A stretch of DNA of 64,000 nucleotides from positions 248,001 to 312,000 of the forward strand of contig JACRJL010000001.1 of assembly GCA_016215445.1 (NCBI GenBank), given 5' to 3'. Both the position numbers and the translations under genes were made by a program. Below the pieces are notes generated by a model. It searched no databases. It was not told the DNA's origin and worked only from the letters and a program-made list of their open reading frames with translations. Each line of letters opens with the position of its first letter. Position 1 is the stretch's first letter. Origin of the DNA: Candidatus Roizmanbacteria bacterium (GTDB taxonomy: Bacteria > Patescibacteriota > Microgenomatia > UBA1406 > GWC2-37-13). Below are positions 1 through 64,000 of this stretch, piece by piece.

Positions 1-813
1 AATTGGGAGATCATAAAAGATGTTACTTTGCCCAAGGTTGCTACTTTTCATACTGCTTGGGATAACGATTCTATAGTCAATTTTATTAATCCTTTTATCT
101 CTCTTTTTAAAGAAGGATTCTCTAAAAGTTTTTCTGGAGTCATTTTTGTTTCAAAAATAGCCAAAAAAAGATGGCAAGACTTATGCAAAAAAAACGTAAT
201 TAAACAAGTAATCCATAATGCAGTTGATAGATCTTTTTTCCCAATTAAAAAAGAAAAAACTAAAATAGTAAATCTCTTATATGTGGGTAGAATTGTTAGC
301 AGAAAAGGATTACAGTATTTGTTGAAAGCCTTTAACAAAATAAAAAAGGATTTGCCGAAAATAAAATTGACGATATTAGGAGAAGGGCCTTTGAGAGAAA
401 GTTTGAAAGAATATGTGCGAAACAATAGTCTTGGAAGATTGGTGGATTTCAAAGGGGAGATAATCGGTAAGGAAAAAATAAGATATTATCAGAATGCCGA
501 CATTTTTTGTGCTCCTTATTCTGACGAATCTTTTGCTTTGACTGTTCTTGAGGCGATGGCTTGCGGTCTTCCGATTGTTGGTTTTAAAAATGAAGCGTTT
601 AAGGAAATTTTGAAGGATTATCCTTATAAGCAATTTCTCGTTGAACCCAAAGATACTGGTGAACTGGCCAAAGCTTTGAAAAAATTAATTTATGATGAAA
701 AAATCCGTAGTGTCATATCTTCTTGGTCAATAAAAGAAAGCAAGAAGTATAGTTGGGAAAAGGTCGCCGAAGAAACGGAAAAATTATATTTTCAGATTCT
801 TAAATATGAATAA
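1..813 (+). CDS. Glycosyltransferase, GT4/GT-B fold (5'-truncated by window edge)
   Basis: Frame 1 is open from the first base, so the start lies upstream; a TTG at 28 is only an internal codon. The visible part is the C-terminal nucleotide-sugar-binding half of a GT-B enzyme: a LLYVGRIVSRKG strand-loop, then at about nt 520-575 the E-x7-E signature (ESFALTVLEAMACGLPIV) that holds the donor nucleotide sugar in GT4 family members. It probably transfers a sugar to a lipid- or polymer-linked acceptor at the cytoplasmic face; donor and acceptor cannot be read. Its stop overlaps the lepA start by 8 bases (ATGAATAA), so the two are translationally coupled. Confidence 0.85.
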   Translation, partial: NWEIIKDVTLPKVATFHTAWDNDSIVNFINPFISLFKEGFSKSFSGVIFVSKIAKKRWQDLCKKNVIKQVIHNAVDRSFFPIKKEKTKIVNLLYVGRIVSRKGLQYLLKAFNKIKKDLPKIKLTILGEGPLRESLKEYVRNNSLGRLVDFKGEIIGKEKIRYYQNADIFCAPYSDESFALTVLEAMACGLPIVGFKNEAFKEILKDYPYKQFLVEPKDTGELAKALKKLIYDEKIRSVISSWSIKESKKYSWEKVAEETEKLYFQILKYE

Positions 814-2599
814 TATTCGGAATTTTGCCATTATTGCCCACGTTGACCACGGTAAATCAACCTTGGCCGATCGTTTACTTGAATTGACTGGAATGGTTGA
901 AGCGGGTAAACATGATGAGCAGATGCTTGATCGTAATCCGATCTCGAGGGAAAGAGGGATTACGATAAAGTTGGCGCCTGTTAGAATGAGACATCAGTAT
1001 AGAGTATCCAGTATCCAGTATCCAGGGAAAGAAAATAAAACCTCGATACTCGATACTCAATACTGGATACTTAATCTCATTGATACTCCCGGACACGTTG
1101 ATTTTTCCTACGAAGTGGATCGTACTTTAGCTTGTGTTGAAGGAGTAATTTTGTTGGTCGATGCTACGCAAGGAATCCAAGCCCAAACGATTGCCAATGC
1201 TTACAAGGCAATTGAGAAGAATTTAGTAATCATTCCTGTTGTTAACAAAATTGATCTGCCATCGGCTCAAGTTGAAGAAACAAAAAAACAAATAGTGGCT
1301 TTTCTTGGAATAAAAGAAGAAGAAATATTTTCAGTCTCTGCAAAAACTGGACAAGGGGTAAAAGAATTATTGGAGACTGTGGTAGAAAAAATTCCCTCAC
1401 CGGAAGAAAATATACAACATCATGTTTTCTCAAACGTTTCAGAATCATTAATTTTCGATTCTTATTATGATTCTCACCGGGGAGTAATTGCCTTTGCGAG
1501 AGTTTTTGCAGGGGAATTGAAAAAAGGAGATAAAGTCAAATTAGCCAATTCGGAAGTGGAGTTTATTGTCAACGAAGTTGGTTATTTTAATCCCGAATTG
1601 ATTCCTTCTGAAAAATTAAACCAAAGTGAAATTGGCTATGTTGTGACAAACCTAAAAGACATCCATCAGGTTAATGTCGGAGACAGTATTGTTGATCTAA
1701 AAGGAATTGGAAAGCCCTTGCCGGGATACAAAAAAGTTAAACCGATGGTGTTTGCGTCGATTTTTCCGACTATCAGCGCTGATTATCTCAATTTAAAAAA
1801 AGCCCTAGAAAAGCTCTATCTCAACGATTCGGCCTTACAATTTTCAGGAATATACAGCAAAGCCTTGGGAGCTGGCTTCAGAGTCGGGTTTTTGGGCTTA
1901 CTCCATGCCGATGTTGTCAGAGAAAGGTTGGAGAGAGAGTTTAATTTGAGCTTAATATTGACACCGCCCCAGGTTGAATACAAAGGTGAACAAGGTCAAA
2001 TAGAAGAGCCAGTGGTAAAGATAATGATGATTACGCCGAATGATTATTTAGGAGCTGTAATGAGACTCGCCCAGAGTTATAGAGGTAAATTCATAACTAT
2101 GGACAACAAAAATAAGATTCTTTTGAGCTATGAGATGCCTATGAGCGAATTGATGTCTGATTTTTTTGACCGTTTGAAAAGCGTTTCTTCTGGATTTGCC
2201 TCACTCGACTGGGAGTTTTTACGTTACGACAAAGTTAAGGCCGATAAGTTGGTAATTATGCTCAATAACGACCCGATAGAAGAATTTTCGGAAATAGTTG
2301 TTGTAGAACGCTCTATGGAAAAAGCTCAGTTGATCACAAAGAAATTGAGGGAATTAATACCTAGACAACAGTATGAAGTGAGGATCCAGGCCAAATTTAA
2401 GGGTCACATTATTGCCAGCGAAAGAATCTCCCCTTTTCGAAAGGATGTTCTTATTAAAAGCGGTAAAGTTATTGGCGCAGGAGATGTCGGCCGGAAAAAG
2501 AAACTGCTAGAGAAACAGAAAGAAGGAAAAAAAAGAATGAAAATGGTCGGTAAAGTAGAAATTCCAAAAGAAGCTTTTTTTAAACTTTTTAAGAGATAA
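806..2599 (+). CDS. lepA: Elongation factor 4 (LepA), ribosome back-translocase GTPase
   Basis: 597 residues, the usual length. G1 is AHVDHGKST (residues 11-19), G2 region RERGITIK (48-55), G3 DTPGH (about 93-97), G4 NKID, followed by EF-G-like domains and the LepA-specific C-terminal domain ending in GDVGRKKKLLEKQKEGKKRMK. LepA binds stalled or assembling ribosomes and hydrolyses GTP. Oddity: between G2 and G3 the protein carries extra residues (about 66-89) encoded by an inverted array of 7-bp units (see the repeat entry), making this switch-adjacent loop roughly 16 residues longer than in E. coli LepA by my hand alignment. It converges on miaA with an 11-bp overlap of the 3' ends. Confidence 0.96.
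   Translation: MNNIRNFAIIAHVDHGKSTLADRLLELTGMVEAGKHDEQMLDRNPISRERGITIKLAPVRMRHQYRVSSIQYPGKENKTSILDTQYWILNLIDTPGHVDFSYEVDRTLACVEGVILLVDATQGIQAQTIANAYKAIEKNLVIIPVVNKIDLPSAQVEETKKQIVAFLGIKEEEIFSVSAKTGQGVKELLETVVEKIPSPEENIQHHVFSNVSESLIFDSYYDSHRGVIAFARVFAGELKKGDKVKLANSEVEFIVNEVGYFNPELIPSEKLNQSEIGYVVTNLKDIHQVNVGDSIVDLKGIGKPLPGYKKVKPMVFASIFPTISADYLNLKKALEKLYLNDSALQFSGIYSKALGAGFRVGFLGLLHADVVRERLEREFNLSLILTPPQVEYKGEQGQIEEPVVKIMMITPNDYLGAVMRLAQSYRGKFITMDNKNKILLSYEMPMSELMSDFFDRLKSVSSGFASLDWEFLRYDKVKADKLVIMLNNDPIEEFSEIVVVERSMEKAQLITKKLRELIPRQQYEVRIQAKFKGHIIASERISPFRKDVLIKSGKVIGAGDVGRKKKLLEKQKEGKKRMKMVGKVEIPKEAFFKLFKR
1003..1071. repeat. Inverted array of 7-bp units inside lepA
   Basis: Left arm 1003-1025 is three copies of AGTATCC plus AG. 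Right arm 1044-1071 is four 7-mers CGATACT, CGATACT, CAATACT, GGATACT, i.e. reverse-complement units of the AGTATCN type. The outermost 11 bp (GTATCCAGTAT / ATACTGGATAC) are perfectly complementary. The block is in frame and encodes residues 66-89 of LepA. Confidence 0.85.
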
Positions 2600-3479
2600 A
2601 TCGCCATTTAATATTTCTATCTTTTTTCATAAATGTGAGTTGCCTTTTGGCATACTGAACTTCAGCTATTATCCATCTTGTAATCGCTTCATCTTTCGCA
2701 ATATTACCTTCAAGATAGTCAATGATTTGTTTATAGCCAATGGTTTTCATTCCCGGATCAGTTTTTTTATAACCTCTTTTCAAAAGCGATTTTACTTCCT
2801 CAATAGCTCCTTGTTTGAGCCGCTTCTCTACCCTGATTTTTATGGCTTGACGAAGTTTTGCCTTATTTTTATAACGAAGTCCTATCATTAAAAAATCGGA
2901 TGTTGAGAGGGGAGGGATCCCGGCGGCGCGCAGTCGAGGGGTATTATTCGAAGCGAGCACCGGCGGGAGGAAACTCGATACAGGCCCCGATTTTTTATCT
3001 GTTTCAATTTCTATCTTCCTTATAAGCCTTCTTGGGTTGTACCTGTCGCTATGGTTCAAATCTTGAAATACTTTTAGATTTATTTTCTTGAGGATCCTTT
3101 GCAACTGCTCGACTGTTTTAATATTTAATTTATTACGCAGTTTAAAATTGGGAGGTGCTCCAGCATCAAATCCGTAAATGAGGTGTTTTAAGTATAAGTA
3201 ACTGCCACCGATAATTATAGGTGTTTTACCTCGTTTTTTGATATCTTTAATTATATTTTGAGCTTTTTTGACATAGTCAAAAGAAGAGAAATATTGATCG
3301 GGTTTAACAATGTTATATAAATGAATTTTAGTTTCTGGGATATCTTTGCCAGTTATAATATCAAGAAATTTATAGATTTGTCGAGAGTCGCAGTTAACGA
3401 GTTCACCGTTATATTTTTTAACAAAATCTTCGGCAAGTTTGGTTTTTCCGGTGGCAGTCTGACCGGTAATTATGATCAT
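2589..3479 (-). CDS. miaA: tRNA dimethylallyltransferase
   Basis: 296 residues. P-loop GQTATGKT (6-13), DSRQIYK (31-37) that positions the target adenine, and the central GGSYLYLKHL motif identify MiaA, which prenylates A37 of tRNAs reading UNN codons. Residues about 160-196 are an extra segment rich in Pro, Ser and Ala inserted after RRLIRKIEIE and before FLMIGL; it is encoded by a GC-rich block bounded by 11-bp inverted repeats (see the repeat entry). Catalytic motifs flank it intact, so the gene is probably functional. Last gene of gyrB-ppa-gyrA-folD-miaA; start overlaps the folD stop by 4 bases. Confidence 0.93.
   Translation of the reverse strand: MIIITGQTATGKTKLAEDFVKKYNGELVNCDSRQIYKFLDIITGKDIPETKIHLYNIVKPDQYFSSFDYVKKAQNIIKDIKKRGKTPIIIGGSYLYLKHLIYGFDAGAPPNFKLRNKLNIKTVEQLQRILKKINLKVFQDLNHSDRYNPRRLIRKIEIETDKKSGPVSSFLPPVLASNNTPRLRAAGIPPLSTSDFLMIGLRYKNKAKLRQAIKIRVEKRLKQGAIEEVKSLLKRGYKKTDPGMKTIGYKQIIDYLEGNIAKDEAITRWIIAEVQYAKRQLTFMKKDRNIKWRFIS
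2889..2997. mobile_element. MITE-like GC-rich element inserted in frame in miaA
   Basis: Perfect 11-bp terminal inverted repeats, TAAAAAATCGG at 2889-2899 and CCGATTTTTTA at 2987-2997, enclose an 87-bp core that is far richer in G and C than the gene around it (for example cggcggcgcgcag and caccggcgggagg). It contributes about 36 codons without a stop in the miaA frame. Size, terminal repeats and base composition suggest a miniature non-autonomous element; I see no target duplication and no second copy in this window, so mobility is inferred. Confidence 0.6.
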
Positions 3480-4357
3480 TTCTGTAATTTGGCAGCGTCG
3501 ACAAGGTTTTTAAAAAGATAGATAACGTCAATTGGCCCGACACCTCCAGGGGTCGGTGTATAGTAAGAAGCAATGTCTTTTACTTCGTTTTCGTCATAAT
3601 CCCCTTTCAGCTTCCCTCCTTCTTTGCGAAGACCGACATTAATCAGGATGACTCCTGGTTTTAACATGGAAGGCTCAATTATTTTTTTACCAACTGCTGT
3701 GATAATTATGTCAGCGGTCTTGAGATATTCCTCCGGATTAATGGTTTGGGAATTAACATTGATATAGTTTATTTTAACTTCTTGCAATACGTGGCCGATT
3801 GGTTTACCACCTGTAACTCCTTTTCCAAGTAAGACAATTTTTTTGTTTTTTAGAATTTTCTTGAAAAAGGCTCGATCTTTGCTCAGATTTACAAATAAGC
3901 GTTTATCTATTTTTTTTCCTGAAAAAATATACTTTATTACTGTCAGCACAGCTAATCCTATTGGGGGGTAAAAAACAGCTTTTTTTCTGTGGCCTTCTAT
4001 TTCCTTTTGAACTGGAATGTAATCGTAAATACTATCTGTTGATAGTTGAGCTGGGAGAGGTTGTTGGATGATAATTCCGTTGACTTTTGGACTGTTTACC
4101 TCATCTTTAATTTTATTGGCCAAAACAATAAAGTTTGGTAGACTTTTCAAGTGAATTAGCTTATATTCAATTCCAAGTCTTTTAGCGGTTTTTGACTTTA
4201 TTTTAACAAAGGAAATTTGGTCGGCGGATGTGCCAACTAAAAAACACGAAAGGAGAGTTTTTGTCTTCTTTTTGAGTTGTTTAACCTCTTTTTTTACCTG
4301 TTTTTCGATAAAAAGAGCGATCTTCTTACCATCGATCTTCATACTGTATTTTATCAT
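3476..4357 (-). CDS. folD: Divergent FolD-family methylene-THF dehydrogenase/cyclohydrolase
   Basis: 293 residues; ATG at 4357 overlaps the gyrA stop, with an alternative ATG five codons on. FolD interconverts methylene-, methenyl- and formyl-tetrahydrofolate. Visible family marks are the LVGTSADQ strand, the catalytic lysine in [35 protein letters not shown] (dinucleotide-binding loop) and [10 protein letters not shown]. Departures from the family: the conserved YVxxK tyrosine is Phe, the KDVDG catalytic motif reads KEIEG, and the segment that normally follows (N-x-G-x-L to PCTP) is shortened, reading YPPIGLAVL. Activity may therefore be altered, but the fold is clear. Confidence 0.85.
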
Positions 4358-6867
4358 ACTGAGGTTGCGCTGACAATCCGATCTGTTTTTTCGGAGAACC
4401 TCATTAGGATAACGCCTTTCGCTGTACGGGAACGTGATGGAATGGCTGATAAGGAAATTTTGACAACCTGTCCTTGGGCAGAAGTAATTATCAACGTTGT
4501 GTCTTCCTGTTCAACAATTTGGGCAAAGGCAATATGACCAAATTTCTGGTCAATAGCGGCAATTTTTACTCCTTTGCCTCCACGATGTTGACCTTTGAAA
4601 TTGGACAGTTTAGTCTTTTTGCCTATTCCGCGATCCCCTATCACCAAAATATCTTTTTTGAAATCGCTATCGTCAAAAACGTCAGCAGAGATAACCTGAT
4701 TATCAGGTTCGCTCAAATCCATTCCTTTGACTCCAATACTGGCTCTTCCGGTTGGTCTGATTTCTTTTTCCTTAAAGACAATCGCTTTGCCGTTTTTTGA
4801 AACTAAGATGACATTTTTCTTGCTATCTGTCAACTTAACCCAAAGAAGTTCGTCTTTAGATTCAAGGCGGATGGCAATAATTCCATTAGTTCTTATATTT
4901 GAATAGTCTTTGAAACTAGTTTTTTTAACCGTTCCAAGTTTTGTCGACATGACGACGAACATCTTATCGGCTTTTTCCAAAATCGTTGTGTCGTAAGAAA
5001 GAATCGAAGTGATTTTTTCGTCAGGTTTGAGAGCAACTAGATTTATAACAGCTTTACCTTTGGAAGTTCTGCTGCCAACTGGTACGTCCCAAACTCTAGT
5101 TTGAAAAACTCTTCCTTGGTTAGTGAAAAAAAGCATGTAATCGTGGGTCATTGCCGTTGTTATGTAATAAACATTGTCAGTATCTTTTGTTTCCATACCA
5201 GCGACTCCTTTGCCACCGCGGTGCTGGACGCGGAAAGTTTCCCGGGGAACCTGCTTTATGTAACCCTCTTTTGTCAAAACGACAATTACTTCTTTGTTCT
5301 CGATCAACATTTCATCGCTGATTTCTCCAGGTTTTGATTTAATTACCTGAGTTCGTCTTTCATCACCATATTTATTCTTTAGATAAACCAATTCGTCTTT
5401 AACAACTTTCAAAATTTTAAAAATATCTTTAAGCAGTGATTCGAGATATTTTATAGTCTCATGAAGTAAAGCTAGTTCGTCTTCAATCTTGCTTCTTTCC
5501 AAACCAGTCAGTCTTTTTAACTGCATGTCCAGGATTGCTTGTGATTGTAGATCGGACAACCCGAATTTCTTCATCAATTTTGTCTTGGCGTCCAACTCGT
5601 CCTTGGCTTTTTTGATAATATCAACGACTTCATCTATATGGCGCAGGGCAATGAGATATCCTTCCAGAATATGGGCGCGCGCTTTAGCCTGGGCTAATTC
5701 ATATTGGGATCTTTTCGTAACAACGTCAACCCGATGTTTAATATAAATTTCTAAGATTGTTTTCAAAGAAAGTGTTTGGGGCACTCCGTCAACCAAAGCG
5801 ACGATATTGACGGGGAATGAAGTCTGTAACTCTGTGTATTTAAAAAGGTTGTTAAGAACTTTTTTGTAGGAAGCATCGCGTTTTAATTCAATGACAATTC
5901 TTATTCCGTCCCTATCGGATTCGTCTCGCAGATCAGAAATACCGACTATTTTTTTATCATTGGCCAAGTGGGCGATTTTCTCAACCAAAGTTGATTTATT
6001 GACTTGATAAGGAATCTCCGAAACTATAATAGCTGTTTTTCCATGACCCATGTCTTCGTCGTCAATTTTTGCCCTAATCAGAATTGATCCCCGACCTGTC
6101 ATATAAGCTTGTTTGATATCGTTGGCACCATAGATCATTCCGGCAGTTGGAAAATCAGGTCCTTTAACAAACTCAATCAGTTCTTCAACCGGAGTATTAA
6201 AGATTAAATCGGATGCAGACTGTTTCTCGTTTGAGGTTTTTTTTGCCTGACCGCTTTCCGATTTCTGAAGCTTGGCCTTTCCTATCATATAGATAATTGC
6301 ATCGACCAGTTCAGTTAAATTATGGGGAGGAATTTTCGTCGCCATACCAACGGCGATTCCTTCGGCACCCATCAATAATAGATTTGGTAGTTTGGCCGGA
6401 AGAAAGTTTGGTTCCTTCAAAGTACCGTCGAAATTGTCAGTATAAGTAACAGTCTCTTTTTCTATGTCCGCGATCATTTCGTCGGCAATTTTGGAAAGTT
6501 TTACCTCTGTATAACGCATAGCTGCTGGAGGATCACCATCAACTGATCCGAAGTTTCCTTGACCTTTTATCAAAGGATAGCGCATAGAGAAGTCTTGAGC
6601 CAATCTAGCCAACGCTTCATAGACAGACGAATCACCATGCGGATGGTATTTTCCTAGCACTTCTCCAACTACTTTTGCTGATTTTGAGAAACGTGCGCCA
6701 TGGGATAGCCCCATTTTGTACATCGCAAAAAGAATACGGCGGTGAACTGGTTTTAATCCATCCTTGACATCCGGTAAGGCACGGGAAACGATTACGCTCA
6801 TGGCGTAATCAAGGTAAGCCCTTTTCATTTCTGTTGTGATTTCGGCTGTTTGGATGTTATTAGGCAT
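4354..6867 (-). CDS. gyrA: DNA gyrase subunit A
   Basis: 837 residues. Catalytic Tyr119 in [11 protein letters not shown] cleaves DNA; the quinolone-pocket positions equivalent to E. coli S83 and D87 are Ser80 and Glu84 ([12 protein letters not shown]). The C-terminal beta-pinwheel contains a GyrA-box variant QHRGGKG (in [13 protein letters not shown]) and a second QHRGGKG later, which supports gyrase rather than topoisomerase IV. A Lys/Ser/Gln-rich insert of about 20 residues ([18 protein letters not shown]) lies near residue 200. It is two genes downstream of gyrB, with ppa between them, and its start overlaps nothing but lies next to a 9-bp-period repeat. Confidence 0.97.
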
Positions 6868-6894
6868 ATGAATCTAATTAGATTTATTTGATTG
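6868..6894. repeat. 9-bp-period repeat at the ppa/gyrA junction
   Basis: Three successive 9-mers, ATGAATCTA, ATTAGATTT and ATTTGATTG, begin immediately upstream of the gyrA start codon and run into the ppa 3' end. The centre (AATCTAATTAGATT) is palindromic. The same unit type, ATnnGnnTn, occurs at 11453-11488 and inside cysS at 19018-19053. Confidence 0.5.
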
Positions 6895-7396
6895 ATTTTT
6901 TAATCGCTTCAAAAGCTTTTTCCTTGGCAAGAAAACTTTTAGTTTTAACCCATTTTCCAGGTTCGAGCTCTTTATAGTGGTTAAAAAAGTGTTGTACTTT
7001 TTGTTTTGTGACTTCATCTATATCTGTAATGTCTTTGATATTTTTGAAAAACGGATCGACTTTAATAGTCGGTACTGCCAGAATTTTCGTATCAATCCCC
7101 TCTTCGTCTTCCATTTCCAACATACCGATCGGTCTTGATGGAATGATTGTTCCAGGGTGGACTGGGTAAGTTGAAATTACCAAAACATCAACAGGGTCAC
7201 CATCTTCGGCAGCTGTTCCTGGAATGAAACCATAGTTAAAGGGATAAAACATGGCCGTATAGGCAAAACGGTCGACCATAACTATGCCCGAATCTTTATC
7301 GAGTTCGTATTTTATAGACGAACCCTGGGGAATTTCAACAAAAACATTGATTTCATCCGGTGGATTTTTTCCCGGAGAAAGTTTATTTGTGTTCAT
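6884..7396 (-). CDS. ppa: Inorganic pyrophosphatase (family I, soluble)
   Basis: 170 residues, typical length. The signature DGDPVDVLV (about residues 66-74) supplies the metal-binding aspartates; [15 protein letters not shown] near the N-terminus and the late [16 protein letters not shown] segment are also characteristic. It hydrolyses PPi released by tRNA charging and polymerases, pulling those reactions forward. It sits between gyrB and gyrA, 22 and 16 bases from each, so all three are surely co-transcribed. Confidence 0.96.
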
Positions 7397-7417
7397 AAAT
7401 ATTTTAAATTTATAATT

Positions 7418-9358
<1,941 letters not shown>

Positions 9359-9361
9359 TTA

Positions 9362-9390
9362 ATTTTAGCTTTTTGACACTCTGAAGTCAA
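9362..9390 (-). promoter_or_regulatory. gyrB promoter (leaderless type)
   Basis: On the minus strand TTGACT (9385-9390), a 17-bp spacer and TAAAAT (9362-9367) stand only six bases (TAATCT) before the gyrB ATG, so the predicted start point is at or next to the ATG. The -35 lies in one arm of a dyad (AAGCTTTGAC ... GTCAAAAAGCT), a possible operator or supercoiling-sensitive structure. Confidence 0.7.
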
Positions 9391-9420
9391 AGCTTTTTTA
9401 CTATATACGTTTATCAAAAT

Positions 9421-9810
9421 TTACTTCAATTCAACCTTTCCTCCGGCAGCTTCAACTTTTTTCTTGGCTTCTTCGGCGACATCTTTTTTGACTTCTTTAA
9501 GAAGTTCTTTTGGAGCCGATTCGACTAATTTTTTAGCATCCATTAGACCCAAATTAGGTAAGATTTCTCGAACTGCTTTAATGACACCTAATTTATTATC
9601 TCCCGAAGCTGAAAGCATTACGGTGAAAGTGGTTTTTTCCTCGGCTGGGGCGGCAGCTGCAGCAGCTGGCGCGGCGTTGGCCATAGGCATAGCGGAAACA
9701 CCAAATTTTTCTTCTAAATATTTAGCTAAATCAGCCATTTCCAATGTGGTCAAACCTTCAACTTCCGTAGCGATTTTTTGTAATTTTTCATTTAATTTAA
9801 CATCTGACAT
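9421..9810 (-). CDS. rplL: Ribosomal protein bL12 (L7/L12)
   Basis: 129 residues. N-terminal dimerisation helix pair (to about residue 40), an Ala/Pro-rich hinge ([15 protein letters not shown]) and the conserved C-terminal domain with [10 protein letters not shown] and [14 protein letters not shown]. Forms the flexible ribosomal stalk that recruits translational GTPases. It follows rplJ after 3 bases, the standard rplJL pair. Confidence 0.97.
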
Positions 9811-9813
9811 GAT

Positions 9814-10353
9814 TTATTTCACCTCCTTTGCTTTTTGCTGTAATATATAAACAAATTTATTCATATTAAATTTCAACGAATAAACGAATTTGCTCGTTGG
9901 AGATTTAAAACCGCTAATAATTTTAGCGATAAGTTCGTCGCGGCCGGGTAATTGGGCGATCTTTCCAGTTTCCTCATCACTATAAAGAGTATTGTCTAAA
10001 AGCGCCAGTTTAAAGGAAAGGCTTTTTTCTTTCTGAAAAAAATTGTAAAGAGCCTTTACTCCACCGCTCCAATCTTTTCCGAGTGTTATTAAAGCTGAAG
10101 GGTATTTCAAAGGAAAGTACTTTTTCTTCAGTTCTTTAAATAAAGGTTGATCTTTTACTGATAAATTGAGAGCCTTTTGAAAGAGGGTATTTTTGATTAC
10201 TTTAAAGGTAGAGTTAGTCTTTTTTAGTTCTTTTCGTAGTGTCTCCAAGTTTTGATGAGTGGTTTTACCGATTCTTATCAAAAGGAAATTAGACCTGTCT
10301 TTAAGAAGATTATTTATTAAATCAACCTGAGATTTCTTTTGAATACTAACCAT
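9814..10353 (-). CDS. rplJ: Ribosomal protein uL10
   Basis: 179 residues. The N-terminal rRNA-binding domain is recognisable (KKSQVDLINNLLKDRSNFLLIR, FKVIKNTLFQKAL) and the C-terminal helix that carries bL12 dimers ends the protein. L10 anchors the stalk on 23S rRNA and typically represses its own operon by binding the mRNA leader, which is present here just upstream. A GGAGAAGG stretch about 10-17 bases before the ATG can serve as ribosome-binding site. Confidence 0.94.
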   Translation of the reverse strand: MVSIQKKSQVDLINNLLKDRSNFLLIRIGKTTHQNLETLRKELKKTNSTFKVIKNTLFQKALNLSVKDQPLFKELKKKYFPLKYPSALITLGKDWSGGVKALYNFFQKEKSLSFKLALLDNTLYSDEETGKIAQLPGRDELIAKIISGFKSPTSKFVYSLKFNMNKFVYILQQKAKEVK

Positions 10354-10425
10354 ATTTTGTTACCTTCTCCCGCCGTTCGGGATGTTCGCCAGGAAACTAT
10401 TATTAATGCCACCTGGGTCTTAGGT
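10354..10425 (-). ncRNA. Ribosomal protein L10 leader
   Basis: The 5' untranslated RNA of rplJ-rplL carries the L10-leader layout: CCAGGTGG is followed about 20 bases later by CCTGGCGAAC, forming a stem that closes a loop with unpaired purines, then a GC-rich hairpin (CCCG..CGGG) ending just before GGAGAAGG. L10 (with L12) binds this kink-turn-like structure and lowers translation. Assignment is by pattern, not by covariance model. Confidence 0.75.
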
Positions 10426-10431
10426 TTTTAA

Positions 10432-10440
10432 ATTATATCA
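10432..10440 (-). promoter_or_regulatory. Extended -10 promoter of rplJL overlapping the rpmE stop codon
   Basis: TGATATAAT on the minus strand is a perfect extended -10 (TGn-TATAAT). Its TGA is also the stop codon of rpmE. The expected start point, around 10425, falls at the beginning of the L10 leader, consistent with a dedicated rplJL transcript. Confidence 0.65.
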
Positions 10441-10737
10441 CGATTCCTGCAAAAGTTCACGCAAAGTTTTTACCTGTTTTTCTCCTTTGTCTTCTTTACT
10501 GTGTTTTTTACCTTTGTAGGCGATTTTATATTGTTTGGCAAAAGCCTGTTTTTTTTGGAAAGTATCAACACGACCTTTTCGATCCAAGAATTTATGCTCG
10601 CCTGTATAAAAAGGATGGCATTTGTAGCATACTTCGACTGTTATGGTTTGTTTAGTTGAACCGGTGATAAAAGTGTTACCGCAGGCGCAGACGACAGTGG
10701 CGTCTGAAAAATACTGTGGGTGGATATTCGTTTTCAT
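10438..10737 (-). CDS. rpmE: Ribosomal protein bL31 (zinc-binding form)
   Basis: 99 residues from the ATG at 10737 ([10 protein letters not shown]); a longer reading from 10773 adds 12 residues that run into prfA and do not match the family. Cysteines in VCACGNTF and [15 protein letters not shown] are the zinc-binding C+ set. The part after the conserved core ([20 protein letters not shown]) is a lysine-rich extension longer than in E. coli L31. Binds 23S rRNA and bridges the subunits. Confidence 0.93.
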
Positions 10738-10762
10738 AAGATATAAATTATAACACAAAATC

Positions 10763-11452
10763 TTAAAAGGCAAACACTTTTTCCCACTTTCCCTCAGAAA
10801 TGATGTCTTCGAGATTGTGGAAACTTTTATTGATACGATGATCAGTTAACCTGTTTTGGGGAAAGTTATAGGTTCTGATTTTTTCCGCTCTGTCTCCAAC
10901 CCCGACGTCCTTGACATATGAATTAGCTATGCCTCTTTTCTTTTCTTCCTCGAGTTGAAATAGTTTACCCATAAGTAAGTCATAGGCTATTTTCCGGTTC
11001 GCTTCCTGGTAGCGTTCACGGGAAGCTGTTGTGACTATCCCGGTGGGTTTGTGAGTGAGGCGGACAGCTGTCGAAACCTTATTGACATTCTGTCCGCCGT
11101 GGCCTCCCGACCTGTAAAACTGCCAATCTAGTTCGGACGGATTGATTCTTATATCTGATTTGATTATTTGAGGAAGAACGACAATAATGCAGGTTGAAGT
11201 ATGGATTCTACCTTTTCTTTCGGTTTCAGGGATTCTCTGTACTCTGTGAACTCCTGTTTCATTTTTAAAATATTTAAAAGTTCCTTCGCCGTTGACTTTT
11301 ATTGTATTGTCGTCCAGATAAACAACTTTAAAAAGTTTTTTTTGGGCAAAACGGATGTATGAGGTTAGCAACTCATCCATCCAGAGTTTTGATTCGTCTC
11401 CCCCAACTCCGGGAAGGGCTTCGATTATGGCGGCATTGGGATTTATTAGCAT
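10763..11452 (-). CDS. prfA: Peptide chain release factor 1 lacking domain 1
   Basis: 229 residues against about 360 in E. coli. It starts at [27 protein letters not shown], equivalent to the beginning of domain 2, so the N-terminal domain is missing. The gene cannot be extended because hisS ends 24 bases upstream. Codon recognition: [14 protein letters not shown] matches the RF1 P-x-T and IHTS pattern (P-E-T here, P-A-T in E. coli), and not the SPF motif of RF2. The GGQ loop is [11 protein letters not shown] and the late [14 protein letters not shown] is typical RF1. It should read UAA and UAG. Confidence 0.88.
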
Positions 11453-11488
11453 ATGAGACTTATCAGTCTAATGAGCTTAATTAGATTT
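11453..11488. repeat. 9-bp-period repeat between prfA and hisS
   Basis: Four consecutive 9-mers, ATGAGACTT, ATCAGTCTA, ATGAGCTTA and ATTAGATTT, fill the gap immediately upstream of the prfA start codon and enter the hisS 3' end. AGACT/AGTCT pairs give it palindromic character. The arrangement (array abutting the start codon) is the same as at gyrA. Confidence 0.55.
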
Positions 11489-12694
11489 AAGAAATGCTAA
11501 CAATTTTTCTTGATTTAGCTCTTTTTGATCTCCTGTTTTCATATCTTTTATCTTTACGACATTCTTTTCTGCCTCTTCAGGGCCGATTATTATTACAAAA
11601 GGAATTCCCTTTTTATTGGCATATTTGAGCTGTTTGTCTAGTTTTATACTTGAATTCGAATAAAGATCTGTATTGATATAGTTTGTTCTTAAAAAATTAG
11701 TAATTTTTTGGGATTCCTTAATTAAATCTTGGTTAAAAATAGTGACAAGAACCTTAGTTTTTGTTTTTATTGCCGGAAACAGTCCGAATTCGTCCATAGC
11801 CAAAACTGTTCTGTCAAAACCTATAGCAAAACCAACGGCAGGAACGTTTCGGTTGCTAAATCTAGACACTAGGCTGTCAAATCTTTCGCAACCGGCCAAT
11901 GAACCGGCGTCAAATTCGGAAACAACAATTTCCCAAATAGTTCCGGTCGAATAAGAAAAAGACCGGGCTAAAGTTGGTTTAAAGATATAGTTTTCTTTTA
12001 AACCATAATTGTCAAGGTATTTAAAAATTGTTTTTAGTTCTTCATTTGGTTTCGCCGAAGCGACCTTATCCAAAAGTTTCTGAGCGTCATTTGCAGAATA
12101 GCCTTTTTTTACAAGTTCATTGACGACTCCTTCTTTGCCGATTTTTTCCAGTTTGTCAATGGCGACAATAGCTTTATAAGGAATATCTTTATACAATGCT
12201 CTGTCATTAATGATCGCCAGCGGTTTTTTGAAACCAAGGTTTTTAAAAATATTGATGGTTAAAGCAATAGTTTCTCCGTCGGCGGTTCTGTTGTCTACTC
12301 CGAAAATGTCTGCGTCGCACTGCAGGAATTCTCTGTATCGTCCTTTTTGCGGTTTTTCTGCGCGCCATACGGTTTGGATTTGATACCTTTTGAAAGGAAA
12401 CGTGATTTTATCGGAATACTGAGCTATGAATCGGCAGGTCGGGACAGTTTGATCGTATCTTAAAGCGACTTTTCTTCCTCCTGTGTCCTCGAATTTGTAA
12501 AAAAGTTTTTCATCTTCGCCAATATTTCCTGTAAATACCTCTAGATACTCGATTGCTGGAGTTTCTATCGGTTCAAACCCGTAAAGTTCAAAGGTTCTCC
12601 TAATGACATCAATAACATATTGACGCTTAATCGCCTCTTCGGGTAAAAAATCTCGGAAACCTTTTAGAATCTGTGGTTCAATTTTTTTGTCCAT
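11477..12694 (-). CDS. hisS: Histidyl-tRNA synthetase
   Basis: 405 residues, class II. Early GFRDFLPEEAIKR, motif 2 ALRYDQTVPTCRF and motif 3 GFAIGFDRTVLAM are visible, with a C-terminal anticodon-binding domain (VLVTIFNQDLIKESQKI). Motif 2 is of the LRYDxTVP type seen in archaeal and eukaryotic enzymes and in some bacteria, rather than LRPEGT. It charges tRNA-His and heads hisS-prfA-rpmE. Expression is apparently controlled by the His-codon attenuator directly upstream; a second, weaker -10 (TATAAT, 12703-12708) eight bases before the ATG could give an attenuator-independent leaderless message. Confidence 0.96.
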   Translation of the reverse strand: MDKKIEPQILKGFRDFLPEEAIKRQYVIDVIRRTFELYGFEPIETPAIEYLEVFTGNIGEDEKLFYKFEDTGGRKVALRYDQTVPTCRFIAQYSDKITFPFKRYQIQTVWRAEKPQKGRYREFLQCDADIFGVDNRTADGETIALTINIFKNLGFKKPLAIINDRALYKDIPYKAIVAIDKLEKIGKEGVVNELVKKGYSANDAQKLLDKVASAKPNEELKTIFKYLDNYGLKENYIFKPTLARSFSYSTGTIWEIVVSEFDAGSLAGCERFDSLVSRFSNRNVPAVGFAIGFDRTVLAMDEFGLFPAIKTKTKVLVTIFNQDLIKESQKITNFLRTNYINTDLYSNSSIKLDKQLKYANKKGIPFVIIIGPEEAEKNVVKIKDMKTGDQKELNQEKLLAFLKSN

Positions 12695-12724
12695 ATTATT
12701 TAATTATACAATTAATAATTGATA

Positions 12725-12748
12725 TAAAAAATCCCTCCTTGCGGAGGG
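12725..12748 (-). terminator. Intrinsic terminator of the hisS attenuator (segments 3:4)
   Basis: On the minus strand CCCTCC (12743-12748), loop GCAA, GGAGGG (12733-12738), then A and six T. A perfect 6-bp GC-rich stem with a tetraloop and T-tract is a strong rho-independent terminator. It lies between the leader peptide and hisS, so transcription must read through it to reach the gene. Confidence 0.85.
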
Positions 12749-12793
12749 CAGATAATTTTATTTTACAAATTACATTACCCTCCGTTAGGAAGG
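12733..12793 (-). promoter_or_regulatory. His-dependent transcription attenuator of hisS
   Basis: Four segments in order: 1 CCTTCC (12788-12793), 2 GGAGGG (12778-12783), 3 CCCTCC (12743-12748), 4 GGAGGG (12733-12738). 1:2 pairs with one G-U, 2:3 and 3:4 pair perfectly. A ribosome stalled on the His codons (12793-12801) covers segment 1 and leaves 2 free to pair with 3, preventing the 3:4 terminator. A ribosome that reaches the stop codon covers 2 and lets 3:4 form. This is the logic of the classical his and trp leaders. Confidence 0.85.
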
Positions 12794-12831
12794 TGGTGAT
12801 GAACTATATCTTTTGAATTAGTTATTTTCAT
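12775..12831 (-). CDS. Leader peptide of the hisS attenuator
   Basis: 18 codons: MKITNSKDIVHHHLPNGG. Three consecutive His codons (CAT CAC CAC, 12793-12801) end exactly where RNA segment 1 begins, and the last two sense codons plus stop (GGA GGG TAA) lie on segment 2. The ATG is seven bases after a perfect extended -10, so the message is probably leaderless. The peptide itself likely has no function beyond sensing charged tRNA-His. Confidence 0.85.
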   Translation of the reverse strand: MKITNSKDIVHHHLPNGG

Positions 12832-12838
12832 AAGGAAT

Positions 12839-12847
12839 ATTATATCA
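12839..12847 (-). promoter_or_regulatory. Extended -10 promoter of the hisS leader
   Basis: TGATATAAT on the minus strand, directly after the htrA stop codon; no good -35 is visible (TCTCGA at the expected place), which an extended -10 can tolerate. The predicted start point coincides with the ATG of the leader peptide. Confidence 0.7.
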
Positions 12848-12848
12848 T

Positions 12849-13982
12849 TTATTGGGCTGATTCGAGAATGATATTAAAAGATTTAATTTCTTTGTTCCTC
12901 CAAACTTTCAAAATGACTGTTTGGCCGACTTTTTTGTCCGCGATTAATTTTGTCAAAGTTTGGTCGTCGTTTCCGGTGATCTTTTTGCTATTAAACTCAA
13001 TGATGATGTCGTCTGTTTCCAGTCCGGCTTTTTGGGCAGGTGAACCAGCGATGACGTCGACAACATAAGCGCCTTCAACTACTTCATTTAAGATGGCGGT
13101 TTGCTTATCAATCATTTTATATCTGACGCCTATATATGGTCTATCGAAACTGGCGCCGTTTTTATTAAAATTGTCAATCAGATTTTTAACGACATTAACC
13201 GGAAGAGCAAAGCCTATATTCTGACCTGATTCGGCGATCGCAGCATTAACTCCGATAACTTCGCCGCGGGAGTTTAAAAGTGGTCCACCGGAATTTCCAG
13301 GATTTATTGCCGCATCTGTCTGAATGACGTTATCCAATTTTTCAACAAATCCTTCAAATGGACTTCCGGCTGTAATACCTCTACCCAAGCCGGAAATAAT
13401 ACCAGAAGTTACAGTATTCGTAAATTCGCCTAGAGGAGTTCCAATAGCCACAACTAATTGACCGAGCTTGAGATTGTTAGAGTTGCCTAGTTTCAAAGGT
13501 TTAATTCCTTTGGCGTTGATTTTTAAAATAGCCAGGTCGTTTAACGGGTCGCGGTAGATTTTTTCGACATTATGTTTTTTCTTGTCATTAGTCAAAACTT
13601 GATAAGTGGCTTCATTATCGGAGACGACGTGTTTATTAGTGATGATTAGTCCGTTGGCGCTGACGATAAAACCGCTACCGATGTTTTGTTCGACTTTTTG
13701 TTGCTTACCGGGAATCTGTCTGAACGGACTGAATGGATCAAACGGATTAATTTCAATGATATTACTTGATGAAGTTGCTTTGTTTATGATGACTGTGACA
13801 ACAGATGGTAAAGATTCTTCAACGACTTTTGTGACGACTGATTCTTCGTAGACAACAGTCTGTTTTTCAATAGATTGATCTCGTAGATTAGGGATTTTAG
13901 GAGCATTAGGAAAAAGATTAAATTTTTGTCCGACTAGAGCGACAATTATGAGAGATCCTAAAAGAAAGAGAAATTTTTTCAT
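12849..13982 (-). CDS. HtrA/DegP-like serine protease with one PDZ domain
   Basis: 377 residues. An N-terminal hydrophobic segment (about residues 4-20) anchors or exports the protein. Trypsin-like triad: His in IITNKHVVSD, Asp in DPLNDLAILKI, Ser in NPGNSGGPLL. One PDZ domain follows (about 280-370, AGSPAQKAGLETDDIIIEF). It should degrade or refold misfolded proteins outside the membrane. It is 13 bases downstream of the Ctp protease gene, giving a two-protease envelope quality unit. Confidence 0.95.
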   Translation of the reverse strand: MKKFLFLLGSLIIVALVGQKFNLFPNAPKIPNLRDQSIEKQTVVYEESVVTKVVEESLPSVVTVIINKATSSSNIIEINPFDPFSPFRQIPGKQQKVEQNIGSGFIVSANGLIITNKHVVSDNEATYQVLTNDKKKHNVEKIYRDPLNDLAILKINAKGIKPLKLGNSNNLKLGQLVVAIGTPLGEFTNTVTSGIISGLGRGITAGSPFEGFVEKLDNVIQTDAAINPGNSGGPLLNSRGEVIGVNAAIAESGQNIGFALPVNVVKNLIDNFNKNGASFDRPYIGVRYKMIDKQTAILNEVVEGAYVVDVIAGSPAQKAGLETDDIIIEFNSKKITGNDDQTLTKLIADKKVGQTVILKVWRNKEIKSFNIILESAQ

Positions 13983-13995
13983 ATATTGAAAAAAA

Positions 13996-15198
13996 TTATT
14001 TCAATAATTCTAATGCTTTTTCCAATTGTTTGTCAGTTTCGTTTGTTAAAGTATTTCCTTCCGATATTTTATTTTCGATTTTTATATCAGGCTCAATCCC
14101 TTTGCTGTTAATCCAATCTCCATTGGGTAGAATCCATTTAGCTACTGTGACGTGTAGTCCAGCTCCCTGGTTTAGATCAACTGCTTCTTGAACAGAACCT
14201 TTGCCAAAACTTTTTTCACCGACTAATTTTGCTTTTTTGTGATCGCGTAGGCTTCCGGCTAGTATTTCAGATGCTGAAGCCGAACCCTTATTTATAAGTA
14301 CAGTCAAAGGTATATCTTTGAGTTTTCCTTCCCTTTCGACTAAATAGTCTCGGGGTTCACTTACGGTAGATTCTTGTTTGACAACAAGCTTGCCTTGAGG
14401 AAGGAACTCCGACGCTAGGTAGACTGAGCTTTCCAGATAGCCGCCTGGATTGTCGCGTAAATCCAAAACCATACCTTTGATTTGTTTTGCAATCCACTTG
14501 TTTTGAATTTCGGAAACCGCCTTATCCCATTCTTCATTAGTGTTTTCACCGAATTGGTTTAGTTTAAGGACGGCTATATTTTTATTGAAAGAGAGTTCGA
14601 CCGAGGCGACAATAATTTGGTCTCGAGTTATTGTTACTGAAAACTCTTTATCGTTTCGTTCAAGCGTAAGTTTGACTTTCGTTCCTTTTGGACCGCGAAT
14701 TTTTGAAACTGCTTGAGGAAGCGTCCAGCCGTTTGTTTTAGCACCGTCGACCTCATTGATTAAATCGCCTGCTCTGACGCCAGCCTTTTCCGCTGGAGAT
14801 TGCTTCAGTGGGGCAATCACGATTATTCTACTTTCTTTTAAACCTAGTTGAGCGCCGATCCCCTCAAATTTACCTTGAAGATCATCTTTGGTTTGTCTAT
14901 TTTCGTCTGGGGTTAAGAAGAAAGTATAGGGGTCGTCGAGGGAAGCGACCATTCCTTTGATTGCCCCAAAGTACATTTTTTTAGGATCGACCTTCTTTTT
15001 ATCTATATACTTTTTTTCCAACATTCCCCAGACTTCCCAAAACAGATCAAAATTGCTGACAGATATTTTATTAGTTCCTGAAGCTTGAAAATTTGAAAGA
15101 GATCTATACTGTCCCAGTTTATAACCTCCTCCAAAAAGAAAAACGCTGAAAGCAAGGAAAAAAATGAAATTAACTAGTTTAAATTTAAAATTCTTCAT
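13996..15198 (-). CDS. C-terminal processing peptidase (S41 family)
   Basis: 400 residues. Single N-terminal membrane segment (about 8-25), a PDZ domain (LKQSPAEKAGVRAGDLI) and the S41 catalytic dyad: Ser in NKGSASASEIL and Lys in VGEKSFGKGSVQEA. Ctp enzymes cleave the C-termini of exported proteins in the envelope. Its start overlaps the previous gene by 4 bases. Confidence 0.95.
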   Translation of the reverse strand: MKNFKFKLVNFIFFLAFSVFLFGGGYKLGQYRSLSNFQASGTNKISVSNFDLFWEVWGMLEKKYIDKKKVDPKKMYFGAIKGMVASLDDPYTFFLTPDENRQTKDDLQGKFEGIGAQLGLKESRIIVIAPLKQSPAEKAGVRAGDLINEVDGAKTNGWTLPQAVSKIRGPKGTKVKLTLERNDKEFSVTITRDQIIVASVELSFNKNIAVLKLNQFGENTNEEWDKAVSEIQNKWIAKQIKGMVLDLRDNPGGYLESSVYLASEFLPQGKLVVKQESTVSEPRDYLVEREGKLKDIPLTVLINKGSASASEILAGSLRDHKKAKLVGEKSFGKGSVQEAVDLNQGAGLHVTVAKWILPNGDWINSKGIEPDIKIENKISEGNTLTNETDKQLEKALELLK

Positions 15199-15908
15199 TG
15201 GTAAAAATAAATCTTAGCAGATTTGGAAACAATAGTGCAATAGTGATATTTTAATTTTTCGATTTTCTTCACATCTTCAGCATTTTTAACTTGGGCAAAA
15301 AAAGCTTTTGTATTTTCTGGTAGTTCTTGGAGCGTAATATAGCCTTTAACACCTAAGGCTTCACTTTTAACCTGGAGATAGGGAGAGAGTTGCTCGCAAA
15401 AAATAATTTTTTTTGAGACTTCGGTTGTCGATAGAGAAGACAAAGAATTTAGATAAAAAACTTCCCCTCCGAAATCTTCACCGGCTTTTTTTAAGGAAAA
15501 TTCCTGGGCTTTGGAGACATTGATTGTAAGACTTTCTTTGGTTATTTTCTCGATTTCTCCTTTGAAAGGTGAGAGCGTCTGACCTTTTTTCTTGTCCTCT
15601 GTTTCGATAATAAGTTTTCCTTGATTATGATCAATTTCCTTAATTATTCCATTTTCAGGGCTGCGGACTTTTCTATTTGTGAACAAACCTTTGTTAATAG
15701 CTATTACATCTCCTTTATTCACTTTTTCACCGACTAATTTTTTAAGGTAACGAAAAATGCTTTTTGGATTAATCTCAAGTACACTGGAAACATTAACTTC
15801 AAGATCCTGGTGAATTCTTTTTTCAAACAAGGGAGTTTCAAAATCAACATTACTCCCAGCTTTAACAAGGCAAACATTACCGGGGAGAATATTATAAGTA
15901 ATAACCAT
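15195..15908 (-). CDS. Protein of unknown function with a lipoyl/barrel-sandwich-like segment
   Basis: 237 residues, no signal peptide or membrane segment. Residues about 60-95 (VGEKVNKGDVIAINKG ... VRSPENGIIKEIDHNQG) look like a barrel-sandwich hybrid, as in biotinyl/lipoyl domains, but the biotinylation or lipoylation lysine motif is not evident. The C-terminal half (ITLQELPENTKAFFAQV) is unrecognised. The ATG follows AAGGAG by only two bases. It lies between rpsR and ctp in a run of overlapping genes, so an envelope or translation-linked role is possible; I do not assign one. Confidence 0.7.
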   Translation of the reverse strand: MVITYNILPGNVCLVKAGSNVDFETPLFEKRIHQDLEVNVSSVLEINPKSIFRYLKKLVGEKVNKGDVIAINKGLFTNRKVRSPENGIIKEIDHNQGKLIIETEDKKKGQTLSPFKGEIEKITKESLTINVSKAQEFSLKKAGEDFGGEVFYLNSLSSLSTTEVSKKIIFCEQLSPYLQVKSEALGVKGYITLQELPENTKAFFAQVKNAEDVKKIEKLKYHYCTIVSKSAKIYFYQ

Positions 15909-15936
15909 AACTCCTTAAGTATAGTAGAAAAAAACC

Positions 15937-16143
15937 TCATCGTAAACCCTGATAAGAAACGTAAGCGACCAAACCAAGGAAACGGGCATATTTTATTTCT
16001 TTAGTGAGAGCTCTTTGATGTTTTGCACACAAACCTGATCTTTCCCGACTGACAATCTTTTTCCTTGGGCTCAAAAATTTTTCCAAATTATCGGCATCTT
16101 TGAAGCTTGGATTAGTTTTATATTGACAAAAAAAACATTTCAT
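15937..16143 (-). CDS. rpsR: Ribosomal protein bS18
   Basis: 68 residues. CxxC at the start (MKCFFCQYK), DADNLEKFLSPRKKI and LCAKHQRALTKEIKYARFLGL match S18; the Cys/His set indicates the zinc-binding form. S18 pairs with S6 on the 30S platform. Third gene of the conserved rpsF-ssb-rpsR order. Confidence 0.96.
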   Translation of the reverse strand: MKCFFCQYKTNPSFKDADNLEKFLSPRKKIVSRERSGLCAKHQRALTKEIKYARFLGLVAYVSYQGLR

Positions 16144-16148
16144 ATGAT

Positions 16149-16646
16149 TTAAAAGGGAATATCGTCAGGGTTAACTGTTTCCTCCTTGTCCGCCGAAGCT
16201 TCAGCGGGGGCGGATCCTTCTAATTGCTTGTCTTTTCTTACTTCCTCTTTAGCAGTAACTGTTTCATCCTTTGGCGCGACTGACTCTGTTGTTGTTTCGC
16301 CCATTCGTCTACCGTCGCTAAAGACTATAAAATCATCAAGAACGATTTCAGTAATTGATCTTTGTTGTCCGTCTTTACCTGTGAAAGTTCGGTAAGTCAG
16401 TCTTCCTTCAAGAAAAATTTTTCTTCCTTTTGTTAGAAGTTTACCACATAGTTCGGCTAATTTTTGCCAGGCAACAATTCTGTGATATTGAACTTCTTCT
16501 TTGGTCGAACCATCAGCTGTAGTCCAACTACGGTTTGTCGCCACTCCGAATGTACAAACGGCTGTTCCTGCCGGAGTATATTTTAGTTCTGGATCGCGGG
16601 TCAAATTTCCTATTAAAATAACTCTATTTAAAGATCGGCTTGCCAT
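16149..16646 (-). CDS. ssb: Single-stranded DNA-binding protein
   Basis: 165 residues. OB fold to about residue 110 (SLNRVILIGNLTRDPELKYT, GKIFLEGRL-like strand GRKIFLEGRLTYRTF), then a flexible linker and the acidic tip DDIPF that recruits repair and replication proteins. The linker contains GSAPAEASADK, encoded by a GC-rich palindrome (see repeat). Lies 3 bases after rpsF. Confidence 0.96.
   Translation of the reverse strand: MASRSLNRVILIGNLTRDPELKYTPAGTAVCTFGVATNRSWTTADGSTKEEVQYHRIVAWQKLAELCGKLLTKGRKIFLEGRLTYRTFTGKDGQQRSITEIVLDDFIVFSDGRRMGETTTESVAPKDETVTAKEEVRKDKQLEGSAPAEASADKEETVNPDDIPF
16189..16214. repeat. GC-rich palindrome in the ssb linker
   Basis: TCCGCC (16189-16194) and GGCGGA (16209-16214) are perfect inverted arms around GAAGCTTC, itself a palindrome. 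It encodes PAEASAD in the disordered part of SSB, where an in-frame insertion would be tolerated. Confidence 0.6.
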
Positions 16647-16649
16647 AAT

Positions 16650-16910
16650 TTATTCCTTAACTAGTAACAAGAATCTGATTAATTTTTCATTGAAATTGAG
16701 TTTTTTTCTCAATTCAGCTGTTTTTGTTTTATCAATATCAAGAGTTAAGTTATAGAATTTAGCTCTTTGAAGTTTTTTAATAGGATAAACAAGGGTTTTT
16801 TCTCCCCAGTTTTCTTCTTTTTCTATCTTTCCAGAGAGGCTGGTAATTAAATCCTTAATATTTTTTAGTTCTGCTTCTTCATTAAGAAGAAAGGTTAGTT
16901 CATATTTCAT
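16650..16910 (-). CDS. rpsF: Ribosomal protein bS6
   Basis: 86 residues, a little shorter than the family. YELTFLLNEEAELKNI at the start, WGEKTLVYPIKKLQRAKFYNLTL and the final LNFNEKLIRFLLLVKE match S6. Heads rpsF-ssb-rpsR and is transcribed away from the neighbouring membrane glycosyltransferase across a 27-bp gap that must hold both promoters. Confidence 0.93.
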   Translation of the reverse strand: MKYELTFLLNEEAELKNIKDLITSLSGKIEKEENWGEKTLVYPIKKLQRAKFYNLTLDIDKTKTAELRKKLNFNEKLIRFLLLVKE

Positions 16911-16924
16911 ACTTAGATCTGTAA

Positions 16925-16930
16925 TATAAT
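16925..16930 (+). promoter_or_regulatory. -10 box of the membrane glycosyltransferase (leaderless type)
   Basis: TATAAT seven bases before the ATG at 16938. The intergenic DNA is also a loose dyad (CTTAG ... CTAAG) shared with the divergent rpsF promoter. Confidence 0.6.
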
Positions 16931-16937
16931 ACTAAGC

Positions 16938-18671
16938 ATGGCAGAAAAAATCAAGGGAAACTATCTATCAATCACTATTTGGTTATTACTAATTGGTCTA
17001 TTGGTTTATACCCGATTTGTAAATCTAGGTTGGGGACTTCCCTTTCCAATGCATCCTGATGAACGAAATATGGCTAACGCCGTTCAACAATTAAATTGTC
17101 AGTTGCCAGAATTTAAACTGAATCTGCCCAAGTCCTTTTCTGGAAATTGGGAGCCAGTTACTTCTTGGTTGAAAATCACTAAACCCTTCGATCCTTCAGA
17201 CTGTCTTAATCCGCGTTTTTTCGCTTATGGACAGTTTCCCCTTTTTTTAGGTTACGCTTTAGTTTGGCTAATTAAATTTATTAAAGACTCTTCGACATCT
17301 TTTATTAGTTTCCAAGAAGCAACGATGGGTCTAAGGATAGTTTCCGCCTCGGCATCCCTAATGAATTCAGTTGTCTTATTTAAGATTATCTTATTAGTTT
17401 CAAAACGTAAAGTTTCTTTCAAAAACCTATTGTTTTTTTTAGTATTTATCTTTTCCCCTTTTGCAATCCAGTTTGCCCATTTTGGGACTACTGAGTCTCT
17501 TTTGATCTTTTTTTACAGCCTCATCATATACCTTTCCCTCTCTTTAAAATTAAATAAAATTAGTGTCTTACCTTACGTCTTATTGACTTCTTTTTTTATT
17601 GGTCTATCTTTGGCAACTAAGGTTTCTTCAATAATTTTTATCGCTGTTCCGGTAGTGACAATATTTTCCAAAAAGAATTCGAGATTTCCACATTTTTATT
17701 GGTTTGTAACAAGTTTTTTTGATACCTTTATAATAGGGTTAATCAGTATTTTAGTTTTTGTAATATTTTCTCCCCACAATATTATTCATTGGCAAGAATT
17801 TATCGGTTCAATTAAGTACGAAAGTGATGTCGCTTTAGGTAAATACACTGTTTTTTATACAAGACAATTTGTTGATACCATTCCCGTTTGGTTCCAGTTT
17901 ACTAAAGTTTTTCCTTATGCTTTGGGATGGGGAGTAAGTCTTATGGGTTTAATTGGACTTATTGGTCTCTCCTGGAAGGATAAACAAATCAATCTACTTA
18001 GATTTGCCTTTATAATTTATTTTTTACCAAATGCATTCTTATTTACTAAATGGACGAGATTTATGGCCCCTGTTTTTCCATTAATTACAATATTTGCCAT
18101 ATTATTTTTATCAAAATTATATGATCTATCGATTAATCTCAAGCAAAAAGCTTTAAGAATAGTATTAAATGCTGTATTTTTACTTTTTATTCTTATATTT
18201 ATTTTTCCCGGATTATCTTATCTTTCCATTTACAAAAAACCCGATATCCGTTATCAAGCATCGGAATGGATTTACAAAAATATTCCTAATAATTCATATA
18301 TTCTTTCCGAAACAGCCAATGTTATTGATATTCCTATAAATTTGGAAAGTTATGAAGCACGTAAAATTTATAATGTCGTTCCATTCAATTTCTATGATCT
18401 CGATGAGAATCTTGAATTAGAGCAAGAGTTAAAAGAGATTTTGGGAAAGGTTGATTACATTTTTGTTCCTTCAAGAAGGCTTTTTGCCAATCATTCCAAA
18501 TCAAATTATCCTTTATTGAATCAGTATTACGATAAATTATTTAGCGGTGAATTAGGATTTATAAAGGTAGCGGAATTCTCTTCAGGATTGAATGACGAAA
18601 CTGCTGAGGAAACTTGGACTGTCTTTGACCACCCTGTGATAAGAATATTCAAACGAGTCAAAAGTTCATAA
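16938..18671 (+). CDS. Multi-pass membrane glycosyltransferase, ArnT/PMT-like (GT-C)
   Basis: 577 residues with about ten hydrophobic helices through residue 425 and a soluble C-terminal part. The first extracytoplasmic loop carries MHPDERNMANAV, an acidic D-E motif in the position of the catalytic DE of protein O-mannosyltransferases and ArnT. These enzymes transfer a sugar from a polyprenyl-phosphate donor to protein or lipid on the outer face. The C-terminus (ILSETANVIDIPINLE) resembles the end domains of such proteins. Substrate unknown. The 3' end runs into an AGTTnnTAA-type repeat. Confidence 0.8.
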   Translation: MAEKIKGNYLSITIWLLLIGLLVYTRFVNLGWGLPFPMHPDERNMANAVQQLNCQLPEFKLNLPKSFSGNWEPVTSWLKITKPFDPSDCLNPRFFAYGQFPLFLGYALVWLIKFIKDSSTSFISFQEATMGLRIVSASASLMNSVVLFKIILLVSKRKVSFKNLLFFLVFIFSPFAIQFAHFGTTESLLIFFYSLIIYLSLSLKLNKISVLPYVLLTSFFIGLSLATKVSSIIFIAVPVVTIFSKKNSRFPHFYWFVTSFFDTFIIGLISILVFVIFSPHNIIHWQEFIGSIKYESDVALGKYTVFYTRQFVDTIPVWFQFTKVFPYALGWGVSLMGLIGLIGLSWKDKQINLLRFAFIIYFLPNAFLFTKWTRFMAPVFPLITIFAILFLSKLYDLSINLKQKALRIVLNAVFLLFILIFIFPGLSYLSIYKKPDIRYQASEWIYKNIPNNSYILSETANVIDIPINLESYEARKIYNVVPFNFYDLDENLELEQELKEILGKVDYIFVPSRRLFANHSKSNYPLLNQYYDKLFSGELGFIKVAEFSSGLNDETAEETWTVFDHPVIRIFKRVKSS

Positions 18672-18697
18672 ACTTACTAAGTTTTTAAAGTTTTTTG
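18663..18697. repeat. AGTTnnTAA-type units at convergent gene ends
   Basis: AGTTCATAA, ACTTACTAA, GTTTTTAA and AGTTTTTTG follow each other across the ends of the glycosyltransferase and cysS genes. The unit resembles that of the larger inverted array at 27399-27480. Confidence 0.4.
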
Positions 18698-20076
18698 ATG
18701 GTATAACCTTCATCAGTATCTTCAATCTTAAATCCTAATTCTTCAATCTTTATTCTTAATTCGTCTGATTTTTTAAAGTCTTTACTCTGTCTAGCGAGTT
18801 TTCTTTCTTCAGCTAACTTGATTATTTCTTTTGGAATTTTTTCTTCAGCCACTTCAATTAATCGAAGTCCGAAAACCTTGTCAAAATCTAATAGTAATTT
18901 TAGTTTTTCTTGGGGTGCTAAATTTGATTTAACCAAGTTCCACATAACGGCGACAGCTTGGGGAATTTGGAAGTCGTTACTTAGCGCTTCGGCAAATTGC
19001 TGCTTGAAATCAGCCATATTGGATTCATTAGTCTCATGAGACTCATTGGCCTTCAAGTCAAGTACTATCGTTCTTAGTTTTTTCAAACTAGATTCGGCCG
19101 CCTCAAGAGCTTCCCAGGTAAAGTTTTGTTTTGATCTATAGTGGGCAGAGAGAAAAAAATATCGTAGAGTAATAGCGTCAAATCCCTTGTTAACGATTTC
19201 TTTCAGCGTGAAACCAGTGCCCTGGGATTTAGCCATTTTTTCGTTGTCGACATTCAGATGTTCGTTGTGTAACCAGTATCGGACAAATAATTTTCCGTTG
19301 GCAGCTTCGGATTGGGCAATTTCGTTTGTATGATGAACAGGAATATGTTCTACTCCGCCCATATGGATATCAATTGTTTCTCCTAAAATTGATTTTGCCA
19401 TAACACTACACTCGATGTGCCATCCGGGGAATCCTTCGCCCCAAGGAGAGGGCCAGGTTTGCAGGGCATTTTTGTGAGTTCCTTTTTTGAAAACCCAAAG
19501 GTTAAAATCGGCGAAATGTCTTTTTTCCGGATCTTCGACGACGCCCTTACCAGCTCCTTGTTGATTGAAGTCAAGTTTTTGTTTGTTGAGTTTATTGTAA
19601 TCAGGGAATTTGCTGACATCATAAATGACAGCCAAATCAGTCACATAAGCAAATCCTTTTTCAATAAGTGTTTTTATCATTTCTTGCATTTCCTTAATGT
19701 ATTGACTGGCGCGAGGTTTATAGTCGGGGTCAATAATATTCAGGGCTTTTGTATCGTTTTCAAAAATAGCAATGTATTTATCGGCAATTTGTTGAGGGGT
19801 TATCCCTTCCCTTTTGGCTCCTTTCTCCATCTTGTCTTCTCCACTATCCTGATCGCTAGTCAAATGACCGACATCGGTATAGTTACGGACAAATTTAATA
19901 TCGTAATCCAGATAAATTAAAGCTCTTCTTATCAAATCTGCCCAAGTCATAGCGCGGAGATTTCCGATATGTTGGACCCAGTAGACAGTCGGTCCGCAGT
20001 GATAAAATAATACTTTTTTATCGTTGATAAGTTCGAAATCTTCTATTTTTCTGGATAAAGTATTGTAGAGTTTCAT
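18685..20076 (-). CDS. cysS: Cysteinyl-tRNA synthetase
   Basis: 463 residues, class I. HIGH-like HIGN in CGPTVYWVQHIGNL, KMSKS-like KMAKS in NEKMAKSQGTGF. Zinc ligands are Cys28 region (HCGPTV), Cys in HIECSVM and the His in VHHTNEIAQSE. Charges tRNA-Cys. Residues about 341-352 (ANESHETNES) derive from a 9-bp-period repeat in the linker before the C-terminal domain. Downstream of the MFS gene by 32 bases. Confidence 0.96.
   Translation of the reverse strand: MKLYNTLSRKIEDFELINDKKVLFYHCGPTVYWVQHIGNLRAMTWADLIRRALIYLDYDIKFVRNYTDVGHLTSDQDSGEDKMEKGAKREGITPQQIADKYIAIFENDTKALNIIDPDYKPRASQYIKEMQEMIKTLIEKGFAYVTDLAVIYDVSKFPDYNKLNKQKLDFNQQGAGKGVVEDPEKRHFADFNLWVFKKGTHKNALQTWPSPWGEGFPGWHIECSVMAKSILGETIDIHMGGVEHIPVHHTNEIAQSEAANGKLFVRYWLHNEHLNVDNEKMAKSQGTGFTLKEIVNKGFDAITLRYFFLSAHYRSKQNFTWEALEAAESSLKKLRTIVLDLKANESHETNESNMADFKQQFAEALSNDFQIPQAVAVMWNLVKSNLAPQEKLKLLLDFDKVFGLRLIEVAEEKIPKEIIKLAEERKLARQSKDFKKSDELRIKIEELGFKIEDTDEGYTIKKL
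19018..19053. repeat. 9-bp-period repeat inside cysS
   Basis: ATTGGATTC, ATTAGTCTC, ATGAGACTC and ATTGGCCTT, of the same ATnnGnnTn type found upstream of gyrA and prfA. AGTCTCATGAGACT is a perfect palindrome. The 9-bp unit keeps the reading frame, adding acidic/polar triplets (NES HET NES) to CysRS. Confidence 0.55.
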
Positions 20077-20108
20077 AAATGAAAGTATAGCATGAAATTG
20101 AGAGTCAT

Positions 20109-21296
20109 TTATTCTTGAGATGATCTTATCATTGTCAATACCGGGCTCGGGTTTTTCTGCCTTGAAAATAAATATGCCGGAATAAGGGCCATTAGGGCAA
20201 ATATCGCCGCGATATAGAAAGAATTAATAATTCCGTATAAATCGGCGACGCGACCAAGAATGATCGGGGCCAGGCTGGTCGCTGAAGTGGCAACTACGCT
20301 GGCTATGGCAAAAACCTTTTCGTATTGTTTGTGATGTTTGGTCGATTCAGAAATCATGGTTGAACGGACAGGGATAGTTCCGGCGGTGAGAATTCCAAGG
20401 ATGACAGAAAAACTAATGATAACCAACTGGGAGTTACTGGTTGTCAAAAAAAATATAAAAACCGCCATAAAAAATTCGGCGACAATAAAGACAGTTGTGT
20501 TTTTAAATTTATCGGCCAATCTTCCTAAACCTGTTTTTCCTATGAAATTTCCTGCGAGAAAAGCACCAGTAAAAATTCCCAAAAGCGAAGGGTTAATATT
20601 TCTTTCCAAAAGTAAAAAAGGGAGAAAAGCGAAAATAGCCGAAGAAGCCAAATTGTCAAAAAAATTTGTAAGAAGCGCGAATACAAACTTCCTATTTTTG
20701 ATTATCTGCCAGAAGTTTAGCTCTTTTATTTTTTTATCTTGAGTCACTCCGGTATTTTTGTTATGGAGGAGAAGAATGATAAAAAGAAAAAAAATCGAAA
20801 TTACTGCATAGATAAAAGAGGTATTTCTCCAACCTATGGTGACAATGATAAAAGGAATACCTGAAGAAAGTATAATCCTTCCAACGTCGCCTATTGCGGT
20901 AAAATCACCCATAGAACTGCCTATTTTGTTAGCTGGCGCCCATTTGGCTACGAGAGAAAAGCCGATCGGATGGAATATTCCAAATCCTAGGGCGGCTATC
21001 AAGAAAGATAAAATTAAGAAAAAATAAGAAGAAGACAGTCCAAGGGCGATGAAGCCGGCGGCGTAAAAAAGTAAGGCTAGGGAAAGAATTTTCAAAGGTC
21101 CGAATTTATGACCAAAATAACCGGCAGGTAGAGAAAGAACTATTCCCGATATAGAAAGTATCGATGTCAAAAAACCAATTTGAGTCAAAGTTAAACTAAG
21201 ATTTTGCTTAATAAAGGGCAGAAGAAGAATAATGCTAGCCAAAAATCCGTCATTCAAAAAATGAAGGGCAAAAAGTTGATTCAATTTATTCTTCAT
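20109..21296 (-). CDS. MFS transporter, fosmidomycin-resistance-like
   Basis: 395 residues from the ATG at 21296; the reading further upstream runs through the tRNA-Pro gene. Twelve predicted membrane helices. The start FALHFLNDGFLASIILLLPF resembles the HFxxDxxxxxxxxLLP pattern of Fsr-type major facilitators, and the loop GRLADKFKN between helices 8 and 9 is the MFS motif A repeat. Probably a drug or metabolite exporter; substrate unknown. Confidence 0.8.
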   Translation of the reverse strand: MKNKLNQLFALHFLNDGFLASIILLLPFIKQNLSLTLTQIGFLTSILSISGIVLSLPAGYFGHKFGPLKILSLALLFYAAGFIALGLSSSYFFLILSFLIAALGFGIFHPIGFSLVAKWAPANKIGSSMGDFTAIGDVGRIILSSGIPFIIVTIGWRNTSFIYAVISIFFLFIILLLHNKNTGVTQDKKIKELNFWQIIKNRKFVFALLTNFFDNLASSAIFAFLPFLLLERNINPSLLGIFTGAFLAGNFIGKTGLGRLADKFKNTTVFIVAEFFMAVFIFFLTTSNSQLVIISFSVILGILTAGTIPVRSTMISESTKHHKQYEKVFAIASVVATSATSLAPIILGRVADLYGIINSFYIAAIFALMALIPAYLFSRQKNPSPVLTMIRSSQE

Positions 21297-21304
21297 AAAA
21301 AAAG

Positions 21305-21376
21305 TCGGGACGGCGGGAATTGAACCCACTGCCTTTCGGTCCCGAACCGAACGTTCTACCGATGAACTACGTCCCG
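21305..21376 (-). tRNA. tRNA-Pro (anticodon CGG)
   Basis: Acceptor CGGGACG/CGTCCCG with the C1-G72 pair typical of tRNA-Pro, T-loop GGTTCAATTCC-like, anticodon stem TTCGG/CCGAA enclosing TTCGGGA, hence anticodon CGG. No CCA is encoded after discriminator A. Confidence 0.93.
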
Positions 21377-21426
21377 TATTCGCAGCTATTAATTCGTAGA
21401 GATGGCCGCGTTAAGCAATTATATCA

Positions 21427-21924
21427 TTATTGTTTTCCGGTGGCGGGTTTTGTTTCCGCGTGTTGCTGCTCCGCGGTTTTTTTTGAAGAAAATATGCTGC
21501 GGCGGATCTTTCCAGTTGGCATGGGAGCGGCTTGTTGTCTTTTCTTCTCCTCGTCTTTTCTTTTCTTCTCCTCCTCAAGATAAACTTCCTGCCTTTTTTT
21601 CTCAAGTTCTTTTTGACGTTTTTCCATCATTAGTTTTTCATCTCCTTGTTTTACCATTTGAAAAAGCCTGTTTCTTAGAGCTTCTGCTTTAAGTTTTTCT
21701 TTGTCTTGAAATTTATTCTTCAGATTATCAAAATCAAGAGGCGTATGATTTTTAGATTTTTTTAACGACTCAAGAGTTTTTTGATTTTGAGGATTTTGTG
21801 TTTCTGAAGGTTTGTCAAATGGATTTAAGGTTTGTGCCACTGATTTAACGGTTTTTTTGGCTGATGAAACCCCGAGCTCAGCCAGTTGTTCAAATGTATC
21901 CTCTAAGATTTTTCCTTTTGCCAT
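21427..21924 (-). CDS. Charged coiled-coil protein, CPR-type (DUF5660-like)
   Basis: 165 residues, soluble, no signal. The middle and end form a long Lys/Glu-rich helix (about 80-135, RQKELEKKRQEVYLEEE) followed by QQAAPMPTGKIRRSIFSSKK. The layout recalls a family of unknown function (DUF5660) that I associate with Patescibacteria; this link is from memory. It follows the MIP18-family gene by 2 bases. Confidence 0.6.
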   Translation of the reverse strand: MAKGKILEDTFEQLAELGVSSAKKTVKSVAQTLNPFDKPSETQNPQNQKTLESLKKSKNHTPLDFDNLKNKFQDKEKLKAEALRNRLFQMVKQGDEKLMMEKRQKELEKKRQEVYLEEEKKRKDEEKKRQQAAPMPTGKIRRSIFSSKKTAEQQHAETKPATGKQ

Positions 21925-21926
21925 AT

Positions 21927-22232
21927 TTAGCTAATTCCGAGTAATGCTTTTGCCTTTTCACTCATTTTTTCCATACTCCATGGTGGGTCAAAGGTTAAGT
22001 CGACTGTAATATCTTTTTCGTTGAGGCCTAATTCTTTTAATTTACTTTTAACTTCGTCTTCGATTAAAGAAATCAGTGGACAGCCGATCGTTGTCAAAGT
22101 CATTAATACTTTTACCTTGGATTTATCAACAATGACATCGTATACTAGTCCTAGATCGACAATAGAGATATTTAGTTCAGGGTCGAGAACTTCCTCAAGT
22201 TTTTTGTTTATCTTTTGGGTACTTATTTTCAT
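21927..22232 (-). CDS. MIP18/DUF59-family iron-sulfur assembly factor
   Basis: 101 residues. EVLDPELNISIVDLGLVYDV and TTIGCPLISLIEDEVK are the family core, including the conserved cysteine; the end (DPPWSMEKMSEKAKALLGI) is standard. SufT/PaaD-like proteins help load Fe-S clusters on target enzymes. Divergently transcribed from RNase J across a perfect 17-bp palindrome. Confidence 0.88.
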   Translation of the reverse strand: MKISTQKINKKLEEVLDPELNISIVDLGLVYDVIVDKSKVKVLMTLTTIGCPLISLIEDEVKSKLKELGLNEKDITVDLTFDPPWSMEKMSEKAKALLGIS

Positions 22233-22236
22233 AACT

Positions 22237-22253
22237 GCTATAATAATTATAGC
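22237..22253. promoter_or_regulatory. Palindromic divergent promoter
   Basis: GCTATAAT-A-ATTATAGC is a perfect palindrome that presents a TATAAT on each strand, one toward the MIP18-family gene and one toward RNase J. A second -10-like TATTAT (22263-22268) stands six bases before the RNase J ATG. Confidence 0.55.
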
Positions 22254-22274
22254 GGTTATAAATATTATATTTTT

Positions 22275-23945
22275 ATGGAAAAATTTAAAGTTCGTTTTGT
22301 CCCTTTAGGAGGAATCGTCGGAGTTACTAAAAATCTGTATGTTTATGAGTTGTATTTAGACGATAAACTTAAGGACATTTTAATAATTGACTGCGGAATC
22401 GGTTTCCCTTTGGAGAAAGAGTTAGGAGTTGATTTTGTTATTCCTGATATTTCCTATCTTCAAGATAAGAAAGACAAAATCAGGGCACTTCTGTTGACGC
22501 ATGGTCACGAAGACCACATCGGTGCCTTGCCTTATCTTTACGATAGTTTGGGGCGACCTCCAGTTTATGCCAGTAAATTAACTTCGGTTTTCGTAGAAAA
22601 TAAATTTAAGGAAAATAAGCAAAGGATTACGGTGACAAGAGTAGACTTTGAGAAAGTATATTCTTTCGGAGATTTCCGAGCCTCTTTTGTGAAAATGACT
22701 CACTCTATTCCTGATACAACTCATATTATAATTGGTAGCCCCATTGGATCTTTTTATCACGGACCAGATTTTAAACTGGATCTGACGCCCCCTTATGGTT
22801 CGCCTCCGGATTTTTATAAAATAGTCAAATCTGGAAAAGACGGAATTTTATGCCTACTCTCTGACTGTCTCGGGGCGGAACGCCCTGGTTTGACTTTATC
22901 TGAATCTATAGTTGGTCAGACCTTTGAAGACGAAATGAGAAAGACTAAGGGCAAATTTATTATGACGACATTTTCTTCAAATATTTCCAGGATCCGCCAA
23001 TGCGTTGAAGCGGCAATAAAATTCAATAGGAAAATATTCTTTTTGGGTAGATCCATGAAACAAAATAGCCAACTGGCGGCGGAAATAGGCTACCTGCCTG
23101 TTCCGGAAAAATTGATTGGCAGGGAGGAAGAACTGATAAAATTACCGCCTAACAAAGTATGTCTTATTGCGGCTGGTAGCCAAGGTCAGTATGGAAGCGC
23201 CCTTTCGAAATTAGCCGATAAACAAAATCAATATACAAGGATTAAACCAGGAGACAAGATAATATTTTCGTCAGACCCGATTCCCGGTAACGAAAATGAA
23301 GTGTATGGTGTAATTGAAGATTTAGTAGCTCAAGGTGCTGACGTTGTCTATTCTGACATTGCCGATCAGCTCCATTCTTCGGGCCACGGAAACCAAGAGG
23401 ATTTAAAATTTCTAATAAGGTTTACAAACCCAGCCTACTTCATTCCTATCGGAGGAACAATCCGTCATCAAAAACAATATGAAAATTTGGCCGAAGGATT
23501 GGGTTACGATAAGAGTAAGGTTTTTTCTTTAAATGAAGGTGAGACGATTTGGTTTGATGGAGGAAAGGCATATAAGGGGCAAGAGGTTGAAACAAAAAAT
23601 ATTTATGTCGATGCTTATGGGGTTGGAGACGTTGGCAATATTGTTCTTCGAGATAGAAAGACGATTTCTTCAGAGGGTGTCGTTTTCTCGTTTGTTATTA
23701 TAGATAAAACCGGAAGACTAGTGGCAAGGCCAAAAATTGTTTCCCGGGGATTTGTTTTTGAAAAGGGAGAAGAAAAACTTTATAACGATGCTCTTTTTTT
23801 GATTGAAAAAGTGATGAAACCTAAAGGTGGAAAAATTCTTGAATTGAATCATATTAAAAGAGAGATTATTGATAATCTTGAAGGATTTTTCTTTAAAGAA
23901 AGAGGTAGAAGACCACTGATTGTTGCTGAAATTGTTCAATTATAA
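22275..23945 (+). CDS. Ribonuclease J
   Basis: 556 residues from the ATG at 22275 (MEKFKVRFVPLGG); 20 codons upstream are open but cross the divergent promoter. Metallo-beta-lactamase motif THGHEDHIGALPY, then the beta-CASP domain (TTFSSNISRIRQ) and the RNase J C-terminal domain. It combines 5'-3' exonuclease and endonuclease activity in mRNA decay and rRNA maturation. Its stop directly abuts the recR start. Confidence 0.94.
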   Translation: MEKFKVRFVPLGGIVGVTKNLYVYELYLDDKLKDILIIDCGIGFPLEKELGVDFVIPDISYLQDKKDKIRALLLTHGHEDHIGALPYLYDSLGRPPVYASKLTSVFVENKFKENKQRITVTRVDFEKVYSFGDFRASFVKMTHSIPDTTHIIIGSPIGSFYHGPDFKLDLTPPYGSPPDFYKIVKSGKDGILCLLSDCLGAERPGLTLSESIVGQTFEDEMRKTKGKFIMTTFSSNISRIRQCVEAAIKFNRKIFFLGRSMKQNSQLAAEIGYLPVPEKLIGREEELIKLPPNKVCLIAAGSQGQYGSALSKLADKQNQYTRIKPGDKIIFSSDPIPGNENEVYGVIEDLVAQGADVVYSDIADQLHSSGHGNQEDLKFLIRFTNPAYFIPIGGTIRHQKQYENLAEGLGYDKSKVFSLNEGETIWFDGGKAYKGQEVETKNIYVDAYGVGDVGNIVLRDRKTISSEGVVFSFVIIDKTGRLVARPKIVSRGFVFEKGEEKLYNDALFLIEKVMKPKGGKILELNHIKREIIDNLEGFFFKERGRRPLIVAEIVQL

Positions 23946-24566
23946 ATGTCCACTTTACCTAATAATCTAAAAAAAATTTCTTTATTTTTAGAACGCCTGC
24001 CTGGTATAGGAGAAAAGACGGCCAATAGATTGGCTTTCTATTTTTTGAGGCTACCAGAGGAAGATTTAAAAGATTTCTCCGAGAGCATTTCTACTCTTAA
24101 AGAAAAAACAAAATTCTGTAAAAATTGCTTTAATTTAACAGAAGACAGTTTGTGTGAAATATGTTTAGACAGTAAGCGTGATCACTCAATTATCACGGTT
24201 GTGGAGACGGTTTTAGATCTGCTTTCTTTTGAAACTGGAAATATCTATGACGGCGTTTATCACGTCCTTCAGGGTAAAATTGACCCATTGAACCATGTCG
24301 GACCCGACGATATTAAAATAAACGAACTTTTTAAAAGGATTAAGGCGGCTGGTGAGGTTAAAGAAATAATATTGGCAACCAGTCCTGATATGGAAGGGGA
24401 AGCGACAGCTATGTTCATTAAAAACAAGCTGAGCGAATTGACTGATTCGAGAATCAAAGCCTTAAAGATTACTCGATTGGCATACGGACTTCCCATCGGC
24501 GCCAACTTGGAATATGCCGACTACATGACTTTGAAGAAAGCAATTGAAGGTAGAAATAAATTTTAG
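23946..24566 (+). CDS. recR: Recombination protein RecR
   Basis: 206 residues. Helix-hairpin-helix at the start (ERLPGIGEKTANRLA), four-Cys zinc finger (FCKNCFNLTEDSLCEIC), then a TOPRIM domain and the Walker-B-like end (ITRLAYGLPIGANLEYAD). RecR loads RecA with RecO/RecF at gaps. The ATG immediately follows the RNase J stop. Confidence 0.95.
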   Translation: MSTLPNNLKKISLFLERLPGIGEKTANRLAFYFLRLPEEDLKDFSESISTLKEKTKFCKNCFNLTEDSLCEICLDSKRDHSIITVVETVLDLLSFETGNIYDGVYHVLQGKIDPLNHVGPDDIKINELFKRIKAAGEVKEIILATSPDMEGEATAMFIKNKLSELTDSRIKALKITRLAYGLPIGANLEYADYMTLKKAIEGRNKF

Positions 24567-24567
24567 T

Positions 24568-25500
24568 TTAGAGAAGATTTCTAATTTCGTGGGCGATTAA
24601 AGGTGCAATAGAAATCTCTCTAAGCTGGGGAAATTTTTGTCCAGGTTTCAATGCGATACTATTGCTCATAAAAATTTTCTCGATCGGACTCTTTGCGAGA
24701 ATCACCTGGGCGTCTGGAGAAAAATCGTGATGCACAATACATGCCAAGACCCGTTTAGCTCCCCTTTTTAAACAAAATTCAGCCGCATGAACCAAAGTCC
24801 CTCCGGAAGTTATAATATCATCGATTATAATACAAGTTTTATTTTTAACCTTTCCATAAAGATTTAAAGCCTTTGATTGATGGATTTTTTCAAGATTTCG
24901 TCTTTTTTCAATAACGGCAATGTCAACTTTATTGCTGTGGAAAAAATTTTCTGCAAATGTTTGTGCCCTTTCTACACCTCCTTGGTCTGGAGAAACAATG
25001 GCTACCTCTTCTGTATTTTTGTTATTTTTCAAATAATGGGCAACTTCTTTTCCTAGAATATTAAAAGCAGATAAGTTTTTAAAAGTGATTGAAAATATTC
25101 CTTCTGTTCCTTCGTCGTGGAGACTGATTGTGTAGACGCCGCTAAAACCAATTGTCTCCAGAAACCTAATAATAACGTTAACCGAAACAGCCTCCCCTGG
25201 TAGGTGTTCTCTATTTTGTCGGGCATAACCGAAATAAGGAATAAAAGCAATTATTTCTTTAGCACCGTTTCTTTTTAAAGCGTCGGCAAAAAAAAATAAT
25301 TCCATTAAATGAGTGTCAGTAGGATTTGAAGTCGGTTGAATAATGACACAGATATCATTTTTTATTTTTTCCTTTATGGAAACGCGGACTTCAGAGTTAT
25401 CAAAGCGGACGACTTCAGAAGCAGAAAGAGGTATATTAAGTAATTCTGATACTTGTTTGCTTAAAATCGGATTGGCTGACCCTGTAAATAGTTTAAGCAT
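24568..25500 (-). CDS. prs: Ribose-phosphate pyrophosphokinase
   Basis: 310 residues. FIPYFGYARQ and the flexible catalytic loop, ERRNLEKIHQS-type lysine/arginine segment, and the PRPP-binding DDIITSGGTLVHAAE. Makes PRPP for nucleotide and amino acid synthesis or salvage. Lies 1 base after ybaB, at the end of rpsU-ybeY-dnaX-ybaB-prs. Confidence 0.95.
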   Translation of the reverse strand: MLKLFTGSANPILSKQVSELLNIPLSASEVVRFDNSEVRVSIKEKIKNDICVIIQPTSNPTDTHLMELFFFADALKRNGAKEIIAFIPYFGYARQNREHLPGEAVSVNVIIRFLETIGFSGVYTISLHDEGTEGIFSITFKNLSAFNILGKEVAHYLKNNKNTEEVAIVSPDQGGVERAQTFAENFFHSNKVDIAVIEKRRNLEKIHQSKALNLYGKVKNKTCIIIDDIITSGGTLVHAAEFCLKRGAKRVLACIVHHDFSPDAQVILAKSPIEKIFMSNSIALKPGQKFPQLREISIAPLIAHEIRNLL

Positions 25501-25501
25501 C

Positions 25502-25765
25502 TTATTTTTGCTGGGACGATATTTCTATCAATTTTCTGGCGGCTAATTCCTGTGTTTTTTTAACAGCCTCATTGACGGCGTCAGCAATCCTGTTTTCAAT
25601 AATACCGTCGACTTCGATCGATTCAATTACCTGGTCGCCTCGAAGCGTTACTTTAACGCCGTTTCTGTCGACGATAACCTGTTCTTTTTGTAAAGCCGAC
25701 TGCATCTGTTGAGCCTGTTGCTGTAATTTTTGTAAATCTCCTAAACCTGACAAAGGGTTAAACAT
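25502..25765 (-). CDS. YbaB/EbfC nucleoid-associated protein
   Basis: 87 residues. Coiled N-terminus (LGDLQKLQQQAQQMQSALQ) and the conserved GVKVTLRGDQVIESIEVD strands. A dimeric DNA-binding protein; downstream of dnaX as in most bacteria. Confidence 0.93.
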   Translation of the reverse strand: MFNPLSGLGDLQKLQQQAQQMQSALQKEQVIVDRNGVKVTLRGDQVIESIEVDGIIENRIADAVNEAVKKTQELAARKLIEISSQQK

Positions 25766-25796
25766 ATATAAATTAAGAATTTTTAATTTTCGATTT

Positions 25797-26819
25797 CTAT
25801 TTATTATAGAATTCCACTAAGGCAATCTCAAGCGGAAGTGATTCAATCGGTGTTGATCTAAGTAATTGATATGCTTCCATCAATAGTTTAATTAACCGGC
25901 TGATTTCAGTAAGTGTTAAAACACTGGTTTTTTCATCTTCAATTTTTACCCCTTTTTTTATAAGAAGTTGGACTCTCAACTCTTCCAAAATGTCTTCAAT
26001 CAAATTTTTAAAGTTTCCTCCATTTTGGGCAAATTCTTCAATCCAGATAAAAGTTTTTTTACTATCTTTTTTTTCTATTATTTCCAAAAGGTCATTTTTA
26101 CCTCTTATACCAAGAAACGATTCCAATTCATCAACTGTCTTTATTTTTTGCATTGATACTTCTTCTAAAATTTTGGCAGCGTCGCGGAAGGAGTAATCGC
26201 TATGATGAGCTATTAATGAATAAAAATCATTTTGGTAGTTCAATTTTTCGTTTTGACCGACTCTTTTCAACATTGAAACTATATCGGCTTTCAAGCCTTT
26301 TCCAAAGTTAACCTTTACACATCGGGAGACTATTGTCTTTGGAAGTTTTTCTAAATTAGTTGTCGCCAAAATAAATATGGCCGATTCAGGCGGCTCTTCT
26401 AGTGTTTTTAAGAGGGCATTGAAACCGTCAGAAGTAATCATGTGGGCTTCGTCGATAATAAAGACCCTGTAGCGACCCGACATAGGCAAGAATGATGTTT
26501 CTTTTATCAGATTCTTTATTTCTTCAATACCGCGGTTTGAAGCAGCATCCATTTCGATAACGTCTGTATAAGACGAGGAAGCGATAGACAGACAGTTGAC
26601 GCATCGGTTACAAGGTTCTATTTGATCTTCCTTTTTATTGAGGCAGTTGACTGCTTTGGCAAATATTCGTGCCGCCGACGTCTTTCCTGTTCCCTTCTGT
26701 CCGATAAATAGAAAAGCATGAGGAAGATTTTTCGACTCCAAGATTTTTTTAATAGTTTCTTTTACCCTTGAGTTATCGATTTCCGATACAGTTTTTGGTC
26801 GGTACTTTAAATAAAACAT
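25797..26819 (-). CDS. dnaX: DNA polymerase III clamp-loader subunit (gamma-length DnaX)
   Basis: 340 residues: only the AAA+ and collar parts, without the tau-specific domains that bind polymerase and helicase. P-loop GQKGTGKTSAA, zinc module C-x8-C-x2-C-x2-C (CLNKKEDQIEPCNRCVNC), Walker B IIDEAH and the SRC motif VSRCVKV. Forms the clamp loader with delta and delta-prime (a delta-prime-like gene is at 57144). Confidence 0.94.
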   Translation of the reverse strand: MFYLKYRPKTVSEIDNSRVKETIKKILESKNLPHAFLFIGQKGTGKTSAARIFAKAVNCLNKKEDQIEPCNRCVNCLSIASSSYTDVIEMDAASNRGIEEIKNLIKETSFLPMSGRYRVFIIDEAHMITSDGFNALLKTLEEPPESAIFILATTNLEKLPKTIVSRCVKVNFGKGLKADIVSMLKRVGQNEKLNYQNDFYSLIAHHSDYSFRDAAKILEEVSMQKIKTVDELESFLGIRGKNDLLEIIEKKDSKKTFIWIEEFAQNGGNFKNLIEDILEELRVQLLIKKGVKIEDEKTSVLTLTEISRLIKLLMEAYQLLRSTPIESLPLEIALVEFYNK

Positions 26820-26820
26820 T

Positions 26821-27171
26821 TTATTTCAAAAGATTCTCTACTCCATGTTTAATAAGGGTCAAGATAGTTTCCTCTACCTTTCGATTGCGTTCAGCCGCGA
26901 GTAAGACAGACTGAGGATAACAGATAATGATTTCTCCAAGCAAAACTTCGTTATCCTGGTTTTTTTCATTGTAAGGAAAGGCTAAAACAGGAAGAGCCTC
27001 GTTTTCCTTTTTGTATGTTAAAGCCAGTTTTTTCATCTTGTTTCTTCCCACAAAAATAAGGTTGACGGTCATAGTTGAAGGTACTTCTTTAGAGAGAAGT
27101 ATTTCTTCGGTAAGTCTCTTTAACCGGCTTCGATCCATTTTATAACGAGAAGAAGAAGTGATATTAACCAT
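26821..27171 (-). CDS. ybeY: YbeY-like protein lacking the zinc-binding tail
   Basis: 116 residues from the ATG at 27171, whose ATGGTTAA overlaps the rpsU stop; an earlier ATG (27201) lies deep in rpsU. The fold of the YbeY endoribonuclease is visible (VNLIFVGRNKMKKLALTYKK, VLAFPYNE, LLGEIIICYPQSV). The family ends with HGxLHLxGYDH, whose three histidines bind zinc; here it reads KHGVENLLK and stops, so only the first histidine remains. Either a non-catalytic ribosome-maturation factor or a pseudo-enzyme. Confidence 0.75.
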   Translation of the reverse strand: MVNITSSSRYKMDRSRLKRLTEEILLSKEVPSTMTVNLIFVGRNKMKKLALTYKKENEALPVLAFPYNEKNQDNEVLLGEIIICYPQSVLLAAERNRKVEETILTLIKHGVENLLK

Positions 27172-27370
27172 ATCTTTTATATATTTTTGTTTTTCTGCCA
27201 AAACGGTTTTTTCTTCTTTCTTTTTCCTCTTCTTTACGGACCAAAGAGGGTTTTTTATAAAATTGTTTTTTCTTTAAGGTGGTGACAATGTCTTCATCAA
27301 TAAAGACTCTAGTAAATTTTCTGAAAAGAGAATCCTTTGTTTCACCTTTTTTTTTAGTGATCACAACCAT
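27164..27370 (-). CDS. rpsU: Ribosomal protein bS21
   Basis: 68 residues. KGETKDSLFRKFTRVF and the arginine-rich tail KRRKNRFGRKTKIYKRYG match S21. A strong GAGGAGG lies 13 bases before the ATG, a rather wide gap. The 5' untranslated region of roughly 110 bases contains the inverted 9-bp-unit array; its probable -10 (TATAAT, 27486-27491) overlaps the end of the upstream DHH gene. Confidence 0.9.
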   Translation of the reverse strand: MVVITKKKGETKDSLFRKFTRVFIDEDIVTTLKKKQFYKKPSLVRKEEEKERRKNRFGRKTKIYKRYG

Positions 27371-27398
27371 AGTAGAACTTACGCCTCCTCTCTAAATT

Positions 27399-27480
27399 AG
27401 TTTATAAAGTTTTTAAAGTTTGTAAGGTTCATAAAGTATTTTTCTTTATAAACTTTATAATTTTATGAACTTTACGAACT
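27399..27480. repeat. Inverted array of 9-bp units upstream of rpsU
   Basis: Left arm 27399-27436 is AGTTTATAA, AGTTTTTAA, AGTTTGTAA, GGTTCATAA plus AG. Right arm 27444-27480, read on the other strand, is AGTTCGTAA, AGTTCATAA, AATTATAA, AGTTTATAA plus AG. In RNA the arms would form an imperfect hairpin of about 37 bp in the rpsU leader. Confidence 0.75.
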
Positions 27481-27486
27481 ATCTTA

Positions 27487-28323
27487 TTATACACTTTTTA
27501 TGATTTCAATGAGTTTATTCAAAGTTAGAGAGGAAGGGATAAAGTTTGGATTTTTCGAAGAAGAGTTTAGAAGCATGTTGCCAGAGGCGTGTAAAAACCA
27601 GGTGGCTTTTTTATCTACTTTAAGGATCTTCAGATAGAGGGGTTTTAAGTCGAGTTTTTTATCCGGTAGGGTTTTAATTCTGACGTTTCCTCTTTCTGGG
27701 TTTTTTTTGGCAACAAGCTTATACCCGCTTTTTAGAGCGAGTTTCATTGTTTCTTCATTTTTTGATTCTAATACGATGCTTCTTCCCCAATGTGATTGGA
27801 AGATAAAACCATTTTTTAGCTCCTCTTCGGCGTTGTTTTTTTTGATAAAGATGTTAAAAACAGCGTCCAGAAAAGGAAAAACAGCCTGTAAAATTAGATA
27901 ATCCTCCTTCAGAGTTGATTTTAGCCCTCCCTCGATGATTTTATGAAGCATAAATTCATAATGATCGGCAGCAGGATTAGGAAAATACACTTCTCTAAAA
28001 TGATCAAAAGAAGTTATCTGGGTGACTATTTTTTCCAAAGCTTTCACCTGATGTTGTTTCAAATAACCTTCTTTATTCAAGTGTTGGTAAACAAGTTGTG
28101 AGGCGCTTGTGTAATCGCTGGTTTGGTGATGGTCGAAGCGCCCCATTCCTGTATCGACATGGATAATATCTATGTCAGAATCGGCTGATTTATCGTCGAG
28201 AGTTGAGCCAGCTGGAACGAACTTTAATTCTGCATTTTGCCACCCAGGTAAAAAACGTTTGACTAGCCAAACCGACGTAATCGAGTCAATATCAGGAGTT
28301 AGATGAGATACTATCGTTTTCAT
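27487..28323 (-). CDS. DHH-superfamily phosphoesterase-like protein (MYG1-like)
   Basis: 278 residues. DHH-type metal motifs in order: SHLTPDIDS (residues 6-14), IIHVDTG, and FDHHQTS. The C-terminal part, ending in TWFLHASGNMLLN, is reminiscent of MYG1-family exonucleases. Possible nuclease or nucleotide phosphoesterase; substrate unknown. Its ATG overlaps the proS stop by 4 bases, closing the rpsB-to-proS run. Confidence 0.65.
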   Translation of the reverse strand: MKTIVSHLTPDIDSITSVWLVKRFLPGWQNAELKFVPAGSTLDDKSADSDIDIIHVDTGMGRFDHHQTSDYTSASQLVYQHLNKEGYLKQHQVKALEKIVTQITSFDHFREVYFPNPAADHYEFMLHKIIEGGLKSTLKEDYLILQAVFPFLDAVFNIFIKKNNAEEELKNGFIFQSHWGRSIVLESKNEETMKLALKSGYKLVAKKNPERGNVRIKTLPDKKLDLKPLYLKILKVDKKATWFLHASGNMLLNSSSKNPNFIPSSLTLNKLIEIIKSV

Positions 28324-30032
28324 AAACTCTTTATTATATCAGGAAGGGTGAGTAATTCGGTCTTTTTTTCCATTCTTTTTTTGAGTTCGATTTTGTCACC
28401 GCTTCTTTTTGAAACAACCAGTCTGTTTGGAATTCCGATTAGATCGGCGTCGGCGAATTTTTCTCCTGCTGATACATCTTCCCTATCGTCAAAAAGAACC
28501 TCAATATTTCTGTTAACTAATTCCTGATAGATTTGTTGAACTTTTGAATTGATAGATTCTTCTTTCAAATCAAGTCCTATCAAGTGGACTTGAAAAGGTG
28601 CTATTTCTTTAGGCCAGACAATTCCTTTATCATCATGGTATTTTTCAACAATAATTCCCATTATCCTTGACGGTCCGATCCCATAGCAGCCCATGTAGAT
28701 TGGTTTTTCTTTCCCATCGCGGTCAACAAATTTATAATTAAAAGCTTCGGTGAATTTTGTATATAGAGGAAAAATATTTCCGACCTCTGAAGCTTTAAAA
28801 ACTTGATATCTTTCATTACTTTCAGGGTTTAAATCTCCGTCTTTGGCTACTTTCAGGTCATAAAATTTTTCAGGGATGGGAATATCTCTTCCGAAATTTA
28901 CATTGATTGAGTGATAATTAGTTTTATTGGCACCTGTTTCAATATTTAATCTTCCTCCGGCTGATTCATCTATATAAAGCTCGACTTCTTTCGGAAGATT
29001 TAAGATTCCTGCATAACCAACCTCGGCACCGGTTACTTTTTTGACAGTTTTTTCGTCTGCCAGTTTTAGCGCTTTACATTTTACGACCTTTCTTAGTTTA
29101 TCTTCGTTTATATCGTATCCTCCGCGAACCGCCGCGGCAATAATTCGTTTGTCGTCAGTTTCAAAAATCAAAGTTTTAGTGGTTTTTTCAACAGGAATCT
29201 TTAAATATTCAGCGAGTTCTTCAACGCCGATTATTCCTTCTCCTTTGACTTCCTTTCGTGGAAGTTTTTCCTTGTCTTCATATTGGACTTTTGGAGCTTG
29301 ACTGGGTGCAACTTCTCTATTGAAATAAACGTTGTTGGTTTTTTCATAAAATAGAGTGTCTTCGCCTGTTTCACAGATAGTTTGAAATTCATGAGAATAG
29401 TCGTCTGTAAAGGATCCACCTGACGCTAGAGTAATGACAGTGTCTTTTCCAATTCCCAATCGTTTAAAAATCTTCATATAAACTTCCTTTGATTTTTCGT
29501 AGTATTTTTTTAAGTCAGATTCTGTTGTATGAAAACTATAGAGATCTTTCATTCTGAACTCCCTACCACGGAGTAAGCCGGATTTTACTCGGGGTTCATT
29601 TCTAAATTTGTTTTGAATTTGATAGAGACCAAAGGGAAAATCTTTGTAACTTAAGACAAATTTTTGAGCTAAAGGTGTGACTACTTCTTCATGGGTTGGG
29701 TTAAGAACGTATTCTGTATCATTTTTTGCTTTTGCAAAAATATTTGCTGGAGTTGTTTTCATAAGAACGTCAACGGTATCAAATCTTCCGGTTTGTTTCC
29801 AGCTGCTGATCGGCGTTAGAGCCGGCATAAGGATTTCTTGACCAATAGTATCCATTTCCTCTCTTATAATCTGTTCAATTCTATTGAGAACTCGGAGCCC
29901 AAGAGTTAAATAAGTATATGTTCCTGCCATCACTTGATCAATAAATCCTCCCTTGATAAGTAAGGTCGCATTTACCGAATCGTACTCTTTTGAACTTTTT
30001 TTAGTTTTTCCGAAGAATTTAGAGTAAAGCAT
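28320..30032 (-). CDS. proS: Prolyl-tRNA synthetase
   Basis: 570 residues, class II bacterial type. Motif 2 region VLNPTHEEVVTPL, RNEPRVKSGLLRGREFRMKD, motif 3 GCYGIGPSRIMGI, and an internal editing domain (about 225-385) between motifs 2 and 3. Charges tRNA-Pro; a tRNA-Pro gene (CGG) lies at 21.3 kb. Confidence 0.96.
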   Translation of the reverse strand: MLYSKFFGKTKKSSKEYDSVNATLLIKGGFIDQVMAGTYTYLTLGLRVLNRIEQIIREEMDTIGQEILMPALTPISSWKQTGRFDTVDVLMKTTPANIFAKAKNDTEYVLNPTHEEVVTPLAQKFVLSYKDFPFGLYQIQNKFRNEPRVKSGLLRGREFRMKDLYSFHTTESDLKKYYEKSKEVYMKIFKRLGIGKDTVITLASGGSFTDDYSHEFQTICETGEDTLFYEKTNNVYFNREVAPSQAPKVQYEDKEKLPRKEVKGEGIIGVEELAEYLKIPVEKTTKTLIFETDDKRIIAAAVRGGYDINEDKLRKVVKCKALKLADEKTVKKVTGAEVGYAGILNLPKEVELYIDESAGGRLNIETGANKTNYHSINVNFGRDIPIPEKFYDLKVAKDGDLNPESNERYQVFKASEVGNIFPLYTKFTEAFNYKFVDRDGKEKPIYMGCYGIGPSRIMGIIVEKYHDDKGIVWPKEIAPFQVHLIGLDLKEESINSKVQQIYQELVNRNIEVLFDDREDVSAGEKFADADLIGIPNRLVVSKRSGDKIELKKRMEKKTELLTLPDIIKSL

Positions 30033-30051
30033 GAATTTAATTATAAGCGAT

Positions 30052-30582
30052 TTATTTCATTTTTTCGAGGACTTGTTTGAGGACGGCTTGAGGCGTGATA
30101 TAAGATGTATCAATTATTAAGTTATAATTTTTTTTATCGGTGAATTCTTTTACATTTATTTTGTGTATTTTTTTAATTTTGACAAACCAGCTATTTTGTC
30201 GATCTTCGACCTTTTCCTTTGCTTCTTTTAAGGCAATTTTTTCCCTTTTTGAAAATCTTTTATAGCGAATATCGTCTTTGCAAATTAATAATATTTTTAA
30301 AATATCAGGTAATTTATTTGCCATCAGACCTGACATCCAACCGTCAACGATTAAATTTCCTTGAGCATGGAGCATGTCACGGACTTTATAATCGACGACC
30401 TTTGTCAAATTCTCGCTTTGTTCTTCAGCGCCTTCCAGGTTAAGTTTTTGCTTTGAGGCGTAGTCACGGAAAAGTTGTCCAGTCATGAAAGCAGGCCATT
30501 TTAATCTTTTTTCTAGATATCTTAGCAGGGTAGTTTTTCCGGTGCAGATTTTTCCGGATATAGTAATTTTATTGTATTTCAT
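30052..30582 (-). CDS. Small P-loop kinase, cytidylate-kinase-like
   Basis: 176 residues. P-loop SGKICTGKTTL, then MTGQLFRDYA, NLIVDGWMSG and a C-terminal NLIIDTS, the layout of CMP-kinase-like proteins. Tandem paralogue of the next gene, overlapping its end by 4 bases. Both lie between rseP and proS. Substrate unproven; nucleoside monophosphate kinase is most likely. Confidence 0.7.
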   Translation of the reverse strand: MKYNKITISGKICTGKTTLLRYLEKRLKWPAFMTGQLFRDYASKQKLNLEGAEEQSENLTKVVDYKVRDMLHAQGNLIVDGWMSGLMANKLPDILKILLICKDDIRYKRFSKREKIALKEAKEKVEDRQNSWFVKIKKIHKINVKEFTDKKNYNLIIDTSYITPQAVLKQVLEKMK

Positions 30583-31142
30583 TTATGTCTGAAACCCAAT
30601 TTGTCCAAGACTTTCCCTAAAGTTTCCATTGGACCGGTTTTATAAGTGTCTATGACTAAATTAAAGTACTTCTTATCCCAAAAGTCATAATCCCCGTATA
30701 GTTTTTTCCATTTTTTTTCATTTTCTTCTTCTCTTTGTTTGATCCAGTGTTTGGCTTCTTCAATGGAAATGTTTTCCCTATTAACAACACGGTCGACTTT
30801 TAAGTCCTCGTGAGAACAAAAAAGAAGTACTCTAAGGACGTCTTTGTAATTTCTGGCCAAAAAACCCGACAGCCAGGCCTCGTAAATTATATTTTTTTCA
30901 ATTTTAAGCATTTTTTCACCCATTTCTTCCATTTTCTTTTCATGGTCATCGGAACGTGCCACAGCTCCTTGTCTATTTTCATTAATGCCGTGTTTTCGGT
31001 CATATTGCCTTTGTAGGGCGCCGAAATTAATATGTTTCCAACCAAGGGTATGGACGAGGTTTTTTGTTAAGGTTGTAGTACCAACAGCGACTTTTCCAGA
31101 AACAGTAATTAAGCGATATTTTGAGTTAAAAGGAGTAATCAT
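30579..31142 (-). CDS. Small P-loop kinase, cytidylate-kinase-like, Lys-less P-loop
   Basis: 187 residues, paralogous to the following gene (same order: P-loop, INFGALQRQYD, IIYEAWLSGFLA, NLVIDTYKT). The P-loop reads SGKVAVGTTTL, with Thr in place of the usual Lys; I recall a GSGTTT form in archaeal CMP kinases, so this need not mean loss of function. Compared with the partner it has an extra acidic helix (REEENEKKWKKLYGDYD). Confidence 0.7.
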   Translation of the reverse strand: MITPFNSKYRLITVSGKVAVGTTTLTKNLVHTLGWKHINFGALQRQYDRKHGINENRQGAVARSDDHEKKMEEMGEKMLKIEKNIIYEAWLSGFLARNYKDVLRVLLFCSHEDLKVDRVVNRENISIEEAKHWIKQREEENEKKWKKLYGDYDFWDKKYFNLVIDTYKTGPMETLGKVLDKLGFRHK

Positions 31143-31162
31143 AAATTATTATAACAAAAAAA

Positions 31163-32233
31163 TTATCGATAAATTTTGATAATGTCGTTGATGGTTATGA
31201 CTACTGCTAAAGATAACAATATTAGAATTCCGATTAGGTTGGCATATTTTTCGACATTCTTGTTGAGTCTTTTTTTGGTGACTGCTTCGTATATGACAAA
31301 CATCAGTCGACCGCCGTCAAGAGCAGGAAAAGGAAGAATATTAATAATAGCAAGATTAAATGATAAAAGAGCAATCAATTCCAGATAAGCATTTTTCCCA
31401 AACTTTATAGCAGTTTGGGCATATTGGGCAATGCCAACTGGACCGGCGACATCGACTTGCGGTCGTTGAAAACTAGCAATTTGTACCAATACTTTCAAAA
31501 GTTCCACGGCGATTTTATAAGTGATTTTTGAAGCCTCTATCAATCCATAAAAAGGAGCTTGATACCAAGGAAATTTTTTTTCTTCGAAAGAGGTAATTAT
31601 AACACCGATTGGACCTTCTCCAACTGGCGGATTTTTTCTAGGAGTAATGACTACGGGAATCTGCTTTCCGCTTCGGAGAATTGTGATTTTAATTTGTTGT
31701 CCGGCATATTTTTTAGAAAGTGCGATAAGATCTTCGGAATTTTTTAGTTTGGTAGGAGAAGATTGGACTGCTTGAGCATAGAAGGTCAAGACGACATCTC
31801 TTTCTTTGAAACCAGCTTTTTCCGCCGGTGAATTTTTGATTACTTTTTCAACAGTTACTTTATTACTAGGAACAGGAACTCCTTGCGTAAACAGGTAAGA
31901 AATAAGAGCCCAGCCTAAAATTAGGTTACCTAGAACGCCAGCAACTATGATGAGAGCTTTTTGCCAAGAATTTTTATTAATGAATGCCCTTTTTGACAAG
32001 TTTTTATTTTTGATTTCATGATATTCCTCACCATAAAGTTTGACAAAACCACCGATGGGTAAAAGATTAATACTATAGAGAGTTTCTCCTATTTTTATTC
32101 CAAAAAGTCGTGGTGGCAAACCAAAGCCAAATTCCTCGACCTTGACGCCTTGTCTTTTCGCGGCCAGAAAATGGCCAAATTCATGGACAAGGACTAACAA
32201 AGCTAAAGTAAGAATAAAGATTATAATCGTCAT
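31163..32233 (-). CDS. rseP: Site-2 intramembrane metalloprotease (RseP/RasP)
   Basis: 356 residues. HEFGH in the first membrane helix binds zinc with the aspartate of FPALDGGRL near residue 310. A PDZ domain lies between (ENSPAEKAGFKERDVVL). Cleaves transmembrane anchors of regulators or signal peptides. Starts 4 bases after frr. Confidence 0.95.
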   Translation of the reverse strand: MTIIIFILTLALLVLVHEFGHFLAAKRQGVKVEEFGFGLPPRLFGIKIGETLYSINLLPIGGFVKLYGEEYHEIKNKNLSKRAFINKNSWQKALIIVAGVLGNLILGWALISYLFTQGVPVPSNKVTVEKVIKNSPAEKAGFKERDVVLTFYAQAVQSSPTKLKNSEDLIALSKKYAGQQIKITILRSGKQIPVVITPRKNPPVGEGPIGVIITSFEEKKFPWYQAPFYGLIEASKITYKIAVELLKVLVQIASFQRPQVDVAGPVGIAQYAQTAIKFGKNAYLELIALLSFNLAIINILPFPALDGGRLMFVIYEAVTKKRLNKNVEKYANLIGILILLSLAVVITINDIIKIYR

Positions 32234-32237
32234 AGAA

Positions 32238-32795
32238 TTATATTTCTCTGATTTCCGCTTCTTTTTTAGTTTTTATGGTTTCTATTTCTTGAATGAATTC
32301 CTGGCTTATATTGTCGATTTCTTTTTCCAGGCGGTATTTTACGTCTTCGGTCGTTTCCTTTTTCTCAAAGGAGGTCTTAATTTTTTTTCTAACATCGTCT
32401 CGAAGATTTCTTATCTGATTTTTCTTATCCTCAATTTTTTCTCCGGCTGTTTTTATAAATTTCTCTCTTTGTTCTGTAGAAAGGGAAGGGATTTTAATAA
32501 TAATTTTTGAGCCTTGGACGTTTGGAGAAAGACCTAGTGGTGATTTCAAGATAGCCTTTTCAATATCAGAAATAACTGATGGATCAAAAGGTATGATTAA
32601 AAGTGCTTGAGGTCCTTCTGTCGTGATAGTTGCCATCTCAAGCAGTCTTAATTTACTTTGACCGCCGTAGGTTTCTACGACAAGGTTTTCCACAAGAGAA
32701 GGCGTGGCTCGACCTGTACGAATAGATTTTAAATCCTCTTTTAGTGACTCGATTGTTTTTTGACAGCCTCTTTTAAAGTCCGAAGTATAGTCCAT
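32238..32795 (-). CDS. frr: Ribosome recycling factor
   Basis: 185 residues from the ATG at 32795 (MDYTSDFKRG); a start five codons earlier would overlap tsf. SIRTGRATPSLVENL and RDDVRKKIKTSFEKKETTED are diagnostic. Splits post-termination ribosomes with EF-G. The pyrH gene that usually separates tsf and frr is absent. Confidence 0.96.
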   Translation of the reverse strand: MDYTSDFKRGCQKTIESLKEDLKSIRTGRATPSLVENLVVETYGGQSKLRLLEMATITTEGPQALLIIPFDPSVISDIEKAILKSPLGLSPNVQGSKIIIKIPSLSTEQREKFIKTAGEKIEDKKNQIRNLRDDVRKKIKTSFEKKETTEDVKYRLEKEIDNISQEFIQEIETIKTKKEAEIREI

Positions 32796-32797
32796 GG

Positions 32798-33247
32798 TTA
32801 TATTTCCCAACGGATAATTTTATTTATTTTTATATTTTCTCCAAATTTTAAGACTGCTTCTTTAATCAAGTCCGAAATTTTTTTGGATGGATCGCGGACA
32901 TATTCTTGCTCCATCAATTCTTCTACTTTTTCAGCCTTAAGAGAAGCAACTTGCATAGATAATTCTTGTCCCAAATTCTGAAACTCTTTGTTATTTGAAA
33001 CAAAATCAGTTTCGCTTAAAAGTTCTACTAAAGCAGCTACTTTTTTGTTGTGATGAACGTAGGAAAAAATCGCGCCGGCATTCATTTTTCTATCGGCTTT
33101 GTCTTTAACTTTATCAGCTCCCCATTTAGTCAAGAGCTTTTTTGCTTCATCGACATTATTTTTGGTTTCTTCAAGAGCTTTTTTGCAGAGAGAAAAGGAT
33201 ACTCCGGTTTCTTGTCTTAACTGTTTAAGCTTCTTTATATCGTACAT
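32798..33247 (-). CDS. tsf: Elongation factor Ts (short form)
   Basis: 149 residues versus 283 in E. coli. N-terminal UBA-like LRQETGVSFSLCKKALEE, and the TDFVSNN motif that inserts at the EF-Tu nucleotide site. Only one core subdomain remains, shorter even than the Thermus protein. Follows rpsB by 12 bases. Confidence 0.94.
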   Translation of the reverse strand: MYDIKKLKQLRQETGVSFSLCKKALEETKNNVDEAKKLLTKWGADKVKDKADRKMNAGAIFSYVHHNKKVAALVELLSETDFVSNNKEFQNLGQELSMQVASLKAEKVEELMEQEYVRDPSKKISDLIKEAVLKFGENIKINKIIRWEI

Positions 33248-33259
33248 ATAACTTTAATC

Positions 33260-33967
33260 TCAATTTTTGCCTTTTGAATCTTGACTTTTGCCTTGAGAGT
33301 AAGCATCAACTATTTCTTTAACAAAATATTCTATCGAAGTTGACGCATCATCGTTGCCTGGAATTGGATAGGTAATTAAATCCGGATCGACGTTTGTGTC
33401 AACAATACCAATGATGGGTAGTTTTTTTTCCAAGGCTTCTTTGACTGAATTCTTTTCTTTTTTAAGATCAACGACAAAAACTGCGTCCGGAAGCTTTTCT
33501 AAAGAATCAATCCCGGCATAAAACTTTTCTAATTTATTTAACTTTTTTTGCAACTGTATCTGTTCGTGTTTAACAAATTTATTCCATTCTCCAGTTTCTT
33601 TTTCTTCCCTCATTGTTTTTAATTTTTTCACATTTTTGGAAATCATGTCAAAATTAGTCAACAATCCGGCTGGCCATTTGACTGTAACATGAGGTATATT
33701 ATTCTTTTTGCAATTTTCGCTTACAAAAGCTGAAGCGACTCTTTTAGTGACAACAACGAGAAGCGTTTTATTGTTTTTGCTCAAGTTTGTAACAAAATCC
33801 TTAGCTTCTTCAAGAAGTTTTACAGTTTGGGAAAGGTCTATAATTGAAGTTCCTCTATCCATACTGTAAATATATTTTTTTGCTTTAGGATGAATCTTAT
33901 TACTTTTATGTCCTAAGTGAGATCCAGCGGTAAATAGTTCCTCTACTTTTTTATCAGAATTAGTCAT
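33260..33967 (-). CDS. rpsB: Ribosomal protein uS2
   Basis: 235 residues from the ATG at 33967, chosen because a full promoter ends eight bases before it. AGSHLGHKSNKIHPKAKKYIY, VKWPAGLLTNF and PDAVFVVDLKKEKNSVKEA are diagnostic. Head of the rpsB-tsf-frr-rseP-kinases-proS-DHH unit. Confidence 0.96.
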   Translation of the reverse strand: MTNSDKKVEELFTAGSHLGHKSNKIHPKAKKYIYSMDRGTSIIDLSQTVKLLEEAKDFVTNLSKNNKTLLVVVTKRVASAFVSENCKKNNIPHVTVKWPAGLLTNFDMISKNVKKLKTMREEKETGEWNKFVKHEQIQLQKKLNKLEKFYAGIDSLEKLPDAVFVVDLKKEKNSVKEALEKKLPIIGIVDTNVDPDLITYPIPGNDDASTSIEYFVKEIVDAYSQGKSQDSKGKN

Positions 33968-33975
33968 AACTTTAC

Positions 33976-34004
33976 ATTTTAACAATGAAGAGAGGTTTTT
34001 TCAA
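33976..34004 (-). promoter_or_regulatory. rpsB promoter (leaderless type)
   Basis: TTGAAA (33999-34004), 17-bp spacer, TAAAAT (33976-33981) with an extended TG-T, then eight bases to the ATG. One of the best sigma-70-type matches here. Confidence 0.75.
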
Positions 34005-34883
34005 TCATAAATTTAAGGATTTTAGGAAGTTCTTAAACTCTCCATTAATTTCTTTGTGTTGGACGGCGAATTCAATAACAGTTTTTAGATATTCAAATTT
34101 GTTTCCTGTATCATAATATTTACCATTTTCAATAACTACTGTATAAATTGGAACACCCTGTTTTTTGAGAAGATTTATGGCGTCGACCAACCAAATTTCT
34201 CCACCTTTTCCAGGTTCTATTGTTCTTAAGGCAGAAAATATTCCTGGAGGTAGAATATAACCGCCGTGGGTGGCGATATTTGACGGCGCCTCTGACGGTT
34301 TTGGTTTTTCAACTATCTTATTAATTTTATAGACGTTATTTTCAACATGAGTTAAATCAGCGATTCCATATCTTTTCAGATCTTCCTTATTTTCAATTTT
34401 TACTCCGGAAATAATGACTCCTCCCAATTTTTCATAGACTTTTATCATCTGCGCTAAACGAGGGGGCTTACTATGGATAAACTCATCTCCCCAAAGAACA
34501 GCAAATGGTTCATCTTCGATAGCTGGTTCTGCAGTCAGAACAGGTGTTCCATTGCCGTAAGGGCCTTTTTGTCTGATATAGATAAAGTTAGCCATTCTTG
34601 AAATTCTTTGAATCTCCTCAAGAAGATGTTCTTTTTTTCCAGACATTAAATTATTTATCAAATCCTGAGATGGTTCATCAAAATGATCTTCGATAGCGCG
34701 TTTATTGGCACCTGTAATAATAATAATATTCTCAATCTTCGAATCGATTGCTTCTTCGACTACATATTGAATCACGGGTTTATCAACTATAGGCAGCATC
34801 TCTTTTGGCATCGCTTTGGTTTGTGGTAAAAACCTTGTACCAAATCCTGCGGCAGGAATAACTACTTTGGTAATTTTTTTCAT
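34005..34883 (-). CDS. galU: UTP-glucose-1-phosphate uridylyltransferase
   Basis: 292 residues. GFGTRFLPQTKAMPKEMLPI is the nucleotidyltransferase signature, and VEKPKPSEAPSN and the late DTGNKFEYLKTV fit GalU. Makes UDP-glucose for surface glycans, in line with the glycosyltransferases in this window. Confidence 0.95.
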   Translation of the reverse strand: MKKITKVVIPAAGFGTRFLPQTKAMPKEMLPIVDKPVIQYVVEEAIDSKIENIIIITGANKRAIEDHFDEPSQDLINNLMSGKKEHLLEEIQRISRMANFIYIRQKGPYGNGTPVLTAEPAIEDEPFAVLWGDEFIHSKPPRLAQMIKVYEKLGGVIISGVKIENKEDLKRYGIADLTHVENNVYKINKIVEKPKPSEAPSNIATHGGYILPPGIFSALRTIEPGKGGEIWLVDAINLLKKQGVPIYTVVIENGKYYDTGNKFEYLKTVIEFAVQHKEINGEFKNFLKSLNL

Positions 34884-34892
34884 ATTATAGAA

Positions 34893-35306
34893 TTACTCGA
34901 ATTTAATTGTGATAGTTTGTTTAACTTGAATTTGATTATCGACCATTGCTGTCACCTGAGCAATACCATTTGACGATGATGTTAAGTTAAAAGAAGCTTT
35001 TCCGGATTTGTCTGTAGTATTAGTTGAGGTATCAAGGTTTCCTAGGTCGGTTTGCAATGTAACCTGTTTGTTTGTGAGAGGTAGGTTATTGGCATTTCTA
35101 ACAAAAACGTTTATTTCTACTTTGTCTGTTCCATTGGCTTTGGCGGTGAGAGGCCAAGCAAAGATAAGAGAACTATCCGATGAAGGTATCAACTCTTCTT
35201 TGGCTCTTGTAAAAGTTTTGATTGGTTGATTAAAAACAACCAACCCGACAAAAAGTCCGAAGACTAATACAAAGATAGTTAGTAAACTTTTCAATTTCTT
35301 GTCCAT
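34893..35306 (-). CDS. Secreted single Ig-like (Big_1/invasin-type) domain protein
   Basis: 137 residues. One N-terminal membrane segment (about 7-26), then a single immunoglobulin-like fold of the bacterial Big_1 kind: NGTDKVEINVFVRNANNLPL, VTLQTDLGNLD, and TDKSGKASFNLTSS. Likely an extracellular, membrane-tethered domain with a structural or adhesive role. Confidence 0.7.
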   Translation of the reverse strand: MDKKLKSLLTIFVLVFGLFVGLVVFNQPIKTFTRAKEELIPSSDSSLIFAWPLTAKANGTDKVEINVFVRNANNLPLTNKQVTLQTDLGNLDTSTNTTDKSGKASFNLTSSSNGIAQVTAMVDNQIQVKQTITIKFE

Positions 35307-35347
35307 ATAACACCAAGCTTATCAGGAAGAAGAAAGTTTGTCAAACA

Positions 35348-35390
35348 CCCGCCTGCCAATCGCCTTCGGCGATTGCCGATGGCGGGCAGG
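35348..35390. repeat. GC-rich hairpin repeat next to a stop codon
   Basis: Nested inverted repeats: CCCGCC (35348-35353) with GGCGGG (35381-35386), and CAATCGCC with GGCGATTG around a TTC centre. GC content is far above the surroundings. It abuts the stop codon of the DNPH1-TMPK fusion on the minus strand; it could act as a 3'-end RNA hairpin, though no T-tract follows. Confidence 0.65.
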
Positions 35391-36512
35391 TCAGGATATA
35401 TAGCCCTTTTTTCGAAGAATGTCGAGGATTTTTCGGTTGATAATATCTGGCGCCAGTATTTTCCCATTTTCTACACAGTCTATCTTGACCCAATGTTTAT
35501 TTTCCGATGCAAATCTAAGATACATCTTTTCTGACTCAATCCTATTTTTTAAATCTTTTTCTTCTATATCTTTATTGCCTTGTAAATATTTTTGATCAGA
35601 TTTTTTTTCCGTTAATTTTATTCCAATTTTCCACGGAACATAAAGGTAAATTACTATATTTTCCTTAGGCATTTTATGAATTTTATATTCAAGCTCGGAT
35701 AACCATTCTATAAATTCTTTTTTATCTTTATCACTTTCAAATTTAGCGCCTTGATGGGCTAAATTAGAACTAACATAACGGTTAGAAACGATTAATCCTC
35801 CCCGACTTAAAAAATCATCCATTTCTTTTTTTACAGTAGCCCGATCTAGTGCGAAAGATAAAGAAGCTAGGTAAGGAGATACTTCATCTATATTTCCAAA
35901 CTCCCCTCTTAAAAATTTCGCAACAGTTTTACCGTGAAAGGAAGTATAGTATTGAGGAAAGTCTATATATTTAGCCGTGACGTTTTTGTTTTTAAGGTAT
36001 TCAATTAAAAGTTTTGCTTGAGTAGTTTTTCCTGAACCATTACCGCCATCTATAACAATCAGCTTACCTCTTCGGTTTTTTACTGACTCTACGTGATCAA
36101 GAAAATTTTTTAACAGATAAGGAAGCTTTTCTATTGAATATCTTTCCAGGAAAAAATTATCAGAAGGGTTTCCAGCAATCATTGGCGAAATGACATCGTT
36201 ACTATCCTGGAAAACTAATCCAAGTACAGGTTTATTTGATATAAGTCCGTAAACTATTTCTCCTCCAACTCCGTGCGACGGATTAGTGACTTCGGCTATA
36301 ATGCAGTCAGATTTCTCTATTCTTTCTTTTTCACGTTTAAAGATTTGTTCTTTTGAAAGCATTTTATCTTGATCAAGAAGCTGTTTATTGATTATTTGAT
36401 TTCCCGAAGTTAGTTTGAAGCCGTGGTCTTTTATATATTTGACTATTTTTTTGTATTGCTCCAAATATTTTCCGTCAAAAGAAGTCGAAGCGGTGAAATA
36501 TATTTTAAGCAT
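35391..36512 (-). CDS. Fusion of DNPH1-like deoxynucleotide N-hydrolase and thymidylate kinase
   Basis: 373 residues from the ATG at 36512 (MLKIYFTAS). Residues 1-140 resemble the nucleoside 2-deoxyribosyltransferase/DNPH1 family: KIYFTASTSF, then DCIIAEVTNPSHGVGGEI with the conserved catalytic-type Glu. From about 147 the protein is a thymidylate kinase: P-loop IDGGNGSGKTTQAK, DRA-like FALDRATVKKEM, and NRYVSSNLAHQGAKF. The kinase makes dTDP; the first domain may remove unwanted deoxynucleoside monophosphates. An unbroken reading frame joins them. Confidence 0.82.
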   Translation of the reverse strand: MLKIYFTASTSFDGKYLEQYKKIVKYIKDHGFKLTSGNQIINKQLLDQDKMLSKEQIFKREKERIEKSDCIIAEVTNPSHGVGGEIVYGLISNKPVLGLVFQDSNDVISPMIAGNPSDNFFLERYSIEKLPYLLKNFLDHVESVKNRRGKLIVIDGGNGSGKTTQAKLLIEYLKNKNVTAKYIDFPQYYTSFHGKTVAKFLRGEFGNIDEVSPYLASLSFALDRATVKKEMDDFLSRGGLIVSNRYVSSNLAHQGAKFESDKDKKEFIEWLSELEYKIHKMPKENIVIYLYVPWKIGIKLTEKKSDQKYLQGNKDIEEKDLKNRIESEKMYLRFASENKHWVKIDCVENGKILAPDIINRKILDILRKKGYIS

Positions 36513-36561
36513 ATAGAATGGATTTAATATAGCACAAAAGATAGTAAGTATCAAGAATTTA

Positions 36562-38736
36562 TTAGAGAGTTATTGTGTCACCTGGCTTGATTCTATCTTC
36601 CAAAATTAATTTGGCAATTTTATCCTCGATCTCGTTTCGTATAACTCTTTCTAAGTTTCTAGCTCCGTATCGCGGGTTATACCCTTTCTTTAGTAGAGAT
36701 TTAATTGTTTCTTCGTCAATTTTTATCCTAACTTGATGTAGTTGAAAAACATCTTTGGAAAGTTCGTCCAGGATTTTCTCAGAAATCAATCTTAAAGTTT
36801 TATGGGAGAGTTGATTAAAAGTAATTACTCCGTCAAAGCGGTTTATAAATTCTGGTAGGAATATGCTTTCATCTTTGGCATTTGATGTAGCTATGATGAC
36901 GAGATTCTTACAGTCTATATGATGGCCAAATCCATCCATAAAGTAACCTTCATCAATTATAGTCAAGAAAATATTTAATAAATCTTTATCTGCTTTTTCT
37001 ATTTCATCTAAAAGTAGAACTCCATAGGGTTGTTCTCTTACGGCAGAGCTCAAAAGTCCTGGCTCACGACTATTGACGTCGCCGATTAAATGGGGGATGT
37101 CATATTTTGATTGATAGTTGGACATATCAAAACGAATAAGATATTTAGAGATATTGGGAATATTAGTGGAAGAAAAAAACACAGAAGCCACAGCTTTGGC
37201 AGTCGCCGTCTTCCCTACTCCGGTCGGACCCAAGAATAAAAAGCTTGCTAAAGGTTTTTTTCTTTTTCCTATTAACAAAAAAGAGCTTCTTAAGTTGGCA
37301 GACAGTTTACTTATTGCTTCTTTTTGTTCCATGACTTGAGAGGAAAGAAGTGCTTCCAAATGAAGCAGTTTTTCTTTCATTTGAGAACTGATTGTGGTTG
37401 GAATATGAGTTTTTTGAGAGAGAATTTCATCAATTATCTCTGGAGTTACTTTAGGAAAATTTTTATGATTAGGAGTTTTAGTTTTAGCATAAACACAGGC
37501 AGCATCTAAAAGATCGACGGTTTTTTCTGGAAAAGGAATGTAGGTTAGATAGAATTCGCTTTTTTCTATTGCATCTATTAGAGAATCATAGGGAATAATG
37601 ACTTGATGGTAGTCTTCAAAATCGAAAGTTTTTTCTAAAAGGATTTCTAAAGCCTCATTTTTGGAAACTTCGTATACATCCACTTTATTAAAAAGTTGGC
37701 TAATTTTTTCATCAGGTAGGACTTCTTTTTGATAAAAAAAAGGCGATGTAAGACCAATAAATTGGAGCTGATCAGTTTTAAAATATTTCTTCAAAGAAGT
37801 TGAAAAGTCTAAATATTTTTCAAAATCGTCAATAAACAAGATGATATTTTTTGCTTCAGCAGCCTCATCTAATAGTTCTTCAAAGAAGTTCTCTCTTTGT
37901 TTATGATCAACAAATTTATTGAGAATTTTTTCCATATTTAATTTCAGGATTCGTCTGTACATCAAATGGACATTCGTTTTACCTAAGTAAATTTTTTTCG
38001 CTAAAGCATCAATTATCGTATGTTTACCTACCCCTTCTTCTCCAACAATGATGACGTTAGCTTGAGTATTTTTGAGTAGGATTCGTTCTATTTCATTTAT
38101 TTCCTTTTCTCGGTTGACGATGTTGTTTATGTGGTGCAGATAAGATGAAGAAGCGAGATCAGTCGTATAGTCGTCAAGATTAGGAGTATAACCTACAGAC
38201 CAATCTCGAGCTAGAGGCGGGAAAGACAATAAATTGGATAATTTCCACCATTTGATCTTTTCGACATGTTGTTGATAGTATCTTTCGAACCAAGCTTCAA
38301 CCTTTTGCCTGTTCTCTTCATAGAGTAGATGATCATTTACAAATTTTACTTTTAAAGCCAATTTTTCTTCTTCCGATGATTTTTTTAGACGCATAAAAAA
38401 ATAAAGGAAAGGCTGAAGTAGAAAAAAACCCATTGCTATTAAGGGTAAAAAGATCATAAAAAGGGTTTGAAAGATAAAATAAAAAGAAATAATTGATAAC
38501 CTCATAAAAAAACCGATTACCTTTGAAATAAAATTGAAAGCGAACCGGTTCCCCCAATCAGAGAAAGAAAATCCTGGAGTGGTTTTCTTTACTGAAAGAT
38601 TTCGCCACGGAGAGAAAAGTGTTTTTAATAAAGCAGGTACAGAAAAAAAATAAGGTAAGAAAATAAAAATATTGATAACGAATTCTCCAAAATTTTTAAA
38701 GTTGTCTTTCAAAAAAGATAGTAAATTTCTCTTCAT
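36562..38736 (-). CDS. Membrane-anchored Clp-like double AAA+ ATPase
   Basis: 724 residues. The first 130 hold two to three hydrophobic segments (FVINIFIFLPYFF, LSIISFYFIFQTLFMIFLPL, GFFLLQPFLYFF) in place of the Clp N domain. First ATPase: Walker A GEEGVGKHT, Walker B-like ILFIDDFEKY (Asp where most have Glu). Second: GPTGVGKTATAKA, VLLLDEIEKA, and the sensor-2/ClpB small domain end GYNPRYGARNLER. No middle domain. Probably unfolds membrane or envelope substrates; ClpP contact loop not evident. Transcribed divergently from the ATP-grasp cluster. Confidence 0.85.
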   Translation of the reverse strand: MKRNLLSFLKDNFKNFGEFVINIFIFLPYFFSVPALLKTLFSPWRNLSVKKTTPGFSFSDWGNRFAFNFISKVIGFFMRLSIISFYFIFQTLFMIFLPLIAMGFFLLQPFLYFFMRLKKSSEEEKLALKVKFVNDHLLYEENRQKVEAWFERYYQQHVEKIKWWKLSNLLSFPPLARDWSVGYTPNLDDYTTDLASSSYLHHINNIVNREKEINEIERILLKNTQANVIIVGEEGVGKHTIIDALAKKIYLGKTNVHLMYRRILKLNMEKILNKFVDHKQRENFFEELLDEAAEAKNIILFIDDFEKYLDFSTSLKKYFKTDQLQFIGLTSPFFYQKEVLPDEKISQLFNKVDVYEVSKNEALEILLEKTFDFEDYHQVIIPYDSLIDAIEKSEFYLTYIPFPEKTVDLLDAACVYAKTKTPNHKNFPKVTPEIIDEILSQKTHIPTTISSQMKEKLLHLEALLSSQVMEQKEAISKLSANLRSSFLLIGKRKKPLASFLFLGPTGVGKTATAKAVASVFFSSTNIPNISKYLIRFDMSNYQSKYDIPHLIGDVNSREPGLLSSAVREQPYGVLLLDEIEKADKDLLNIFLTIIDEGYFMDGFGHHIDCKNLVIIATSNAKDESIFLPEFINRFDGVITFNQLSHKTLRLISEKILDELSKDVFQLHQVRIKIDEETIKSLLKKGYNPRYGARNLERVIRNEIEDKIAKLILEDRIKPGDTITL

Positions 38737-38765
38737 ATTATGAGTATAATAGATTTTGTATTTTT

Positions 38766-39746
38766 ATGAATAATAAAATTATAGTTGTACTTTATTCTGA
38801 AGCAAAGAGGAAGTATTTTTCTACTGAAGAGCATTATAAAACCGAACTTGAAGTTTTTCCAAGATCGAAGGTAGTAAAAAAAGAAATTGAAAAATTAGGT
38901 TATAAAGTGATACTTTTACCGGGTAATGCTAACTCTTTGATTAAACTAAAAAAAATTAAACCCTTATTGGTTTTTAATTTGGTAGATTCAGTCTTTGGTA
39001 AAGAGGAACTTATTCAAATAATTCCGGCGACTCTGGATTTATTTACTATTCCATATACAGGTACAGACGCAATAGGATTGTCAATTAATTCAAGTAAATT
39101 TTTGACAAAGGCAATTCTCAATCAGTCTGGCATACCTCAACCAAAATTTCAATTATTTACTAACAAAAATATTCGATTAGACAATAGTCTCAAATTTCCA
39201 TTAATTGTTAAGTTGAACGAATCACACGGAAGTTTAGAAATCAATCAAGACTCAGTGGTTGAAAGCGAAAACAAGCTGAGAAATCGGGTTGGTTTTTTGA
39301 TCGACAAATATCATCAGTCTGTCATTATTGAGGAATATATTAGAGGAAAAGAAATAACGGTTTTGATGATAGAAGATAAAGAAGAAAGTATTATTTTAGC
39401 CGAAGAAAGAATTTTTTTTAAAAAAGAAAAATATCCCTTGTATAGCTATGAAGCAGCTTGGGGTGAAAAAGAGATCTATGATTGCATATCCTATAAATTG
39501 AATGAAAAAATAAAAGAAGATGTGAGGAAGGCCTTTAAAATTCTTCAATTCAAAGACTATGCTAGATTCGAATTAATAATTGACAAAAATGGCAATCATT
39601 TTTTTATAGATCCTAATGCCAATCCTTCATTTGGACCTTATGGGACGACAAGCGGGCCCTTCGGTTATCTACTATTTTTGAACAAAATTCGCTTTGTTTC
39701 AATTGTGAAAAAAATAATAAATAATGTCTCTCGAAGATTTAAATAA
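38766..39746 (+). CDS. ATP-grasp ligase, D-Ala-D-Ala-ligase-like (first of three)
   Basis: 326 residues. Ddl-type N-domain (FNLVDSVFGKEELIQIIPATLDLF, PYTGTDAIGLSINSSKF), the ATP-binding lysine strand PLIVKLNESHGS, IIEEYIRGKEITV, and metal-site segment RFELIIDKNGNHFFIDPNANP. The usual D and E-x-N metal ligands read E and D-x-N, conservative changes that could keep activity. Ddl enzymes join two amino acids or similar carboxylate and amine using ATP. Closest neighbours are two further ATP-grasp genes, so a stepwise peptide or amide synthesis is plausible; substrates unknown. Confidence 0.75.
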   Translation: MNNKIIVVLYSEAKRKYFSTEEHYKTELEVFPRSKVVKKEIEKLGYKVILLPGNANSLIKLKKIKPLLVFNLVDSVFGKEELIQIIPATLDLFTIPYTGTDAIGLSINSSKFLTKAILNQSGIPQPKFQLFTNKNIRLDNSLKFPLIVKLNESHGSLEINQDSVVESENKLRNRVGFLIDKYHQSVIIEEYIRGKEITVLMIEDKEESIILAEERIFFKKEKYPLYSYEAAWGEKEIYDCISYKLNEKIKEDVRKAFKILQFKDYARFELIIDKNGNHFFIDPNANPSFGPYGTTSGPFGYLLFLNKIRFVSIVKKIINNVSRRFK

Positions 39747-39766
39747 AACCTCAATGTTAAATTCTC

Positions 39767-39794
39767 TTGACAAATAGGCAAAATTGTAGATAAT
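39767..39794 (+). promoter_or_regulatory. Promoter of the PGM1-like ligase gene
   Basis: TTGACA (39767-39772), 16-bp spacer, GATAAT (39789-39794). Predicted start about 10 bases before the ATG at 39812. The consensus -35 makes this one of the stronger promoters in the window. Confidence 0.65.
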
Positions 39795-39811
39795 CTTCTT
39801 AGTTGAAAAAA

Positions 39812-41260
39812 ATGAAAAAAAGAAATAAAAGAAGATCTCACAGAACTCCAAAAAAAAATTTAAAAAAAGTTTTTTTGAGAAAGCTTAAGAAAGAAAAAAA
39901 GGAACTTGTCATTTATATCTATAATGTTGTTGAAGATGAGTGGTCCTTTTTATCTGCTATTCAACCAATAGAGAAAAGATTTGAATTAATCAACGAATGC
40001 AATGATACATCTGAATGTTATCTTTTTGCCAACGCCAGTGAAAAAGAGTTTATTTACATTTCTCCAATAGAAATTTCCAACAACTTTAAAAATTATTTTC
40101 AATCGATTACAAATAATAAAAAAGTCGACATCTATGTCCCTCAAAAAAGAACTGGGCTTATTTGCAAAGATTTATATACGGATAAGCAGTTGTTTAGTGA
40201 TTTAATCCAGAAAGCAAAAAAATACAAAAAAGTGAAATTAATCAGTTATGCAACTTCTCCAGAATTTTTGGAATTAAAAGAAAGAATGATCCAGCTCGGA
40301 CTCAATGTTTTTACACCAGAGGCGCCGGAAATAGAGAACGCATGGACAGTCAATTTTTTCGGCAGTAAATCAGGTATAAGGCAGTTAGCCCAACAATCAA
40401 GAGCTGTAGAGCCTGATTTTATTATGCCCGAGGGAGTAATTTGCGTTGGAAAACTCGACGCCGCAAAAATTGCCGCCAACACTTATATAAGAGAAAAAGG
40501 AGTAGTGTTGAAGACAAATAAAGGAAGCGGTGGCCACGGCGTATTGATTTTTAGAGAAGGAGAATTGCCTAGAGACTATAAATCATGCGAAAAGAGAATT
40601 TATGAACTTCTATCTGAGGATGGTTATTGGGAGAGGTTCCCGATAATAATAGAAGAATTAATTAATGTGAACTATGAGGCTTTTGGCGCTTATCCGAATA
40701 TCGAATTTAAAATCCACAAAAATGGCAAGATAGACATGTTGTATTACTGCGTAATGATGGTGACAAAAGAAGGAAAATATTACGGACTTGATATTCACGA
40801 GGACGTCTTAAACGAAAGAACAGCGGCGAGAATTACTGATACTGGTTACTTCATAGCGGAAAAATATGCCGAAGAAGGTTACAGAGGTCATTTCGATATA
40901 GACATGATTGCTGGCAAAAACAGTCATATCTATGTTTGTGAATCCAATACTCGAAATACTGGAGGAACTGATATCTATAAATTAGTCTATGATCTTTATG
41001 GTGAAGATTTTTTCTCTGATATATATGTTCTTAATAGAAACGATTACAAATTTAAGTCACAGATATTTCCTTCTTTCGATAAAATAATAAACATTCTAAA
41101 ACCTATTGTTTATGACAAAAAGAAGAAGGAAGGAATAGTGCTTTCATCGGCAGCTCCGGTCAAGGATGGGCTTTTGTATTACACTGTTTTAGGAAAAAAC
41201 AAAAAAAGAGCTTACAAACTACAACAAGATATGTTTGACCTTCTGGACAAAATTAATTAA
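39812..41260 (+). CDS. PGM1-like ATP-grasp ligase with pre-ATP-grasp domain (second of three)
   Basis: 482 residues from the ATG at 39812; a TTG nine bases earlier is also possible. A very basic N-terminus (KKRNKRRSHRTPKKNLKK) precedes a pre-ATP-grasp domain (about 30-200; FFGSKSGIRQLAQ). ATP-grasp core: GVVLKTNKGSGGHGVLIF, PIIIEELI, and the metal-site segment HFDIDMIAGKN ... VCESNTRNTGGTDIYKL. The ENTR-TGGT arrangement resembles peptide ligases related to PGM1 of pheganomycin synthesis, a family known to couple peptides to varied amino acids. Its own promoter lies upstream. Confidence 0.7.
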   Translation: MKKRNKRRSHRTPKKNLKKVFLRKLKKEKKELVIYIYNVVEDEWSFLSAIQPIEKRFELINECNDTSECYLFANASEKEFIYISPIEISNNFKNYFQSITNNKKVDIYVPQKRTGLICKDLYTDKQLFSDLIQKAKKYKKVKLISYATSPEFLELKERMIQLGLNVFTPEAPEIENAWTVNFFGSKSGIRQLAQQSRAVEPDFIMPEGVICVGKLDAAKIAANTYIREKGVVLKTNKGSGGHGVLIFREGELPRDYKSCEKRIYELLSEDGYWERFPIIIEELINVNYEAFGAYPNIEFKIHKNGKIDMLYYCVMMVTKEGKYYGLDIHEDVLNERTAARITDTGYFIAEKYAEEGYRGHFDIDMIAGKNSHIYVCESNTRNTGGTDIYKLVYDLYGEDFFSDIYVLNRNDYKFKSQIFPSFDKIINILKPIVYDKKKKEGIVLSSAAPVKDGLLYYTVLGKNKKRAYKLQQDMFDLLDKIN

Positions 41261-41271
41261 TATATTTACTT

Positions 41272-42297
41272 ATGAAAAATATTGCCTTTCTTTATAACGT
41301 TCGTCATCATTATCCAGACCCAAAAGATTCAAAGACTCTGAAAGAGACTGATTTTGACGATCCAGAAACAACTAAATTACAGATAAAATATCTTAGAAAG
41401 TTAGGGTATACAGTCTTTCCGATTGAAGCAAATGAAAAAGCTTATCTAAAGTTGTACCGTCTAAAAAATAAGATTGATTTGGTTTTCAATGTCTCTGAAG
41501 GATTACATGGATCTGATCGAGAAGCGCAAATACCAGCTATATTAGAAATGCTTCAAATTCCTTATACTGGTTCTGCTCCACTTGCCCAGGCTTTAATGTT
41601 GGATAAAGCTAAAGCAAAAGAAATACTTTTAGAAAATAATATTTCAACTCTTCCTTTTTATTTATTGGGAAGAAATGACGTTAATTCTAATATTTCCTTT
41701 AAATATCCATTGATGGTCAAACCTGTGTCGGAAGGTTCTTCGGCAGGAATCACAAATAAAAGTGTTGTTAGAGATTTTGTTCAATTAAAAAAGCAGGTGA
41801 ATTATATTGAAAAAACATTTGGAGAAAAATCATTGGTTGAATATTATTTATCGGGAAGAGAATTTTCAGTTGGCATGGTCGGAAATCCTCCGAGGATATT
41901 ACCTATTTTGGAATCTGATCACTCGCTATTACCTAAAAAATATCTACCTTTTGATTCTCTTGAGGTCAAATGGTTTTTTGAAATAGAATCTAAAGGACAC
42001 GATCATCTAAAAATTCCTGCAAAAATTTCTGAATCTTTAAAACGAAAAATAGAAAAAATTTGTTATAGTCTCTGGAATGCCATTGGAATTAGGGATTGGT
42101 GTCGCATAGATATTCGTTGTGATGAGAATGAAAATCCTTATGTATTGGAAGTAAACTCACCACCAGGAATTACACCGCCAGAACACGATCCGGCTTGTTA
42201 TATTGTTAGGATGGCTCAGGCAAGCGGAATGGAATATGAAGATCTTCTTCAAGAAATAATTTATACTGCAGCTAAAAGATACGGTATAAAAATTTAG
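41272..42297 (+). CDS. ATP-grasp ligase, D-Ala-D-Ala-ligase-like (third of three)
   Basis: 341 residues. More canonical than the first: VFNVSEGLHGSDREAQIPAI, PYTGSAPLAQALMLDKAKAK, PLMVKPVSEGSSAGI (Lys and P-loop-like Ser-Ser), LVEYYLSGREFSVG, and metal ligands in CRIDIRCDENENPYVLEVNSPPG (RxD and E-x-N intact). The tail (EHDPACYIVRMAQASGMEYEDLL) fits Ddl. It could be the D-Ala-D-Ala ligase of cell-wall synthesis, but its pairing with two other ligases suggests a shared pathway. Starts 11 bases after the second ligase; ends one base before tRNA-Val. Confidence 0.78.
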   Translation: MKNIAFLYNVRHHYPDPKDSKTLKETDFDDPETTKLQIKYLRKLGYTVFPIEANEKAYLKLYRLKNKIDLVFNVSEGLHGSDREAQIPAILEMLQIPYTGSAPLAQALMLDKAKAKEILLENNISTLPFYLLGRNDVNSNISFKYPLMVKPVSEGSSAGITNKSVVRDFVQLKKQVNYIEKTFGEKSLVEYYLSGREFSVGMVGNPPRILPILESDHSLLPKKYLPFDSLEVKWFFEIESKGHDHLKIPAKISESLKRKIEKICYSLWNAIGIRDWCRIDIRCDENENPYVLEVNSPPGITPPEHDPACYIVRMAQASGMEYEDLLQEIIYTAAKRYGIKI

Positions 42298-42369
42298 TGG
42301 TCGCTGAGGGATTTGAACCCCCAACATCTTCGATGTAAACGAAGCGCTCTGCCGTTGAGCTAAGCGACC
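42298..42369 (-). tRNA. tRNA-Val (anticodon TAC)
   Basis: Acceptor GGTCGCT/AGCGACC, D-arm TAGCTCAACGGCAGAGCG, anticodon stem CTTCG/CGAAG enclosing TTTACAT (anticodon TAC), T-arm GGGGTTCAAATCCC. Discriminator A, no encoded CCA. Confidence 0.95.
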
Positions 42370-42382
42370 TGGCGTCCTTTTG

Positions 42383-42454
42383 TGCGTGCGGATAGAATCG
42401 AACTATCGCTCTGTTCTTTATCAGAGAACTGTTTTACCATTAAACTACGCACGC
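42383..42454 (-). tRNA. tRNA-Ile (anticodon GAT)
   Basis: Acceptor GCGTGCG/CGCACGC, D-arm TAGTTTAATGGTAAAAC, anticodon stem GTTCT/AGAAC enclosing CTGATAA (anticodon GAT), T-loop GTTCGATTC. Discriminator A. It precedes tRNA-Val by 13 bases on the same strand; the pair is probably co-transcribed. Confidence 0.95.
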
Positions 42455-42494
42455 TAAACTTTTAAAAATTATAGCATATTGTTAATAAGTTATA

Positions 42495-42500
42495 TATAAT
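42495..42500 (+). promoter_or_regulatory. -10 box of the MgtE/CBS-like gene (leaderless type)
   Basis: TATAAT followed by only AAAATC before the ATG at 42507, placing the expected transcript start at the start codon. Confidence 0.6.
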
Positions 42501-42506
42501 AAAATC

Positions 42507-43727
42507 ATGCTTTATTTTTCTGAAATAGTTGGGAAAAAGGTCTATACAGAAGATAAAATCCTCATAGGTAAACTTGAAGATCTCATCTTTTTAATTTCCG
42601 AAAACCCAATTGTGACAAAAATACTCGTGAGAAGTCTGGCAGACCAGGGACTGATCATTTCGACAGATTATTTGCAAAGGATAAACGACAACTTAACAAT
42701 TGAAAAAGAGTTCCTTTCTTCATACCTTGAAGAAAATGAACTTTATCTGGTTAAAAACCTACTTGATAAACAGATAATCGATCTTAAAGGAAATAAAATT
42801 GTTCGTGTCAACGATGTCGCTTTAAATCAAGATAAAGAAAAATTGACTCTTGCCGGAGTCGATATTGGTTTTTTGGGATTGGCCAGAAGGATTAGGATAT
42901 TTGGAGGCGATAACTTTTATAAGTTTATCAGAAGATTTAATCTTAAGATGACTTCGGAATTTTTATCTTGGGCTGATATCCAACCTTTAGAGTTAATCCG
43001 CGGTGAAGTAAGATTAAAGAAGCAAGAGGCAAAACTTCAGAAAATAAGACCAGAAGATTTGGCAGATTATTTGGAACAAACAAATGTCATCAATGCCCGT
43101 AAATTTTTGAAAATTCTTGATACGGAAAAAGCCGCTGAAGTTATTAGCAATTTAAATATAAATTATCAAACATCTTTATTTAAAAGTTTTCGAGCGGAAA
43201 AAGCCGCTAAATTTTTGACCTTTATTGATCCAGACGAAGCCGTTGATGTACTTCTGACTCTGCCAAAAAAAAAGCAAGATGAAATTATCGGTTTATTGAA
43301 TTCCGAAACAAAAGCCAATATAGAAAGACTTTTGGAATTTTCTAACAACCAGATCGGTCGACTAATCACTACTGAGTTTCTCTCGGTTGATCCAAATGAC
43401 AGTGTTCGTCAAGTTATAGATAGAATAAGAGAGAAAACAATTGATTTTTCTTCATTAGATTACATTTATGTCGTCAATAAAGAGAGAGAATTGGTTGGTG
43501 TTTTGAGTCTTCATGAACTTCTAATGCAAGATTTAGATACTCCTGTTTATAAATTCATGACCCAAAACGTCGTCGTTGTCCATTTTACCACTCCTGAAGA
43601 AATCGTTGCTAAAAAAATGTTAAAGTATAAACTTTATGCATTACCTGTAATTGATGAAAACAAACGAATCCAAGGATTGATTACGCTTGACGACATGAAC
43701 CCATTAATTTTAGATAAAATAAAATAA
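42507..43727 (+). CDS. Soluble MgtE-like regulator: PRC barrel, MgtE N domain, CBS pair
   Basis: 406 residues without membrane helices. N-terminal PRC-barrel-like halves (VGKKVYTEDKILIGKLEDLIF and KQIIDLKGNKIVRVNDVAL), then helical MgtE_N repeats (about 190-280, LRPEDLADYLEQ-type and FIDPDEAVDVLLTLP), then two CBS motifs (about 285-405). This is the cytoplasmic sensor part of MgtE Mg2+ channels without the channel. Such proteins may gate a separate transporter or sense nucleotides or Mg2+. The next gene follows after 3 bases. Confidence 0.82.
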   Translation: MLYFSEIVGKKVYTEDKILIGKLEDLIFLISENPIVTKILVRSLADQGLIISTDYLQRINDNLTIEKEFLSSYLEENELYLVKNLLDKQIIDLKGNKIVRVNDVALNQDKEKLTLAGVDIGFLGLARRIRIFGGDNFYKFIRRFNLKMTSEFLSWADIQPLELIRGEVRLKKQEAKLQKIRPEDLADYLEQTNVINARKFLKILDTEKAAEVISNLNINYQTSLFKSFRAEKAAKFLTFIDPDEAVDVLLTLPKKKQDEIIGLLNSETKANIERLLEFSNNQIGRLITTEFLSVDPNDSVRQVIDRIREKTIDFSSLDYIYVVNKERELVGVLSLHELLMQDLDTPVYKFMTQNVVVVHFTTPEEIVAKKMLKYKLYALPVIDENKRIQGLITLDDMNPLILDKIK

Positions 43728-43730
43728 CAA

Positions 43731-44555
43731 ATGAAGAAATTAATTGTTGTCGCTGATTTGGCTAATGATAGTTTGAGTTGTGCAGAAATAAAAATTGCCA
43801 CAGAAGGTTTTTTAAAAGACTCTAAAAACTCCAACATTAGTTTCGTCTCTTCTACCCCATCAACAATTCATACCGCTTTTTTGATAAATCAGTTAGTAGA
43901 GGACATAGAAATGTTTGGTTCACCCTTGGAGACTGTTATATTTCAAAATACCGATCCCAGACTTCACTCTAAAGAAAGTATTGATAGAGCCGCCGGAGCT
44001 AAACCACTAATTATAAGATTAAAGTCGGGAATCTATCTGATAGGTCCTAATTCAGGCTATGATTTTTCCATGATCAAATATAGGGTTGAGAAATTATTTA
44101 TATATAAAGGATTAAACGAAAAAGGCCAGTTTCATTCTCGAGATTTATTCTCAAGACTTTCAGCTCATCTTATGGATTATATGGAAGACGAGCTTGAACT
44201 AGAAGATATTGAAGTCGATGAAATTCCGAATTTATCAGGATACCATATAGGTCACATTGACAATTTTGGCAACATAAAAACGACAATTACCCGTGAGGAT
44301 TTTAAGGGCAAATATGAATTTGGGGATTTTATTAATATTAAAATCAATAAAACTGTAAAAAAAGCTAAATATGTCCCCAATTTATTCGGTGGTACTCCCG
44401 GTGAACTAGTTATATATCCGGGTTCTTCAGGTAAAAAAGATAATCGATACTTAGAAATTACTATTTGGCGACATTTTACCGAGGAAAAACCGACAACAGG
44501 TATCTTTGAATTTAACTTCCCGAAAATCGGGAGCGAGATTGAGTTACTTTCTTGA
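43731..44555 (+). CDS. Divergent SAM hydrolase / hydroxide adenosyltransferase family protein
   Basis: 274 residues. The two-domain DUF62 pattern is recognisable: NTDPRLHS in the place of VVDPGVG, YLIGPNSGYDFS for the PDNGLL loop, FHSRDLFSRLSAHLM for TFHGRDxFAPxAAHLA, and GYHIGHIDNFGNIKTTI for the C-domain. The early DFG..D segment reads VADLANDS. These enzymes use water to cleave S-adenosylmethionine to adenosine and methionine; several substrate-pocket residues differ, so the reaction is uncertain. Confidence 0.78.
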   Translation: MKKLIVVADLANDSLSCAEIKIATEGFLKDSKNSNISFVSSTPSTIHTAFLINQLVEDIEMFGSPLETVIFQNTDPRLHSKESIDRAAGAKPLIIRLKSGIYLIGPNSGYDFSMIKYRVEKLFIYKGLNEKGQFHSRDLFSRLSAHLMDYMEDELELEDIEVDEIPNLSGYHIGHIDNFGNIKTTITREDFKGKYEFGDFINIKINKTVKKAKYVPNLFGGTPGELVIYPGSSGKKDNRYLEITIWRHFTEEKPTTGIFEFNFPKIGSEIELLS

Positions 44556-44557
44556 AC

Positions 44558-44583
44558 AATTTAGTTTATTAAACGGGCTAGGA
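44558..44583 (-). other. 3' arm of the 16S processing stem
   Basis: The minus-strand trailer TCCTAGCCCGTTTAATAAAC... is complementary to the leader arm at 46182-46210 over about 25 bp with few mismatches. This would bring the two ends of the 16S precursor together for RNase III-type cleavage. It begins two bases after the stop of the SAM-hydrolase-like gene. Confidence 0.8.
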
Positions 44584-44635
44584 AAGTTTAAGGTCTTATG
44601 TAAGACCAATTTCTTTCATAAAGAAAAAAATTAGA

Positions 44636-46152
<1,517 letters not shown>

Positions 46153-46181
46153 AGTTTGTTGTCAGACGTATTCCGTCTGAC

Positions 46182-46210
46182 TCCTAACCCGTTTAATGAA
46201 ACTAAATTTA
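46182..46210 (-). other. 5' arm of the 16S processing stem
   Basis: Minus-strand leader AAATTTAGTTTCATTAAACG...GGA pairs with the trailer at 44558-44583. A separate local hairpin GTCAGACG-GAATA-CGTCTGAC lies between this arm and the mature 5' end. Confidence 0.8.
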
Positions 46211-46237
46211 TATTGGCAAGAAAAAACTGTCTCTAAT

Positions 46238-46248
46238 TTTCAAAGAGC
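46238..46248 (-). promoter_or_regulatory. boxA antitermination element
   Basis: GCTCTTTGAAA in the 16S leader matches the boxA sequence bound by NusB-S10 to prevent premature termination of rRNA transcripts. nusB itself is at 50652. Confidence 0.65.
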
Positions 46249-46256
46249 GGAATTTA

Positions 46257-46285
46257 ATTCTATATAACTATATTGAAAAAATCAA
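46257..46285 (-). promoter_or_regulatory. 16S rRNA promoter
   Basis: TTGATT (46280-46285), 17-bp spacer, TAGAAT (46257-46262), lying just after the mreB stop codon and upstream of boxA. Confidence 0.6.
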
Positions 46286-46292
46286 CCTCATA

Positions 46293-47348
46293 TTAACGGA
46301 TTATTAGTTTGGTAAGCTGGTCTTTGTGTCGGGCTAATTTAGCTAAACCGTTTATTGTCGCGTATTGGTAGCTTTCTTCGCTTAAAACTTTAATCTTAAT
46401 TTCCTGTTCAAAAAACTTATCCAGTCCTTTTATTAAGGAAAGTCCTCCTGTTAAAATAATTCCTTTACTCATGACCTCGTCGACTATTTCTGGTGGCGAT
46501 GTTTCTATTAATTCCTTGATTGCGTCAATAATTTGATTAAAGTTTGTTAAGAGGGCCTCTTTTATATCAGAACCTTTTATCCTGACAGACTTAGGTAGTC
46601 CGGTTTCCAATGATTTTCCCCTAATTGTGGCGTTTTTGTCAATTGAGTCAAAGCTTAAAAGATTAATTTTCAATTCTTCACAAGTTGCCTCACCCAAAAT
46701 CAGTCCATATTTCAAATAAATATAGTTATATATAAGTTTGTTCATATTATCTCCGGCATTTTTCAAAGTTTTTTGAGATATAATTCCGCCGCTTCCGACT
46801 ATGGAGAGTTCAATCAATCCTCCACCCAGATCAGCAATTAGATTTGGTTGATGAGAAAAAATATTTAGATTGCAGCCAGCAGCCGTGGCCAATGGTTTTT
46901 CAACTAAAAAAGCTCTTGATACTCCAGCTTTGTATAAAGACTCCTCGACCGCTTTTTGTTCAATCTCGGTAGCAACAGGTGGAATTATGGCAATTCCTGT
47001 CAATATTGGTTTAATCATTTGATTAGAAAAGTAAAGATAAGCAGATCTTTCTAGATATTTTTTTAATAGTGCGACTTGGGCATCAAAATCAGAGATGACT
47101 CCAGCGATGACTGGACGGACAATTTTAATGAAATCTGGAGTTTTACCTATGATTGATTTGGCTTCTGTACCAAAAAAAAGGTAGTCGTTAGTACGGTTGT
47201 TGTAGCCTAAATAGGTGGGTTCCCGCAAAATTACTCCCTTGTCTTTTATGGCAATTTTTGTCACAGAGGTACCCAAATCAAAATAGATTTCAAAACTCGA
47301 AAAAAAGGGCAGTTTAATTTTTGTCAAGAAACTAGTAAAATTGAACAT
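46293..47348 (-). CDS. mreB: MreB-like actin homologue
   Basis: 351 residues. Actin-fold marks: FEIYFDLGTSVTKIAI (phosphate 1), LIADLGGGLIELSIV (phosphate 2), GIILTGGLSLIKGLDKF (adenosine loop), and EKPLATAAGCN. MreB guides elongation-type cell-wall synthesis; the sequence is divergent from model MreBs, and no mreC, mreD or rodA is adjacent. The ATG lies one base from the divergent ATG of the Wzy/PglL-like gene, so each promoter must be inside the other gene; a TTG at codon 8 is an alternative start. Confidence 0.85.
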   Translation of the reverse strand: MFNFTSFLTKIKLPFFSSFEIYFDLGTSVTKIAIKDKGVILREPTYLGYNNRTNDYLFFGTEAKSIIGKTPDFIKIVRPVIAGVISDFDAQVALLKKYLERSAYLYFSNQMIKPILTGIAIIPPVATEIEQKAVEESLYKAGVSRAFLVEKPLATAAGCNLNIFSHQPNLIADLGGGLIELSIVGSGGIISQKTLKNAGDNMNKLIYNYIYLKYGLILGEATCEELKINLLSFDSIDKNATIRGKSLETGLPKSVRIKGSDIKEALLTNFNQIIDAIKELIETSPPEIVDEVMSKGIILTGGLSLIKGLDKFFEQEIKIKVLSEESYQYATINGLAKLARHKDQLTKLIIR

Positions 47349-47349
47349 A

Positions 47350-49344
47350 ATGAAAAAATTAGATAATATTTTAAGATTCCTTTATGGAAGTCTTTTTTTT
47401 CTGACTCCACTGATTTTTGCTCCAATGACTTCTGAACTTTTCGAATTTAATAAAATGATTTTTATATATGTTGTGACTATTTTGATCTCTTTTGTTTGGC
47501 TTCTTAAGATGATTTTATCAAAAAAAATATTGTTCAAAAAGACTCCCTTAGATATCTTTTTAGTACTTTTTTTATTATTCCAAATTCTCTCAACAGTATT
47601 CTCTCTTGATCGTCACAGTTCTTTTTACGGTTATTACGGCCGGTTCAATGGCGGTTTATTATCGATAGTTAGTTATATCATACTATATTATGGTCTGGTC
47701 TCGAATCCGATTAATGTTATATCTCTTTTAAAGACGTCGATCTATTCTTCTATCTTCGTGATTATTTGGGGTTTGCCTGGAAAATTGGGGCACGACTTGA
47801 CCTGTCTTTTGGTATCAAAAGGAAAGAAATTTGATAATTCTTGTTGGGATAACGCTACTTTGCAATTTAGACCGGAAGATAGAGTTTTTTCCACTTTGGG
47901 TCAGCCAAATTGGTTGGGCGCCTATTTGGCTATCAATTTTTTTATTGGGCTTTACTTTTTAGTTAAAAACAGAAAGAACATTAAATATACAGTATTGAAT
48001 ACTTTGTATCTTCTTTCCAATTTTATTTTTGTTGTTTTTACGCGGTCGCGTTCTGCTTTAGCCGCTGTAGGCTTGGGATTGATATTCTTAGTCATTTATT
48101 ACTTTTACAAAAAAGTAAAAAACAAGGGTAAATTTTTACTTGTTGTTGTTTCTATTTTTACAGTCTTGATTGGAGTTTTGCTGTATAACCAAAGATCTTT
48201 TTTTGATTTACGACTATCCAAAATTAATTCTGCCAATGTTACAGAGTCGCTTGATATTCGAAAAATTGTTTGGAAAGGTGCCTTAGATCTCGGATTAAGA
48301 TATCCACTTTTTGGAACGGGTTTAGAAACTTTTGCGTACAGTTACTATTTTATCCGTCCAGTAGAACATAATCTGACTTCGGAATGGGATTTCGTCTACA
48401 ACAAGGCACATAATGAATTTTTTAACTACTTAGCAACAGCTGGATTTTTGGGTTTAGGCAGTTATCTGTTATTGATAGGGGCTTTTATATATTTTGTAAT
48501 TTTTCTTATAAAAAATCAGAGCGATAAGAATATCCTTTTGTATTTTTTTATGCTGATCGCTTATTTGACAATTTTGATTACAAACTTTTTTGGTTTTTCT
48601 ACTACCATGATTAATGTTTTCTTCTATTTGATTCCCGCATTTGTTTTTTCTCTACAAGAATTAAATAAAAATAAGGAAGAAACTATTCAACTCAAAAAAT
48701 TATCAAATTATCAGTATTTATCCATTTTTATTAATTCAATTATTGTCGCATATTTATTATTTTCGGTTTTTATTTATTGGTTAGCTGATACTTACTATGC
48801 TTTAGGCGTAAACTATTCTAAACCGCAGATTTCCGACTATCAAAAATCTGCTTTTTATTTTGAGAAGGCTATAAAGATAAGAAGAGAGCATGTTTACGAA
48901 GATAAAATGTCATCGAGTCTGTCTTATTTAGCTGCAATCGCTGCCTACCAAAAACAAACTGATGTCGCAAAACAGATAGTGGCTTTGAGTGATTATTATA
49001 ATAAGAAAACCCTATCCGAGTCACCTAAAAATATTTTCTATTGGAAAACAAGAGCAAAAAATCAATATCTTTTTTACCAAGTGACCTTAGATAATACGAA
49101 TTTAAATGAAGGTATAAAAGCTTTGTCAACCGGTCAGAAGTTGGCTCCGACCGACCCAAAAATCCCTTATAGTTTGGCTGTGTATTATTCTCTATTTTAT
49201 GATCAAGCTAAAGATCCTAATGTTAAAGAAAAAGCAAAACAAATGTCTCTTTCTGAGATTGATAAAGCTCTCCAATTAAAAAAGGATTTTCAAGATGGTT
49301 TAACTCTAAAAAAGGAACTTCTCAAAAAGTACACTTTACTTTAA
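47350..49344 (+). CDS. O-antigen ligase/polymerase-family membrane protein with TPR tail
   Basis: 664 residues from the ATG at 47350. About a dozen membrane helices to residue 480; the large outer loop with EHNLTSEWDFVYNKAHNEFF matches the Wzy_C/O-antigen-ligase region (His-Asn motif). The C-terminus (about 490-660) looks like TPR helices (YALGVNYSKPQISDYQKSAF, FYFEKAI). Relatives move lipid-linked glycans to lipid, polymer or protein, including pilin (PglL/PilO type). Placement next to prepilin genes favours a pilin-glycosylation or surface-glycan role. Confidence 0.75.
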   Translation: MKKLDNILRFLYGSLFFLTPLIFAPMTSELFEFNKMIFIYVVTILISFVWLLKMILSKKILFKKTPLDIFLVLFLLFQILSTVFSLDRHSSFYGYYGRFNGGLLSIVSYIILYYGLVSNPINVISLLKTSIYSSIFVIIWGLPGKLGHDLTCLLVSKGKKFDNSCWDNATLQFRPEDRVFSTLGQPNWLGAYLAINFFIGLYFLVKNRKNIKYTVLNTLYLLSNFIFVVFTRSRSALAAVGLGLIFLVIYYFYKKVKNKGKFLLVVVSIFTVLIGVLLYNQRSFFDLRLSKINSANVTESLDIRKIVWKGALDLGLRYPLFGTGLETFAYSYYFIRPVEHNLTSEWDFVYNKAHNEFFNYLATAGFLGLGSYLLLIGAFIYFVIFLIKNQSDKNILLYFFMLIAYLTILITNFFGFSTTMINVFFYLIPAFVFSLQELNKNKEETIQLKKLSNYQYLSIFINSIIVAYLLFSVFIYWLADTYYALGVNYSKPQISDYQKSAFYFEKAIKIRREHVYEDKMSSSLSYLAAIAAYQKQTDVAKQIVALSDYYNKKTLSESPKNIFYWKTRAKNQYLFYQVTLDNTNLNEGIKALSTGQKLAPTDPKIPYSLAVYYSLFYDQAKDPNVKEKAKQMSLSEIDKALQLKKDFQDGLTLKKELLKKYTLL

Positions 49345-49363
49345 ATAAGGTGAGTCGACGATA

Positions 49364-49858
49364 TCAAGGATTGATATTTGCGCTAGAAATTCCCCAGATG
49401 CAAGGTATAGTATTATTATCTTTATCTTTGCAGTTTTTATTGCAGTTATAAGAAGTTGGACTGCTCAGATAAGGTAGATTTTGCTGATCATTTTCAAGAC
49501 AGGCATAAAGTTTGTAGTATGTGCCGTCGGTATCTGATTCATAACGGTAATCAGTATTTCCAAGAGGATCGGTAGCTACTCTCTGCATATAAGTTTTTCC
49601 GGTTGAAGGGTCAGAAAACTGTTCTCCGAAAACAAAACCAGGGTCTGGCGCTTGAGTAGGATAAGCTCGCTTATCTTCATAATAGAGTTCCAAAGCTTTT
49701 TGCACCTGTCCTATATCGGCTTTACGCCTCGCATCTCTACCTTTTTTCAAAGACGTAAAAAAATTTCCTGTTATTAAAGCGGCCAATACTCCAAGGATTA
49801 TGATAACGATTAAAAGTTCTATTAAGGTAAAACCTTTATTATTACGCAAGAAACGCAT
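49364..49858 (-). CDS. Type IV prepilin-like protein
   Basis: 164 residues. Class III signal: NNKGFTLIELLIVIIILGVL, with cleavage after Gly and Phe+1, Glu+5. The mature part has the GDARRKADIGQVQKALELYYED helix, and Cys-rich end (CNKNCKDKDNNTIPC). This gene and the next form a pair downstream of the Wzy/PglL-like gene on the opposite strand; a major or minor pilin. Confidence 0.88.
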   Translation of the reverse strand: MRFLRNNKGFTLIELLIVIIILGVLAALITGNFFTSLKKGRDARRKADIGQVQKALELYYEDKRAYPTQAPDPGFVFGEQFSDPSTGKTYMQRVATDPLGNTDYRYESDTDGTYYKLYACLENDQQNLPYLSSPTSYNCNKNCKDKDNNTIPCIWGISSANINP

Positions 49859-49868
49859 TTAAGAAATT

Positions 49869-50387
49869 TTACTTTATACAATAATAACATTCGTCTGCTG
49901 GGTCGCCTGTCGGGCATCCTGATTGCTGTGACGCCAAAGTACCATCTTTATTAAACTTCGTATTACCATTGCTGGCAAACGATTTTGAAGTCGGCTTATA
50001 ACAAGCTGATACTGTTGGAGGGTCGTTCGTTCCTGTAACCCATATATTGCCAAGTTGTCCACCTGCCAATTGGACGAAATCTGTTTTCAATTCTCCTGTA
50101 GTAACTATATTAGCAACTGCCGTACCGCCTAAAGTTTCGAGTGTTACTGTCGCTGGGTCTGTGCACGTTGTTGCATCAGTACACCAAGGCATATAGTTTT
50201 TTATTGAGTAGAAGCGTACAGAGGCTCCCTGAAATTCTGCAGCCGTATTTCTGATACCTGTATCAGTACCTTTTTTTAGCTGTTCAAACGGATCGAGAGC
50301 TGCAAGAAGACCAACCGCTAAAGCGCCGAGAAGAGCAATAACAATCAAAAGCTCAATAAGAGTGAAACCAATTTTGAAGTTTTTCAT
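49869..50387 (-). CDS. Type IV prepilin-like protein
   Basis: 172 residues. Class III signal at the very start (KIGFTLIELLIVIALLGALA). The helix continues into DPFEQLKKGTDTGIRNTAAEF. The C-terminal part contains paired cysteines (CTDATTCTD, DECYYC) typical of a D-loop. Divergent from rpmF. Confidence 0.88.
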   Translation of the reverse strand: MKNFKIGFTLIELLIVIALLGALAVGLLAALDPFEQLKKGTDTGIRNTAAEFQGASVRFYSIKNYMPWCTDATTCTDPATVTLETLGGTAVANIVTTGELKTDFVQLAGGQLGNIWVTGTNDPPTVSACYKPTSKSFASNGNTKFNKDGTLASQQSGCPTGDPADECYYCIK

Positions 50388-50484
50388 ATTAAATTCATTA
50401 TTGAGTATTTTGCATCTTTTGTCAAGAGGTTTATATAAGCACCTTTTTTATACAAGTATTTTCATTTGTGATGCGGGTTTTTTA

Positions 50485-50493
50485 TGTTATAAT
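50485..50493 (+). promoter_or_regulatory. Extended -10 promoter of rpmF
   Basis: TGTTATAAT (TGn-TATAAT) with seven bases to the ATG at 50501; another leaderless-type promoter, driving rpmF-nusB-rnc-rpsP. Confidence 0.65.
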
Positions 50494-50500
50494 TTTTCAT

Positions 50501-50650
50501 ATGGCTCCCCTACCAAAAAGAAAACATTCAACACAAAGAACAGGTAAAAGAAAAGCCGCTAAATTAAAATCATTACCTCAATTAGTGAAGTGCGGAAATT
50601 GTGGAAAAATGAAGCTGTCTCATCGAGTTTGTAAGTATTGCGGTAAATAA
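50501..50650 (+). CDS. rpmF: Ribosomal protein bL32
   Basis: 49 residues from the ATG at 50501; a longer reading from 50468 would include the promoter. APLPKRKHSTQRTGKRKA and the CGNCGK ... CKYCGK zinc ribbon are characteristic. First gene of a translation/RNA-processing operon. Confidence 0.95.
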   Translation: MAPLPKRKHSTQRTGKRKAAKLKSLPQLVKCGNCGKMKLSHRVCKYCGK

Positions 50651-50651
50651 A

Positions 50652-50996
50652 ATGGATCCAAGACATAAAGAACGATTAAAAATTATTCAAGAACTTTACA
50701 GTCAGCAATTTACTCCTCAACCGTCTCTCTCAGTTAAATCAAAACTAATACAAAAATCGGAAAACGATCTGAACAATCTAATTAAGAAATATGCACCAAA
50801 GTTTCCTATAAATAAAATTGCTAAAATAGATTTAGCGATTCTCAAATTAGCGATTTATGAGTTAACCGTCGAAAAAAGTCAACCGGCCAAGGTTATTATC
50901 AATGAGGCGGTTGAATTAGCCAAAGAGTTGGGCAGCGAAAAATCATACGCTTTTATTAATGCAGTTTTAGGAAAAATTTATGATACAAAAGCTTGA
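50652..50996 (+). CDS. nusB: Transcription antitermination factor NusB
   Basis: 114 residues, shorter than E. coli. All-helical; KIDLAILKLAIYELTVEK, PAKVIINEAVELAKELGSEKSYAFINAVLGKI are diagnostic. Acts with S10 at boxA to sustain rRNA transcription; a boxA is visible in the 16S leader. Overlaps rnc by 17 bases. Confidence 0.93.
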   Translation: MDPRHKERLKIIQELYSQQFTPQPSLSVKSKLIQKSENDLNNLIKKYAPKFPINKIAKIDLAILKLAIYELTVEKSQPAKVIINEAVELAKELGSEKSYAFINAVLGKIYDTKA

Positions 50997-51678
50997 AAAT
51001 CTGGAGAAAAAAATAAAAATTTCTTTTAAAGATAAAGATTTATTGACAAACGTCTTTATCCACAGGTCTTACTTAAATGAGCATAAGAATTTTAGATTGC
51101 CGTCTAACGAAAGGCTAGAATTTTTGGGAGATAGCGTTTTGTCTCTTATCACATCAGTTTATCTTTTTAAGCATTTTCCTTTTCTTGAAGAGGGCGATTA
51201 TACAGAAATAAAGAGCGCTGTTGTAAAAACAGATAGTCTAGCTGAATCATCAAAGGCATTGGGTTTAAACGAATATTTGTTTTTGTCCAAAGGCGAAGAA
51301 AAAAGTCAGGGAAGAATCAATAAAAATCTTTTAGCTGATTCATTTGAAGCTTTGATAGGCGCTATTTTTTTAGACACGAGTTTTGAAAAGGCCTATCAGT
51401 TTGTCTGCCAATTTTTGTTTAAAGACAAGTTGGATTATTTAGTGAAAAACAAAAAATATCTTGCACCAAAAAGCAGACTCCAAGAAATTATCCAGGGGAA
51501 GTTTAAAACCACACCTCAATATAAAGTTCTCGAGCAGTCAGGACCCGAGCATAAACGGGTTTTTAAAGTAGGCGTTTTTTTTCAGGGAAAAAAACTGGGA
51601 GTTGGAACTGCGCCTTCAAAAAAAGAAGCTGAAGAGGAAGCCGCAAAAAAAGCTTTTGAAAATTTAGATATTTTGTGA
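50980..51678 (+). CDS. rnc: Ribonuclease III
   Basis: 232 residues. Signature ERLEFLGDSVLSL binds Mg2+, with ADSFEALIGAIFLD as the second metal site, and a C-terminal double-stranded RNA-binding domain (SRLQEIIQGKFKTTPQYK to KKEAEEEAAKKAF). It would process the 16S precursor stem seen at 44.6/46.2 kb. Next to nusB. Confidence 0.96.
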   Translation: MIQKLENLEKKIKISFKDKDLLTNVFIHRSYLNEHKNFRLPSNERLEFLGDSVLSLITSVYLFKHFPFLEEGDYTEIKSAVVKTDSLAESSKALGLNEYLFLSKGEEKSQGRINKNLLADSFEALIGAIFLDTSFEKAYQFVCQFLFKDKLDYLVKNKKYLAPKSRLQEIIQGKFKTTPQYKVLEQSGPEHKRVFKVGVFFQGKKLGVGTAPSKKEAEEEAAKKAFENLDIL

Positions 51679-51692
51679 TATATTTTTAACCT

Positions 51693-51935
51693 ATGGCAGC
51701 GACTTTAAGATTATATAGAATTGGAAAAAAAGGCAAACCAGCCTATCGAATCGTAGTTGTTAATAAGCGTTATAAAGCTAACGGTAGCTATATCGAAGAA
51801 GTTGGAACATATGATCCGATGTCTGAACCGGCCGTTTTTAAACTAAAGAAAGACAGATACGAGTTCTGGATGAATAAAGGGGTCATCGTTTCCGAAGGAC
51901 TTCGTAAACTTCTTAAACACCAAAAATTAGCTTAA
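51693..51935 (+). CDS. rpsP: Ribosomal protein bS16
   Basis: 80 residues. TLRLYRIGKKGKPAYRIVVV, YIEEVGTYDP and the SEGLRKLLKHQ end match S16. Its stop overlaps the convergent PilO-like gene in a shared TTAA. Confidence 0.95.
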   Translation: MAATLRLYRIGKKGKPAYRIVVVNKRYKANGSYIEEVGTYDPMSEPAVFKLKKDRYEFWMNKGVIVSEGLRKLLKHQKLA

Positions 51936-52615
51936 AATGGATTTGTTTTTCGCGGATAAGTTAAATCGAAATCTCCTTCAGGTGAAGCTTCTGAAAATTC
52001 AAAATTAACTTTTTCCTTTATAGCTTCCAGTTCTTGAAAGGTTTTCTTATCCTGGGTAATTTCACCAACACCAGTTGAAGTTGTTTTACTATAAAAGGTC
52101 AGATCAATTCTGATCGATCCTGTTAGCTGAGGATTTAGTTCAATTTTATCTGAAGTAATTAGACGACCGCCTTCAAAGTTATATTCGTCTAGAAATTTCA
52201 TAAACGAGTTTGTATCCCCTACTCCGGTGACTGACAATTTTAATTTATTTGGAGAAGACTTGCCAATATTTACAGAATATCCGGTAATAACAAAACCTGT
52301 CTTTTGAGACAGAGTTTCCAAAGAATAGATAATAGAAAAATAATCTTCAATATTAGGAATGAGTTTATTTAAAAGTTTTACATCTTCATCCAATTTTTCG
52401 GTCGATGGCAATGTATTTTGAAAAAAAGCCGCTTTCGACTGTAAGCGACCAATGTCATTATTTAAAGTTTTTATTCTTGAATTAGTAGCTGCTATTCTGT
52501 CAAATCCTGTTTTAATAATTACAATAATCAACAAAAAAAGGAAAATCAAACCAAATAGATAGACGGCATTTTCCCTAAGAAGGCGCAACAAATAGGGTTT
52601 AATTTTAAGTTTCAT
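51932..52615 (-). CDS. pilO: Type IV pilus assembly protein, PilO-like
   Basis: 227 residues. A single N-terminal membrane helix (about 18-36), a coiled coil (ATNSRIKTLNNDIGRLQSK) and an alpha/beta ferredoxin-like outer domain. Position after pilM and pilN and a 4-base overlap with the latter support PilO. It helps link the cytoplasmic ring to the pilus. Confidence 0.78.
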   Translation of the reverse strand: MKLKIKPYLLRLLRENAVYLFGLIFLFLLIIVIIKTGFDRIAATNSRIKTLNNDIGRLQSKAAFFQNTLPSTEKLDEDVKLLNKLIPNIEDYFSIIYSLETLSQKTGFVITGYSVNIGKSSPNKLKLSVTGVGDTNSFMKFLDEYNFEGGRLITSDKIELNPQLTGSIRIDLTFYSKTTSTGVGEITQDKKTFQELEAIKEKVNFEFSEASPEGDFDLTYPRKTNPF

Positions 52616-53202
52616 TTTACGGTAAAGTCTCGTTTTAGTTGGACGAATTTGCCAACAAAACTCAACTCATAATTTTCTTTAGTGTCTATTGTAGCTCCGA
52701 TAACAGAAAAACTTTTTAAAGAAATTGCCTCGAAATTATTTAAAAAAGTTTCCGATTCGATAAATCGGAAAAAATTCCGCAACTGAGTAAAATCGGTAAA
52801 AGCAATTGTAAAATTAACCTCTCTGTCTTTGTTTATGTTGAAGGATTTTAAGGAGGCCGATTGGGTACTTTCTCCCAGGGCTGTGTTTAGTAAAGAATAA
52901 TAGGGAGACGAGTAAGCGTCTTCGCTTAAAAATGTGTTTAAGTCATGATATTTTTTTTCAATATAGATGATTTTGGCTTCGTCGCTTGTTTTTTGTTGTA
53001 AAATTTGCAAAAGCGTCTTTTTTCTTAATATGAGTTTATCTTCATCATCATTTAATTTTTTGATAACTAGAAAAAAAGTAATAAAAAGGGCAAAAAAAAC
53101 AACCACAAGTCCGATTAGAATATTTTTTAAAAGCACGAAATAATTTTCGTATTTTTGATAGTCTTCCCGGTTGATTATGAGGTTTATTTTTTTCTTTTTC
53201 AT
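52612..53202 (-). CDS. pilN: Type IV pilus assembly protein, PilN-like
   Basis: 196 residues. Starts with KKKKINLIINREDYQ (PilN-type cytoplasmic tail that binds PilM), one membrane helix (about 28-50), then a coiled region and a small outer domain. Overlaps pilM by one base and pilO by four. Confidence 0.78.
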   Translation of the reverse strand: MKKKKINLIINREDYQKYENYFVLLKNILIGLVVVFFALFITFFLVIKKLNDDEDKLILRKKTLLQILQQKTSDEAKIIYIEKKYHDLNTFLSEDAYSSPYYSLLNTALGESTQSASLKSFNINKDREVNFTIAFTDFTQLRNFFRFIESETFLNNFEAISLKSFSVIGATIDTKENYELSFVGKFVQLKRDFTVK

Positions 53203-54212
53203 TATAGATTACCGCCAAAAGTAGAAATAAAAAAAGGAAGATCTTGAGCGATGTTGTCTACTAATGACGTTTTTTTAATAAAAGAGAGAGGATTAAGAAC
53301 AGCGGTTGGGATTGACAGTTCTTTCTGAATTAAAGATGTTAATCCAGTGAAGTTGGCGATATTACCTATAAAATATATAGTAGAGGGTTTTTTTGTACTT
53401 ATAAATCTTTTTAACTCCAAAACAAATTCCTTCAAAAGAGGCGCAATGATAGTTTCCACGGGGTAACTTGATGGATGATCGGGTGAAAAGCCTTTAAGGA
53501 TTTCAAAGGCTTTTTTTTCATCTGTATCAGTATTGACTCTGACTTCCTTTAAAAAAAGTTGGAAGCCAAGAGTTAAATTATGACTTTCTTTGAGTGTCGG
53601 TATTATTTGATCAAAGTAAGACAGGTTAGTCGAATTGACGCCAAAATTAATAAGCAAAATATTTTGTTTTCCTTCGCCAATGATTTTTTTGTTAAATTCC
53701 AGTAAAAATCGCGAGTTGGCTGAGAGCTCTGTTTCTACAGATTCTGGTACGAGGCCTGCTAATTCAATAGTAGTTTGAATTTTCTCGATTAATTTTTTCG
53801 CCGCAGCAACTATAAGGATTAATATCTTTTTTTCTTCTTTATATTCTTGGATTATTTCAAGGTCGATGTTAGTTTCCTCAATTGGCATAGGAATAAACTG
53901 GTCGGCCTGATATTTTATGGCAGAAATCAGTTCTTTTTCATTAAGGTAAGGCATAGTAAGTATTTGATTATATGTTAAAGAATCGGGAATGACGACATTA
54001 ACGTTTTTTTTAGTAATTTTTATATTACTAATGAGTTTACTAATAGAGCTGGCTTGTTCTTCAATTGTTTTTTCTAACTCGGCAGTAAAAAAACCTTCTT
54101 TTGTCTCCACCTTTCCCAAAGAATAAACTTCAAGTAGATCCCCTACTTTTTTAGCGTCGGCTAAGTGGGTATATTTTTCACCCATATCTATCGAAAAAAA
54201 ACTGTCAGCCAT
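53202..54212 (-). CDS. pilM: Type IV pilus assembly ATPase-like protein PilM
   Basis: 336 residues. Actin-like fold: FFSIDMGEKYTHLADAK (phosphate 1), ILLINFGVNSTNLSYF (phosphate 2), and YFIGNIANFTGLTSL (adenosine loop); the EKELISAIKYQADQFIPMP segment is typical of PilM. Assembles as a ring under the inner membrane, binding the PilN tail. Confidence 0.88.
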   Translation of the reverse strand: MADSFFSIDMGEKYTHLADAKKVGDLLEVYSLGKVETKEGFFTAELEKTIEEQASSISKLISNIKITKKNVNVVIPDSLTYNQILTMPYLNEKELISAIKYQADQFIPMPIEETNIDLEIIQEYKEEKKILILIVAAAKKLIEKIQTTIELAGLVPESVETELSANSRFLLEFNKKIIGEGKQNILLINFGVNSTNLSYFDQIIPTLKESHNLTLGFQLFLKEVRVNTDTDEKKAFEILKGFSPDHPSSYPVETIIAPLLKEFVLELKRFISTKKPSTIYFIGNIANFTGLTSLIQKELSIPTAVLNPLSFIKKTSLVDNIAQDLPFFISTFGGNL

Positions 54213-54270
54213 GATTTTAATATAAAGAAAAAAGCTTTAAATATCAATAAGGTAAATTCTGAAACTAAAT

Positions 54271-54897
54271 TTAATAAGAATTTCTTAATCTTACTCTTGT
54301 CGTATAATGAAGAATTGAACTTTCTTCACTTCTAACCGCATAACAATCGCCGGAGGAAGTTTTATAGCATATATCAAAGGCTATCAAAACTGTCGGATAT
54401 GAATAGGCGGCACTAGACTCACAGCCAATAGAAAAATTCTGAACGATAAGACTCGAGGATGTAAGATCAATTGGAGGATTAGTTGGAGCCGGAGTAGGAG
54501 TGCCAGTTGGAGTTGGCCCGGTTGATAGATAGGAAGAATAAGAGGCAAATTTATTCTCATTAAGGAGATAACCAAACGTATTGCCGTCTCTGTCTTTAAA
54601 ATAAAGTGAGGTTGAGTTATATGGAACAGGTTTTGAAGTATCATTGCAAATAAAATTAGTCACGTCGGCTGGAACTGCGGAATGGATCGTTATAGCTCGG
54701 TTACGAATATTATTGGTTATAACATTCAATAGATAATCCCCTTCTCTTTTTGTGACAGCTAATCGGTAAGTTTTTGTTGTGACATTTGTAATGCTAAAAA
54801 GAATTACAAAAACAGTCGGAACAATTAAAACGATGATGGATAATACAACAATCATCTCAATAAAAGTAAATCCTTGTTTCAACATATTTTTATTCAA
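54271..54897 (-). CDS. Minor type IV prepilin with Thr/Pro-rich linker
   Basis: 208 residues. Class III signal LKQGFTFIEMIVVLSIIVLI. A segment GPTPTGTPTPAPTNPP in the middle is a Thr/Pro-rich linker, uncommon in pilins and a possible O-glycosylation target. Size and position suggest a PilW/GspJ-like minor pilin. Overlaps the next gene upstream by 8 bases. Confidence 0.8.
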   Translation of the reverse strand: MNKNMLKQGFTFIEMIVVLSIIVLIVPTVFVILFSITNVTTKTYRLAVTKREGDYLLNVITNNIRNRAITIHSAVPADVTNFICNDTSKPVPYNSTSLYFKDRDGNTFGYLLNENKFASYSSYLSTGPTPTGTPTPAPTNPPIDLTSSSLIVQNFSIGCESSAAYSYPTVLIAFDICYKTSSGDCYAVRSEESSILHYTTRVRLRNSY

Positions 54898-55342
54898 GTA
54901 TTTTTAAACTAGTTTTTAGCGTTACATTGTAAGTGTCATTAATTTCTTGCCAATGTACTACAACTTCAACATCGGTTTGACTTACAGGGTTGATACCGAT
55001 ATTAGTTAACTTGACTTCTCTTAAAAAAATATTTGGTGTCCCTAAAAAATAACTATCATCGCAGGCCCCTTCAGTAAACCAATCAAAGGAAATGATACAG
55101 TAGGTTATTCCGGCGTCGCTTGCATATTGGGTAAAATTAAGCCAATCTTTGTCTTTTTCCGACTTCACCCATTCTAGAGCTTCTTCTGCATAGTGAGTCG
55201 CAAGAATCTTATGCTGGCTAATGGTCAAGGCTCTTAAAGAAAAAATCGTTACAGCTGTAGCGGTAATAAAAACCAAACTCAAAATAGTGATAAACACCAA
55301 TACTTCTATTAAAGAAAAAGAATTCTTTACTGTTTTTCCCAT
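54890..55342 (-). CDS. Minor type IV prepilin (PilV/GspI-like)
   Basis: 150 residues. Class III signal NSFSLIEVLVFITILSLVF, with the E+5 preserved. The mature part (HYAEEALEWVKSEKDKDW, Cys pair) fits PilV/GspI-type minor pilins that prime the pilus tip. Confidence 0.82.
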   Translation of the reverse strand: MGKTVKNSFSLIEVLVFITILSLVFITATAVTIFSLRALTISQHKILATHYAEEALEWVKSEKDKDWLNFTQYASDAGITYCIISFDWFTEGACDDSYFLGTPNIFLREVKLTNIGINPVSQTDVEVVVHWQEINDTYNVTLKTSLKILE

Positions 55343-55350
55343 AAATTTTT

Positions 55351-55833
55351 TTAACAGGAGACTAGACTATTATTTATATTAATAATCCCTATTCTTGAAA
55401 CTGAGATGTCTATACATTGATTAATTGCAGTGTTTTTAAAACGGATTGCACTAATGGATAAATTGATATTTAGTCCAAGCGGAGGAAAATCAAAGTCTCC
55501 CACTCCTGTAATAGATGTATTGTTTGGATCGAAATTATAAGTTTGGATATTTTGGTATACTCCGGCGCAACCGAACTTTAGAATATATGAATTGGCATCA
55601 AGAGTAATTCTATAGCCGTTAAATTGTGAACAACTTTGGTCATATAGATCAGATGTAATAGCTTTTTTTTTAGCTAGTTCAAAGATGTCAACAAATTTTT
55701 GAGCGTCATTTTTCAACTTAAGTTGTTGGGAATAGATATTAAAATTAGGTAGAGTCAAGGTAACAAAGATTAGAATAATAGATAAAGTTACTATCAATTC
55801 AATCAAAGTAAAAGCAAGATTATTTTTGTCCAT
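55351..55833 (-). CDS. Minor type IV prepilin (FimT/GspH-like)
   Basis: 160 residues. Signal [20 protein letters not shown]; cleavage follows Ala rather than Gly. The mature helix (LKNDAQKFVDIFELAKKKAITS) and beta-rich part (YRITLDANSYILKFGC) resemble GspH/FimT. Overlaps its upstream neighbour by 14 bases. Confidence 0.82.
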   Translation of the reverse strand: MDKNNLAFTLIELIVTLSIILIFVTLTLPNFNIYSQQLKLKNDAQKFVDIFELAKKKAITSDLYDQSCSQFNGYRITLDANSYILKFGCAGVYQNIQTYNFDPNNTSITGVGDFDFPPLGLNINLSISAIRFKNTAINQCIDISVSRIGIININNSLVSC

Positions 55834-56230
55834 ATGGTCCGAGACAATAGTTGCAATTATTGCCGCACTGGCCGGCGACGCAAGTTGTCCCTCCGGTTTC
55901 GAGAAAGGCTCCTAAGGTGTAGTCTGTATTTGAGCCGTTGTAATAATAAGAATAAGTTTGAGGCTTTGGGTCTCTGGGAAGGCTTTGTAGATATACTATT
56001 GGAGTAGTGAGTACATTTAATGTAGTTGCCCAGGTTGAACCATTTGGATAACTTCCAACATTGGATCTGTAAATTTCTAAAGCAGTTCTTACTTGTTCCA
56101 TCTCTGTTCTTCGTTTGGCGTCTCTTGATTGCTTAATTAACTGTGTATAAGAAATCGCTGCTACAGCCGCCAATAAACCTATAATGGTGGCGACGACAAG
56201 GATTTCGATCAGAGTAAAGCTTTTTTTCAT
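55820..56230 (-). CDS. Type IV prepilin-like protein
   Basis: 136 residues. Class III signal KKSFTLIEILVVATIIGLLA with Ser at -1. RDAKRRTEMEQVRTALEIYRSN then GSYPNGSTW and a C-terminal cysteine cluster (CVAGQCGNNCNYC). Overlaps the gene upstream by 4 bases. Confidence 0.85.
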   Translation of the reverse strand: MKKSFTLIEILVVATIIGLLAAVAAISYTQLIKQSRDAKRRTEMEQVRTALEIYRSNVGSYPNGSTWATTLNVLTTPIVYLQSLPRDPKPQTYSYYYNGSNTDYTLGAFLETGGTTCVAGQCGNNCNYCLGPYGQK

Positions 56231-56658
56231 TGTTGGCTAGTGATACAGCAACTTTTATTGGTCGAGTTGCAGTCTTCTGTCTCCAAATATGTACCAGCTG
56301 ATATATCTTTCGGGCAGATAGAATATTCAGCCGTATCGCAGGTACCGACACATTGATAATTACCTCCTAAAGGATCAGCAGGCATAGTTAGAAGGTCGAC
56401 ATTGGCTGTCAGTGAGCTACAGTCGGCAACAGTCGCCGTCAATTTGGCTCCGGCGGCAGGTATAGCAGAAGGATAGCTAAAATTACAGATTGAATAATAC
56501 TGTTCAAATGAATTTTGGATTGTTTTTAAGTCGCTTTTCCTTTTAGCGTCTCGAGCTTTTTTTTGCGCGGTTGAGTATGAAGATGCTCCAAGAGCAACTA
56601 ATATAGCAATAATACCTATTACAATAAGCATCTCCATCAAAGTGAATGATTTTTTCAT
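56227..56658 (-). CDS. Type IV prepilin-like protein
   Basis: 143 residues. Class III signal KKSFTLMEMLIVIGIIAILV with Ser at -1, and the common KKARDAKRKSDLKTIQNSFEQYY helix. Several cysteines (SICPKDI, TEDCNSTNKSCC) suggest a disulfide-stabilised head. Confidence 0.86.
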   Translation of the reverse strand: MKKSFTLMEMLIVIGIIAILVALGASSYSTAQKKARDAKRKSDLKTIQNSFEQYYSICNFSYPSAIPAAGAKLTATVADCSSLTANVDLLTMPADPLGGNYQCVGTCDTAEYSICPKDISAGTYLETEDCNSTNKSCCITSQQ

Positions 56659-56695
56659 ATTTGACTATTTAAGTTTTAATATTTAATAGTTTAAA

Positions 56696-57139
56696 TTATG
56701 GCTGAATGACTGTATAACACTTCCCGCTTGAACAGCTACCACAGACGCCACAGTCGTTCGTGCTATCAGGGTCGGCACTGTTTTCGGCGCAGGCGCACAT
56801 AGTATAAGTTAATGTACTATTATCAACGTCATAATAGTACTGTTTGTTTGGTGAGGGGTCGGTCGGAAATCTATTCATATATATGTTACCCGTGCATCCG
56901 GCCAGGCTTGACCAACAAACATTTTCTGCAGGTAATGTAGCGGGAAAAGATGGCGGAGTTTGATCTTGTTTATATAGTTCGAAGGCCTTTTGGATCTGTT
57001 TAAGGTCAGATTTCCTTTGTGTATCTCTGGCTCTTTCTCTTGCCGCCATAAAATTTGGTAAAAACAAGGCAGAAAGTGTACCAATAATAGCGATGACGAC
57101 AAGAAGTTCGATTAAGGTGAAGGCAAGCTTATTTTTCAT
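56696..57139 (-). CDS. Type IV prepilin-like protein
   Basis: 147 residues. Class III signal [20 protein letters not shown] with Ala at -1, then [22 protein letters not shown]. The C-terminus is rich in cysteine ([20 protein letters not shown]). First of the run of six prepilins; follows the clamp-loader gene by 4 bases. Confidence 0.86.
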
Positions 57140-57143
57140 GGTC

Positions 57144-57785
57144 TTAACTCATCGTATATTGTTTGTGGATAAAAATCAAGATATGATCAAGGGTTAATTG
57201 AGGGTTGAGATTATTATTTTCGAGGAGGGTTTTTAATTTGACAATTTCTTTAATAACTGAAGGAGCTTTTTTATCGCTACCTAAACGGTCTTTGAAAAAA
57301 TAAACTGATTCTTCCAAAATAGAACCGATTTCTTTTTTATCAGAAGGGACGAAAACCTTGTCGGATAAAAATTTATAATCTTTCTCACTTAAAAGCTTGT
57401 TGAAACTGTCTTTAATAGAAGATGCAATTGAAAGATATTTTTTTTCTCCGAGAAAAACTAATTTTGTTCGGGAAACTATGGTTGGGATGAGTCTTGATTC
57501 GTTGTCGGTAGATAAAATAAATAAAGTATTATTTGGCGGTTCCTCAAGTGTTTTAAGAAAGGCATTTTGAGCTTCCAAAGAAGAGATATGAAAATTTTCC
57601 AAAAAATAAACCCGGAGTTCTTTGTGAAAAATACTTGTTTCTTTAATGAGATTTTTTATTTCTTTGATAGAAAATTCTTTTCCTTCGGGTTTTATCTCAA
57701 AGAGCAAATGATTTTTTTCTTTATTTTTTTTTATGTAAGCGATATTTTCTTTATGACTGCGAGAAACGAGCAAAATGGGAATCAT
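57144..57785 (-). CDS. DNA polymerase III delta-prime-like subunit
   Basis: 213 residues. The AAA+ core is recognisable from [17 protein letters not shown] and [22 protein letters not shown] plus [13 protein letters not shown] (SRC-like arginine region, lacking Cys). No P-loop is present, as expected for delta-prime, a non-ATPase stator; but it is short, so a truncated DnaX-like clamp-loader protein is possible. Transcribed away from pilB and ahead of the prepilins. Confidence 0.75.
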
Positions 57786-57814
57786 ATACCTTGCATTTTA
57801 ACAGAATTTTCCTA

Positions 57815-57820
57815 TATATT
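57815..57820 (+). promoter_or_regulatory. -10 box of pilB (leaderless type)
   Basis: TATATT followed by TAAATT and the pilB ATG at 57827. Confidence 0.45.
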
Positions 57821-57826
57821 TAAATT

Positions 57827-59536
57827 ATGAACGTTTCACCGAAACTGTTACTGGATCAATTGGTAAAAAACGGAAACCTAACACGCGAGGAAGCAGATCA
57901 TTACGAGGTTTCTAGTCTGCAGAAGAATATTGCTCTTGATCAATATTTATTGGAAAAATCCACTTTGTCAAAAATAGATGTCATAAAGGCGATTGCCGAA
58001 ATCGAGTCAATAGCCTATATTGATTTAAACTCATCTCCGATCGATTCGCAGGCAGTTGGCATGATTGCTGAACCAATTGCCAGAAAATATCAAGTAATAC
58101 CCTATCGTTTCGATCCTTCTCAATCAAAAATTTATTTAGCGACGACTGATCCTTACAACTCTGCTGTTATTGATTTTTTGGAAAAAAAGACAGGAAAAAA
58201 AATTATCTTGGCCTTAGCCGACGGAGAACAGATTCAAAAAATGATTGACCTGGCTTATAGCCAAGGTTTATCTCCCGAAGTAAGAGAAGCCTTAAAAGAA
58301 TACATTCCCAGTAAAGAAGGCAGAAAAACAGAATTGACAAGTATGGCGATTCACGAAGCTCCCATTGCCAAAATTGTTTCGACTATTTTGGAATTTTCCA
58401 TAAAAAGTCGGGCATCTGACGTTCATATCGAACCCGAGGAAAACAGGACAAAGGTTAGATACAGGATTGACGGAATACTTCAGGAAAAATTGTCTTTACC
58501 GAAAACCATCCACGATGCTTTAATTTCAAGAATAAAGATTCTTTCGGAGATGAAGATTGATGAAAAACGTATTCCTCAAGATGGCCGGTTTACTTTTAGA
58601 ATTGGTAACGAGGAAGTTGATTTACGTGTTTCTACTTTACCAACTGTCAATGGTGAAAAGGTCGTTATGCGACTTTTAAAAAAAACCGGTGGAATTCCCG
58701 GTCTACTCGACTTAGGCATGAGAGGACCCCAGTTAAAGGCTGTCGAAGAGGCAATCCTTAAACCCTACGGAATCATTCTTATCACAGGTCCTACTGGATC
58801 AGGAAAAACAACCACTTTGTATTCAATTCTATCTCGACTTAATAAACCAAGCGTCAATATAATGACTCTCGAAGACCCGGTCGAATATCAAATTGCCGGT
58901 ATAAATCAGGTGCAAATAAATCCCCAGGCTGGTCTTACCTTTGCCACTGGTCTTCGTTCATTTTTACGACAAGATCCTAACATCATCTTGGTAGGAGAAA
59001 TTCGCGATAAAGAAACCACACAACTGGCAATTCAAGCCGCGCTAACAGGCCACTTGGTTTTTTCAACTTTGCATACAAATGATTCTTCAACGGCAATTCC
59101 TAGATTGATTGATCTTGGCGCCGAACCCTTTTTAATTGCTTCGGTACTGACGGAAGTCATAGCTCAGCGTATCTGTAGACGAATTTGTCAAAGTTGTAAA
59201 TCCGTTTACGAACCGATCCCCCAAGTAAAAGAAAATATCAAGGAAGTTTTAGGTAGTTTTTTGCCGAAGATTTATGAAACTCAACCGATAAAATTATCTA
59301 AAGGTACGGGTTGCCACGAGTGTAACCAATCGGGTTATTTGGGAAGAGTAGCCATTTTTGAAGTTTTGAAAGTTTCACCTGGTATTAACAAAATGATATT
59401 ACAACAAGAGTCAGCCAAAGCCATTGAAGAACAAGCAAGAAAAGAAGACCTAATTATGATGAAACAGGATGGGTACTTGAAGGCATTGGAAGGAATAACT
59501 ACAATTGAAGAGGTATTAAGAGTTGCCGAAACCTAA
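57827..59536 (+). CDS. pilB: Type IV pilus extension ATPase PilB
   Basis: 569 residues. MshE/GspE N domain (to about 140), Walker A GPTGSGKTTTLYS, Asp box and Walker B LVGEIRD, His box TGHLVFSTLHTND, and the C-terminal zinc-binding tetracysteine (CRRICQSC, CHECNQSG). Powers pilin polymerisation. Overlaps pilT by 14 bases, and pilC follows, so all three are one unit. Confidence 0.95.
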   Translation: MNVSPKLLLDQLVKNGNLTREEADHYEVSSLQKNIALDQYLLEKSTLSKIDVIKAIAEIESIAYIDLNSSPIDSQAVGMIAEPIARKYQVIPYRFDPSQSKIYLATTDPYNSAVIDFLEKKTGKKIILALADGEQIQKMIDLAYSQGLSPEVREALKEYIPSKEGRKTELTSMAIHEAPIAKIVSTILEFSIKSRASDVHIEPEENRTKVRYRIDGILQEKLSLPKTIHDALISRIKILSEMKIDEKRIPQDGRFTFRIGNEEVDLRVSTLPTVNGEKVVMRLLKKTGGIPGLLDLGMRGPQLKAVEEAILKPYGIILITGPTGSGKTTTLYSILSRLNKPSVNIMTLEDPVEYQIAGINQVQINPQAGLTFATGLRSFLRQDPNIILVGEIRDKETTQLAIQAALTGHLVFSTLHTNDSSTAIPRLIDLGAEPFLIASVLTEVIAQRICRRICQSCKSVYEPIPQVKENIKEVLGSFLPKIYETQPIKLSKGTGCHECNQSGYLGRVAIFEVLKVSPGINKMILQQESAKAIEEQARKEDLIMMKQDGYLKALEGITTIEEVLRVAET

Positions 59537-60602
59537 TATGGAATTAAATAAACTTTTGCAGTTGGTGATTGATAAACAAGCTTCAGATTTGCACATTATT
59601 CCGGAATATTTTCCGACTATTCGTGTGGCCGGAGAGCTATTCCAGTTGACGACCATGAGTAAAGTTACGGGTGAGATGGCTGAACAGATGTTACTTGGAT
59701 CTTTGACAGGTGAACAGAAGGAAAATTTTCTCGCCAACCGGGAGTTAGACTTGGCAGTTACTTATAATAACGGCCGTTTCCGAGTCAACTTATATTATGC
59801 GAAAGGGGTAATTTGCGGTAGTTTCCGACTGATTCCAGCCACTATTAAAAGTATAGAAGAGCTAGGTTTACCAGCCATATTAAAGAAGTGCGTTGATTTT
59901 CGTCAAGGATTAGTTCTTTTGACAGGCCCAACAGGAGAGGGAAAATCAACTACTCTAGCCTCAATTATCAATGAAATAAATCATAGATATTCCAAACACA
60001 TTATTACTATCGAAGATCCAATTGAGTATGTTTACCCGGTTTCAAAATCGATCATTTCCCAAAGAGAACTCCACCAAGATACTCATTCTTGGAGTCTGTC
60101 TTTAAAGTCAGCTTTGAGAGAGGATCCTGACGTTATTTTAGTTGGAGAGATGCGAGATTTTGATACAATCTCGTTGGTTTTAACAGCTGCAGAAACCGGT
60201 CACTTGGTTTTTTCTACTTTGCATACCAATTCGGCTCCGGAATCAATCGATAGAATAATTGACATTTTTCCGCCCCATCAGCAGAACCAGGTTAAAAATC
60301 AGCTATCGACAGTACTGAAAATGATAGTTACGCAAAGGCTTGTTCCTAAGCAAAATAGCATTGAAAGAATACCTGCCGCGGAGATTCTTATCAGCAATTC
60401 AGCTGTCTCAACTACTATAAGAGAAGGAAAAACTTATCTTATTAACAATATTCTTGAAACGTCAGAAGGTGAGGGATTGCTTCTATTTGAGAAAAATCTT
60501 TTGTCACTTTATAAAGCCGGGTTAATTTCTAAAGAGACTGCTTTCTCGTTTGCTATTAGACCAAAGGAACTGGAAAAATTTATAAAAATAAACCGGAGCT
60601 AA
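59523..60602 (+). CDS. pilT: Type IV pilus retraction ATPase PilT
   Basis: 359 residues; the first ATG candidate is within the pilB end. NKLLQLVIDKQASDLHI start, Walker A GPTGEGKSTT (Glu in place of Ser), Walker B LVGEMRD and the His box TGHLVFSTLHTNSAPESIDRIID. No tetracysteine, as expected for PilT. Its presence predicts retractable pili (twitching, DNA uptake or attachment to a host). Confidence 0.93.
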   Translation: MPKPNMELNKLLQLVIDKQASDLHIIPEYFPTIRVAGELFQLTTMSKVTGEMAEQMLLGSLTGEQKENFLANRELDLAVTYNNGRFRVNLYYAKGVICGSFRLIPATIKSIEELGLPAILKKCVDFRQGLVLLTGPTGEGKSTTLASIINEINHRYSKHIITIEDPIEYVYPVSKSIISQRELHQDTHSWSLSLKSALREDPDVILVGEMRDFDTISLVLTAAETGHLVFSTLHTNSAPESIDRIIDIFPPHQQNQVKNQLSTVLKMIVTQRLVPKQNSIERIPAAEILISNSAVSTTIREGKTYLINNILETSEGEGLLLFEKNLLSLYKAGLISKETAFSFAIRPKELEKFIKINRS

Positions 60603-60606
60603 ATCC

Positions 60607-61809
60607 ATGATCTTTAAATATAAAGCCCTCAAAGGTACGATTTTGATCGAAAAACAGATTGAAGCCATTTCAAGTTCTTCTGTTGTTGAGTATCTTCAGA
60701 AAAACGGCTATTTTCCAATCTCTGTGACAGAGGTAAAACAGCAAAGAATAGATTTTCTAAACGCTCTAAATAATCAAGTAACTTTTAATGACATAGTTGA
60801 TTTTACTCGTCAAATCGCGATAATGCTCAACGCAGGATTAACGTTGATTGACGCTTTGGAGATTTTAAAAAAGCAAGCTAATAAGCCAGGGACTCAAAAA
60901 ATGATTAATAGTATAGACTCGGATATAAAAGCTGGAGGTTCATTCTCCTCTGCCTTAAATAAATATCGGGGTAATTTTTCAGGTCTATACATTGCTTTGG
61001 TTAGATCGGGAGAAGCGTCAGGAAAACTTGGGGAAATTTTGCTTCGTCTGGCCGATAACCTTGAAAAAGAAAGAGAATTTAAAAGTAAGTTAAAAGGGGC
61101 TCTAATCTATCCGGCATTGATTTTGATAGGTATGTTTGTAGTTATGTTTATAATGATTACATTTGTTATCCCAAAGCTGCTGGGACTTTATAAAGATTTT
61201 AATGTTGAGTTACCAGTTACAACTCAGATATTAATTACAATTTCTTCTTTTTCTGTAAAATTTTGGCCGTTTATGGCAGTTGGGGTTTTTGCCCTTAGTT
61301 ATTTTGCTAAAAAATATGTCCAGACAAGGAACGGCAAATATAATCTTGATAGTCTTCTTTTGAAACTACCTGTCATTGGAAAAGTCATTTCCATTTCAGC
61401 TTTGGTCGACACAACGAGAACGTTAGCTATACTTATAGGAGCCGGTGTTTCTATTCTTGATGCACTTTCTATCGTGATCGATACTACAGAAAATATGATC
61501 TATCAAAAAGCTTTTATAAGTGTAAGCCACAAAGTGGAAAAAGGCCAGTCGCTTGGAGTTTCCCTCGATCAAGAAGGAATTTTTCCGCCAATTCTTGTTC
61601 AAATGAGCCAGGTTGGAGAACAAACCGGCAACCTTGACGATACTTTACTTCGTCTTTCAAAATATTTTGAGATGGAGTCGGAAATTTCAGTGAAATCAAT
61701 GACAACTCTAATCGAACCGATGATTTTAGTTATTTTAGGTTTTGGAGTAGGATTCTTGGTTCTGTCAGTAATTACGCCGATTTATAATCTGACAAGTTCA
61801 TTTAAGTAA
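60607..61809 (+). CDS. pilC: Type IV pilus inner-membrane platform protein PilC
   Basis: 400 residues. Two GspF domains (TRQIAIMLNAGLTLIDALEIL and TRTLAILIGAGVSILDALSIV), each followed by hydrophobic segments, three in all. Platform on which PilB and PilT act. Confidence 0.94.
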   Translation: MIFKYKALKGTILIEKQIEAISSSSVVEYLQKNGYFPISVTEVKQQRIDFLNALNNQVTFNDIVDFTRQIAIMLNAGLTLIDALEILKKQANKPGTQKMINSIDSDIKAGGSFSSALNKYRGNFSGLYIALVRSGEASGKLGEILLRLADNLEKEREFKSKLKGALIYPALILIGMFVVMFIMITFVIPKLLGLYKDFNVELPVTTQILITISSFSVKFWPFMAVGVFALSYFAKKYVQTRNGKYNLDSLLLKLPVIGKVISISALVDTTRTLAILIGAGVSILDALSIVIDTTENMIYQKAFISVSHKVEKGQSLGVSLDQEGIFPPILVQMSQVGEQTGNLDDTLLRLSKYFEMESEISVKSMTTLIEPMILVILGFGVGFLVLSVITPIYNLTSSFK

Positions 61810-61819
61810 ACAAATTTAT

Positions 61820-63856
61820 TTAATCTTTGGAGATCTCTTCCATTTTATGATTATCTATCCTTTTTTCCAATTCTGGAAGTTCGTCGATGGAATAATGCTT
61901 TTCTAGATAATCGACCGCTTTCTTTGTTTTTTCGATCATCTGATAGTCGCTTAGACTGGCAATCTTTAAATCCAAATATCCGTGTTGTTTTATACCATAG
62001 ATATCGCCTGGTCCTCTTATTTTTAAGTCTTCTTCAGCTAGTTTATTTCCGTCGTTTGTTTTGGAAAACATTTTCAGTCTTTCAACTATTGTAGAAGTTT
62101 CTTTTTCTGTGAAGAGAAAGCAGTAAGATTGTTTGTTACTTCTTCCAACACGGCCACGCAGTTGATGAAGTTGAGCCAAACCAAAACGTTCAACCCCTTC
62201 AATCAAAATAATAGTTGCATTGGGAATATCAACGCCAACTTCGACAACGGGTGTGGCAACCAAAATATCTATTTTTCTATTTTTGAAATCTTCCATAGTT
62301 TGGTTTTTTTCTTTAGACTTTATTTTGCCATGGAGAAGTCCGAGATTAAATTCTGAAAATATTTTTTTAAGGTTTTCGTATTCTGCCTTGGCGGCTTTAA
62401 TAGATTTCATTGTTTCAATTTCTGATTCTTCAATCAAAGGGCAAACAATGAAAACTTGTGAATGGTAAGTGGTGATTTGAGACTTGATCCATCTATAACC
62501 GGACGACCTCTTTTCTTTTGGTACAAAAAAAGTTTTAACCTGTTTTCGCCCGGGCGGCATTTCGTCTATCACAGAAAGGTCAAGTTCTCCATAAAGAGTC
62601 AGGGCAACGGTTCGGGGTATTGGAGTTGCCGTCATTGTCAATAAATGCGGATTGATTCCTTTATTTTTCAATTCTGATCTTTGGGCAACACCAAAACGGT
62701 GCTGCTCATCTATAATTACCAACCCAATTTTTCCGAACTTTATTTTTTTGCTTATTAAGGCGTGTGTTCCAATTATTATGTTTAATTTTTTAATATCCGA
62801 GGTGGAATTTGTCTTATGTGATCCTGTTTGTAGACCTATTTTAACTTTAGTGTTTTTAAATAGTTGAATAATTGTTGAGTAATGTTGTAGGGCGAGAATT
62901 TCAGTTGGTGCCATTAAGATAGATTGGTAACCGTTAAGGTATGAAAAATAACAGGCTAATGCAGCGATAACCGTTTTACCGCTTCCCACTTCGCCCTGCA
63001 AGAAACGGTTCATTGGTTTCTGACTCTTTAGGTTTTCGGAAATTTCCTCCCAAACGCGTTTTTGGGCATTAGTTAATTTAAAAGGAAGGTTATCAACAAA
63101 TTGTTTTAAGGACAGTTCATGGTTTATCCCCATGGTAAATCGGTTGCCCACTTTTTCTTTTTCCCATTCTTTTTTTACCAAACGGTTTGTAAGTTGGATT
63201 ACTGATAGTTCGTCAAAAGCCAATCTTTCGCGCGCTTTTCGGGCAGACTCTATAGAATCCGGGAAATGAATCTGTTTATAAGCGATGTTTTCTTTAATTA
63301 GGTTGTTGAAAGAAATTACCTGTTCTGGAAAAATTTCTGCCGGATTATTTTCAACATTGTTTAGAACATTAAACATTTTTTCTCGGATTGTTTTTGAAGA
63401 GAGTCCCCTTTTCTCAGGATAGATAGGAATGATTCTTCCAGTATGAATTTTTGTATTATTAAGTTCATACTCTTTAGGTTTCATAGATAGTTTCTTTCCG
63501 TATCTTTCACAGATTCCTGAAATACTTAAGATCATTCCTTTTTTAAATAATCTAAGGAGATACGGTTGATTGTAGAATCCCAGTTCGATTTCTCCAGTAT
63601 CATCCTTGAGTTTGAAAACCTGAATCCTTAAACCGGTTCTGGTGACTTGATATTTCGAATCCGATATTTGTCCTGTTAAGGTGACTGTTTCGCCTGGTTG
63701 AACAGCTTTAATTTTGGAGATTAAAGAATAATCTTCATAGCGGGAAGGAAAATAATTAATCAGATCATAATAGTTCTTGATTTCCAAGGATTGAAGTTTC
63801 TTGATTGTTACGGAACTGGTTTTCGGAAGGGACGCTATAGGTTCTGTTAAATCCAT
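61820..63856 (-). CDS. recG: ATP-dependent DNA helicase RecG
   Basis: 678 residues from the ATG at 63856 (a TTG two codons earlier is possible). Wedge/OB domain, then helicase motifs: I QGEVGSGKTV, II DEQHRFG, III TMTATPIPRT, VI QLHQLRGRVGRS. Remodels stalled forks and D-loops. Follows a tiny ORF by 10 bases and converges on pilC. Confidence 0.95.
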   Translation of the reverse strand: MDLTEPIASLPKTSSVTIKKLQSLEIKNYYDLINYFPSRYEDYSLISKIKAVQPGETVTLTGQISDSKYQVTRTGLRIQVFKLKDDTGEIELGFYNQPYLLRLFKKGMILSISGICERYGKKLSMKPKEYELNNTKIHTGRIIPIYPEKRGLSSKTIREKMFNVLNNVENNPAEIFPEQVISFNNLIKENIAYKQIHFPDSIESARKARERLAFDELSVIQLTNRLVKKEWEKEKVGNRFTMGINHELSLKQFVDNLPFKLTNAQKRVWEEISENLKSQKPMNRFLQGEVGSGKTVIAALACYFSYLNGYQSILMAPTEILALQHYSTIIQLFKNTKVKIGLQTGSHKTNSTSDIKKLNIIIGTHALISKKIKFGKIGLVIIDEQHRFGVAQRSELKNKGINPHLLTMTATPIPRTVALTLYGELDLSVIDEMPPGRKQVKTFFVPKEKRSSGYRWIKSQITTYHSQVFIVCPLIEESEIETMKSIKAAKAEYENLKKIFSEFNLGLLHGKIKSKEKNQTMEDFKNRKIDILVATPVVEVGVDIPNATIILIEGVERFGLAQLHQLRGRVGRSNKQSYCFLFTEKETSTIVERLKMFSKTNDGNKLAEEDLKIRGPGDIYGIKQHGYLDLKIASLSDYQMIEKTKKAVDYLEKHYSIDELPELEKRIDNHKMEEISKD

Positions 63857-63866
63857 GAACAATATT

Positions 63867-63977
63867 TTACCTTATAAATAAAGGCGCTAACGATGACAAA
63901 ATCAAAAGGAGTGAAGATATAACGACAATCACTTTCCATAATGAATCTTTTTTTATTTTTCGCCCTAAGATTTTCAT
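63867..63977 (-). CDS. Tiny single-helix membrane peptide upstream of recG
   Basis: 36 residues: a basic start (MKILGRKIKKD) then one hydrophobic helix (KVIVVISSLLLILSSLAPLF) and Arg at the end. A TATAAT (63984-63989) stands six bases before the ATG, the pattern seen at verified genes here, and the stop lies 10 bases before recG. Not recognised; could be a small membrane protein or a leader for recG expression. Confidence 0.45.
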   Translation of the reverse strand: MKILGRKIKKDSLWKVIVVISSLLLILSSLAPLFIR

Positions 63978-63983
63978 AGCTTT

Positions 63984-63989
63984 ATTATA
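63984..63989 (-). promoter_or_regulatory. -10 box of the small ORF/recG unit (leaderless type)
   Basis: TATAAT, then AAAGCT and ATG. The region upstream of the -10 is cut by the end of the window, so no -35 can be judged. Confidence 0.5.
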
Positions 63990-64000
63990 CGAAAATGTTT

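Follow-up and report, generated by a model that had tools for sequence, protein, structure and literature searches.

A probable leaderless histidine attenuator upstream of hisS in the Microgenomatia, and its threonine counterpart upstream of thrS

In attenuation of the enterobacterial hisL/trpL kind, a leader peptide with a run of cognate codons, translated from a Shine-Dalgarno sequence, has its stop codon near segment 2 of an RNA with mutually exclusive 1:2, 2:3 and 3:4 pairings and an intrinsic terminator, and the genes controlled form biosynthetic operons. Leader-peptide attenuation of a synthetase gene is exemplified by Escherichia coli pheM-pheST, in which the cognate amino acid is Phe, the lineage is Gammaproteobacteria and the leader has a ribosome-binding site. 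Patescibacteria have very small genomes and are often assumed to be poor in regulation. Naville and Gautheret (2010; PMC2965389) predicted His leader peptides upstream of hisZ and of the Bacillus hisS paralogue hisS*, and leader peptides, mostly leaderless and with that of thrS among the leaderless ones, lie upstream of leuS, trpS, alaS and thrS in Streptomyces lividans (PMC8079986). Classical attenuators have been described for Streptomyces trpS and leuS. No paper on leader-peptide attenuation in Patescibacteria was found in a literature search that left out most subscription journals.

The locus analysed here lies in the window, the whole 64,000-nt stretch under study (contig 2, bases 248001-312000; genome size 0.94 Mb; class Microgenomatia, Patescibacteria), whose minus strand carries, in this order, genes for a CtpA-type and an HtrA-type protease, the leader, hisS, a peptide-chain release factor gene and rpmE-, rplJ- and rplL-like genes; all features given below are on that strand. 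The class assignment follows from hisS, whose closest named relatives are Microgenomates, Gottesmanbacteria, Woesebacteria and Roizmanbacteria. The gene upstream of the leader (12849..13982) encodes an HtrA-type trypsin-PDZ protease by domain search, and the gene in this place differs between relatives. P1, an extended -10 (TG A TATAAT; TGATATAAT; 12839..12847), starts 1 nt past the htrA stop codon and is separated by 7 nt from the leader ATG at 12831, and the leader transcript is predicted to start at about 12832-12831, that is, leaderless. The leader ORF, MKITNSKDIVHHHLPNGG* (12775..12831; asterisk, stop), has 18 codons and a TAA stop at 12777-12775, a plan shared with 24 other leaders, and includes the regulatory codons CAT CAC CAC (His-His-His; 12793..12801). 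Four RNA segments accompany it: segment 1, ACCTTCC (12788..12794; terminator scan, pairing test and covariation), which pairs with segment 2; segment 2, GGAGGGT (12777..12783; pairing test and covariation), which overlaps the leader stop codon and pairs with segment 1 or 3; segment 3, CCCTCC (12743..12748; terminator scan and covariation), which pairs with segment 2 as antiterminator or with segment 4 as terminator; and segment 4, GGAGGG (12738-12733), which with an A and T6 (12731-12726) makes up the 3' arm and U-tract of an intrinsic terminator (12726..12738; terminator scan). The terminator, CCCTCC-GCAA-GGAGGG-A-T6, has a hairpin of -11.1 kcal/mol and lies ahead of hisS (11477..12694, start at 12694), which encodes histidyl-tRNA synthetase (TIGR00442, 356 bits against a cut-off of 287; PF13393). 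Past the terminator, 8 nt 5' of the hisS ATG, is a second TATAAT, P2 (12703..12708). An earlier sequence-only reading had described the extended -10, the 18-codon leader with its three His codons, the 1:2, 2:3 and 3:4 segments and the T-tract terminator before hisS, and these proved correct to the base. The release factor gene past hisS (10763-11452, minus strand) encodes just 229 residues with PCRF and RF-1 domains, its N-terminal part apparently missing.

The leader has the hallmarks of the trp/his type: a cognate codon run, exclusive 2:3 and 3:4 pairings plus 1:2, a U-tract terminator and, as a matter of geometry only, the spacing. The sequence-only reading had the His codons ending at segment 1 and the stop codon on segment 2, and this geometry holds, with 8 nt between the last His codon and segment 2. 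From its sequence and comparison with relatives, we consider it very likely that the element works by ribosome-mediated attenuation of transcription, with the charging of tRNA-His as the signal and hisS as the gene adjusted. P1 would give a leaderless RNA whose first codon opens the leader peptide. With His-tRNA in short supply, the ribosome would stall on the three His codons and cover segment 1, so that 2:3 would pair, the terminator would be blocked and the polymerase would continue into hisS; with His-tRNA plentiful, the ribosome would reach the stop codon on segment 2, the 3:4 terminator would form and the transcript would end at about 12727. If the leader were not translated at all, 1:2 and 3:4 would form and transcription would likewise end, while P2 would provide a basal hisS supply that bypasses attenuation. 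Both stalling and switching are predicted from the geometry of the parts.

Codon run, stop codon position, exclusive pairings and intrinsic terminator are common to this leader and hisL/trpL, from which it differs in preceding a synthetase gene, in being leaderless, in belonging to a genome without hisD and in matching no Rfam leader model. With pheM-pheST it shares attenuation of a synthetase gene via a leader peptide, but not the amino acid (Phe), the lineage (Gammaproteobacteria) or the ribosome-binding site on the leader. The hisS* and hisZ leaders likewise combine a short ORF carrying a His codon run with a premature terminator, and stand ahead of histidyl-tRNA synthetase homologues, but they belong to Bacilli, in which hisS proper is under a T-box, and the sections of that report drawn on here mention no leaderless start and show no sequence link (PMC2965389). 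The S. lividans leaders, too, are short ORFs that stand ahead of synthetase genes and are enriched in the cognate residue; they are, however, actinobacterial, do not include hisS, and at thrS have two Thr and no clear terminator (PMC8079986), whereas the Microgenomatia leaders show a clear four-segment architecture and, past the terminator, a likely second leaderless promoter, which is unusual. The rarity claimed for a leaderless synthetase attenuator thus stands for the phylum, in which it is new, but not more broadly, given the leaderless leaders on Streptomyces synthetase genes. Leader-peptide attenuation itself is already known; what is new is the phylum, the pairing of hisS with thrS, and, in relatives, the insertion of tRNA-His and racemase genes ahead of hisS but behind the leader.

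The folding energy of the 108-nt leader RNA, -34.6 kcal/mol, is 5.8 sd lower than that of dinucleotide shuffles, and both hairpins were recovered on the minus strand by the terminator scan. Pairing in this leader was better than in shuffles for 2:3 (p=0.002) as well as 1:2 (p=0.007). The equilibrium fold of the full-length RNA favours 2:3 nested inside 1:4, and the switch must therefore be kinetic.

A good terminator occurs within 330 nt of hisS in 22 of 184 hisS upstream regions from the class Microgenomatia, and in 13 of these 22 a short ORF containing His-His lies 38-90 nt 5' of the terminator, as against a mean of 0.275 and a maximum of 3 in 200 when the sequence before the terminators was shuffled. 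Doublets of other amino acids in the same regions were found in no region for seven amino acids and in one or two for nine; Ile and Leu, both common residues, had 7 each, and Gly 9, largely segment 2 itself (GGA GGG). Together with named genomes, with leaders set back by one more gene and with the hits of a pattern search blind to hisS, these upstream regions gave 25 leaders before hisS or a gene-hisS pair from at least six families (f1, f7, f9, f10, f29 and f30, plus two named Woesebacteria/Microgenomates records), among them MRINRVKNNGHHRLPFGG, MKNQLIDYNHHRSTFGG, MKIFCLSNGVHHFLPNGG, MQYKTTKNTESHHHPLSRGL, MTSLSLHHHCQNRE, MNTLMSTHHHHHQ and MSNNSTQPVAAHHHHA*. Another genome of the window's own family (G371) has the same leader as Roizmanbacteria RIFCSPLOWO2_01_FULL_37_16, and in one leader of the set (L083) the His codons are scattered rather than adjacent. 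The parts come in the same order in all 25: segment 2 begins 8-23 nt past the final His codon, and the stop codon of most leaders falls at segment 2 or just 5' of it. In 22, a -10 matching at 5/6 positions or better is found close to the leader start, in most cases 6-9 nt 5' of the ATG. Distribution is patchy, also inside the genus; since some leaders are separated from hisS by an additional gene, counts of presence based on 700 bases are minima, and counts of absence are maxima. At one hisS (L179, genome G035), CATCACCAC with a weaker hairpin and no start codon is likely a remnant.

The upstream gene varies among relatives while leader and hisS remain together. This bears on another possible reading, in which the terminator does no more than stop transcription arriving from htrA and shield P2, the sole promoter of hisS, and the leader ORF is a coincidence. 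The terminator does stand between htrA and hisS, and P2 is a perfect leaderless -10 that occurs with and without the attenuator; an insulator, however, has no need of a leaderless -10, His codons or segments 1 and 2, yet these recur beside different upstream genes, His doublets are far above chance, 1:2 and 2:3 covary, and leaders at thrS carry Thr, not His, codons. We judge insulation alone to be improbable.

At p<0.05, the 2:3 pairing outperformed shuffles in 15 of the 25 leaders but not in the other 10, and 1:2 did so in 16; combined Fisher values of about 1e-16 for each are overstated, since related sequences are not independent. Covariation was computed on the 13 alignable leaders, using slid columns as controls. 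For 2:3, 94.5% of cells were paired and covariation was 0.222 versus at most 0.077 when slid; for 1:2 plus 3:4, the values were 92.3% and 0.301 versus at most 0.132, and both alternative structures lose covariation when slid by a single column. The comparison across relatives that had been proposed as a check showed that they keep the leaderless -10, the His run, three covarying pairings, the terminator and the link to hisS, so that the refuting condition set beforehand, loss of both His run and pairing, does not hold. Peptide sequence outside the His run is not conserved among the 25 leaders, which argues against the leader acting via nascent-peptide arrest, a trans-acting peptide or a small RNA rather than through tRNA-His charging, as does the switch of amino acid to Thr at thrS. 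Termination would leave a short leaderless mRNA, comparable to Sinorhizobium meliloti rnTrpL (PMC7298713), but we hold this mode of action to be very unlikely.

The link to hisS also emerged from a search blind to the downstream gene, in which the pattern TATAAT-N4-9-ATG-...-His-His-His was run over 281 genomes with hisS unspecified and 30 loci were read. Short in-frame HHH ORFs (13-18 residues) were found at 6 of the 30, the window included, and all six lie ahead of hisS, four of them immediately and the remaining two separated from it by other genes; other matches were out of frame, not short, or outside the 30 loci read.

Control by direct tRNA sensing is known for the same gene: hisS T-boxes, in Firmicutes and some Microgenomatia, share with the leader the gene, the tRNA-charging signal and the choice between termination and read-through, but there tRNA binds the RNA directly and no peptide is translated. 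T-box-like RNAs below the Rfam cut-off were seen before hisS in other Microgenomatia families (L113:166-364 and L135:257-444) and elsewhere in the window's genome (G000:C3:437657-437871). Control of hisS by T-box-like RNAs or by attenuators within one class would amount to a sensor switch like that reported for Bacillus. That the leader is itself a T-box, or another RNA that binds tRNA or a ligand directly, has next to no probability in our estimation, for although RNAs resembling T-boxes exist in these genomes and before hisS in other Microgenomatia, the leader is only about 108 nt in all, half of it coding. T-box RF00230 gave no match at the leader at E<5, and the antiterminator motif TGGNACCGCG is absent from the sequence. 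Nor did the Rfam histidine operon leader match the site at the gathering threshold or at E<5, and Rfam searched at gathering and permissive thresholds gave nothing credible there.

The leader bears the marks of a leaderless mRNA, with a -10 box 7 nt before the start codon, going by the predicted start, and no Shine-Dalgarno. TGNTATAAT-N4-9-ATG occurs at 43 sites in the genome versus 6 for the reversed pattern, and 28 of the 30 such loci read open directly into ordinary genes; leaderless transcripts therefore seem common in this genome. Its 16S tail is intact, yet a Shine-Dalgarno is missing from most start sites in the genome, and the read-through hisS mRNA, which also has none, is usual in this respect. 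A P2-type box was found at 10 of 13 hisS with an adjacent attenuator and at 12 of 13 same-genus hisS without an adjacent one; among 822 control ATGs, a 6/6 box occurred at 10 and a 5/6 box at 52. Judging by these frequencies, hisS probably has a basal leaderless promoter, P2, with an attenuated P1 added on top. As P2 lies past the terminator, attenuation can act on no more than a share of hisS transcription, and as such a box also occurs at hisS genes that have no adjacent attenuator, overall hisS levels may depend little on this control. The proposed control of hisS is thus upheld in that the attenuator precedes hisS, but it needs qualifying, just a part being attenuable through P2 (12708-12703), which the sequence-only reading had missed. 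The attenuator points to coupled transcription-translation, starting from leaderless mRNAs, as an amino-acid sensor in Patescibacteria.

Among the leaderless starts of this genome was also MKKEIKFTTTTIS*, a Thr-rich leader upstream of thrS (L304; G000:C2, about 320.9-320.7 kb, outside the window), followed by a terminator, CCCTCC-CAAGA-GGAGGG-T7, and then thrS (TIGR00418, 637 bits). Thr leaders such as MNLMTTTTTNSC, MNTRNCFTTTTTSCP and MIKQNIVSSVSTTTTPQ* precede thrS in 10 of 29 relatives, from two families; at the thrS of G004 (L406/L321) the terminator is kept and the Thr leader is missing, likely a remnant. That codon and gene agree twice over, His with hisS and Thr with thrS, argues most strongly for a charging sensor, and together with comparison and covariation it supports the attenuator interpretation. 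No leader-terminator unit was found at about 85 loci of other synthetase genes in a scan that covered asp/asn/lys, val/ile/leu, pro/ser/gly and trp/tyr, with phe, ala, arg, cys, met and glu outside it. The 25 His and 11 Thr leaders provide a comparative test bed for the rules of leaderless attenuation.

In some relatives other genes lie between the leader and hisS. A tRNA-His (GTG) gene does so at L025:1378-1450 and L480:1314-1388, and tRNA and synthetase would there be attenuated together. DapF-like protein genes are at L491:1640-2467 (L007/L491), L006:1287-2111, L012:680-1477 and L480:435-1124; in NCBIfam their products match nothing but two histidine racemases, CntK and HisR, and with E-values of 1e-15 to 2e-19 and scores of 58-70 bits, far short of the curated cut-offs, they do not qualify as members by this test. 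The best PDB match of one (P0003, G007 operon) is histidine racemase 9cr1 (E 8.6e-11), with DAP epimerases next, and for another (P0004) DAP epimerases rank slightly higher. By family assignment, a second racemase type, of the Asp/Glu family, occupies the position of the DapF-like gene directly before hisS at L011:769-1485, with a His leader 5' of it, and at L014:122-838, where no His leader was found. These nearby racemase genes are a pointer to histidine-linked functions, and D-histidine salvage under charging control would be a reasonable guess. The window's own genome lacks hisD, which is consistent with imported histidine and compatible with the import envisaged earlier. More tentatively, and with the balance somewhat against it, the Microgenomatia may have a histidine-supply regulon read by tRNA-His charging, with the attenuator on hisS and, in several relatives, on tRNA-His and a racemase turning environmental D-histidine into L-histidine, in cells mostly unable to make histidine, with a Thr twin on thrS and other synthetases left alone or under T-boxes.

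Elsewhere on the contig, at G000:C2:220307-220463 (minus strand), a short ORF, MNIGNVRNNNNFS*, stands right behind a TATAAT and may be an Asn-run leader or a chance occurrence.
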